Source: Thermoguttaceae bacterium (GTDB taxonomy: Bacteria > Planctomycetota > Planctomycetia > Pirellulales > Thermoguttaceae). Taken from it: 38,186 nt of DNA. A program made the translations under genes and the position numbers. Shown in pieces: positions 1 through 38,186 of the stretch (within the stretch, counting starts at the first letter, position 1; each line of letters opens with the position of its first letter). Location: positions 1-38,186 of the forward strand of contig JAQVKF010000012.1 in the NCBI GenBank assembly GCA_028694795.1. Direction: 5' to 3'. Below the pieces are notes generated by a model. It was not told where the DNA came from, ran no database searches, and saw only the letters and a program-made list of their open reading frames with translations.

Positions 1-212
1 TTCATCGGTCCGTCCATGCCGCCGGACATTCTGCCCATACCACCCATCATCGGTCCGTCCATGCCGCCGGACATTCTGCCCATCCCGCCCATCATCGGTC
101 CGTCCATGCCGCCGGACATTCTGCCCATGCCGCCCATCATCGGGCCATCCATGCCGCCGGACATTCTGCCCATACCGCCCATCATCGGTCCATCCATGCC
201 GCCGGACATTCT
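1..212 (-). repeat. 45-bp tandem repeat encoding a 15-residue Gly/Met unit
   Basis: The core ATGCCGCCGGACATTCTGCC (plus strand) begins at 16, 61, 106, 151 and 196, an exact 45-nt period with a few substitutions. On the minus strand each unit encodes GGMDGPMMGGMGRMS. The array lies inside the secreted protein gene and continues to the window edge, so the copy number is a minimum. Confidence 0.9.
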
Positions 213-1010
213 GCCACTAAAACTTCGATTACGGCTACCAAACCCCCCATTCAGATTTCCAAAACTGCTGAAACTGCCGTCCATGCCGCCGGACATACCA
301 CTGCGGTTATGGCTACCGAATCCTTGGTTCAGATCGCCAAAACCTTCGGTTCGCGAGCTACGTCCGAAACCTTCGCTACGGTCAAACCCTCCACTACGGT
401 CAAACCCTCCACTACGGTCAAACCTTCCACTACGGTCAAACCCTCCACTACGGTCAAACCCTCCACTACGGTCAAACCCTCCACTACGGTCAAACCCTCC
501 ACTGCGTCCGAACCCTCCGCGGTTTTGACCGAAATCGCCAGTTCCACCGGCTCCTACTCCCGTGGTTGCTCGATAGTCGCGTCCCAAACCGCTCTCACTA
601 CCGTTGCGGCCACGTGTGCTGCTAAACCCTCGATTGCCTGTGGTATTCAGATCGCTCGTTTGACGCCGATAGCCGGAACCACCCCGCGACCCGCTCATGC
701 CCTCCGAACCACTGCCCATACCGGATGGCATTCCGGTACCACGTCCTATCCCGGTACCCGCGTCTCCCCCAAAACGTGTACCGTTACCCGTTCGTGACTC
801 ACGATTGCCGGACGCGTTATCCGTCATGGCCTGAAACACCGAGTCTGGCATTGGACCGCTCTGTTCTTGCGCTTGAATGCCCCCCCACATCGATAGCCAA
901 ACCGAAAAACTGATCCCTAACGCCGTACGAAAAGCCGATCGCCGCCACCGCTTGTGCCAGACCGCAAACGTACGACGCGATTGGAACCCTCTCTCATTGT
1001 CACATCGCAT
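1..1010 (-). CDS. Secreted Gly/Ser/Met-rich repeat protein, 3' end outside window
   Basis: An open minus-strand frame runs without a stop from the window edge; 336 codons are visible and the C-terminus is missing. From ATG at 1010 the protein has a long basic n-region (about 30 residues, with RRSAFRTA), a hydrophobic stretch (LGISFSVWLSMWGG) and a likely signal-peptidase site after IQAQ. The rest is low complexity: Gly/Ser/Arg/Asn-rich sequence, then about seven DRSGGF hexapeptides, then about five copies of a 15-residue Gly/Met unit (GGMDGPMMGG...). No catalytic domain is visible, so a surface, matrix or metal-binding role is only speculation. The frame stays open upstream, with other ATGs at 1085, 1187 and 1238. 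I chose 1010 because the signal peptide then lies near the N-terminus; no strong ribosome site decides it. Plus-strand frames over this region (Pro-rich and Thr/Val-rich) are shadows of the repeats. Confidence 0.7.
   Translation of the reverse strand, partial: MRCDNERGFQSRRTFAVWHKRWRRSAFRTALGISFSVWLSMWGGIQAQEQSGPMPDSVFQAMTDNASGNRESRTGNGTRFGGDAGTGIGRGTGMPSGMGSGSEGMSGSRGGSGYRRQTSDLNTTGNRGFSSTRGRNGSESGLGRDYRATTGVGAGGTGDFGQNRGGFGRSGGFDRSGGFDRSGGFDRSGGFDRSGRFDRSGGFDRSGGFDRSEGFGRSSRTEGFGDLNQGFGSHNRSGMSGGMDGSFSSFGNLNGGFGSRNRSFSGRMSGGMDGPMMGGMGRMSGGMDGPMMGGMGRMSGGMDGPMMGGMGRMSGGMDGPMMGGMGRMSGGMDGPM
375..503 (-). repeat. 18-bp tandem repeat encoding DRSGGF
   Basis: The plus-strand unit ACGGTCAAACCCTCCACT recurs at 378, 396, 414, 432, 450, 468 and 486 (one copy has CTTCC). 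The minus-strand reading is DRSGGF per unit, in the same frame as the 45-bp array. Such near-perfect repeats are prone to slippage and copy-number change. Confidence 0.9.
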
Positions 1011-1793
1011 TGCCGTCGGTAGAACTGCCGCCGATAGAATAGAAAGAGATGGAACCTTTGCGGATCGAACCGATTGTGTCCCCATCGTTTCCGACAAAAG
1101 AGCTTTTGACAACACGAAATCCTCAGAAAAAGAACCCTCTTTCTGAATTCGCTTAGCGATACGCCATGGACAAGAAAACTGTTTCATTTCTATAAACCAC
1201 TTATTTTGATACGGGTCCCACTGGATTGGTATGCACATTCGCGATGTTTCGTCACCTCTGGAGCTTTCGCTCGTTGAGCTTTGCCACATCCCACTGGAAT
1301 GGTGATATCTCGGTCGGATGAACGGGATTGTCTCAACGAGGTTTATCTCACAGTCTATCGTCATCGTACTACTTCGCACCAAGTTCACCTCGTTCTTCCA
1401 AGGATTGGAATGAATTTGGATACCGTGAATCGTCCGAAACATACCCCATCGAAATCTATCGGTGGATTCCTCTCTAGGGTCGAACGAACCTACGAAAAAG
1501 AACTATGAGCTTTTTGAAAATTATCCTTAATAAAACAATTGCGCAAACAAAAAAGTAACGGTTATTAGGGCGATTGCCAACAAAAGAAAAAACACAGGGG
1601 ATCCACCGGTCTGCTCCACCCCCATGCCCTACTGTTACTTCCAGACAGAAAATCTTGCTCAATTTTTCTTGTTTTCGATGAAACTCGTTCTCCTTGAAAA
1701 CGGAACTCATCGAAACTTGACGCACGGCGATCTTGCAACGAAAAACTCGCCGCCGTCAACGCAACCTCGTATGGACAAGCATCCAGTCGTGGA
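1011..1793. other. Intergenic region, no supported gene
   Basis: This stretch separates the signal-peptide start of the repeat protein from the stop codon of the epimerase gene. The short frames on both strands have no ribosome site, signal peptide or recognisable motif. Part of 1011-1238 could be N-terminal coding sequence if the repeat protein starts further upstream. I see no RNA gene or clear terminator. Confidence 0.5.
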
Positions 1794-2648
1794 TTACCAA
1801 CGTTTTGCAACCTCCGACTTCATGAACGCAAGACCGTCACGAGCGAGCTGTTCTTCCGTATCGTACATTTTACGCCAAATTTTCGTCGCGGGAATCAGCT
1901 TTGGCAGTGACAGCCCAAACGCTTCAATGACCATGAAACCGTCGTAACCAATCTCATGCAGCGTGTCGAAAACCTCGTTCCAACGCACATTACCCGCTCC
2001 AGGCGTACTTCGATCATTTTCCGAGATATGAACGTGACACAAACAATCTTTAAGCGAGCGAATCGCGTTCGGAATGTTCTTTTCCTCAATATGCGAGTGG
2101 AATGTGTCGAACATCATTTGGCAATGGGGATGGTTTACATCACGCACAAAACGCGCGCCGTCCGCTGCCGTATTGAGCATATAACACTCAAATCGATTGA
2201 GATATTCCAACCCGAGCATTACATTTGCTTTACCCGCGTATTCCGCTACTTCCCGCATGGATTCGACCGCATACTTCCATTCGTCCGCCGTTGGGCCCGC
2301 TCCTGAGAACGAACCTAAGCCGGAATGAAACGGGCCAGCAATCGTCTTGGCACCCGCTGCCGCAGCACAGTCAATCGTTCGGAGATTCTCTTCCACGCCA
2401 CGACGTCGGATTGCCGCATCGAGACTCGCGGGATTCGCATCCGGATTGCCGCGGACACTCGTCGCCGTCCGAAGCAGACCCAGCTCATCGCAACGACGTC
2501 CCCATTTGGCACAGTCTGAAACGCGATCCACATCGAAAATCGGAAGTTCCACAGTATCAAAACCGTAATCCTTCACCATATCGAGCAGCGGAAGCCTCGC
2601 GTCATCTAGCGTATCGGTCCACATCAATACGTTCATTCCGAAATGCAT
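1794..2648 (-). CDS. Sugar 3-epimerase, D-tagatose/D-psicose 3-epimerase family
   Basis: The 284-aa protein is a xylose-isomerase-like TIM barrel. The order of motifs fits the ketose 3-epimerase family: LGLEYLNRFECYMLNT at 147-160, MMFDTFHSHIEEK at 178-190, CHVHISENDR at 204-213 and MVIEAFG at 239-245. The presumed metal ligands Glu148, Asp181, His207 and Glu242 have the same spacing as Glu152, Asp185, His211 and Glu246 of the Pseudomonas tagatose 3-epimerase. The enzyme would move the hydroxyl configuration at C3 of a ketose in the cytosol, with Mn or Co as cofactor. The natural substrate cannot be told, and related proteins are often annotated only as sugar phosphate isomerase/epimerase. 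The start is supported by AGGAAAGGG about 7 nt upstream. No sugar transporter or kinase is adjacent. Confidence 0.87.
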   Translation of the reverse strand: MHFGMNVLMWTDTLDDARLPLLDMVKDYGFDTVELPIFDVDRVSDCAKWGRRCDELGLLRTATSVRGNPDANPASLDAAIRRRGVEENLRTIDCAAAAGAKTIAGPFHSGLGSFSGAGPTADEWKYAVESMREVAEYAGKANVMLGLEYLNRFECYMLNTAADGARFVRDVNHPHCQMMFDTFHSHIEEKNIPNAIRSLKDCLCHVHISENDRSTPGAGNVRWNEVFDTLHEIGYDGFMVIEAFGLSLPKLIPATKIWRKMYDTEEQLARDGLAFMKSEVAKRW

Positions 2649-2970
2649 CTTCGTCCCTTTCCTGTTGCAAGCTGTCGGTTACGACGACTTCGTACCAAAA
2701 ATCTATACCAAAATTCATGTCGCTGGTGAAATTTCACATCTATCACTCGAGGCTCCATGCTTCTCGCCTCTTGCTGAATCGAAAACGAGACCGCTGTGGC
2801 CCGACGAGTTTGGCGTGTTTCCACCATCAGAACATCTTTTGCCTTTTCTCCCATTTCCTGATTTTAGACGAAAGGAACTGGGCATATCAACCATTCGAAA
2901 CGATTTGTTACGAAAAATTTCCGAAGCGAGGCATGACGAACCGCAATGGCCAACCCGTGAACGCTTTTGC
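2649..2970. other. Intergenic region upstream of the epimerase gene
   Basis: This holds the upstream region of the epimerase gene and the downstream end of the ThiF-type gene, both minus strand. A 12-nt perfect palindrome at 2726-2737 is the only structure I can support. Overlapping short frames on both strands have no gene-like features. Confidence 0.5.
2726..2737. promoter_or_regulatory. 12-nt perfect palindrome, possible operator
   Basis: GTGAAATTTCAC is self-complementary over 12 nt and lies 77 nt upstream of the epimerase start. On the minus strand its half TTTCAC is followed after 18 nt by TATAGA, which could be a weak promoter, so the palindrome would overlap the -35 element. Operator function is inference. 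Confidence 0.3.
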
Positions 2971-3714
2971 TCATGGGCTGCGTCTGCCGCAGATGAGACA
3001 ATCCGGATCGGGTGTACCGAGCGGTATGGCATGGCGACGATGGTTCCAGAAATCGAACGATAAAAATTCGGTCAATACCGAAGCACCCTGTCCACCGAGT
3101 AGTTTCATCGCCTCCAACGCTTGAAGCGAGGCAATCGTTGTCACGACGGGCGGCATGATACCCGCTTCTGCCAACGTCGGCGGCGCAAAATCATCCGGTT
3201 GGAACAGACATTGGAGACAGGGGGTATGTCCAGGTCGAAAAACAGCCAACTGCCCCGTGCCACCCAGCACCGCCCCATGTACCCAATCGAGCCGATGCCG
3301 AACAGCCGCCGCATTCACCACAAACCGCGTCGGATAATTGTCGAGTGTATCGACGATCAACGAAACACCATTGCAAAGCGAGTCGATCGACTCCGTGTTA
3401 ATCGTCGTATCCACCGATTCGATCTGGGTGTCCGAACCAATCTGACGCAATGCCCGCGCGGCCGCGACCACTTTACGCTCGTGAACGTCCGCGTCATGCT
3501 GCGAAAAAAGCACCTGACGATGGAGATTCACTTCTTCTACTTGATCGCAATCGACCAATCGGATCGCTCCTACACCCGCTCGCACGAGAAGTGTCGCCAC
3601 CATTGAACCCAACGCGCCAGTCCCGCAAATCAATACCCGTGAGGCCGCAAATGCCCGCTGCGAGGATGCCCCCCAACCTGAAAAGCGTAATTGTCGATCC
3701 CATCGATCTGACAT
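2971..3714 (-). CDS. ThiF/MoeB/HesA-family adenylyltransferase (E1-like)
   Basis: This enzyme family adenylates the C-terminal glycine of a small ubiquitin-like sulfur carrier (ThiS, MoaD or similar) with ATP. From the MSDRWDRQLR start the protein has the nucleotide-binding loop GTGALGS, the family motif DCDQVEEVNLHRQ, the DTLDNYPTR region and two zinc-binding CxxC pairs (CLQC, and CLIC near the C-terminus). The residue aligned with the conserved MoeB cysteine in TCVEAG is Leu here (TLAEAG); that cysteine is dispensable for adenylation in MoeB. I placed the start at 3714 because GGGAAAG lies 6 nt upstream; an ATG five codons earlier (3729) has no ribosome site. No ThiS or MoaD gene is nearby, so thiamine, molybdopterin or another pathway cannot be chosen. 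Confidence 0.85.
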   Translation of the reverse strand: MSDRWDRQLRFSGWGASSQRAFAASRVLICGTGALGSMVATLLVRAGVGAIRLVDCDQVEEVNLHRQVLFSQHDADVHERKVVAAARALRQIGSDTQIESVDTTINTESIDSLCNGVSLIVDTLDNYPTRFVVNAAAVRHRLDWVHGAVLGGTGQLAVFRPGHTPCLQCLFQPDDFAPPTLAEAGIMPPVVTTIASLQALEAMKLLGGQGASVLTEFLSFDFWNHRRHAIPLGTPDPDCLICGRRSP

Positions 3715-3829
3715 GGTTGACTTTCCCATCTAGGGCGTGGGCTTCCACAACCCTTTAAGCCTCTTGCACAATAGACCATTTCATGAAAATCTCTTCCGTG
3801 CCCCACATGATCATTGATGAGAGAATAGA

Positions 3830-4525
3830 CTATTTAAGCAATAGATGCAAGCCATTGGTTAAATCACGGAGCGTGGAATCGCTGCATTCGATATCGAACC
3901 AGAGGATTTTTCCGGTTGCGTCGAGCAAGAAAACCCGGAACGGTTTGTCGGTGGTCACTTTGGCACACCAACTTCCATCCGTATCGAGCAGGACGGGGTA
4001 GGTGATTTGGCTGTTGGCCACCGCCGCTCCTGCCGCCTCGGAGGTCGTCGCCGACGCAACCGCCAAAATCGCCACCTCCTTGGAATCGACCGCCTGCTGG
4101 ATCTTCGGAAGCAAATCGGTTTGCAACGTTTCCAACGCTTGGATGGAATAAAGATCGTCCGGATTCCAAACGAGCAGTACCGTTGCCTTTGCGCCTTTGA
4201 GAGAATCGAACGAATGCGAAACGGTGTCGCCGGGCATTGGCAACTCGAACGTGGGCAGCGTGTCGTTCACGCGCACGAGGCATTTTTCTAGGTCATTTTG
4301 CGGTAATTCAACTTCAGGCATCGTCACTGTTTCCGCTTCTGGAGATGCGGAATGGGTGAGATCGGTTTGACTGATCGTGGGAATTTCCGTGATTTCGTTC
4401 GTATCGAGCATCGCTGGAGCTTTACCGCGCATGGATGTCGGCATGCCCTCTTTTTTTTGCTCACAACCGACCACGCACGCACTGATGATGCCAACACATA
4501 GGACGTATACCATGCCATGTCGCAT
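3830..4525 (-). CDS. Redoxin-fold (AhpC/TSA/TlpA-like) lipoprotein without active-site cysteines
   Basis: The 231-aa protein begins with a lipoprotein signal peptide ending in the lipobox VVGC (lipid-modified Cys21), then about 70 residues of Ser/Thr/Glu-rich linker, then a thioredoxin-like domain from about residue 85. Family features are the NDTLPTFELP entry, KGAKATVLLVWNPDD, and the later ITYPVLLDTDGSWCAKV and FLLDATGKILW strands. Where thiol peroxidases and TlpA proteins have a catalytic Cys or CxxC after the Trp, this one reads WNPDDLYSIQ. Thiol redox chemistry at the usual site is therefore unlikely, and a binding or structural role outside the cytoplasmic membrane is more plausible (inference). 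AAGGAG lies 8 nt before the ATG. The gene may share a transcript with pyrF upstream and the ThiF-type gene downstream. Confidence 0.8.
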   Translation of the reverse strand: MRHGMVYVLCVGIISACVVGCEQKKEGMPTSMRGKAPAMLDTNEITEIPTISQTDLTHSASPEAETVTMPEVELPQNDLEKCLVRVNDTLPTFELPMPGDTVSHSFDSLKGAKATVLLVWNPDDLYSIQALETLQTDLLPKIQQAVDSKEVAILAVASATTSEAAGAAVANSQITYPVLLDTDGSWCAKVTTDKPFRVFLLDATGKILWFDIECSDSTLRDLTNGLHLLLK

Positions 4526-4760
4526 CGACGGATCTCCTTATGCTGTCAATGTTTTCGATCTCGAATAAGCCATAGATTACGGAAGTGGGAAAGCCCAAGG
4601 GTGAAAAAACGGGACTTACAAACGGCCAAACGTTCCATCACCATGGAACCTCCACACCAGTGAAACATCCCACGGAATGGATTCCACGACGGGACGCACG
4701 GACCAGCGAAATGGATGGCCGCAGGAGCCGCAAGGGACAACTGGACCGCGTTTCTAAAAA

Positions 4761-5762
4761 TCACGATTGGCCAAGACGCCCAGCTGTGGTATCGGTTCGC
4801 AGCTGATCAATCATCTTGCGCGTCGCCGCTTCGACCGCACGTTCCCAACGAGCCGCTCCAAATTCCGCGTATTCCGATTTTTTGTACGCGAATAAGATGC
4901 CTCGCGAATTGTTGATCACCGCTCCCTCACCACGGGCGTCAAACGCCGCGGCGATATCCGCCACCGTACCACCTTGCGCCCCAAAACCGGGCACTAGGAA
5001 CCAAGTTGCCGGCATTTGTTGCCGAAGTTCCGCAAGTTGCGCAGGCCACGTCGCTCCGACTACCGCGCCAACCGCTCCGTATGGCGATCGGATCCCCGCC
5101 TGTTGTTCCATACGTGTCGATTCCGCAAGACTATTCACAAACGCCGCGACACGCTCATAAACCGGACGCCCTGCAAAACTCGCCAGGTTCTCCCGCTTAA
5201 CCGTATCGGCATCACGATTCGACGCGGACACTCCAATCGTCAAATCTTGCAGCATTGCACCACCAGGGTTCGACGTTTTAACCAAAACAAAAATGCCCGC
5301 CTCTCGTTCCACCGCGACATCGACGAACGGCTGAACGCTATCTTCGCCGAGGTAAGGGCTCACGGTGAGTGCGTCAGCGTGCCATGGACTGTTGCGACCG
5401 AGCAACCCCGCCGCATAGGCCGCCGCTGTCGAACCGATATCATTCCGCTTGCCGTCCAAAATCACAAGCAAACCTTTCGATTGGGCGTAAGGAATGAGAC
5501 CGGCTAAAACCGCCATCCCCGCGGGACCAATCTCTTCAAAAAACGCCGCTTGCGGCTTGATCGCCGGAACAAGCGGCGCAACCACGTCGATGACTCCCCG
5601 ACAAAAGGTGTTATACGCCGCCGCGATCGACTCGGATGACGGTTTCGGGGCCGACGGACGAATTGACGGCGGTAATGATTCAAGCCGTGGATCCAATCCC
5701 ACAAGCACGGGATTTCCACAGGTGTGACAACGTTGACGTAATTGATCAATGAATGTTGACAT
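4761..5762 (-). CDS. pyrF: Orotidine 5'-phosphate decarboxylase
   Basis: PyrF converts OMP to UMP, the last step of de novo pyrimidine synthesis, in the cytosol. The 333-aa protein is of the longer type 2 class: VGLDPRLESLP at 21-31, IKPQAAFFEE at 68-77, the catalytic segment LDGKRNDIGS at 102-111 (Lys105 and Asp108 belong to the catalytic charge network), TVSPYLGEDS, LVKTSNPGG, VVGATWP and LVPGFGAQGG phosphate-binding loops, and INNSRGILFAY near the end. The start at 5762 has a T-rich upstream region with no obvious ribosome site. It follows a methyltransferase gene by 75 nt on the same strand and may be co-transcribed. No other pyr gene is in the window. Confidence 0.93.
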   Translation of the reverse strand: MSTFIDQLRQRCHTCGNPVLVGLDPRLESLPPSIRPSAPKPSSESIAAAYNTFCRGVIDVVAPLVPAIKPQAAFFEEIGPAGMAVLAGLIPYAQSKGLLVILDGKRNDIGSTAAAYAAGLLGRNSPWHADALTVSPYLGEDSVQPFVDVAVEREAGIFVLVKTSNPGGAMLQDLTIGVSASNRDADTVKRENLASFAGRPVYERVAAFVNSLAESTRMEQQAGIRSPYGAVGAVVGATWPAQLAELRQQMPATWFLVPGFGAQGGTVADIAAAFDARGEGAVINNSRGILFAYKKSEYAEFGAARWERAVEAATRKMIDQLRTDTTAGRLGQS

Positions 5763-5837
5763 TTTTTTAATTGTGTAATTTTTGGCTATGTAATCAGGGC
5801 AATCAGGCTGAACAAAATAAACAACGGCCAGTAATGG

Positions 5838-6497
5838 TTACTTCTTACCAACGACGGGGCGTCGCATGAGACAGGCGTGCGCGGGGAACCCCTCCTCTCG
5901 GAACGGACTACCCAACACCCCCGGTTTGATCTCGATGATCTCGAAAAGACGGCCCACTTCCCAACGCAGTTCTCGTTCTGAAACGAGCGGCGGCTCCTTT
6001 GGGTGCCCTAACGCGGTTTCCGACGCGCCGCAAACCGTAAAGTAGTACGAGCCAGGGTGCGTCACACTCCAGAGTAAATCGAGATAGCTCTTGAGGTCTG
6101 TACGACGAATAAATTGGTAAAAACCGATATCAAACACAAAGTCAAACGTCTCGCGATGTCTCGCAAAACTAAACACATCCCCCAAAACGATCCGCAGTAA
6201 CGCATCGACTTGTTCCGCTCGTGTGCGTGCGCGCTCGATTGCAGTCGCTGATGAATCGACCGCCGTAACTTGGAAACCCTGTTTCGCCAAATCAATCGCG
6301 TCTGCTCCCGTACCACAGCCGATCTCCAAAAAGGCACAACGCCGCAACTCCTGACGACGTTCCGTCACCACGCGGAGCAAATCGGGATTCGGATGATTGG
6401 CCTCCCATGGAGGGGTTCCTTCTCGATAAATCGCATCCCAATCCTTATGGCGGAGCGTTGCGTACCATGGGCGCTTGACTTCTTCCTGCTCGCTCAC
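5838..6497 (-). CDS. Class I SAM-dependent methyltransferase
   Basis: The 219-aa protein has SAM motif I FLEIGCGTGADAIDLA at about 56-71, the acidic end of strand 2 (VTAVDSSATAIERA) and motif II/III around VLGDVF and FDFVFDIGFYQF. The N-terminal WDAIYREGTPPWE resembles the thiopurine/thiol and TehB-like methyltransferase groups, where a Trp-containing N-terminal segment closes over SAM. The substrate cannot be predicted. The start is well supported by AGAGGTG about 5 nt before the ATG. It lies between uvrC and pyrF on the same strand, with no evident functional link. Confidence 0.82.
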   Translation of the reverse strand: MSEQEEVKRPWYATLRHKDWDAIYREGTPPWEANHPNPDLLRVVTERRQELRRCAFLEIGCGTGADAIDLAKQGFQVTAVDSSATAIERARTRAEQVDALLRIVLGDVFSFARHRETFDFVFDIGFYQFIRRTDLKSYLDLLWSVTHPGSYYFTVCGASETALGHPKEPPLVSERELRWEVGRLFEIIEIKPGVLGSPFREEGFPAHACLMRRPVVGKK

Positions 6498-6708
6498 CTG
6501 TTCACCTCTTTGTACGATATGTCCGGTAAAAATCGAATATGACGCGATGTTGCCCCGAATCTTTGGGTCCCGTTACGAAAAATACGTCCTGAGAACAATT
6601 GCCAACGTTGGAATCACACCAACTTCTCCAGTCTACAGAATCCGCATCCACCGACACGACCACACATTCCCACACCTCACAGTTTGCAAATATTTGGCGG
6701 GAATTACA

Positions 6709-6753
6709 AGGGGGCCTCCTCCTTTTGACCCCCTTTTTCTCTTTTTTTTTAAT
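6709..6753 (+). terminator. Candidate intrinsic terminator on the plus strand
   Basis: AGGGGG (6709-6714) pairs with CCCCCT (6729-6734) around a 14-nt loop, followed by TTTTCTC and a run of nine or more T. The U-tail fits only plus-strand transcription, but no plus-strand gene precedes it. It sits between two minus-strand genes and may block antisense transcripts or end an unseen small RNA. Confidence 0.4.
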
Positions 6754-6776
6754 ATTCCTCCCATTACGAAAACTGG

Positions 6777-8390
6777 CTATTCGTCGAATTGTGACTTCTT
6801 ACGCAAAATATGATGGTAATGCTGAGCAAAACGGTGCGCCTCATCACGTACTGATTGTAACAATCGTAACGCGAATCGATTTCGCGGAAGACGAATCGGC
6901 GTCTCCACTTCCGGTGTGTAAATCTCTTCCTCACGTTTGGCAAGCGAGATCATCCGGGGAAGTGGTGTAATTCGGAGATTTTGCACCGCCGAAATCGCCG
7001 CTCCCAATTGCGCTTTGCCGCCATCAATCAACATCAAATCGGGAAAGGGATCGTCTCCGTCAATCAATCGCGCAAATCGCCGCGAAACCACCTCGTAAAT
7101 ACAGGCCGGATCGTTAATTCCCTCCACCTCGCGGATTCGATAATGCAGATAATGCGGCTTAAAAGGAATGCCATCGAGAAATTGCACAAGCGACGCTACC
7201 GTCTGATCCCCTGCTAAATGCGCGATATCGACGCCTTCGATTACACGTGGAGGATTGGACATTTTGAGCAATTTTTGCAGACTCTCCACGCCTTCTTTCG
7301 GATTGATCGCAAAAACTTCCGGTTGGACATTTGTTTCGAGTTCGCCACGTTGATCGAGCGTTTCGAGCAGTCGAATTTCATCACGCAATCGAGCCGCCTC
7401 CTCAAAATTCAAACCGGTGGCCGCCGCTTGCATTTCTCGCTGTAACTCTTTGAGTAACTCACGTTTACCTCCATCGAGGAACCGAATCAGACGTCGAATG
7501 TCCTTGCGATAATCCTCACGCGTGATCCGACGTCCACAGGGGGCGGAACATTGGCGAATCGAGTGGAGAATACACGGTCGAAACCACTGCCACTGCGCCG
7601 CGGCCTCCGTGATGTCGAGTGTGCAGGTACGGAAACGGAAAATTTTCTGAAGTACCTGAATTGCGCCGCGAAGCGAACCAGAACTCGTAAATGGTCCAAA
7701 AATCTTCGAATGTCTGTCGTCCAACTGATGTGTTATCCGGACACGTGGAAAATCTTCTCCCATCATAATTTCCAGATAGGGAAAAGTTTTGTCATCTTTC
7801 TGCCCACGATTGAATTGCGGTTGGATATCTTTGATGAGCCGCGATTCCAAAAGCAGCGCGTCTACCTCACTGTCCGTTTCCAGATAATCAATGTCACGAA
7901 TTTCCGGCACCAAACGGCAGGTTCGCGGGTCTTCGAGTGCCGCTTTCGTAAAATAGGAACCGGCTCGATTCCGTAAATGTTTCGCTTTACCTACATAAAT
8001 CACACGACCAGCGGCGTCCTTCATCAGATAAACGCCCGAACTCATCGGAAATTTGCGCACTTTCTCCGCCGCATACACCGCACTGCCAAGCAGCACATAC
8101 AATTCGTCCCCCGGCGCAATCACTCGCGGCCCCGTTGATTCGGACTCCGCTTTTGATTCGGCTTCCACTTTCGATTCAACCACTGGTTCGGCCTCCGATA
8201 CGGATTCGCTCTCGGATTCTGGTTCGACGGATTCTGGTTCAGCTATGTTTGCCGCTTTCGATTCGTTGGCTTTCGATAGAGTTTCTGGCTCTGATCGCTT
8301 CTGGTCGTCCATCATGCGTGGTGCTTTTCGTGTTGGATACCAATGATAAAATGGCTCTGGCGGTTCCACCTTGTGTCGATGGTCAATCAT
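6777..8390 (-). CDS. uvrC: UvrABC excinuclease subunit C, acidic N-terminal extension, no HhH tail
   Basis: UvrC makes both incisions in nucleotide excision repair after UvrA/UvrB damage recognition. The GIY-YIG nuclease (about 115-200) has SSGVYLMKD and IYVGKAKHLRNR. Cys256, Cys273, Cys281 and Cys285 match the family's iron-sulfur cysteine pattern. A UVR motif (GLNFEEAARLRDEI, about 326-339) should bind UvrB. The RNase H-like 5' nuclease keeps Asp388 (GVDIAH), Asp456 (LIDGGKAQL) and His519 (RDEAHRFA). The protein ends at residue 537, soon after that His, so the usual C-terminal tandem helix-hairpin-helix DNA-binding domain is missing. The first 90 residues are an unusual Glu/Ser-rich extension (repeated PESESES-like segments). 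The start could also be at the MMDDQ methionines (8315 or 8312); neither has a clear ribosome site. Confidence 0.9.
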   Translation of the reverse strand: MIDHRHKVEPPEPFYHWYPTRKAPRMMDDQKRSEPETLSKANESKAANIAEPESVEPESESESVSEAEPVVESKVEAESKAESESTGPRVIAPGDELYVLLGSAVYAAEKVRKFPMSSGVYLMKDAAGRVIYVGKAKHLRNRAGSYFTKAALEDPRTCRLVPEIRDIDYLETDSEVDALLLESRLIKDIQPQFNRGQKDDKTFPYLEIMMGEDFPRVRITHQLDDRHSKIFGPFTSSGSLRGAIQVLQKIFRFRTCTLDITEAAAQWQWFRPCILHSIRQCSAPCGRRITREDYRKDIRRLIRFLDGGKRELLKELQREMQAAATGLNFEEAARLRDEIRLLETLDQRGELETNVQPEVFAINPKEGVESLQKLLKMSNPPRVIEGVDIAHLAGDQTVASLVQFLDGIPFKPHYLHYRIREVEGINDPACIYEVVSRRFARLIDGDDPFPDLMLIDGGKAQLGAAISAVQNLRITPLPRMISLAKREEEIYTPEVETPIRLPRNRFALRLLQSVRDEAHRFAQHYHHILRKKSQFDE

Positions 8391-8425
8391 CCTTGCGGTG
8401 ACGACGTGGAAACGCCTTTTGTTCT

Positions 8426-8454
8426 ATTTTATATGCATGAGAACCATTGTCCAA
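8426..8454 (-). promoter_or_regulatory. Candidate sigma-70-type promoter for uvrC
   Basis: Minus strand: TTGGAC (8454-8449), a 17-nt spacer and TAAAAT (8431-8426), placing the transcription start near 8419, about 30 nt before the listed uvrC start. The -10 form TAAAAT recurs before the HIT gene and phoH. Confidence 0.45.
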
Positions 8455-8502
8455 TAGAAATATAGTATTCTTGGTGGAGATCCTTTTTTCACCTCATTCC
8501 AT

Positions 8503-8533
8503 AAAAAAAGACCTGCCTCATCAAGCAGGTCCT
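8503..8533 (-). terminator. Rho-independent terminator of the secretin gene
   Basis: On the minus strand, a 7-bp stem GACCTGC/GCAGGTC (arms 8531-8525 and 8516-8510) with an 8-nt loop is followed by TTTTTTT (8509-8503). It lies about 55 nt past the secretin stop codon, so it ends that transcript before the uvrC promoter. Confidence 0.85.
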
Positions 8534-8586
8534 TTTCATTCATCATTCACTCACTGCAGACCTCACTCCGCAAGGGATTGAGCGGG

Positions 8587-11500
8587 TCAGTTCGTTGTCT
8601 CGGCAGTTCCGAGGAGTGCTTCTTCCTCTTCCTGTGGGATGATAATTCGCGGGGTCACCATCATCATGAGGCTTTCCGTTTCACGACCCACACCGACGTT
8701 CTTGAACAGACGGTTGATGTACGGAATGTTGCTCAGGAGTGGTACACCCGATTCCTTACGACCTTCACGGAGTCGCTTAATACCACCAAGGAGGATGGTA
8801 CCGCCGTCAGGTACACTCACGGTCGTTTGAACCGAAACCGAGGAGTACGTCGGCTGTTGCACCGTGGTACCGCTGCTCTTGACTTGAGTGGTCGATTTCT
8901 TCGAGGTCGTGTCGGTCGGTTTGAGCGTGTCACCCGTGGACGAATCTTCCGCCAAAACGTCAGTCGTGCCATCAAAGGTGAATGTCTCGACTTTGTCGAT
9001 CTGGCTGAACATCGGAACCACGGTCAGTCGGACAAATCGACGGTCCGGTGAAACCACCGCTTGCACGGTCAGGAAGGTACCTTCGGAAAGGACCACGATG
9101 ATCGGCATCTGAGCGGCCGCAAAGTCACCCACTACTGGCTGAACACTCGTCACGAACGGTGACTGACTCTGGTCATAAACTGTCGCCATCTGGCCGTTGA
9201 ACAACGTGACTTTCGGCGCTTGCAATACGTTGCTCTTCGTATCGCCCTGAGCGGCGGTGACGAAAATGTGCGCTTCAATCTCACTGAGGATCGCAAAACC
9301 CATCTGAGCTCCAGCGGACGGATCATAACCACCGAACGATGGAATCGCCAGACCGTAGCTACCCTGTGTAAACGGAATGTCCAAGTCGTTCGTAAACGCT
9401 TCTACACCGTCGGAAGATTTACCGACAATCGCCGAGCGGTCGTGACCATACTCACGGTACAACGCGATGTTGTTGTCACGCCCCGGCCCGTACGGCTGAG
9501 TACCACTGGAGGAACTACTACTACTACTACTGCTACTACCACTATCCCCCGTAACCATTTGACCGAAGCCACTGGATCCCGGAACACCGACCGCTGTCGT
9601 ACCGTCATTGAGGTAGAAGTCGAAGTCTACACCAATTCGTTCAAAGAACGAGTCGTTCAATGTGATGAATCGCACTTCAATCGTCACCTGGAGGTCTTGG
9701 GGCTTACGAAGCTGATCGAGCAGCTCTTCTACTTTCTGGTGTACTTCGTCCGTGTTATTGATGACGAGCGAGAGGTTCATCGAGTGTTCCATGATCTCGC
9801 CACTACCACCATTGTCACTCCACGATTCCGGGGCCACGGTCGCCGTGATCAGATCAATCAGGCTGCTGAAGTCGGCCATCGAGTTACCGCCCGAAGCTCC
9901 CTGACCCATACCACCGCTTAAACCACTGCCCGTGAGCGAGTTGCTTGGCTGTGTCGCACCCCCCACCGCGTTGGCAAGCTGTGCCATCGTCGAGGAGTTC
10001 ATCTTCGCATTCGAGGTCGGACCATTGCCCATACCACCATAAGTGCTGGCCCCCGCGCCATTCATGCCATTGCCCGATCCCATGCCCATGTTGGCCACGG
10101 CTTGAGCTTGCATCAACGCGTCTTGCAGACCGATGTTGATCGGGGCAAAGTTGGGAATCGGTACCACCAAGTCGGCCACATAGTACGTTTTGTTGTACAT
10201 TTCCGACTGACACGCCTGTTTCGACGTGATGATCAACACATCATTCTTGACAATGTATCCCAATCGCAACGGATCGAGAATCAGGTTCAACGCTGCCTCA
10301 AGACGGATACCGTTGATCGTATCGAGCGTCACCGGTTCGCTGACATCGACATCTTCCGCTTGGATGCCGCGCTGATCAATATGGATCGGCACGCCGGCCA
10401 TCGAGCTGAGCGTCGTCATCACACTGGAGAGTGGTTCGCCATTGAATCGCACTTGTACCGGTGCTTTGAGCTTCTGGGTGATCTCGGTCTCCGCTTCGGT
10501 CAAATTACGAGCGTTTTCACCCTTCTTGGCACGACGCTGCGTCAAATCGTTCCAATCGCCTATATTCGGGAACTGGATGTTCTTCTCACCCGTGAATGGA
10601 ATTGATGCAGCGTCTACTTCCGCCAATGCCTTTGGAATAGCGTGATCTTTTGCGTATCTTGTCTGCTGGATCAAGTTGTTATTCGCAAGCGTACTGGACA
10701 TAATCCGCAACTGTGCCGCGAGGACGCTATTCGGATAGAGTTCAATCGCGCGTTTTGCCGTCACTTCCGCCTTGTCGAAATCGTTCTGCTTGACCTGTTC
10801 GTTGAACAGATCGACCAGTCGCTTCAATTCCGCCTCAGTCTCCGCTTTGTCTTTACGTTCCGCACTGACGTCCGCCAATACCTGACGATTCATCTCGTCC
10901 TGCGTTGCCTTCGGCGTCGAAACGCTCTTGGTCATGCGTACTGTGTCTAATGATTTTTCAAGCTGACGTACTAGCGCCGTACGTGTTGCCGTATCGATGG
11001 TCGTCGAGCTGGAAACTTCCGCGAGCGTCTGCTGCAGAATCTTTTCCGCTTCCGCCGAATTCGTGTCGAGCAGACGCGAAGCCTCCGACACGCGCGAAGC
11101 CACGGTTTGCCGCATCCGGTCCGCGATCGCACTCTGATGTGCCGCCGTCGCGTCCAATGGCGAACTAACCGACTCGCTGCTGAGCGAGGCCGTGCCCGCT
11201 GGTGACGGCAACGCCATCATACCGGTGGTCATTTCACCACTGGTCGGTACAATCGCACTTTTATTCTCACTCGAGCCGCTCGACGCATAGGAAGCAACCG
11301 ATGCATCCGTTTTGGTCTCGGTCGCAATGCTACTGACCGCTGAACCACTCACGGTAGAACCACTGCGAGCCGCAGATAACTTCTGCATCACGCGAGCGGG
11401 ACTGCTACCATCGTACGTGGTAAAGAGTGGCTGATACTGGACTGCCACTCCGAGGAGGCGTTCCGCTTCATTATACTCTTTCCACGCGATCAGGGCTTCC

Positions 11501-12084
11501 GCCTGTTCCATCATCGACTGAGCAAATTGTTTTTTCCAAACGTCCGTATCACCACGGGATTCACGTTCGGAGATAATTTTCGCATAATTCTGAACAGCAC
11601 GATCCACAAGATCCGGCGAGTCGGACGTCTTGGTCCAACCAGTGTACAAACTTCGTGCCTCATGCGACTTCGCCGAAGCGGTTCGCACGTCACCAAATGC
11701 CAGCGCTTTTCGTGCTTCTCGCAGTGCGAGAATCGCGCCACGCTTGCCATCCGCCGAATTCGATGCTCCCACCGATGCACCGTTTCCGGTCAATTGGGCC
11801 AAACGCTCAATGTCCTGTTTCAGCCGTGCCGGAGAATCTCCGTCCACGCTGGTCCCAACACCCGCCGCTTCTGCACGCGCGACCAACTGTCGGGCAAGGT
11901 CCACATTCCCTTCTAAAAGTGCTTGACGGGCTTGTACCAGAAGCGCACCATCCTCCGTGCGCATTTCCGCAGCCCCTCCTGTCAAAGCAGTCGAGGGATA
12001 CATATTCTGTGCGGGGGCCGATGCCCCCCACAACAACGTCGCAGCCGTTAGGCCGGAGAGGATTCTTGCGGTCGTTCTCAACAC
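8587..12084 (-). CDS. Large secretin (type II/III secretion or type IV pilus, GspD/PilQ family)
   Basis: The 1165-aa protein would form a ring-shaped outer-membrane gate. The start is the GTG at 12084: GGAG lies 5 nt upstream and it leads directly into a signal peptide (LRTTARILSGL...TLLWG, cleavage after SAPAQ). The open frame continues upstream to 12294, but those residues do not look like a leader. Residues about 30-500 are Ala/Ser-rich with helical repeat-like segments and Ser/Thr linkers. Near 540-640 an N-domain (VQVRFNGEPLSSVMTTLS, VPIHID) leads into ring-building domains. The C-terminus has the secretin signature VPDGGTILLGGI and ESGVPLLSNIPYINRLF. A 10-Ser run and Gly/Met-rich stretches (about 680-760) interrupt the middle. 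No other secretion or pilus gene is in the window. Confidence 0.88.
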   Translation of the reverse strand: MLRTTARILSGLTAATLLWGASAPAQNMYPSTALTGGAAEMRTEDGALLVQARQALLEGNVDLARQLVARAEAAGVGTSVDGDSPARLKQDIERLAQLTGNGASVGASNSADGKRGAILALREARKALAFGDVRTASAKSHEARSLYTGWTKTSDSPDLVDRAVQNYAKIISERESRGDTDVWKKQFAQSMMEQAEALIAWKEYNEAERLLGVAVQYQPLFTTYDGSSPARVMQKLSAARSGSTVSGSAVSSIATETKTDASVASYASSGSSENKSAIVPTSGEMTTGMMALPSPAGTASLSSESVSSPLDATAAHQSAIADRMRQTVASRVSEASRLLDTNSAEAEKILQQTLAEVSSSTTIDTATRTALVRQLEKSLDTVRMTKSVSTPKATQDEMNRQVLADVSAERKDKAETEAELKRLVDLFNEQVKQNDFDKAEVTAKRAIELYPNSVLAAQLRIMSSTLANNNLIQQTRYAKDHAIPKALAEVDAASIPFTGEKNIQFPNIGDWNDLTQRRAKKGENARNLTEAETEITQKLKAPVQVRFNGEPLSSVMTTLSSMAGVPIHIDQRGIQAEDVDVSEPVTLDTINGIRLEAALNLILDPLRLGYIVKNDVLIITSKQACQSEMYNKTYYVADLVVPIPNFAPINIGLQDALMQAQAVANMGMGSGNGMNGAGASTYGGMGNGPTSNAKMNSSTMAQLANAVGGATQPSNSLTGSGLSGGMGQGASGGNSMADFSSLIDLITATVAPESWSDNGGSGEIMEHSMNLSLVINNTDEVHQKVEELLDQLRKPQDLQVTIEVRFITLNDSFFERIGVDFDFYLNDGTTAVGVPGSSGFGQMVTGDSGSSSSSSSSSSSGTQPYGPGRDNNIALYREYGHDRSAIVGKSSDGVEAFTNDLDIPFTQGSYGLAIPSFGGYDPSAGAQMGFAILSEIEAHIFVTAAQGDTKSNVLQAPKVTLFNGQMATVYDQSQSPFVTSVQPVVGDFAAAQMPIIVVLSEGTFLTVQAVVSPDRRFVRLTVVPMFSQIDKVETFTFDGTTDVLAEDSSTGDTLKPTDTTSKKSTTQVKSSGTTVQQPTYSSVSVQTTVSVPDGGTILLGGIKRLREGRKESGVPLLSNIPYINRLFKNVGVGRETESLMMMVTPRIIIPQEEEEALLGTAETTN

Positions 12085-13150
12085 AGCTTCTCCTTTTTTG
12101 AGACTCGCAGGATTCCCTTGCGTCTTCCGGATTTTTCCCACCTCAATCATCCGTAATTGGTGTGAGTCGAACATCGTGTGAAACCTGCATGACACACAAC
12201 GTTTGAATGATGAACCGGATCTTTCTATGCTCGAATCACGATGCGAGTTCATGATGAATACCTTGAAAGTCTCATCGTTCTCCACCTGCCTCATCGGATT
12301 CGATATGGTTTATACACTCCTCCATCAGAGGATGACGTTTGGGAGGATGCCCTTCGGTAGCTCCATACGGGAGTCTGTACCTCGGCGTTCCTCCACGTCA
12401 CCATCCCCTCGGAAGAAGTATAAAATACCGACCTGTGAAAATGTGAGGCGATCCATCGAACATATGAATATGTCGAAGATCGTACTCTCATGAAGAGCTT
12501 GCCTTGCAATTCCAACTACAATCGGTATGAAAATCGAATCTCTTCGTTGGTCCGTCCGAGTCACTGCCCCTTCACATGACGCATCGCCGCTCCTCCATGA
12601 GCCACGATGGCACGAGATGAAACATGACCACGAACGACGAATCCATTCGATTCATGGAACACGCGTGAAATGCGTACGTCTGGAAAACGTGTATCGTTTC
12701 CTGCTTGGACGGTACTCGGAAAAATCCGGATTCCGCAATCCGTCGCATTCCATTCAGGGCGGAAAAATACCTTTTAACCGTTTTGGGGTCAATATGGATT
12801 CTGAAAAATTTTCTCTTTTTCCATGAAAATGTGAAAAACGATTGAATGTCATTTCTTAAATATTGTTATAACCCATTTAATGATGGATAGTTATGAAAAA
12901 TAAAATTTGTTGCCCTTTCTCTTCACACATCTGAAATTTTTTTCAATCGGTTCCTTTTAGTATGAATTTTGTTCTGCTTAGGCTCAAATTGGTCCGGATC
13001 GTTACTGAATTCGGACCGGATGGTCGGGGAATAACTGCATCACTGACTGGACGCCGATGCCGATGAGCAACGATGAACGGAGCCTAAGAACGACTTAACG
13101 AGAGGAGAACATGTGTAATTAAAATGGTGGCTGACAATGGCGGGAGAGAC
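12085..13150. other. Long intergenic region between divergent genes, nothing firmly supported
   Basis: About 1.07 kb separates the secretin start (minus) and the fabZ promoter (plus). It must hold the secretin promoter, but I find no convincing -35/-10 pair. The part from about 12780 to 12960 is clearly AT-rich. A weak inverted repeat GGTCCG/CGGACC lies near 12990-13017. Short frames on both strands (for example 12527-12826) lack ribosome sites and recognisable motifs. Confidence 0.45.
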
Positions 13151-13179
13151 TTGTCCGGTCGGTGGTAAGACGCTATACT
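13151..13179 (+). promoter_or_regulatory. Candidate sigma-70-type promoter for fabZ
   Basis: TTGTCC (13151-13156), a 17-nt spacer and TATACT (13174-13179) put the transcription start near 13186, about 37 nt before the fabZ start codon. Spacing is optimal and each box differs from consensus by one or two bases. Confidence 0.6.
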
Positions 13180-13222
13180 TGCTCTAAATGAATGGAGAGA
13201 TGTAGACACGGGGAATTTAGCG

Positions 13223-13759
13223 ATGCGTTTTGTTTTGATTGATCGAATTTTAGAACTAAAGCCAGGCGATTGTGTCACGGCGACCAAATCACTTTCGCTC
13301 GCGGAGGAGTATTTGGCGGACCATTTTCCTCAATTTCCCGTCATGCCTGGCGTGTTGACTTTGGAAGCCTGTTTACAGGCGATCGGTTGGCTTGTTCGAT
13401 CGACGAACGATTTCCAATTTAATCACGTGCAGATCAGAAGTATTCGTGCTCTTAAGTATGGACAATTTCTAACGCCGGGAGATACGTTAGAGATTTTTGC
13501 TAAAATTCTCGAAAAGACAGATGCCGATTATGAGCTGAAGTTCCAAGGCACCATTCGTGGGCGTTCTGCCGTTTCCGGCAAAGTGGTCGTGCGTGAATGC
13601 GCTTTTTCGCAAAATCTTCATGGACTGTCGCGTGTGCCGTTGGAGACGACCGCGATTCCGAATGATCAGACTTGTCCGTGGATCCAGACTCATTTTCGGA
13701 AAGAGCTCGCTAAACTCTGTCCGCAAACCGCAAATCGTGAATCCAAACCGAACACCTAA
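13223..13759 (+). CDS. fabZ: 3-hydroxyacyl-ACP dehydratase (FabZ-like hot-dog fold)
   Basis: The enzyme removes water from (3R)-hydroxyacyl-ACP to give trans-2-enoyl-ACP in fatty-acid elongation. The 178-aa protein carries the family active site DHFPQFPVMPGVLTLEACLQ at about 33-52, with His34 and Glu48 as the likely catalytic pair. The hot-dog strand IRSIRALKYGQFLTPGDTLEI follows as in FabZ/FabA proteins. It is longer than the usual 145-150 aa because of a C-terminal tail of about 40 residues with no visible domain. A near-consensus promoter lies 44 nt upstream, and GGGGA precedes the ATG. fabG and an acyl carrier protein follow on the same strand, but separated by 216-396 nt, so the three may be transcribed separately. 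A specialised dehydratase for an unusual lipid is possible. Confidence 0.85.
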   Translation: MRFVLIDRILELKPGDCVTATKSLSLAEEYLADHFPQFPVMPGVLTLEACLQAIGWLVRSTNDFQFNHVQIRSIRALKYGQFLTPGDTLEIFAKILEKTDADYELKFQGTIRGRSAVSGKVVVRECAFSQNLHGLSRVPLETTAIPNDQTCPWIQTHFRKELAKLCPQTANRESKPNT

Positions 13760-14155
13760 ATTTCCTGATAAACGTATCCATCCCCAAATCGACGTATTGA
13801 TTTTTTGTGAGTCTTGACACGCTCGGCCGTCGTTGGTGGTTGGGAGAAGGGCGGGACGTGGTTGGTGGACGGGTACAGTTGTGAATTTAGGGGATATGCG
13901 TTAAAAGGGTGATTTTAAGCTATCTTTTTTTGTTTTAATTCTTGTAAATTCGGTATAAAAATAAGAAAATGTCTCATTGTTTGATTCGTTATGATCGATA
14001 CAATCTAAAATTAGAGACATTCCTCATACCGAGTTCTATGGTAGGAATTGCCGAGAGTGATTCTATGATAGAAAATGGGCCTGGGTGGAAGCAAAAATTT
14101 CGTAGATCGGTATGTCTTTTTTCGAATATTCGGAATGATTCCGAGAGGGCGACAG
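13760..14155. other. Intergenic region between fabZ and fabG
   Basis: About 400 nt with an AT-rich core (13915-14030) that probably contains the fabG promoter. The best candidate is TTGTTT (13930-13935), an 18-nt spacer and TATAAA (13954-13959). The fabG frame is open upstream to 14075, but that part lacks a ribosome site and is treated as leader. No terminator is visible after fabZ. Confidence 0.4.
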
Positions 14156-14935
14156 ATGCAATTGAGTAAAAAAATCGCGCTCGTGACGGGTGGCAGTCGT
14201 GGTATTGGACGAGCGACGGTCGAGCGTCTTGCACAAGAGGGTGCGACGGTTTATTTTCTTTATCAGAGTCATGCGGATGCGGCGAAGAGTGTCGAGGCAG
14301 CGGTTGCGAAGAAGCTCGCGGCGGCGGGTGATGGGCAAACGGGTAGTGCAACCGCAATTCAGGCGGACGTTCGTGATTTAGAACGGGTTAAGGCTGTGGT
14401 GGACGAGATTGTCGAAAAGAATGGCAATCGCATTGATATTTTGGTCAATTCAGCGGGCATCGTGCGGGACGGGCTGTTTGGCGCGATGACGGATGACCAG
14501 TGGAATGATGTGATTCAAACGAATTTAACTGGTACAGCGAACTGTTGTCGCGCGGTGGCACAATGGATGATGATGCAGCGTAGCGGCAGTATCATCAATC
14601 TTTCGAGTACGGCTTCGACCGTGCCGTCGCGTGGCCAGGTCAACTATGCTACCAGTAAAGGTGCGATCAATGGAATGACACGTTCACTAGCGAAAGAGCT
14701 AGCCAAACGCAAAGTGCGCGTGAACGCCGTCGCTCCGGGGATGATCGAAACCGATATGAGCCAGGCGGTGCGTGGATTGGCCGGTGATAAGATCAAAGAG
14801 GTGATTCCGCTTTCACGTGTGGGAAAACCGGAAGAAGTGGCGTCGGTCATTGCGTTCCTCGCGAGCGATCAAGCCTCCTATGTTACCGGTCAGATCTTCT
14901 ACGTTGATGGCGGATTGAGCCTCGGTGGTTACTAG
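14156..14935 (+). CDS. fabG: 3-oxoacyl-ACP reductase (FabG, short-chain dehydrogenase)
   Basis: FabG reduces 3-oxoacyl-ACP to (3R)-hydroxyacyl-ACP with NADPH. The 259-aa protein has the cofactor loop TGGSRGIG, the NSAG motif ([12 protein letters not shown]), and the catalytic triad Ser-Tyr-Lys in [12 protein letters not shown] and [26 protein letters not shown] and the C-terminal [17 protein letters not shown] are typical of FabG. The start at 14156 ([13 protein letters not shown]) has GAGAGGG 6 nt upstream; upstream in-frame ATGs at 14075 and 14135 would add residues outside the Rossmann fold. The neighbours fabZ and acyl carrier protein support a fatty-acid role. A small SDR family member with another substrate cannot be fully excluded. 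Confidence 0.9.
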
Positions 14936-15031
14936 AAACGCTGCTGCAGGTACAAAATTTCAGGGGGCCATTTTTTACCGCGATATCATACGGGGTAAGT
15001 GGGATAATCGGGTAAATTTGAGGATTTGTTA

Positions 15032-15060
15032 TTGATTATTTCGATCATAACAGTTACGAT
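15032..15060 (+). promoter_or_regulatory. Candidate promoter for the acyl carrier protein gene
   Basis: TTGATT (15032-15037), a 17-nt spacer and TACGAT (15055-15060) predict a start near 15067 and a leader of about 85 nt. Each box matches consensus at four of six positions. Confidence 0.4.
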
Positions 15061-15151
15061 AAGTGGTAGTTCATACACAATGGATGGTGGTATGGGCTTC
15101 GACATCAGAAAATAAAATCTACAGAACGTACGAAAAATACGGAGAATAATC

Positions 15152-15541
15152 ATGCCGACGATGGATGAAGTTTTTGCGAAGGTACAAGAAGCACTCGTTG
15201 AAGCTCTGGGTGTGGATGACGACGAGGTCACAGAAGGCGCGACGCTCGCGGGCGATTTGGGCGCGGAGTCAATTGACTATTTGGATATCGTTTTCCGTTT
15301 GGAAAAATCATTCGATATCAAGATTCCGCGTGACGAGTTGCTGCCGCAGGATATTTTGACGAGTGCGGAATATGTGTCCGAAGGCAAATTGACGCCGGCT
15401 GGTGTGGAAGAACTGAAAAAACGTCTTCCGTTTGTGAATTTAGATCAGTTTGCGGAGAATCCACTCGTCTCGGATTTTGCCAATGTACTGACGGTTGGCG
15501 ATTTGTGCCGCTTCGTCGCCGCCAAAGTTGGCGCGGAGTGA
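15152..15541 (+). CDS. Acyl carrier protein, extended form
   Basis: Acyl carrier proteins hold growing acyl chains on a 4'-phosphopantetheine arm. The attachment site is Ser40 in GAESIDYLDIVFRLEKSF, where Glu replaces the usual Asp before Ser. The protein is acidic and starts with the expected helix I (MDEVFAKVQEALVEAL). At 129 aa it exceeds the usual 75-80 aa: after helix II (IPRDELLP) about 45 extra residues (including LTPAGVEELKKRLPFVNL) come before the final helix LTVGDLCRFVAAKVG. GGAG lies about 7 nt before the ATG. It follows fabZ and fabG on the same strand and is closed by a strong terminator, consistent with use in fatty-acid or a specialised lipid pathway. Confidence 0.88.
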   Translation: MPTMDEVFAKVQEALVEALGVDDDEVTEGATLAGDLGAESIDYLDIVFRLEKSFDIKIPRDELLPQDILTSAEYVSEGKLTPAGVEELKKRLPFVNLDQFAENPLVSDFANVLTVGDLCRFVAAKVGAE

Positions 15542-15668
15542 GCGAAAGCGTCGCGGATTCCGTGATGCCGAGGTGTGGTGGAGGTCCCGCCAAAATGGTA
15601 GTGTCGAGCCAATGCGGCGGGCCATCGTTTTCACGCGATGTGGGCCATCGAATAAGACGCGAACCTGT

Positions 15669-15702
15669 CACAGTAAACCAATCGGTTTACTGTGTTTTTT
15701 TA
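15669..15702 (+). terminator. Rho-independent terminator after the fab genes
   Basis: CACAGTAAACC pairs with GGTTTACTGTG (arms 15669-15679 and 15684-15694, 11 bp) around the loop AATC, followed by TTTTTTT. It lies 128 nt after the acyl carrier protein stop codon. Confidence 0.9.
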
Positions 15703-15795
15703 TGCCTGATGGTTTTTGATATGCGAAAGTCCGAACTGTACTTGTCGTTCAAAAAAACTGTTGAGATGGAGGAAATAGGGATTTGGTACCGATTT

Positions 15796-17133
15796 TTACA
15801 AAATCTGGTTTAAGATTTCGATCAACTCCGATTCGCTGAGCGGTCGTGGGTTTCCGGAGAGGCTATTACCTTTGGAATCGTGAGCAATGGCCGGAATTTG
15901 GGAGGCCTGGACGCCCAGCCTGCTGAGCATTGAGGGAATGCCAAAAGTTTGGTTCATCGCGACGATCCGCTGTTCTAATGAACCAGAATTCGATTGCGTA
16001 TTCAAATGGGATTCCGTGTTGGTATGGTCTGTCATGGTCAACGACTGTTCGAGGGAGCGTATGGCCTCTGCCGCCACGATCGCGTTGACACGTAACGCCA
16101 CGGGCAATAACATGGCACACGCCACACCATGTGAGATGCCGGCGTGAACACCGAGTGCCGCCGCGATGCCATGGGCCAATCCCAGACCGGAGTTTGCCAG
16201 CGAGATACCTGACACCAACGCCGCGTAAGCCATTGTCTCACGCGCTTCACGCAGTCGTGTCGCCTCTTCCTCACCGAGCGAATTGAAATCGGACGAATGG
16301 GCCGCATCCACCGAAGATAAACCATGGGAATCATGCGTCGAAAATTCGTCTCGGCTGGATGAAATCGTGGCGGCATGGAAAAGAATCGGCAGCGCATGAA
16401 TCGCTGGGGCGAGTGCTGCGGTCGCCAATGAGCGGCAAAATCGGTTCGTACGGCAGCTGATCGCGCTTTCGATGAGCTGCGTAATCGCGTCCATTCCACT
16501 GGCGGCCAAAACTTTTGGAGGTAAAGTCGCTAGCAAATCAGGGTCCACGATCACCGTTTGCGGTAACATGGATGGATGTCGTAAACTTTTCTTACATGGT
16601 GGATTATGGCTTGTAATCACAGCATTTTTGGTCGCCTCGGCACCGGTTCCAGCCGTGGTCGGCATCGCGATCACGGGGAGTGGCGTTTGGATTAATTTTC
16701 GACCCGTGCCAAGACCTTCCAAAAAATCGCGAACGGAGGCCATTTCTTCGCCAGCCGATTCCGATTGGACGACCAGAGCGGCGGTCGCTTTGGCCAAATC
16801 CATCGCCGATCCACCGCCGACCGCAATCAGAAAATCGGACGGACGCAGACCGCGGCGTAACATCGTTACGGCCTGATCGACGTCTTCGATGGTCGGTTCA
16901 CGCGAGATTGTCGTGAGATATTTCGCTTCGATGCCCACCTTTCGCAGCATTTGGACAAGTTCGTCCAAAAGTGCAGGCGTATGGGAATGGCTCGCACGGA
17001 ATTGACGTGAACCCAAAACGAACCACGCACGTTTTCCGAGCGGTTGAGCGACTTCGGCCAGACGCTTTCGTACACCCGAGCCGAATAAAATACGACTTGG
17101 TAATACGATTTCTGAATTCATCAATGGCAGCAT
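15796..17133 (-). CDS. Iron-containing (group III) alcohol dehydrogenase family protein
   Basis: This family oxidises or reduces alcohols and aldehydes with NAD(P) and a divalent metal. From the start at 17133 (MLPLMNSEIVLPSRILFGSG) the protein is 445 aa. It has the nucleotide-binding GGGSAMDLAKA, PTTAGTGAEATKNAVI, and the metal-site region: Asp in VIVDPDLL and GMDAITQLIES, and His in GLGLAHGIAAALG and AGISHGVACAMLLP. Two low-complexity insertions rich in Ser, His and Thr (around SSSRDEFSTHDSHG and TDHTNTESHLNTQSN) are unusual. AAAGGA lies 7 nt upstream of 17133, so I prefer it over the longer frame to 17232. It lies 181 nt downstream of the EF-G gene on the same strand. The substrate is unknown. 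Confidence 0.87.
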   Translation of the reverse strand: MLPLMNSEIVLPSRILFGSGVRKRLAEVAQPLGKRAWFVLGSRQFRASHSHTPALLDELVQMLRKVGIEAKYLTTISREPTIEDVDQAVTMLRRGLRPSDFLIAVGGGSAMDLAKATAALVVQSESAGEEMASVRDFLEGLGTGRKLIQTPLPVIAMPTTAGTGAEATKNAVITSHNPPCKKSLRHPSMLPQTVIVDPDLLATLPPKVLAASGMDAITQLIESAISCRTNRFCRSLATAALAPAIHALPILFHAATISSSRDEFSTHDSHGLSSVDAAHSSDFNSLGEEEATRLREARETMAYAALVSGISLANSGLGLAHGIAAALGVHAGISHGVACAMLLPVALRVNAIVAAEAIRSLEQSLTMTDHTNTESHLNTQSNSGSLEQRIVAMNQTFGIPSMLSRLGVQASQIPAIAHDSKGNSLSGNPRPLSESELIEILNQIL

Positions 17134-17262
17134 GGATGTTCCTTTGGCTAAGCCGCCATGGCCCTCCAGCATTGAGTTGCAAGCAGTCAACGGGCGCAAA
17201 GCGAATGGGGGACACTTGGGGATACGGAACACAAGTGGAATCGGCTATCCAACTCGAACACC

Positions 17263-17288
17263 GATTGGTCCGCCCGTGCGGACCGATC
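17263..17288. repeat. Strong 11-bp hairpin between the EF-G and dehydrogenase genes
   Basis: GATTGGTCCGC (17263-17273) and GCGGACCGATC (17278-17288) form an 11-bp stem (one G-U pair) around CCGT. No T-run follows on either strand. It could slow or partly terminate EF-G transcripts or protect an RNA end; its role is unknown. Confidence 0.45.
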
Positions 17289-17314
17289 AATCCACCCGCG
17301 GATGCGATGGATCA

Positions 17315-19510
17315 TCAGCCGAGGTAACTTTGGAGCACCTCATTCGGAGCGGGCCCGTAATCGCAAGGCTCCATGGACGCGGACGCACGTCCCTGCGAAA
17401 GCCCCCGCATCACGTTGGAATACCCAAATAATTCCGCAAGCGGTGCTTTGGCGTCAATCACCGTCAATTTACCACGCTGCGACGTATGCGTCACCAGTCC
17501 ACGTCGCTTTTGTAAATCGGCGACAAAATCACCCATAAACTCATCTGGCGTGGTAATTTCCAACTTCATCACCGGTTCCAACAATACCGTTCCCGCGTTC
17601 TGAAGGGCTTGATTGAAACCTTCAGAAGCCGCGATTCGCAACGCCGTCTCGTTCGTTTCCGTTTCGCTGGTTATGATGCCCAACAGAGTCGTTTGAACAT
17701 TCATTAGCGGGAAGCCAAACGAACCACCGCCATCACTCATATCTTTCAGCGCGTCGAGCGCGATATTCACGTAGTCTGGCGGCAGTGTTTCGAGAGCCGA
17801 CGCATCCAATGCCGATAGTACTGGCAACGTTGAACCGCCTACAGGTACCGCAATCGGTTCCAACCGCATACGGATCTCCGCGTAAAGATTTTGACCGCCG
17901 AGATTGCGTCTGCAAACGCCCGTCACTTCCACCATCTTCTGAATGGATTCGCGATAACTCACACGTGGTTTGTGAACACGCACATTCAGCTTATAATCAC
18001 GTACCAGCCGGTTCGCAATCACTTCCAAATGCAACTCGCCCATCCCGCTTAGCAATGTTTGCCCTGTCTCCTCATTTTCACTCGCGCGTAAGGTTGGATC
18101 TTGGCGTTTGAGCAGATCAAGCACTTCGGCCAATTTCTTACGTTCGACCGTATTTTCCGGCTCAATCGCCACGGAGATGACGGTCTCAGGAAATTGGATG
18201 GATTCGAGGATAATCGGATGCTGTGTTTCGCACAGCGTATCCCCCGTAATCGTCGTTCGCAATCCGATGACCCCCACGATGTCGCCCGCCACAGCCTCCT
18301 CGATCTGTTCCTTACGATCCGCTTGGATTCGCCACAGTTGCGGCACATTTTCTTTCGTATTCCGAACGGGGTTAAAGACACGTGAGCCCGCTTTTAATCG
18401 TCCGGAATAAATGCGCAAAAAGCCCAAATCTCCATGTTTTGCCGCTTCGATTTTGAACAGCAGACCACAGAACGGCTCGTCGGGCGAAGGTTCGCGTTTG
18501 ATGGTCGCCTCTTTTTTCTCTTCGGTCTCGTCTTCCGTTTTAGCATGTCGTTCCAATTTTTCCAGCTTTTTGGGATCAAGTCCTTCGACCGGGGGGCGAT
18601 CAAGTGGGCTGGGCAGATATGCGGCCACAGCGTCGAGCACCGGTTGGACGCCGATACCATCGAGCGCGGCACCACACAACACCGGAATTAGATCGCCATG
18701 AATCGTCGCCGTTCGTAAGACTCGATGGATCAAATCTTCCGGAATCCCTTCCTCTTCCAGAATTTTTTCGGTCAACTCACCATCGTACAGTGACAACTTG
18801 TCGAGCATGGTGATACGCCACATTTCGGCGTCTTCCCGCATTTCTTCCGGGATTTCCTCGACAAAAATCGCGTTATCCTGCGTGTCGGCGGCAAAACGGA
18901 CCATTTTCATCCGAATGAGGTCGATTACCGCACGAAAAGCGTCTGCCGTATGGGGAGGGCCAGCACCGACCGGAATCTCCAACGCGACAGGCGTACATTC
19001 CAGACGTTTACCGATTTCCTCGAAGACTGCGTAAAAATCAGCTCCCTCTCGGTCCATCTTGTTGATGAACGCGATACGCGGCACTTGGTATCGATTCGCT
19101 TGTCGCCACACGGTTTCCGATTGTGCTTCCACGCCTTCCCGCGCACTAAAAACGACCACTGCGCCGTCTAATACACGCAGACTGCGTTCCACTTCCGCCG
19201 TAAAATCGACGTGACCCGGCGTGTCGATGAGGTTGATCTCAACCGCGCGGGTACTGCCGTCTGACAATGTGCGATTCCACGGAAAAGTCACACACGCCGA
19301 TTGAATCGTGATACCACGCTGCTGCTCTTCCGGATCGAAGTCGGTTGTCGTCGTTCCTTTATCGACCATTCCGACACGATGGACGAAACCAGAATAAAAA
19401 AGCATTCGTTCCGTCACGGTCGTTTTACCGGCGTCAATATGAGCGATAATGCCTAGATTTCGGAGATTCCCGATATCGAGTTCTTTCAGTTTGTTTTGTT
19501 TAGCACACAT
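17315..19510 (-). CDS. fusA: Elongation factor G-family translational GTPase (possible EF-G2 paralogue)
   Basis: EF-G drives ribosome translocation with GTP. The 731-aa protein has G1 AHIDAGKTT, the switch I segment DFDPEEQQRGITI, G3 DTPGHVDF and G4 NKMD, then domains II to V (FCGLLFKIEAAKHGDLGFLRIYSG, SGMGELHLEVIANRL, GRASASMEPCDYGP). A charged insert (about 25 residues, with KTEDETEEKKEATIKREP) sits between the G domain and domain II. Domain IV departs from standard EF-G: VTGVCRRNLGGQNLYAEIRM replaces the usual GQYGHV-type segment. No ribosomal protein or tuf gene is adjacent, as would be expected for the main fusA in a str operon, so I favour a paralogue. GAGGGG lies 8 nt before the ATG. 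Confidence 0.87.
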   Translation of the reverse strand: MCAKQNKLKELDIGNLRNLGIIAHIDAGKTTVTERMLFYSGFVHRVGMVDKGTTTTDFDPEEQQRGITIQSACVTFPWNRTLSDGSTRAVEINLIDTPGHVDFTAEVERSLRVLDGAVVVFSAREGVEAQSETVWRQANRYQVPRIAFINKMDREGADFYAVFEEIGKRLECTPVALEIPVGAGPPHTADAFRAVIDLIRMKMVRFAADTQDNAIFVEEIPEEMREDAEMWRITMLDKLSLYDGELTEKILEEEGIPEDLIHRVLRTATIHGDLIPVLCGAALDGIGVQPVLDAVAAYLPSPLDRPPVEGLDPKKLEKLERHAKTEDETEEKKEATIKREPSPDEPFCGLLFKIEAAKHGDLGFLRIYSGRLKAGSRVFNPVRNTKENVPQLWRIQADRKEQIEEAVAGDIVGVIGLRTTITGDTLCETQHPIILESIQFPETVISVAIEPENTVERKKLAEVLDLLKRQDPTLRASENEETGQTLLSGMGELHLEVIANRLVRDYKLNVRVHKPRVSYRESIQKMVEVTGVCRRNLGGQNLYAEIRMRLEPIAVPVGGSTLPVLSALDASALETLPPDYVNIALDALKDMSDGGGSFGFPLMNVQTTLLGIITSETETNETALRIAASEGFNQALQNAGTVLLEPVMKLEITTPDEFMGDFVADLQKRRGLVTHTSQRGKLTVIDAKAPLAELFGYSNVMRGLSQGRASASMEPCDYGPAPNEVLQSYLG

Positions 19511-19745
19511 GGTGAGAACCCCTCGATCCAGTCTAAAACATCGTTTTCTACAATCGGCCCGGTATAATGCCCTATCCTCATGGAGGGGAATTATATATAC
19601 GAGGAAATTCTAACCGTTTTTTCAGAAAACACAAGAAAAACGAGAAATACGGAACCTATTTCATCCGGCAAAATCACGATTGCCCCCTCCACGCGGCCCG
19701 ACCGCCCGAAGGGCCGTGAAAGTTTCTTGTGGGACATTGACGCTG

Positions 19746-19762
19746 CCACCGTCAGGTAAAAA
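19746..19762 (+). repeat. Dispersed intergenic repeat, copy 1
   Basis: CCACCGTCAGGTAAAAA is identical to the minus strand of 26676-26692. Flanks also agree: GACG upstream and TTTGGGG downstream in both. Upstream, CGTC can pair with TGACG to form a short hairpin. Confidence 0.5.
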
Positions 19763-19774
19763 GTTTGGGGCGGT

Positions 19775-19802
19775 TTGTCTTATTGAGCGATTTCGTTAAA
19801 AT
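19775..19802 (+). promoter_or_regulatory. Candidate promoter for the HIT gene
   Basis: TTGTCT (19775-19780), a 16-nt spacer and TAAAAT (19797-19802) predict a start near 19809 and a leader of about 67 nt. Confidence 0.5.
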
Positions 19803-19875
19803 GGAGTGGTGCCTGTTGGTGTTCTCTCTCCGTCGATCGGGCGGAATGTTTTCTTGGAACGAAAGGTTTCTTACA

Positions 19876-20217
19876 ATGAGTGAAAAAACGATTTTCAAAC
19901 GGATTCTCGATGGTGAAATTCCAGCCGATATTGTCTATCAGGACGCCGATTGTGTCGCGTTTCGAGATGTGAATCCGATGGCTCCGGTCCATATTCTCGT
20001 CATTCCACGTAAGGAAATCGTCTCGGTGGACGATCTTCAACCAGAAGACGCCGCTCTGGTCGGTCGCTTGTTCCTCGTGATCCGAAAAATCGCCGCCCAA
20101 CAGGGACTCGCTAAGGGATACCGCATCGTCACCAACTGTGGACCGGACGCCGGACAGACTGTTGCCCACCTCCATTTTCATCTCGTCGGTGGACGGCCGC
20201 TCTCTTGGACTTTTTAA
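19876..20217 (+). CDS. HIT-family (HinT-like) nucleotide hydrolase
   Basis: HinT-type proteins hydrolyse nucleoside phosphoramidates such as AMP-lysine, using the histidine triad. The 113-aa protein starts MSEKTIFKRILDGEIPADIVYQD, as in the family, has VNPMAPVHILVIPRK in the middle and ends with the triad AHLHFHLVGGRPL (HxHxH). The length matches the family. I start it at 19876, where GAAAGG lies 10 nt upstream; the frame is open to 19765, but the extra residues do not belong to the fold. A plausible promoter lies at 19775-19802. The gene stands alone before phoH. Confidence 0.92.
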   Translation: MSEKTIFKRILDGEIPADIVYQDADCVAFRDVNPMAPVHILVIPRKEIVSVDDLQPEDAALVGRLFLVIRKIAAQQGLAKGYRIVTNCGPDAGQTVAHLHFHLVGGRPLSWTF

Positions 20218-20256
20218 CTTAGTAGATGCAGGTGCCCCCCGTATGGGTTATCCACC

Positions 20257-20284
20257 TTCTGTTTTGCGGCAAATGCGTTAAAAT
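20257..20284 (+). promoter_or_regulatory. Weak candidate promoter for the phoH transcript
   Basis: TTCTGT (20257-20262), a 16-nt spacer and TAAAAT (20279-20284) would start transcription near 20291 and include the short ORF at 20369. The -35 box is poor. Confidence 0.3.
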
Positions 20285-20368
20285 AGATTCGGTAGGGTCA
20301 TTTTTCCTAAACTACACCATTTGGATTTTTTACGATTTTCCCTTTTAGGAGGGCGTTGGAATTATCCG

Positions 20369-20494
20369 ATGGACGGTGTTTGTCCAAAGGTCCTTCCCGT
20401 TCGTCGGCCTATGATGCAGAATAGTCCCAAGATCACGGAGAAATTTCGTTTTCCACGGATTCCTATAGAAAAATTCATTCGAGTCTTCGTATGA
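20369..20494 (+). CDS. Short ORF (41 aa) overlapping the phoH start, possible coupling ORF
   Basis: ATG at 20369 opens a 41-codon frame whose TGA (20492-20494) overlaps the phoH ATG as ATGA. A strong AGGAGG lies 16 nt before the ATG, farther than usual; no better start in this frame is visible. The peptide is basic (KVLPVRRPMM, KFRFPRIPIEKF) with no recognised domain. The phoH ATG itself has only a weak ribosome site (GAG at 7 nt), so translation through this ORF could feed phoH. It may instead be a non-coding leader. Confidence 0.35.
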   Translation: MDGVCPKVLPVRRPMMQNSPKITEKFRFPRIPIEKFIRVFV

Positions 20495-21876
20495 CTGAGT
20501 CCACGATAGCAACACATAGTACCCGTGAACTTCAAGCCATCTTCGGTATTCAAGACCGATGGTTGCGTGAGGTCTGTCGTGTGTTGCCTGTGCAGATATT
20601 CGCCCAAGACGCAACGATTCATATTCGCGGGCAAGCCAATGACGTGCGTCAGGCGACTCGCATTCTCGAACAATTTCGACATAGTGCCATGCATCACCAG
20701 CATTTAACGCCGGAAGATGTGGCTCGTGTTATCGAAAGTGTGTGTCTCGATGTTCCGCCGCACGCTGACGGGTTTCTCAGCATTGGCGATGACACGCCAA
20801 CCGAGGAAGCTGCGTCGATTTCCACTTCGCACACGTCCAGCCACACTACTGGCCATACACCATTGGATTCGTCCTCTTTTACAGTCTCTCCTTTGTCCGC
20901 GTCACCGTCGTCCACACCCACACTATTATCCACATCGTCGCCTCAGTCTCCGTCATCCCCGTCATTGCCATCACCAGCGCATACTCGACCCGCATTGCCT
21001 GGTCAGCACAATAATTCATTGGACGTTTTAGCTGTATCGGCTACTTCGGTACCGATGGTCTCGCGCGTTTTGACCAACCCGACCGCTCCGATGGGTGAAA
21101 ATTCGCCGCGATGGCTGGCTGGGAATCGTGAACGCAAGGACCGATTGCCGCCAATGCGTTCCTCGATGATTGACGTTTTTACACGCCGTCCGATTCGCCC
21201 GAAGACACGTGGTCAAGCGGCATATCTCGATGCGGTGTCGAAACATGACATCACGTTTTGTGTCGGGCCGGCGGGTACGGGTAAAACGTATCTCGCGGTG
21301 GCGATGGCAGTGACTTATTTGAAGGAGGAGCGGATTCGCAAAATCGCGTTGGTACGGCCCGCGGTCGAGGCGGGCGAGAATCTCGGTTTTTTACCGGGCG
21401 ATTTGCAGGCGAAAATCAATCCCTATTTGCGTCCATTGTTGGATGCGATTCGCGAAATGATCGACTACGATACGCTTCAACGGCTTACGGAACAGGAAGT
21501 GATCGAAATGGTTCCGTTGGCGTATATGCGTGGTCGAACGCTTAATGAGGCGTTTATGATTCTCGACGAGGCTCAGAATACGACCGTCGCTCAGATGAAA
21601 ATGTTTTTGACCCGAATGGGCTCTGGGTCAAATGTGGTGGTGTGTGGCGATGTGACGCAAAACGATCTTCCACGTAACACGGTGGGTGGTTTACCCGATG
21701 CGTTACGACGTTTACGCGGAATCCACGGAATCGCCCTGCATACGTTAGACGCTTCCGATATTGTGAGGCATTCATTGGTCCAAGAGATTGTTCGGGCTTA
21801 CGATGCACCGGAGGACGAACTACGTTCGCGTTCGGACACCGACTCGGACCATTCCGCAAACAGGAATATTTTATGA
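20491..21876 (+). CDS. phoH: PhoH-family ATPase
   Basis: PhoH/YbeZ proteins are cytosolic ATPases linked to RNA metabolism and often sit with ybeY and a 7TM-HD gene. The 461-aa protein has an N-terminal nucleic-acid-binding-like region (VQIFAQDATIHIRGQANDV), then a Ser/Thr/Pro-rich linker of about 80 residues (about 112-195) rare in the family, then the ATPase: RPKTRGQAAYLDAV, Walker A GPAGTGKTYLAVA, RPAVEAGENLGFLPGDL, Walker B FMILDEAQNT and VVCGDVTQNDLP. Its first codon overlaps the stop of a 41-codon ORF, and its stop overlaps the next start as ATGA, so the three are probably translated from one message. Confidence 0.92.
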   Translation: MTESTIATHSTRELQAIFGIQDRWLREVCRVLPVQIFAQDATIHIRGQANDVRQATRILEQFRHSAMHHQHLTPEDVARVIESVCLDVPPHADGFLSIGDDTPTEEAASISTSHTSSHTTGHTPLDSSSFTVSPLSASPSSTPTLLSTSSPQSPSSPSLPSPAHTRPALPGQHNNSLDVLAVSATSVPMVSRVLTNPTAPMGENSPRWLAGNRERKDRLPPMRSSMIDVFTRRPIRPKTRGQAAYLDAVSKHDITFCVGPAGTGKTYLAVAMAVTYLKEERIRKIALVRPAVEAGENLGFLPGDLQAKINPYLRPLLDAIREMIDYDTLQRLTEQEVIEMVPLAYMRGRTLNEAFMILDEAQNTTVAQMKMFLTRMGSGSNVVVCGDVTQNDLPRNTVGGLPDALRRLRGIHGIALHTLDASDIVRHSLVQEIVRAYDAPEDELRSRSDTDSDHSANRNIL

Positions 21877-24800
21877 AGCTTCCCGGTAGTGGTGGTTTTC
21901 GTACACGTACAGAACGACTTGCGGCGTTGACGGCGAGCGCGGAGAAAGCGGATCATCTCTGGCGGCAATTGCGTCGATTTGATGTTTGGATGCGCATCGC
22001 GGTCACATTTCTGACCGCCGTGTTGATTTGCGTCATTCTTCGCGGTTGGGAACCTCCGTTTTCATGGCGTTATGGCTACGTTCCAGGCGAAATGATCGTT
22101 TCACGTGTACCATTTAAGGCGATTGATTCGCAACGGACCGCCCAGCTTCGAAACGAGGCGCGTGCTCATGTGCGACCGGTCTATTGTAACGATCCTGTGC
22201 AGTTTGACCTGCTCATGACCGAATGTTTTGAACAGTTGCAAGCGATCCGCAGCCTCAGTTCGATCAACGATATTCCGGAAGGAATAATGGACGCATTCCG
22301 ACCGGAAGTAGTCATTTCGGAAGATATGCCTGAATTTCCAGATAGTTTACTGACTCCGTCTGTCAATACGCCGTCACATCGGTTGGATGCGATTTCCCCC
22401 CATTTACCTTCCTTCGCGACCACCGATAACGTCGGCTGGATTCATGGCATTCGAGCCGTTCCTTCCTCCATTCCAACCACTGCGGCCACGAACGATTCGG
22501 CCGTCGATGACGCCTCGGGGAATTCTGATTCTGCGGCAAACCAGGGTGTAACGGACACTTCTAATACGGGCGATTTGACGGTCAAAGATTCGGCTGTGAG
22601 TGGTTCCACGACGGCGGAGCCGGGCATTGTGGCGGGTCCAGCCGCTAAGCAGGAAACGCCTGGTGTGGAAAACGGAACCCTAGCGGTGGATGCCGGGAGT
22701 GCAGATGGACCAGCGACCGTGGACCAGGGAACGGACCAGGGAATCTCCGATACAGACCCCAGCACGAAAGGAATCTCAGCGGATGAAAATCAGTCTTTTT
22801 CGATGTTCTTGATTCCACGTTCACGCGATTTGCTCCATTATCCTGAGACGATTTCTCCAGAATTACGGCTCGAACGGCTTCGATTATGGCTTTTACGCGA
22901 TACCGATTTGACGAATGTACGTCAAAATGTACGTGACGCGCTCGCCCCAATCCGAGAATATGGACTGTTGCGAGATTCCGTCCGTATTTATTCAGTCCAG
23001 GTGGACGAAAATCCTGAAATTACGGTTTATACGACCGATGCTCCAGATCGTTTGAAAACGGTGCTGCGCAGCGAGGTGCGTTTGGGTGATGGTAGTCGTT
23101 TGCGTGATGCGTTTGCGGCGAGGTTGCCCATCGAGATCGCGGAACCGCTCTCGGCGTGGTGGTATCGCCGACTTTCGAATCGATTTTCGACGTTGTCGCT
23201 GGATGAAGAAAAGACAAAGCAAGCGCGTGAAGAGGCTGCAGCTAAGGTGCCGGAAATTGAAAACACGTTTTTGGATGGTGAAATTCTCGTCGAAGCCGAT
23301 CATCCATTGGGCGAATATGAACTTAACGTATTGCGGCAAGAGTACGAGGTGTTTATGTTGCGACGTCCTCCGGACCAGTGTGTGTTGCGTGCGACCGCCA
23401 TGGTTCTGGTCCTCTGTATGCTTTTCGGCGCGTTCGGTGGATACCTCCGGCGGTTCGAACCGCGTTTACTATTGGAATGGAAAGCGTTCCTAAGTATGCA
23501 TGGTTTGATTTTGACCGCTGTCGTTTTAATGCAATGGGCGTCAGGGAATCTATTTCGTGCAGAAATTGTGCCGATTCTACTTCTTGCGCAGATTACGGCG
23601 TTGGCCTATCGACGTGAAACGGCTATGTTGATCGCGGGATTATTGACCGCCATTTTGGCTTTTGGTATCGGACGGACGATGCCCGATTCGCTCGCAGTAC
23701 TCGGAGTTGCGATTACGGTGGTCATGCCGCTTGCCTCAGTACGGTCGCGACGCAAGTTAATCCATGTTGGCTTTTTGGGCGCCGTGGTCGCGTTTTTACT
23801 CGTGATGCTCGCCGGTATTTTGGGGGACCAGCCATTTACCTCGCTCATTTCGTTGTCCTGTCGTACCGCTTTCGCGACGTTCCTAAGCTGTTTCGCGTTG
23901 ACCGGGTTGCTGCCGTATATCGAAAAATGGTTCGGCGTGTTGACCGACATTAGTCTGTTGGAATTGGGCGATATTACCCATCCGCTACTTCAGGAACTCG
24001 TGCGTCGCGCTCCCAGTACGTACAACCACTCGATTACGGTTGGGGCAATTGGCGAGGCAGCGGCGGACGCGATCGGTGCTCGTGGGCTGTTGGTGCGGAT
24101 TGGTGCCTATTATCACGATATTGGCAAAATGCTAAAACCGGGGTATTTTGTCGAAAATTTGGGCGGTGGCGTGAATCGACACGATTCGCTCAATCCGGCG
24201 ATGAGTGCGCTGGTGATCGTCGCCCACGTTAAAGATGGTGCTGATCTGGCTGAAACACGCGGACTTCCTCAGCCGATTGTCGATCTTGTGCTTCAACACC
24301 ATGGTACGTCGCGGATTGAATATTTTTATCGAAAAGCGGTACGAATGGTCGAAGAGCAGCACCAAAAGGAACAGAAAAAACTCCAAGCGGAAGATATCGT
24401 CGATCAAGTAAAAACGACCGGTACGGGCAATTTATCGTCTGTGTCGAACGATTTGAGTACCGTCTCCCAACCGGCAGTGGTATCTTCTACATTGTCCGAT
24501 TCGCCTATTTCTTCCGATTCCTCGAAAGAACATGCTGTCGCGGATGCTGCTCCATCCAATTCGGCCCCGGCACGCACCGTACCATCGAAAATGATGGTCG
24601 ATCCGCGTCGTGGACCACTTTCGAATCCCGGCATTTTGATTCGAGAAGAAAAAATACCAGCTCCGGACGAACATCAGGTGTTTGAAATGAAGCGTCGGCA
24701 GGAGGCGGAACGTGCGATTAACGTACTCCATCTGCCCGAGCCGAACGCTTCTGCCGTCTCGCTTCCGACAGTCCCCGCGACAGGGAACAGGTTGGTTACC

Positions 24801-25262
24801 GATACGTCCGACACACAAAATGTTTTGGCGGAAAATTCCACAAAAGAGAATACGAATCCTATCGAGAAAGTGGATCGTTCCGAAAATGTGAAATCCGAAA
24901 AGATGCACGAAAAGGTGGAAGAGAGTAAATCGGTGATCTACGATTTACGTGAAAAAGTGGACGAGACGCTGATTGATGAGTCGCTTTATCGGTATCCTGG
25001 CCCCAAACCCCAGACGAAAGAGGCGGGGGTTTTGATGTTAGCGGACTGTGCCGAAAGCGCGTGTCGCTCGCTCCAAGAACCCGGACCTGCGGCGATTGAA
25101 GATCTGGTCCGAAGCATCGCGGAACAACGGCTGGATGACGGACAGTTCGACGAAAGCGGTTTAACTCTCCGCGAATTGCATACCATCGAACAGACCATGA
25201 TCCGCGCGTTGATTGCTCATTATCACGGGCGAATTCGTTATCCCGGTCAAAAACAACAGTAA
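21873..25262 (+). CDS. 7TM-HD (HDIG) membrane phosphohydrolase, PgpH-like, expanded
   Basis: PgpH-type proteins hydrolyse cyclic di-AMP with a cytoplasmic HD domain. The 1129-aa protein has a first membrane segment (IAVTFLTAVLICVIL, about 42-56), an extracytoplasmic region interrupted by an Ala/Ser/Asp/Thr-rich insert (about 185-305), a multi-helix membrane block (about 505-690), then the HD domain: LVRRAPSTYNHSITVGAIGE, AYYHDIGKM (about 747-755), and LVLQHHGTSRIEYFY. Helices about 820-830 lead to a long Ser/Pro/Glu-rich insert (about 850-1040) before a conserved end (GVLMLADCAESACRSL, HGRIRYPGQKQQ). Known members are about 700-900 aa, so the inserts make this one large. It overlaps phoH by 4 nt. 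The usual next gene ybeY is not downstream. A cyclic-nucleotide substrate is inferred from the family, not shown. Confidence 0.85.
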   Translation: MKLPGSGGFRTRTERLAALTASAEKADHLWRQLRRFDVWMRIAVTFLTAVLICVILRGWEPPFSWRYGYVPGEMIVSRVPFKAIDSQRTAQLRNEARAHVRPVYCNDPVQFDLLMTECFEQLQAIRSLSSINDIPEGIMDAFRPEVVISEDMPEFPDSLLTPSVNTPSHRLDAISPHLPSFATTDNVGWIHGIRAVPSSIPTTAATNDSAVDDASGNSDSAANQGVTDTSNTGDLTVKDSAVSGSTTAEPGIVAGPAAKQETPGVENGTLAVDAGSADGPATVDQGTDQGISDTDPSTKGISADENQSFSMFLIPRSRDLLHYPETISPELRLERLRLWLLRDTDLTNVRQNVRDALAPIREYGLLRDSVRIYSVQVDENPEITVYTTDAPDRLKTVLRSEVRLGDGSRLRDAFAARLPIEIAEPLSAWWYRRLSNRFSTLSLDEEKTKQAREEAAAKVPEIENTFLDGEILVEADHPLGEYELNVLRQEYEVFMLRRPPDQCVLRATAMVLVLCMLFGAFGGYLRRFEPRLLLEWKAFLSMHGLILTAVVLMQWASGNLFRAEIVPILLLAQITALAYRRETAMLIAGLLTAILAFGIGRTMPDSLAVLGVAITVVMPLASVRSRRKLIHVGFLGAVVAFLLVMLAGILGDQPFTSLISLSCRTAFATFLSCFALTGLLPYIEKWFGVLTDISLLELGDITHPLLQELVRRAPSTYNHSITVGAIGEAAADAIGARGLLVRIGAYYHDIGKMLKPGYFVENLGGGVNRHDSLNPAMSALVIVAHVKDGADLAETRGLPQPIVDLVLQHHGTSRIEYFYRKAVRMVEEQHQKEQKKLQAEDIVDQVKTTGTGNLSSVSNDLSTVSQPAVVSSTLSDSPISSDSSKEHAVADAAPSNSAPARTVPSKMMVDPRRGPLSNPGILIREEKIPAPDEHQVFEMKRRQEAERAINVLHLPEPNASAVSLPTVPATGNRLVTDTSDTQNVLAENSTKENTNPIEKVDRSENVKSEKMHEKVEESKSVIYDLREKVDETLIDESLYRYPGPKPQTKEAGVLMLADCAESACRSLQEPGPAAIEDLVRSIAEQRLDDGQFDESGLTLRELHTIEQTMIRALIAHYHGRIRYPGQKQQ

Positions 25263-25429
25263 TGCCGGGCCATGACGCGTATGGATTTCAAACCAGCCAA
25301 TCGTGTGATCTGTTCCCCATGGCGGATGACCGATGAAAGATGACAGGCTCCCGATGGAAACCTGCCATCTCATCCATCCTTAGAGACGCGAGATCAAAAG
25401 CCTTTTTTTACCTTGCAGAGTCTAGACGT

Positions 25430-25462
25430 ATCACACGCGGACTTTTATGAGTTCCGTGTGAT
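25430..25462. repeat. Inverted repeat downstream of two convergent genes
   Basis: ATCACACGCGGA (25430-25441) and TCCGTGTGAT (25453-25462) form a stem of about 10 bp with one bulged base and an 11-nt loop. It lies between the ends of the 7TM-HD gene (plus) and the Cys-rich gene (minus), so it may serve as a transcript end, but no clear U-run follows on either strand. Confidence 0.4.
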
Positions 25463-25494
25463 CCATTCGACTTTCCGGAAAATAGGCGTTTCCG

Positions 25495-25884
25495 TTAGCG
25501 ACATCCACAGTTGCCTGTGGCATATGGTACTGTGGAATGATAGGTGTATGGCAGATAGGCTCTTCCCCAACGTCCACAAGCTCGCCAACAATGGCGTCGT
25601 ACATAAACGGTCGGTGCGCAGCCATCGCAGTACGCGCGGTAGCGGCCACACCAACCGCGTCGGCAGCCACCATACCAGCCATAGTCCGAAAGATATCCGG
25701 AGCTATATCCGTATTCGGGTGACATTCCAGAAACGTATTCCGGATATGCCGTTGTATAATCCGTTGGTCCCGGAGCGGCCGGGAACGCCGTATCGAAACC
25801 ACCTACCCACCAATCTTGAGCGGATACGGAAGTTCCCCATAAAGCGGTCAGTAAGATCGCGGGCACCCAAATTTTGCGTATCAT
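25495..25884 (-). CDS. Small secreted Gly/Tyr/Cys-rich protein
   Basis: From ATG at 25884 the 129-aa product has a signal peptide (MIRKIWVPAILLTALWG, cleavage after SVSAQ), then a Tyr/Gly/Pro-rich stretch (TDYTTAYPEYVSG, EYGYSSGYLSDYGWYGG) and a C-terminal part with eight cysteines (CRRGWC, YCDGC, CWRAC, NCGC). The even number and pairing suggest disulfides or metal binding outside the cytoplasm. I do not recognise a family. AAGGAG lies 8 nt before this ATG; the frame is open 16 codons further but without a better start. It lies 26 nt downstream of a 24-codon lipoprotein ORF, probably on the same message. Confidence 0.75.
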   Translation of the reverse strand: MIRKIWVPAILLTALWGTSVSAQDWWVGGFDTAFPAAPGPTDYTTAYPEYVSGMSPEYGYSSGYLSDYGWYGGCRRGWCGRYRAYCDGCAPTVYVRRHCWRACGRWGRAYLPYTYHSTVPYATGNCGCR

Positions 25885-25910
25885 CGGCACACTCCTTTTG
25901 CTGATGTCCA

Positions 25911-25985
25911 TTAGCCGCCAAAAAAACTGCATCCTGCGATCGACAGTAATGTGACTGCCGTGCTCAATACTAAAAACACCCTCAT
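25911..25985 (-). CDS. Tiny lipoprotein, 24 aa
   Basis: The ORF MRVFLVLSTAVTLLSIAGC followed by SFFGG and a stop is a minimal lipoprotein: two-residue basic start, hydrophobic stretch and lipobox SIAGC. After processing, only about six residues would remain. GAAGGAG lies 7 nt upstream; another ATG directly before (25988) is the alternative start. Such entericidin-sized lipoproteins are easily missed by gene finders. It is followed closely by the Cys-rich secreted gene. Function is unknown; it may be a small envelope lipopeptide or lead the two-gene transcript. Confidence 0.6.
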   Translation of the reverse strand: MRVFLVLSTAVTLLSIAGCSFFGG

Positions 25986-26406
25986 CATCAAACTCCTTCG
26001 CTAGGTCAAAAAAGTTCGAATTCCCATTGCTTCGAGATCGTCGTTGGAATTTTATTCGACCGAAAACATATCCGTTGTTCCTCTTTCCAAAGGGGGACAG
26101 TATATTATGCGATTAGGTCAACCGAGGTTCGTGCCCATGGAGTGGATTCTATATTCATTCCATTGAAAATATGACGATTGAAAGCTTAGCCAACAGCAGT
26201 TTTGCGGCGAAAAACGCGAGTCGGAGCAACGAAAGCAAGTGGATATGGGAAAAATATATACTATTTACTGGAAGTGAAATTTGGATAGTCGATGCTATAA
26301 ACTCCGCGACCGCGTCAGCGGACGATCCATGTCCGTTTACCAGGTTTACAACAGTATCGTCTAGTAAAAAGCACGAACTGGGATGCGGGGCGTCATTGTG
26401 CTGCCT

Positions 26407-26484
26407 GTCCACCGCCTAGAGGGGTGATCGCCACCCAACTTGTGCGGCAAGCTCTCGTTTGGAGTGGAACATCCGGCGGTGGAC
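26407..26484. ncRNA. Candidate structured RNA with four-way junction
   Basis: A perfect 10-bp stem GTCCACCGCC/GGCGGTGGAC (26407-26416, 26475-26484) encloses three smaller hairpins on the plus strand: GGGTG-CACCC (22-26/32-36 of the 264xx numbering), CTTG-CAAG (39-42/48-51) and CTC-GAG (52-54/62-64). It is not a tRNA: the outer stem is too long and there is no GTTC T-loop. Either strand could be the RNA. Confidence 0.3.
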
Positions 26485-26675
26485 ACACCCTAGTGGACAT
26501 CCTTATTCATTTTTCCACCGGGCAATGCTAAAGCCTTATCCCATGGAAAAATGGTTGAAAATTTAACGGATGTCATGGGGTATTGGAGAAACAGGGAATA
26601 TGAAAGAGGAAAAAGAGTATGGGATATGGAGGTGGAACTTTTTCAAAAGTTCCCTTCCAAACAACCCCCAAAAAT

Positions 26676-26692
26676 TTTTTACCTGACGGTGG
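26676..26692 (-). repeat. Dispersed intergenic repeat, copy 2
   Basis: The minus strand reads CCACCGTCAGGTAAAAA, identical to 19746-19762, with GACG upstream and TTTTTGGGGG downstream. In one frame both copies could read TVR then TAA, so they might be gene remnants. Confidence 0.5.
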
Positions 26693-26792
26693 AGCCGCCA
26701 ACGTCTAATGAGAAACTCCCGGTCCTTTGAGCCGTTGGGTTGGTGTGGTGTCTCGCCGATAATCATCCATCCTCCTTTGAGACAAATTTGCC

Positions 26793-29700
26793 ATGAAAAT
26801 TTTAGCTGTACGTTTTTTCAATTTGAATTCACTGCGTGGTCGTACGGAAATTCGATTTGACCGAGGGTCGCTCGCTCAATATGGTCTCTTCGCGATCACC
26901 GGTCCCACAGGTTCTGGCAAATCGACTATTCTGGACGCGATTAGCGTGGCAATGTACGGATGTACACCACGCTTGGATAGCAGTTCGATTGCGCAACTGA
27001 TGACTAAACACACATGTGAATGTTGGTCTGAGGTGGAATTTGAGGTCGCGGATCAACAGTATTGTTCTCGATTCGAATTGAAACGTGCGAGAAAACAAGT
27101 CCATGGAAAAATACAACCATCGAAAATGGAACTGCGTCGATTAAACACGAATCCGGATCCGTTGGGCGGAAAAGAGTCCGAGGAACCATTGGATTGCAAG
27201 TCTAAAAAAGAGGTGCTCGAACAAATAGTGCGTTTAACGGGACTGGATTTTAGTCGATTTCGTCAGTCGGTTATTTTGGCTCAGGGTGAGTTTGCGTCGT
27301 TTTTGAAAGCGGATAAAAATAAACGCGCTGAACTTTTGGAACGCATTACGGGAACAGAAATATACCGTCGAATTTCTATTTATGTATTTGAAAAAAGCAA
27401 GGAAATACAACAAGAGTATGAAAAAAAATCGGCTGTTTTAGCACAAATTGAGGCTCCATCGGAGGAAGCGTTGCAAGGGCTTGCTCAGCAAAAGTCGGAG
27501 ATGGAAAACGAATTAAAACAGTTGGAAATGGACTGTCAACAAGCGGAAATAAAACGCGATGCTATGGAAAAATGGATGGATGCGGAAGAGCAGTACCGCA
27601 TAGCATCTGTTCATTTATCCACTTCGGAAAAAGCGAAAGAGGCCGCCGTAGAACTTTTTGAAAAAAGACGACTTGCCTCGAAGGCATCCGACTTTTTGCC
27701 GCAATGCACGGAATTGCGAGAGGAAATGACCTCGCAGAAAAAACGGCTGGAATCGCAGGAGTTGCTGCGATCGGAAATTAACGCGATTGTATCGCAATGT
27801 AACACGATTGCCACACAAAGGGAAAATGCTCAAAAAGAACTGATCCGGTGGACAGAAGAATATCGTGATCAAAAATTGATTCTTGAAGAGGCCTCGAAAA
27901 ATGAACTGCAAATAACCAATCTTCAGGAGCAAAGTCATGCGACACGTGATGATTTAGACCATATTGAACAAAATTTTAGTTGCCAAATAGCTCTGCAGTC
28001 ACAAGGGAACCAAACGCTTCAAGCGTTTCAAGCGGAAAACCTGCGCCTGCGAGAATATTTGGCATCGCACACTTCGCTTCATCTTTTAAGCCAATCCATG
28101 TCGCTTTTAATGGACAAACAACGACAATTTGAACAGTTCGATGTCCAAGTGATGGAGTTACAGGAAAAATTGAATTTTTCCCGGCAAACTTGTGATCAAC
28201 TTGCGGAATCCATCAAAAAGTCTGCCTTCGAGGTCGATCAAGCTACAAGTGATGTTGGGGAAAAACACCAGGGATACGAGATTCTTTTTCAAAAAATGAA
28301 AAAGTGCTATCCCGATGGTTATGAGATGATAAGTGAACAAATAAACACACAAATTAAACAGATTCAGAAAAGACGTGAAACAGCGACAAGGCAATTGGAA
28401 CATTTGGAAAAGATATTTCAACTTCAAAAAGAACAGACCTCTATCGAAACTGATATTCAGCGTGAGTCCGAGGAGCAACAAACTCAATGTAAGGAATCTC
28501 AGCGTTTGTCAGAGTTAGTGTCGCAACAAAAGAAAGTGGTGGAATTATTGCGTTTGGTACAAGATCTAAGCTCTTTTCGCAAGGATTTAATCTATGGAAA
28601 ACCGTGTCCACTGTGCGGATCAGATATACATCCATATATCGATAATCAAATTTATCAAAAAACGGATTTAGAGGACTGTTCAGAATTCCATTTAGAAGAC
28701 GAAAAATGGGTATTGATGCAAAACGATTTACGCTCGTTGGATCAGTCGATTGCGATGCGTGAAGGAATAATTCGAGGCAAAATGTCGCAATTGAACACGA
28801 TTCATGAGCGACTTGCAGAATGCTCAAATCATTGGAAAAATGAATTTCATGAGCTGCCGATGACGGAGGATCAGGCGGATGAACTACGATCATTACTTCA
28901 AATATTACTGGTGGAATATCAAACTAATCTTGAAAATAATGAACAATTGAACATTCTTCAGCGTCAAATACACGAAGCGGAAAAAATTTGGCAATCTTCG
29001 GTCAATCAATTGAACGAATTTGAGAAAGTTTTGACTGAATTAAGACATCAATATGATATTGAAAAAAAAGGTTGTGATTATCTTCATGAAAGTGTTCAAA
29101 AAAGCATTAGTGAACGAAAAGATGTCTATCAAGCATGGGTTTATTTATTAACCGAATCGCACACAGCGATTCCTCCGTTGGGAAAGGAAAAACCCTTTTT
29201 GTCACAGCTGGAGTCGGAGATATTGGACTATCAAGCAAAGGTGAAGTCTCAAGATGAGGTTCAGAAAAAAATAGTCGAATTAACGATTCGATTGGAGGGT
29301 GTGGAACGGTTGATCCAGGAGTTGACCACACGGCGAGAGGCCCTCCACCAAAAGGAACACGAGGAAATCGAAACGCTGTCTAAGTTACAAGTGGAGTTAC
29401 GGAGCCAGATTGGTGATTCTCCATCGGTATCGCATGCAAGGCACGCTTTGGAAATCCAAGATCAGGCCATACGGCAAACGTTGATCAACTTAGAAAAACA
29501 GTATGAATCGGTAAACTCGGTTCGGATGACCCAGGAAAAAACGTTCCGAAATATCAAAGATGAAATTCAAAAAGCTGAGGAAAAGATTCGACAGGATCAA
29601 CTCCGCTTGAACGAACAAATTATCGCTTCGGGGTTCCAAAATCGTGATGCTTTTGAAGCCTCGATCTTAACTTCCGAAGAACGTGAGATACTGGATAAAA

Positions 29701-30509
29701 AATGCGCCGATTTGGAATCCGATCTCACTACACAACGAGCCTATTTTCAAGCACGCGAACAGATTTTGAAGAAGTCGCAAGAGGCTCTCCACACGCTGAA
29801 TATTACTTGCTCGTCGGATGAAAACGAGACAAAAAAACAGTATGAACAAATAAATAGTTCTGTTCAAAAATATATCCAATGTAAAAACGAACACTTAACA
29901 AGGCTTGGCGAAATCTCGCAGCAATACACTCAGGCATTGGATCTGCGAGCAAAAAGTTGCCAAATGAACGAATCTCTATCGGAATGCCAAAAGGAACGAG
30001 AGCGATGGAATCTCCTGTCAAAACTAATTGGCGCGGCGGATGGAGCAACATTCCAGCGTTTTGCTCAGGGGTTGACATTCCGCCATTTAATCAGCAAGGC
30101 CAATCAGCGGTTAGTAGAATTAAGTTCACGCTATACGCTTGGATACAGCACGGAGAAAGAGCTGGATTTTGAGGTGATTGATCATTATCAAGCCGATACA
30201 CGGCGTCCGACCTCCACGCTGTCGGGAGGCGAAACCTTTTTGATCAGCCTATCACTCGCTCTTGCGCTCTCAGAGATGGCTGGGAGTACCTCGCGTCCGG
30301 AGTCACTCTTTTTAGACGAGGGTTTTGGAACGTTGGATATCCATACACTCGAAATGGTGCTGCAGGTACTGGATCGTCTCCAAAACTCCGGACGATTGAT
30401 CGGAATTATTTCCCATGTAGACGCTTTTCAAGAGCGAATTCCGGTTCGCATCTGTGTTGAACCTCGCGGAAATGGTATCAGTGCGGTTCGAATTCCCTCG
30501 AATGACTGA
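26793..30509 (+). CDS. sbcC: SbcC/Rad50-type exonuclease subunit
   Basis: SbcC with SbcD cuts hairpins and blocked DNA ends using ATP. The 1238-aa protein has the N-terminal MKILAVRFFNLNSLRG, Walker A GPTGSGKST at 37-45, the Q-loop region FRQSVILAQGEFASFLKA, long coiled coils (about 190-560 and 640-1080), a zinc hook CPLCG at 605-609, and the C-terminal ATPase half: TFQRFAQGLTFRHLI, signature LSGGETFLISLSLALAL (about 1140), Walker B ESLFLDEGFGTLD (about 1170) and the switch IISHVDAFQERIP. Length fits SbcC. The usual partner gene sbcD is absent on both sides. Base composition is lower in GC than the neighbours, as is common in coiled-coil genes. No clear ribosome site precedes the ATG. Confidence 0.92.
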   Translation: MKILAVRFFNLNSLRGRTEIRFDRGSLAQYGLFAITGPTGSGKSTILDAISVAMYGCTPRLDSSSIAQLMTKHTCECWSEVEFEVADQQYCSRFELKRARKQVHGKIQPSKMELRRLNTNPDPLGGKESEEPLDCKSKKEVLEQIVRLTGLDFSRFRQSVILAQGEFASFLKADKNKRAELLERITGTEIYRRISIYVFEKSKEIQQEYEKKSAVLAQIEAPSEEALQGLAQQKSEMENELKQLEMDCQQAEIKRDAMEKWMDAEEQYRIASVHLSTSEKAKEAAVELFEKRRLASKASDFLPQCTELREEMTSQKKRLESQELLRSEINAIVSQCNTIATQRENAQKELIRWTEEYRDQKLILEEASKNELQITNLQEQSHATRDDLDHIEQNFSCQIALQSQGNQTLQAFQAENLRLREYLASHTSLHLLSQSMSLLMDKQRQFEQFDVQVMELQEKLNFSRQTCDQLAESIKKSAFEVDQATSDVGEKHQGYEILFQKMKKCYPDGYEMISEQINTQIKQIQKRRETATRQLEHLEKIFQLQKEQTSIETDIQRESEEQQTQCKESQRLSELVSQQKKVVELLRLVQDLSSFRKDLIYGKPCPLCGSDIHPYIDNQIYQKTDLEDCSEFHLEDEKWVLMQNDLRSLDQSIAMREGIIRGKMSQLNTIHERLAECSNHWKNEFHELPMTEDQADELRSLLQILLVEYQTNLENNEQLNILQRQIHEAEKIWQSSVNQLNEFEKVLTELRHQYDIEKKGCDYLHESVQKSISERKDVYQAWVYLLTESHTAIPPLGKEKPFLSQLESEILDYQAKVKSQDEVQKKIVELTIRLEGVERLIQELTTRREALHQKEHEEIETLSKLQVELRSQIGDSPSVSHARHALEIQDQAIRQTLINLEKQYESVNSVRMTQEKTFRNIKDEIQKAEEKIRQDQLRLNEQIIASGFQNRDAFEASILTSEEREILDKKCADLESDLTTQRAYFQAREQILKKSQEALHTLNITCSSDENETKKQYEQINSSVQKYIQCKNEHLTRLGEISQQYTQALDLRAKSCQMNESLSECQKERERWNLLSKLIGAADGATFQRFAQGLTFRHLISKANQRLVELSSRYTLGYSTEKELDFEVIDHYQADTRRPTSTLSGGETFLISLSLALALSEMAGSTSRPESLFLDEGFGTLDIHTLEMVLQVLDRLQNSGRLIGIISHVDAFQERIPVRICVEPRGNGISAVRIPSND

Positions 30510-30583
30510 GCCGGTCGGTTGTCACCACCAAAGCGTCGCAAGCGAACAATGCAACGAGGAAAATTTAATACAGACCCGATATT

Positions 30584-30617
30584 AAGAAACGCCCGGCCGT
30601 GGGGGAAGAAGCCGGGC
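30584..30617 (-). terminator. Candidate terminator after leuA
   Basis: On the minus strand, GCCCGGC (30617-30611) pairs with GCCGGGC (30597-30591) over a 13-nt loop, followed by GTTTCTT. It lies 13 nt past the leuA stop codon. On the plus strand it could also help end sbcC transcripts, though without a U-run. Confidence 0.55.
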
Positions 30618-30629
30618 AAAAGACGAAGG

Positions 30630-32174
30630 TTAGGCAAGACTTGCAGCGGCGGCGATTCGATTCATCGCCATCAAGAAGGCTTCGGCACTCGCTTGGATGG
30701 TGTCGGTCGAAACGCCACGGCCGCGGTAGGTACTGCCATGGTAATCAATTTCGACGTTGACCTCACCTTGAGCGTCTTTTCCGACCGTCACGCTATGCAC
30801 ACGAAATTCTTTGCATTGACCGGTTAATCCGGTCAGCTTTTCGAGCGCCAGAAAAACCGAATCAATGGGACCATCGCCCTCTTCTGTCTCGACTTTGTGC
30901 AGCGTTTCTCCACAGCGAACCCACAATATGGTGTGTGGATGTCGATCTGAACCACACTCCAACGCATACCGCTCGAGCGTCCAAGTTTTCGCGTCGGTAT
31001 TGCGCACCTGTTTCTCGATAATCGCCACCAAGTCGGCGTCATACATCGTTTTTTTACGGTCCGCGAGTGATTTGAACTTACTCACGACATCGTCGAGTTG
31101 TTCAGAAGTGAGTTGATAACCGAGGTCTTTTGCTCGATCACCAATCGCTGCGCGTCCACTATGTTTGCCCAATACGAGATCGCTTTTCGTTAAACCAACA
31201 TCTTCCGGACGCATGATTTCATACGTCGTCGCATTTCGCAGCATACCCGCTTGGTGAATCCCCGACTCATGAGCAAATGCGTTCTGACCGACAATCGCCT
31301 TGTTCCGCTGCACCTGCATACCGGTGATCCCACTGACAAGACGGCTAGTCGGAACGATTCGTGGGGTCACAATTCCGGTAAAAGCATGGTAAAAATCTTG
31401 TCGCGTGCGAATGGCCATAACGGCTTCTTCCAACGCACAGTTACCCGCACGTTCGCCCAAACCGTTGATCGCGCATTCGATTTGGCCAGCACCCGCCGAA
31501 ACGGCGGCCAAACTATTTGCCACTGCCATGCCCAAATCGTTGTGGCAATGGACGCTAATGACCGCCTGTTCAATATTCTGCACCTGTTGCTTGAGCATGC
31601 GGATCTGGGCGGCAAAAGTATCCGGCGTGGCATATCCGACCGTGTCGGGGATATTGACCGTCGTGGCTCCCGCCGCGATCACCGCTCCGACCACCTCGCA
31701 CAGGAAATCTGGTTCCGTACGACTTGCATCTTCCGGGGAAAATTCGATATCTTCGCAGTATCCCTTGGCGCGTTTGACACCGGCGACCGCGTTTTGAATC
31801 ACCTCTTCCTTCGTCATTCGCAACTTAAACTCGCGATGGATGGGAGAGGTAGCCAGAAAAACATGGATACGTCGCTGTTTGGCCGGTGCGACCGCCTCTC
31901 CCGCGCGATCAATATCGACGTTCACACATCGTGCCAAACCGCAGATCGTCGCACCTTCCACCTCACGCGCTATTTGACGCACAGACTCGAAATCGCCGGG
32001 CGAGGCAATCGGAAAACCCGCCTCAATCACATCAACGCCCAACATGACGAGTGCCCGCGCCACATCCAACTTCTCAGAAAGGTTCATACTTGCGCCCGGG
32101 CATTGCTCGCCATCACGCAACGTTGTATCAAAAATCGTAATCTTACGTGGTGCTTCACTCGTCTCACTCATCAT
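30630..32174 (-). CDS. leuA: 2-isopropylmalate synthase
   Basis: LeuA condenses acetyl-CoA with 2-oxoisovalerate, the first committed step of leucine synthesis. The 514-aa protein (from ATG 32174; the second ATG 32171 is equally possible) has FDTTLRDGEQCPGASM near the N-terminus, the metal-binding HCHNDLGMAVANSL, NGLGERAGNCALEE, and a C-terminal regulatory domain (about 395-514) that in this family binds leucine for feedback inhibition. CAGGAG lies 5-8 nt upstream. The gene stands alone, without leuBCD or ilv genes in the window. It is preceded by a leader with promoter, Leu-codon ORF and intrinsic terminator, suggesting attenuation control as well (inference). Homocitrate or citramalate synthase are related, but the length and motifs fit LeuA best. 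Confidence 0.93.
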   Translation of the reverse strand: MMSETSEAPRKITIFDTTLRDGEQCPGASMNLSEKLDVARALVMLGVDVIEAGFPIASPGDFESVRQIAREVEGATICGLARCVNVDIDRAGEAVAPAKQRRIHVFLATSPIHREFKLRMTKEEVIQNAVAGVKRAKGYCEDIEFSPEDASRTEPDFLCEVVGAVIAAGATTVNIPDTVGYATPDTFAAQIRMLKQQVQNIEQAVISVHCHNDLGMAVANSLAAVSAGAGQIECAINGLGERAGNCALEEAVMAIRTRQDFYHAFTGIVTPRIVPTSRLVSGITGMQVQRNKAIVGQNAFAHESGIHQAGMLRNATTYEIMRPEDVGLTKSDLVLGKHSGRAAIGDRAKDLGYQLTSEQLDDVVSKFKSLADRKKTMYDADLVAIIEKQVRNTDAKTWTLERYALECGSDRHPHTILWVRCGETLHKVETEEGDGPIDSVFLALEKLTGLTGQCKEFRVHSVTVGKDAQGEVNVEIDYHGSTYRGRGVSTDTIQASAEAFLMAMNRIAAAASLA

Positions 32175-32243
32175 CGGTACTCCTGACTGTTCTTGCTTCC
32201 GCTGTAAAATTCGGACTGCTAACGAGAGATCAAATTGGTATAA

Positions 32244-32280
32244 CAAAAAAACTCACATCCCCAAAATGGGGCGTGAGTTT
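32244..32280 (-). terminator. Intrinsic terminator in the leuA leader (attenuator)
   Basis: On the minus strand, AAACTCAC-GCCCC (32280-32268) pairs with GGGG-AT-GTGAGTTT (32262-32249) around ATTTT, followed by a run of T (32250-32244). The stem is 12 bp with a small asymmetry (C against AT). It sits 70 nt before the leuA start and downstream of the leader ORF, so it could abort leuA transcription. Confidence 0.8.
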
Positions 32281-32409
32281 GTTGGATTTCTTTAATTTCT
32301 GGTAGATCGTCTCCGAACTTCTGTCGGGTTGGTCAACCAACAACCATCCCTAAAAAAGTTCCAAGCCCTAGAGAGGGTTTTGCCCCACCTTCTACCCTAT
32401 CCACACACC

Positions 32410-32418
32410 CTCACACCC
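32410..32418 (-). promoter_or_regulatory. Possible antiterminator segment
   Basis: The minus-strand GGGTGTGAG spans the leader ORF stop codon. It can pair with CTCACGCCC (32277-32269), the 5' arm of the leuA leader terminator, over 9 bp with one G-U pair. A ribosome ending translation here would mask it. Confidence 0.5.
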
Positions 32419-32479
32419 TCGCTCCGCTTTGTGCGGAGCCGGTAAGCAGGAGGCTCGTGAATATAGCAAAAGTTCTCAT
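32411..32479 (-). CDS. Putative leucine leader peptide, 22 aa
   Basis: ATG at 32479 opens a 22-codon ORF beginning MRTFAIFTS, followed by three consecutive Leu codons CTC-CTG-CTT (32452-32444), then TGSAQSGARV and TGA. AAGG lies 7 nt before the ATG. A 7-bp hairpin GCTCCGC/GCGGAGC (32439-32433 and 32427-32421) starts five nt after the Leu codons. The layout matches leader peptides that sense charged tRNA-Leu. The start also resembles a short signal peptide, so chance hydrophobic Leu codons are the main alternative. Confidence 0.55.
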   Translation of the reverse strand: MRTFAIFTSLLLTGSAQSGARV

Positions 32480-32524
32480 CGAAAAACCTTGTCCATCGGA
32501 TTAACGAGTTCATACACTCGAAGA

Positions 32525-32553
32525 ATGATACCGTCGTCTACTCTTTTTGTCAA
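32525..32553 (-). promoter_or_regulatory. Near-consensus promoter of the leuA leader
   Basis: Minus strand: TTGACA (32553-32548), exactly 17 nt, then TATCAT (32530-32525). The -35 is perfect and the -10 differs at one base. The predicted start is near 32518, about 39 nt before the leader ORF and 345 nt before leuA. Confidence 0.75.
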
Positions 32554-32701
32554 GCGGCCTACTATTCTGTTTTTTCGGAAACAACCGTCAAAGGACTCTT
32601 TTCGCATTCAATACCATGGCGGTCATTGTTCGATCAACACCGTTGGCTGTGTCGTTTACTGTTTGAAATCTTCTCGCTATAGGCCGAATGCCCCAGGATG
32701 A

Positions 32702-35116
32702 CTAAAACTCGAAGTCCCCGCCGTCCGCCGGGGCCGGTACAGCTGGAGCGGTAGGTGTCGGAGCCGGTGCCGCCGGAGCTGGGGCAGGCTCTGTTACTGG
32801 AGCTTCCGGAGCTGGTACCGCCGGTGCAGGGGCTGCTGCCGGTGGCGTCGCCGTTGGAGCCGAATCGTCAGCATCAAAATCGAAATCGTCCGCCGCCGCA
32901 GGGACCGGAGTGGTAGGTGCCGGAGCTGGTACAGGCTCTGTTGCCGGGGCTTCTGGAGTTGGTGCCGTTGGTGCGGGGGCTGCCGCCGGTGGTGTCGCCG
33001 TTGGAGCCGAATCGTCGGCATCAAAATCGAAATCGTCCGATGCGGGTTTCGTACTTGCGGCAGCCGCCTCGGTCACACGGGCTGGCGGAAATTTCTCCTG
33101 GTTCGTTTTGAGCGTATCTTTCGGATCTTGACGCGGTGCTGCCTCGGAGGTTGCCTCTGCCGGTTTTGTGTCCACTGCGGCGGCCTCCGCCGGAGCGGCC
33201 GGTGTTTCTACCGGTTTGACGGGATTTGCCGCAAGTTGGGCCGCTACCTCTTTACCGACCGATTCCGTCCAAAGCCACTCGACTAACAGATCAAGCTGTT
33301 TTTCCGTGATCAGATTCTTTTCAGGATTCGTCGCGTCAACAAAATACGCTGGCATCCGATCGTTATGACCGTTGTAAAAACGCGGTTCATCCGGATTCGC
33401 GATGAACGCCTTGAGCCACGCCTTCGAACCGTAACCGGTGAGGTCCTGCGTTTTGACCGTCGAGGTTTTACGCACACGCTTGCCAGCCGCCGCGTCACGC
33501 TCCGCAATTTGAGTATCATAGAACGGATGGCAACTATTCGTACAGGTGAACTGTTTGGCCAACGCAACGGTTTCGTCCGGAATCGGACCACCGGGAGCCG
33601 CAAATCGTTCGTCCGAAAGAAGTTTCATAAACTTCGCAAAGTCCGCCTTGTTCTGTGCGACATCCTCCGCCGTGATCGCGAGTTCCTCATCATAATCGTC
33701 GCTGTCCGGATCGCTGACCGTTAAAAACTGCGATTCGAGCGTTTTCATGAATTGGACCATGCTGCCATCTTCCGCATATTTGGTACCACCGAAGTAACGG
33801 GGCGACACAAGCTGTTTTGGATCGTTCAAGCCAGTCAACCATTCTTGCGACGCAAAACCGTGCAAATTCGGTGCGGACGGTTTCGGTGTTGTCAGCCCCT
33901 TGCCATCGAGATCCGTATATTCGTGACACGATACACAGTGTTGTTTGAATAGTCGCGGTCCCATTGTTTGTGGATCGTTCCAAAGCAGTTCGAGCGCCCC
34001 ATCAGACGGGATTCCCGCTACCTGCGCTAACTCGACCACTCGTTCGGAGGCCGCCTTCTCAACCGCCAGCGATGCTTGGAAATCGGCGTTGATTTTGTCC
34101 TTTTCCCACAGTTGGAACGTCAAAAATGTGATGCCAACGAGCATGACCGCCGTCGCGCCCACCACCACAAAGTGACCAATCAACCAACGAGCAATCCACG
34201 GTGCAAGTAGATAAAATCCAATCACACAACCGGGAATCACGAAGATCGGGAAAATCTTGTAATCACCACCGAAGAAGTGAGCGAACTCATACACACCGGC
34301 TAAATACCAATGCGGACGCGCCGCGGCAAACGGTTCAGACGGATCACGTGGTGAACCGAGATGCGTCCCTCCTTGGTACCAAACAAACAGCACCAAAAGA
34401 ATCGCCACACACAGCCATACCAGACCATGGATATTCCACCCCGTGCTTTTCTCCGGTTCACGGTGCAACATCTCCGCCTCGCGGATCGCCGCAATCCGAC
34501 AGAACCACCAATGGGCGACCGCACAACCGATAAAACCGACCACAAACAGACCAACATGGAACGCTTGCAAACGTGCCAGCGTCATCTGCGTCATCTGTGG
34601 ACCACCTACGGCCAATTTGTACAGATAACCGCCCACCCAGGGAATCATCTGCAAAAATTTCGTGCGTACATCGGTACTCCAATAACCATTTTGCGTCCAG
34701 GTGAGCAGATCGCCCGTGATATGCGACGCCAAAACAGCCAGCGACATGCCAACCGCCGACCAAAAAACCAACTCTCGCGGTGCTCGATATTTGCCCATGA
34801 GTATCAAATAGAGCAAATAGGCCCAGATTTCCGCTAAAAGCAGTTGGGCCGTCCAGAAATGCAGTCCGTGCAGTAGCCAACCGCCGCACACCTCGTATTT
34901 CAGAAAGTAAATGCTCTCCCACGCCGAGTTCGCACTCGCTCCGTAACCCATCCAAATGAAAAAGCCAAATATCACCTGGAGAATAAACGTAAACACGATC
35001 AGGCTTGGCATGACACCTAAGCCAGGTTTGACACCAAACGGAATCCGCTGAGTTTCGCCAAAAAGTTCATTCCAACCGAGACGACCCGCCGCCCACTTCA
35101 CACAGGTTTTCCACAT
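32702..35116 (-). CDS. Cytochrome b fused to a c-type cytochrome with a repeat tail
   Basis: The 804-aa protein joins a complete cytochrome b (about residues 1-360, roughly eight membrane helices) to c-type domains (CVSCH near 405; CTNSCH near 535) and a Pro/Ala-rich tail with two DDFDFDADDSAPTATPPAAA copies. It would move electrons from quinol to cytochrome c in the membrane with the Rieske protein encoded just upstream. In helix D, His187 and His202 keep the haem spacing. In helix B, His86 aligns with the first ligand, but the position 14 residues later is Tyr100, not His. The Qo-site PEWY motif reads PHWY, and the second haem c motif is CX3CH. The first ATG overlaps the Rieske stop by one base, and AAGGAGG lies about 7 nt upstream. 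Confidence 0.85.
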   Translation of the reverse strand: MWKTCVKWAAGRLGWNELFGETQRIPFGVKPGLGVMPSLIVFTFILQVIFGFFIWMGYGASANSAWESIYFLKYEVCGGWLLHGLHFWTAQLLLAEIWAYLLYLILMGKYRAPRELVFWSAVGMSLAVLASHITGDLLTWTQNGYWSTDVRTKFLQMIPWVGGYLYKLAVGGPQMTQMTLARLQAFHVGLFVVGFIGCAVAHWWFCRIAAIREAEMLHREPEKSTGWNIHGLVWLCVAILLVLFVWYQGGTHLGSPRDPSEPFAAARPHWYLAGVYEFAHFFGGDYKIFPIFVIPGCVIGFYLLAPWIARWLIGHFVVVGATAVMLVGITFLTFQLWEKDKINADFQASLAVEKAASERVVELAQVAGIPSDGALELLWNDPQTMGPRLFKQHCVSCHEYTDLDGKGLTTPKPSAPNLHGFASQEWLTGLNDPKQLVSPRYFGGTKYAEDGSMVQFMKTLESQFLTVSDPDSDDYDEELAITAEDVAQNKADFAKFMKLLSDERFAAPGGPIPDETVALAKQFTCTNSCHPFYDTQIAERDAAAGKRVRKTSTVKTQDLTGYGSKAWLKAFIANPDEPRFYNGHNDRMPAYFVDATNPEKNLITEKQLDLLVEWLWTESVGKEVAAQLAANPVKPVETPAAPAEAAAVDTKPAEATSEAAPRQDPKDTLKTNQEKFPPARVTEAAAASTKPASDDFDFDADDSAPTATPPAAAPAPTAPTPEAPATEPVPAPAPTTPVPAAADDFDFDADDSAPTATPPAAAPAPAVPAPEAPVTEPAPAPAAPAPTPTAPAVPAPADGGDFEF
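32760..33041 (-). repeat. Tandem 147-nt coding repeat in the cytochrome tail
   Basis: The plus-strand string CGAATCGTC(A/G)GCATCAAAAT occurs at 32861 and 33008, 147 nt (49 codons) apart, with strongly similar flanks. It encodes the Pro/Ala-rich linker plus DDFDFDADDSAPTATPP; the C-terminus ends in a related GGDFEF. Confidence 0.75.
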
Positions 35117-35670
35117 TAGATCGCCTCCTTCTTCGCCGTACCAAAGCTGAAATTCTGGAACGTCACAAACACGTCGTCACTCTCGACTCGCACTTCCAGC
35201 GCATCCAGATCACGCGGACTTTCACTCGATGCCTCACGACGCACGCCGTCCAGATCAAATGTCGCTCCGTGACACGGACAGGAAAATATTCCCTCGCTTG
35301 AGTTGTATTGGATACCGCAACCCGCATGCGGACATGACTGATGGAAGGCTTGAACCGTGTCGCCTTTGCGTCGAAGCCAGACACCACCAACTGGTTGATT
35401 CGGCGTGGTATTCCAACCGTCTACTTTGTCTAAATAGACCACTACACGCAACGGGGTTCCGTCTTCCGCGAGACCGGAAAGCGACGCGAGACGTACCTCC
35501 GAGCTGCCGCTGCCCGTACCAACGAGTGGGTCCATCATCGTGGTCAATCCGACTAACGCGGGTAAGCCAATCGCTGCGACACCCGCAATCCCGCCGACCG
35601 CTGATTGTGCTAAAAATTCTCGACGCGCCGCCGCACAACGACTACACGCCTCCTGTTTTGTGTCCGACAT
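35116..35670 (-). CDS. Rieske iron-sulfur protein
   Basis: The protein carries a [2Fe-2S] cluster in quinol:cytochrome c oxidoreductase. From ATG at 35670 it is 184 aa: a cytoplasmic N-terminus with CSRC, a twin-arginine signal/anchor ARREFLAQSAVGG and hydrophobic VAAIGLPALVGL, and a Rieske fold with CPHAGCG (first Cys-His pair) and CPCHGATFDLDG (second pair). WLRRKGDTVQAFHQSCPHAG is typical. GGAG lies 8 nt before this ATG; the longer frame to 35694 has no ribosome site. It is followed without a gap by the fused cytochrome b-c gene and lies 45 nt after a DHH phosphoesterase gene. Confidence 0.9.
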   Translation of the reverse strand: MSDTKQEACSRCAAARREFLAQSAVGGIAGVAAIGLPALVGLTTMMDPLVGTGSGSSEVRLASLSGLAEDGTPLRVVVYLDKVDGWNTTPNQPVGGVWLRRKGDTVQAFHQSCPHAGCGIQYNSSEGIFSCPCHGATFDLDGVRREASSESPRDLDALEVRVESDDVFVTFQNFSFGTAKKEAI

Positions 35671-35715
35671 ATCGTATTCTCCAGATATCGCCAAATTTAC
35701 GCAACTTACCTTCCA

Positions 35716-36822
35716 TTATGACACGACAGACCGTAGCGCGTCAAGCGTCCGAACACGAGTTTCCTCAAGCGTTTCGTAGTTCGTCGCCCCCGCCGCTTGT
35801 TGATGCCCCCCGCCTCCGTACATTTGCCGCGCAAATGCCGCACAATCAAACGTACCGCGGCTCCGAAAGCTCATCCGAATTTCGCGGAGGTCCCGTTCGA
35901 TAAAAATTACCGCGACTTGAATGCCCTTGATACGCAGCAATTCATTGACCATATCTTCACTGTCGCTGCGAATAGCCCCCGTTTCCTGAAAGTCTTGCTG
36001 GGTGAGAAAGGTCGAGGCCAAAAGAGCGTTCGGTTCGACCGACAAATGGTCCATCACACGTCCAAACAGCTTCTGCCGAGCCACCGTGTATTGTTCGTAA
36101 ATCTCTTGATAAAGTTCCGCTGGTACCACTCCGGTGTCGATGAGCCGCGCAGCCGCGCGATACGTTGCCGATGTAACAGACGAAAACCGAAACCACCCCG
36201 TATCGGTCGCCATCGCCGCGAAAAGCGAGGTCGCCATCACCGCATCAAGCAGAGGGAGCAGTTCCGCCGAGGATTCGATCAATTTGAGTAACACACAACC
36301 GGCTGCCGCCGAATGCTCATCTCGAAAAATTGATACCTCTTCACCGAGATCGTCTGATGCGATATGGTGGTCCATCACCATCTTCGGACCGCTGAACGCG
36401 CGAAAAACCGCCGCTAATCCGCCAAGCTGTTTCCACGCACTCGTATCGACAACCAGTATTCCAGTTTTCCCGTCCTGCCCCAACGCTATCAGCGACTCCG
36501 CGCTGACCAGTGGTGGTTGAAACGCCACCGTGTCGGAAGAAACGACCGTGTTGGATGCTGCGGCTGACGCGGCGGCTTCCCGTGCCGCTGGAGTTTCGAG
36601 CCGTTCAAAACGCCCCGTTGGGTCTAGGAATCGAAGATTCGGAGGGATCACAAAATCGCCCAGCAGCCGCGTCTTTTTTCCCAGTTTTTCGATGAGCATC
36701 GCCACCGCCGTTGCCGTACCAATTGCATCGGCGTCCGGAGAACCATGCGTCATAATCAGCCATTGATCACAAATGCGTAATTTTTCGGTAAAAACGGTTC
36801 CATTCACGGGATATATTCGCAT
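35716..36822 (-). CDS. DHH/DHHA1 phosphoesterase (NrnA/oligoribonuclease-like)
   Basis: NrnA-like enzymes degrade short RNA and 3'-phosphoadenosine 5'-phosphate with Mn. From ATG 36822 the 368-aa protein has the metal motifs THGSPDADAIGTA, VVDTSAWK and MDHHIASDD, plus an Asp in AAMATDTGWFRF, then the DHHA1 substrate domain with QMYGGGGHQQAAGA. An insertion of about 45 residues rich in Ala and Ser (AAREAAASAAASNTVVSS and following) is unusual. The frame is open to 36975, but 36822 (MRIYPVNG) leads into the fold; only a weak GAAAGA site precedes it. The Rieske gene follows after 45 nt, so it may share that transcript. A c-di-AMP phosphodiesterase role is less likely, since no GGDEF or PAS part is present. 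Confidence 0.85.
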   Translation of the reverse strand: MRIYPVNGTVFTEKLRICDQWLIMTHGSPDADAIGTATAVAMLIEKLGKKTRLLGDFVIPPNLRFLDPTGRFERLETPAAREAAASAAASNTVVSSDTVAFQPPLVSAESLIALGQDGKTGILVVDTSAWKQLGGLAAVFRAFSGPKMVMDHHIASDDLGEEVSIFRDEHSAAAGCVLLKLIESSAELLPLLDAVMATSLFAAMATDTGWFRFSSVTSATYRAAARLIDTGVVPAELYQEIYEQYTVARQKLFGRVMDHLSVEPNALLASTFLTQQDFQETGAIRSDSEDMVNELLRIKGIQVAVIFIERDLREIRMSFRSRGTFDCAAFARQMYGGGGHQQAAGATNYETLEETRVRTLDALRSVVS

Positions 36823-36991
36823 AGTTCTTTCGATCGTTCTAATTTTTAATTGCCATAAAAACTTTATACTGACGTTGTTTAGAAATGGGACCGATCCAAA
36901 CTTGGCTAGAGCGGTTTTCAGGTTCGTGAGCCTCACCATGGGCGACGATTGTGGAAAATTCGCTCTAATGCACACAGGCGTGAGAATCGTT

Positions 36992-37990
36992 CTAAACCGT
37001 TTGTCTTAAGTAAGGAATCTTCAAAATCAAATAGGTTGTCATAGCGGACAACGCAAATGTAACACACGCTAACGATATCACTTTAATGGAATCGGGTAGT
37101 AAAAACGAATATTGATACACCCATCGCAACCATATTTCGTGTACAAGATAGATGCCAAACGACAGCGGAGCTAGTCGATTAATAATCTGCGATATACTAA
37201 ATCCCTTGAAAAATCTCCGGGATAAGAATACCTTCTCCGGAATTTTTATTCGCAACATCAACATAAAAAAAGCGATTGAACCTACGATAGTAAATGGATT
37301 TCTAGCGATTTTAAAGTATCTCAAACTGATACAAGTAGTGCCATAGGTGAGGATCGTTCCACAAACTAAAATGATTGTTATTAATGTAATCGTTTTAGTG
37401 CGATTATCCTCAGAAAAAATATAGCCAGCGAAAAAAAAGCCCCAGTAGCCTAGAAAACCTAGTGGAAAATATGGGATCACTGTGGGCAAAAACAGAGACA
37501 TCACAAAACAACCGATCATAAAGATATATCGTTCACGTAATGTACAAACACTCATTAATTTACTAAAAAAAGGGGCGAAAAAATAAAGAGGAATAATCAT
37601 ATAAAGATACCACAAAGACCCACATGTCGGTTCGATATAAGCTTTTTTGAGTAGTTCGAACGTGTTATGGGAATTTGATAAAAAATATCCTTTCCAAATC
37701 GCATACACCACAGTCCAAAAAACAAGAGGGATCGGTATTTTTCGCGTGCGTATACAATAAAATTCAACCAAAGGAATGTTGGGCCTTAATGACAATAAAA
37801 ATTTTCCACTGATCATAACAAACAATGGAACTGCCCAATGTGCATACGTATACGAGGTATAGGTGATACCCCAAAGCACGGTCCCCGGAGCGTAGAGAGA
37901 AAAGGCTCCCGATGCGGTGTGGTCAAGTATTACCAAAAAGGCCATTGTGACCCGTATCAATTCAAATCTTGGATCGCGAACCGTTGGCAC
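36992..37990 (-). CDS. Membrane acyltransferase, acyltransferase-3 (OafA/WecH-like) family
   Basis: These integral membrane enzymes O-acylate polysaccharides or other envelope glycans. The 332-aa protein starts RDPRFELIRVTMAFLVILDH, with the conserved early Arg and the likely catalytic His in LDH, and VPLFVMISGKFLL. About ten hydrophobic segments follow, with GSLWYLYMIIPLYF and a late LAPLSFGIYLVHEIW, both family hallmarks. The start is GTG at 37990, with GGGGGAG 4 nt upstream. The gene is clearly AT-richer than all neighbours and uses more AT-ending codons, so acquisition by transfer is plausible. No glycosyltransferase or polysaccharide gene is visible up to the window end. The acceptor is unknown. 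Confidence 0.85.
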   Translation of the reverse strand: MPTVRDPRFELIRVTMAFLVILDHTASGAFSLYAPGTVLWGITYTSYTYAHWAVPLFVMISGKFLLSLRPNIPLVEFYCIRTRKIPIPLVFWTVVYAIWKGYFLSNSHNTFELLKKAYIEPTCGSLWYLYMIIPLYFFAPFFSKLMSVCTLRERYIFMIGCFVMSLFLPTVIPYFPLGFLGYWGFFFAGYIFSEDNRTKTITLITIILVCGTILTYGTTCISLRYFKIARNPFTIVGSIAFFMLMLRIKIPEKVFLSRRFFKGFSISQIINRLAPLSFGIYLVHEIWLRWVYQYSFLLPDSIKVISLACVTFALSAMTTYLILKIPYLRQTV

Positions 37991-38053
37991 TTATCTCCCC
38001 CTTTGTCAGAACACTGTGTTTATGAAAATTGGAATGGGAGACATTCTTTTTTC

Positions 38054-38081
38054 ATCTTAACACACACCAAATACGATTCAA
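38054..38081 (-). promoter_or_regulatory. Weak candidate promoter for the acyltransferase
   Basis: Minus strand: TTGAAT (38081-38076), a 16-nt spacer and TAAGAT (38059-38054). It would start transcription about 55 nt before the GTG. The rest of 37991-38186 shows no supported gene. Confidence 0.3.
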
Positions 38082-38186
38082 AATATCAGCCTATCAAAAT
38101 TTTGCACGTGAGAAAAGATCAAGGCTGCCTTTGCCATAGGTTAAATGGGTCTCTTTTCAGGTATGCTGAACAGCAGCTCTTCATCA

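Follow-up and report, generated by a model that had tools for sequence, protein, structure and literature searches.

The region analyzed here belongs to a 38,186-nt stretch of DNA (the window) from a Thermoguttaceae bacterium (GCA_028694795.1, contig JAQVKF010000012.1). In the source genome, PF07596 (SBP_bac_10), a family typical of planctomycetes, was identified at 41 places, compared with none in 14 controls; PSD1 (PF07587) was not found in this genome, and the controls were without a match as well. On the minus strand of the window, a gene encoding cytochrome b is followed by leuA, and the elements of a leader region lie between them on the same strand (Table 1). The leuA product was assigned as 2-isopropylmalate synthase on the basis of TIGR00973 and PF08502 (LeuA_dimer), and the nearest LeuA in the genomes compared, all from outside its genus, is ~70% identical to it. 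The C-terminal tail of the cytochrome b protein is long, rich in Pro and Ala, and includes two copies of DDFDFDADDSAPTATPPAAAPAP (positions 32705 to 33200, minus strand).

Table 1. Features of the leuA leader region in the window and examples of related features at other loci
Feature	Position	Strand	Remark
Sigma-70-like promoter TTGACA-17-TATCAT (predicted)	32525..32553	-	11/12 consensus matches
Promoter boxes	TTGACA 32553-32548; 17-nt spacer; TATCAT 32530-32525	-
Leader ORF, 22 codons, MRTFAIFTSLLLTGSAQSGARV then stop	32411..32479	-	Leu-rich ORFs at the equivalent position in relatives
Run of three Leu codons, CTC CTG CTT (codons 10-12); proposed site of sensing	32444..32452	-	in folding, a ribosome placed here melts the terminator
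7-bp hairpin GCTCCGC-ACAAA-GCGGAGC within the leader ORF	32421..32439	-	inner part of the 1:2 stem
1:2 stem (protector), Leu-codon region paired with stop-codon region	32397..32463	-	minimum-energy fold ~-37 kcal/mol
Segment 2, 5' half of the antiterminator	32399..32418	-	core GGGTGTGAG, 32418-32410
Segment 3, 3' half of the antiterminator and terminator 5' arm	32269..32287	-	core CTCACGCCC, 32277-32269
Intrinsic terminator AACTCACGCCCC-ATTTT-GGGGATGTGAGTT, 7 T	32245..32279	-	hairpin -17.6 kcal/mol
Structured spacer	32288..32398	-	129 nt from the 9-bp core of segment 2 to the terminator stem
leuA, 2-isopropylmalate synthase	30630..32174	-	TIGR00973/PF08502; SD AGGAG before the ATG
Cytochrome b gene	32702..35116	-	upstream of leuA, co-directional
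DAHP synthase leaders with the same terminator arrangement	L196, L199(-), L200(-), L205(-), L204, L207(-)		matches around 1501-1617
tRNA-Leu(UAA) genes (examples)	L003:3113-3199, L006:2224-2308, L012:3098-3184, L016:1330-1416(-) and others
Second short ORF (examples)	L003:1362-1412, L016:3083-3133(-), L020:1317-1367, L030:3099-3149(-), L058:711-761		~40 more

An earlier note, made from the letters of the window, had proposed a leucine-responsive attenuator at this site, and the parts it named were all found at the stated places: the promoter, the 22-codon ORF with three consecutive Leu codons, the 7-bp hairpin just after them, and a leuA start codon exactly 70 nt past the T run of the terminator. 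Three promoter-like sites were seen in the region versus 1.0 expected, and an SD-like AAGG lies 7 nt upstream of the leader ATG. An ORF with consecutive codons for the pathway product thus precedes leuA, and an intrinsic terminator separates the two. The note had also described 9-nt pairing between a segment at the ORF stop codon and the 5' arm of the terminator. The complementarity of GGGTGTGAG, which overlaps the TGA stop codon (32413 to 32411), to CTCACGCCC is correct, but the antiterminator extends beyond 9 bp, continuing past the core through UGU/ACA and UGGAU/AUCCA. In addition to what had been described, the Leu codons themselves were found to lie within a long stem that also contains the stop-codon segment.

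Some further elements were seen around the leader ORF. At positions 32420 to 32404 the antiterminator core occurs as a tandem duplicate, GAGGGTGTG-AGGGTGTG; the second copy occupies the place that is canonical among the relatives, and it too could pair with CACGCCC. A 38-codon ORF with one Leu codon (32513 to 32397, minus strand) overlaps the leader start and begins close to the predicted transcription start. The stop codon of a short MDKVFR frame (32496 to 32476, minus strand) overlaps the leader ATG (ATGA) and could couple translation.

The leuA upstream regions of the order were screened with a detector that calls for at least three Leu in seven codons and for an ORF stop at a segment that lies upstream of a terminator and is complementary to it. 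The complete architecture, here called att-1, was present in 67 of the 146 regions, including the window, and in none of 438 block-shuffled controls; because leuA leaders had been used to tune the detector, these counts are descriptive and not blind. Background DNA of these loci (1.04 Mb, both strands) contained 71 terminator-like sites, one of which was a weak case, with an ORF ending at a complementary segment and at least three Leu in seven codons, and none of which had a Leu run. The earlier note had made its reading hang on conservation among relatives, and conservation was found. Leaders such as MNKNLSSLLPLLLLALSGPRP and MNRVLNLLPLLLLALTERKA, each ending at a stop codon, are located 100 to 500 nt upstream of leuA in many families, and in most relatives a promoter of the form TTGACC-17-TANANT lies just upstream of the leader ORF, in the same place as in the window. 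The canonical att-1 sequence is GGCC-TAG-GGTTCG, in which TAG is the leader stop inside the antiterminator, followed after ~30 nt by CGAACCCCAAGGCC...GGCCTTGGGG-TTTTTTT. The Leu codons, the position of the stop, and the pairing with the terminator are conserved, whereas the spacer is not. The rare Leu codons UUA and CUA together reach 0.27 in the leaders compared with 0.03 in leuA.

The two pairing segments vary together, the compensatory pattern that the note had proposed to look for. Deviant members differ on both sides at once (GGGTGTAT/ATACACCC, GGGGATGTGT/ACACATTCCC, and GGGTGTGAG/CTCACGCCC of the window), and permuting stop-codon segments against terminators lowers the pairing with a z of 6.3, a value that overstates the significance because the sequences are related. 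For segment 2 of the window, the best partner is its own terminator, ahead of all 66 foreign ones, and the same holds in reverse. A covariance model (R1), built from 45 relatives with the window excluded, detects att-1 in 93 of 147 leuA-containing sources, 45 of which trained it.

Three other observations were made in this survey: (i) in L008, L019, L026, L102, and L129, the leader ATG is only a few nucleotides past the -10 box, suggesting leaderless leader-peptide mRNAs; (ii) a weak match to the att-1 model (E 0.002) was located just upstream of a citramalate-synthase-like leuA paralogue (G023:C1:3614953-3615059); and (iii) a LeuA search of the genome contigs gave matches at three Firmicutes leuA loci only.

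The leader of the window was folded with the ribosome footprint masked codon by codon, and the probabilities of the terminator core and the antiterminator were read out. The unconstrained leader forms the long 1:2 stem plus the terminator, the core of which has a probability of 1.00 without a ribosome in equilibrium folding. Placing the A site on codons 10, 11, and 12 (Leu) lowers the terminator core to 0.49, 0.08, and 0.12, respectively, and the antiterminator reaches 0.50, 0.92, and 0.87; a smaller footprint gives terminator core values of 0.03, 0.35, and 0.10. The terminator is closed (~1) for A sites 2 to 5 and 17 to 23 and open only about codons 8 to 16. This closed-open-closed behavior was seen in none of 300 dinucleotide shuffles of the sequence between the start codon and the terminator. 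Constrained folding gives, in silico, the switch proposed in the earlier note, in which a stall at the Leu codons would free the stop-codon segment and a ribosome at the stop would restore the terminator. The open interval has its center at the Leu codons but is wider than these three, so the model shows compatibility with such sensing rather than codon precision.

In a model of the nascent RNA, before synthesis of the 3' arm of the terminator, segment 2 of the window is paired with segment 3 at 0.99 under a stall at Leu. In 66 of the 67 loci, a ribosome stalled mid-run is accompanied by pairing between the stop-codon segment and the 5' arm of the terminator; this pairing is zero by construction for a ribosome at the stop codon. 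The nascent antiterminator also forms without a ribosome (mean of 0.68 over the loci and 0.79 in the window), and the untranslated state is therefore uncertain. Full-length equilibrium folding gave clear switching in only 17 of the 67 loci, and the switch of the window is among the clearest of all members.

The detector that picked out the other 66 loci also recovered the window, which is placed in the att-1 class by its architecture and position; homology is likely. However, it lies at the extreme of the class. Its spacer, which the note had put at about 130 nt and called long, measures 129 nt versus 20 to 67 nt (mostly ~30) in the other 66 members, and 11 codons separate its last Leu codon from the stop, compared with at most 9, and mostly 6, in the others. 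The leader has only three Leu codons, none of them UUA or CUA, and they form the weakest Leu run among the members. R1 gave no match to the window (L002) at E values up to 0.05 and none in G000. Together with the two short ORFs that overlap the leader start, these features count against an attenuator. Alternatively, the element could be a relic or altered form of the leuA attenuator of the order that no longer exerts tight leucine control, for example if the overlapping 38-codon ORF, which starts so near the predicted transcription start, is translated. The long spacer, the weak Leu run, and the common Leu codons would fit such a relic, as would a weak CCCTCTCTAGGG hairpin (-4.2 kcal/mol; 32380 to 32345, minus strand) that stands shortly before TTTTTT at the terminator distance of the relatives and is perhaps, speculatively, a decayed older terminator. 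However, the switch is intact in folding, the pairing segments have changed jointly, and the SD-like AAGG precedes the 22-codon frame, all of which make loss of control improbable.

It could also be argued that the hairpin and T run are an ordinary terminator of the upstream cytochrome b/Rieske genes, an end of the cytochrome transcript that the note had allowed for, and that the Leu ORF is there by chance. The cytochrome b gene is co-directional with leuA, and no further terminator-like site was found between the two. However, a strong predicted promoter lies between the cytochrome b genes and the terminator, the 5' arm of which is matched to the stop-codon segment of the leader, and even a much weaker coincidence arose at only ~1 in 71 terminator-like sites. 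In many relatives, moreover, the upstream neighbor is on the opposite strand (the nearest long upstream frame in 29 of 54 cases, by crude frame calls), and the arrangement is kept all the same. We consider this explanation quite improbable. A protein- or ligand-sensing leader (a T-box, a riboswitch, or a LEU-like element) that merely resembles an attenuator is the least probable reading: the spacer is indeed long and structured, and the leuA leader of actinobacteria appears not to use classical attenuation (PMC1262725), but no Rfam family apart from tRNA genes was detected in the window or in 20 relatives, and the relatives keep the Leu codons, stop position, and terminator pairing but not the spacer.

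Given its anatomy, the same architecture in relatives, pairing segments that change jointly, and the switching seen in silico, the element is very probably a ribosome-mediated (leader-peptide) attenuator of leuA transcription. Initiation by RNA polymerase would occur at the predicted promoter, and a ribosome would translate the 22-codon leader. When charged tRNA-Leu is scarce, the ribosome would stall at CTC-CTG-CTT and open the 1:2 stem; the stop-codon segment could then base-pair with the 5' arm of the terminator, and transcription would enter leuA. When leucine is sufficient, the ribosome would reach the stop codon and cover segment 2, the terminator would form, and transcription would end before leuA.

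In 33 of the 146 loci, a tRNA-Leu(UAA) gene is located shortly downstream of leuA. The leader contains UUA in 21 of 22 tRNA-linked loci versus 8 of 32 unlinked ones; within the family of the window, this codon is present in 15/15 linked and 1/5 unlinked leaders (p 0.001), and outside it in 6/7 and 7/27, respectively (p 0.007). Between att-1 and leuA, 45 of the 146 loci have a second short, mostly ATG-initiated ORF with the conserved pattern (T/S)RA(W/R)L(V/A)L(P/R)xP(T/A) (RAWLVLPxPT for short), followed by a GCCGACC-GGTCGGC hairpin that lacks a T run. Its variation is synonymous, which speaks for translation, and the product is possibly an arrest peptide or a second leader. A model of this peptide, run over 199 genomes of the phylum, matched only in a member of the family of the window. 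The window itself has neither the tRNA-Leu(UAA) gene nor a UUA leader codon, and the second leader peptide is absent from it by profile. The sequence AGGGATGGTTGTTGG in its spacer loosely resembles the second peptide.

Beyond the order, R1 matches leuA upstream regions in another family of the class and in one more distant family. Unexpectedly, R1 matches were also obtained before DAHP synthase genes of other families in the phylum, and there the leaders are Phe- and Tyr-rich (NGFYFEYFYFAWRRPGRRGAA and MNVRNASGYYFYSFSYPWRDPGLRELT, each ending at a stop codon). The amino acid of the leader thus follows the pathway (Leu with leuA and Phe/Tyr with DAHP synthase), which strongly supports codon-sensing leaders in the phylum. 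No attenuator was found upstream of hisG or DAHP synthase in the genome of the window. A wider scheme may be put forward tentatively, although we hold it to be somewhat less probable than not in its entirety: Planctomycetota would have phylum-wide leader-peptide attenuators, for leuA (Leu) and for DAHP synthase (Phe/Tyr), that originated outside the known lineages; the leuA unit of the order would sense the charging of its own tRNA-Leu(UAA) through the UUA leader, with RAWLVLPxPT and its hairpin as an added control; and the window would represent a reduced variant with a long spacer, from which the tRNA, UUA, and second peptide had been lost together.

The proposed attenuator represents a known mechanism in a lineage in which it was apparently undescribed, and it was found to be widespread in the phylum. 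The earlier note knew of no description of this design in the lineage; likewise, no paper on attenuation or leader peptides in Planctomycetes was found in the open-access literature, which, covering open access only, is weak evidence. The best-documented cases of leader-peptide attenuation come from Proteobacteria, Actinobacteria, and some Firmicutes. The findings extend this mechanism to a phylum with poorly known regulation and give exact, testable sequences in many genomes. The linkage of tRNA-Leu(UAA) to UUA codons and the second leader peptide suggest a feedback loop between tRNA gene and attenuator, undescribed in the open-access literature searched, and these by-products are of more interest than the attenuator itself.

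Leader-peptide attenuation is textbook knowledge for the his, trp, leu, and ilv operons. The window shares with proteobacterial leuL (Rfam Leu_leader) and with the his, trp, and ilv attenuators a short peptide with consecutive end-product codons and mutually exclusive antiterminator and terminator structures for which the position of the ribosome is the signal. It differs from them in that the leader stop codon forms part of the 5' half of the antiterminator, which pairs straight with the terminator arm, and in its 129-nt spacer. The Rfam leucine leader families gave no gathering-score match in the window, and a permissive scan of positions 32100 to 32720 gave only an irrelevant weak match; T-box and riboswitch families had no Rfam match in the window. 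According to a 2010 survey, the only groups with demonstrated leader-peptide systems had been Proteobacteria and Actinobacteria, to which the survey added hisS of Firmicutes (PMC2965389). The LEU element of actinobacterial leuA likewise has a run of Leu codons before leuA, but its mutations did not fit classical attenuation, and it has a pseudoknot over the Shine-Dalgarno site and no terminator (PMC1262725). The Leu/phe leader (Lactococcus) and Termite-leu motifs, to judge from their names and the table that lists them, are also candidate leucine-related leaders, from other lineages (PMC2864571), but neither had an Rfam match in the window or its relatives. From the att-1 leaders of the order and phylum, the window differs in lacking an R1 sequence match and a UUA codon and in its long spacer and fewer Leu codons, and from many of them also in lacking the second leader peptide and the tRNA gene. 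Nevertheless, it has in common with them the position before leuA, the promoter, the Leu ORF, the stop codon inside the antiterminator, the terminator, and the switching logic.
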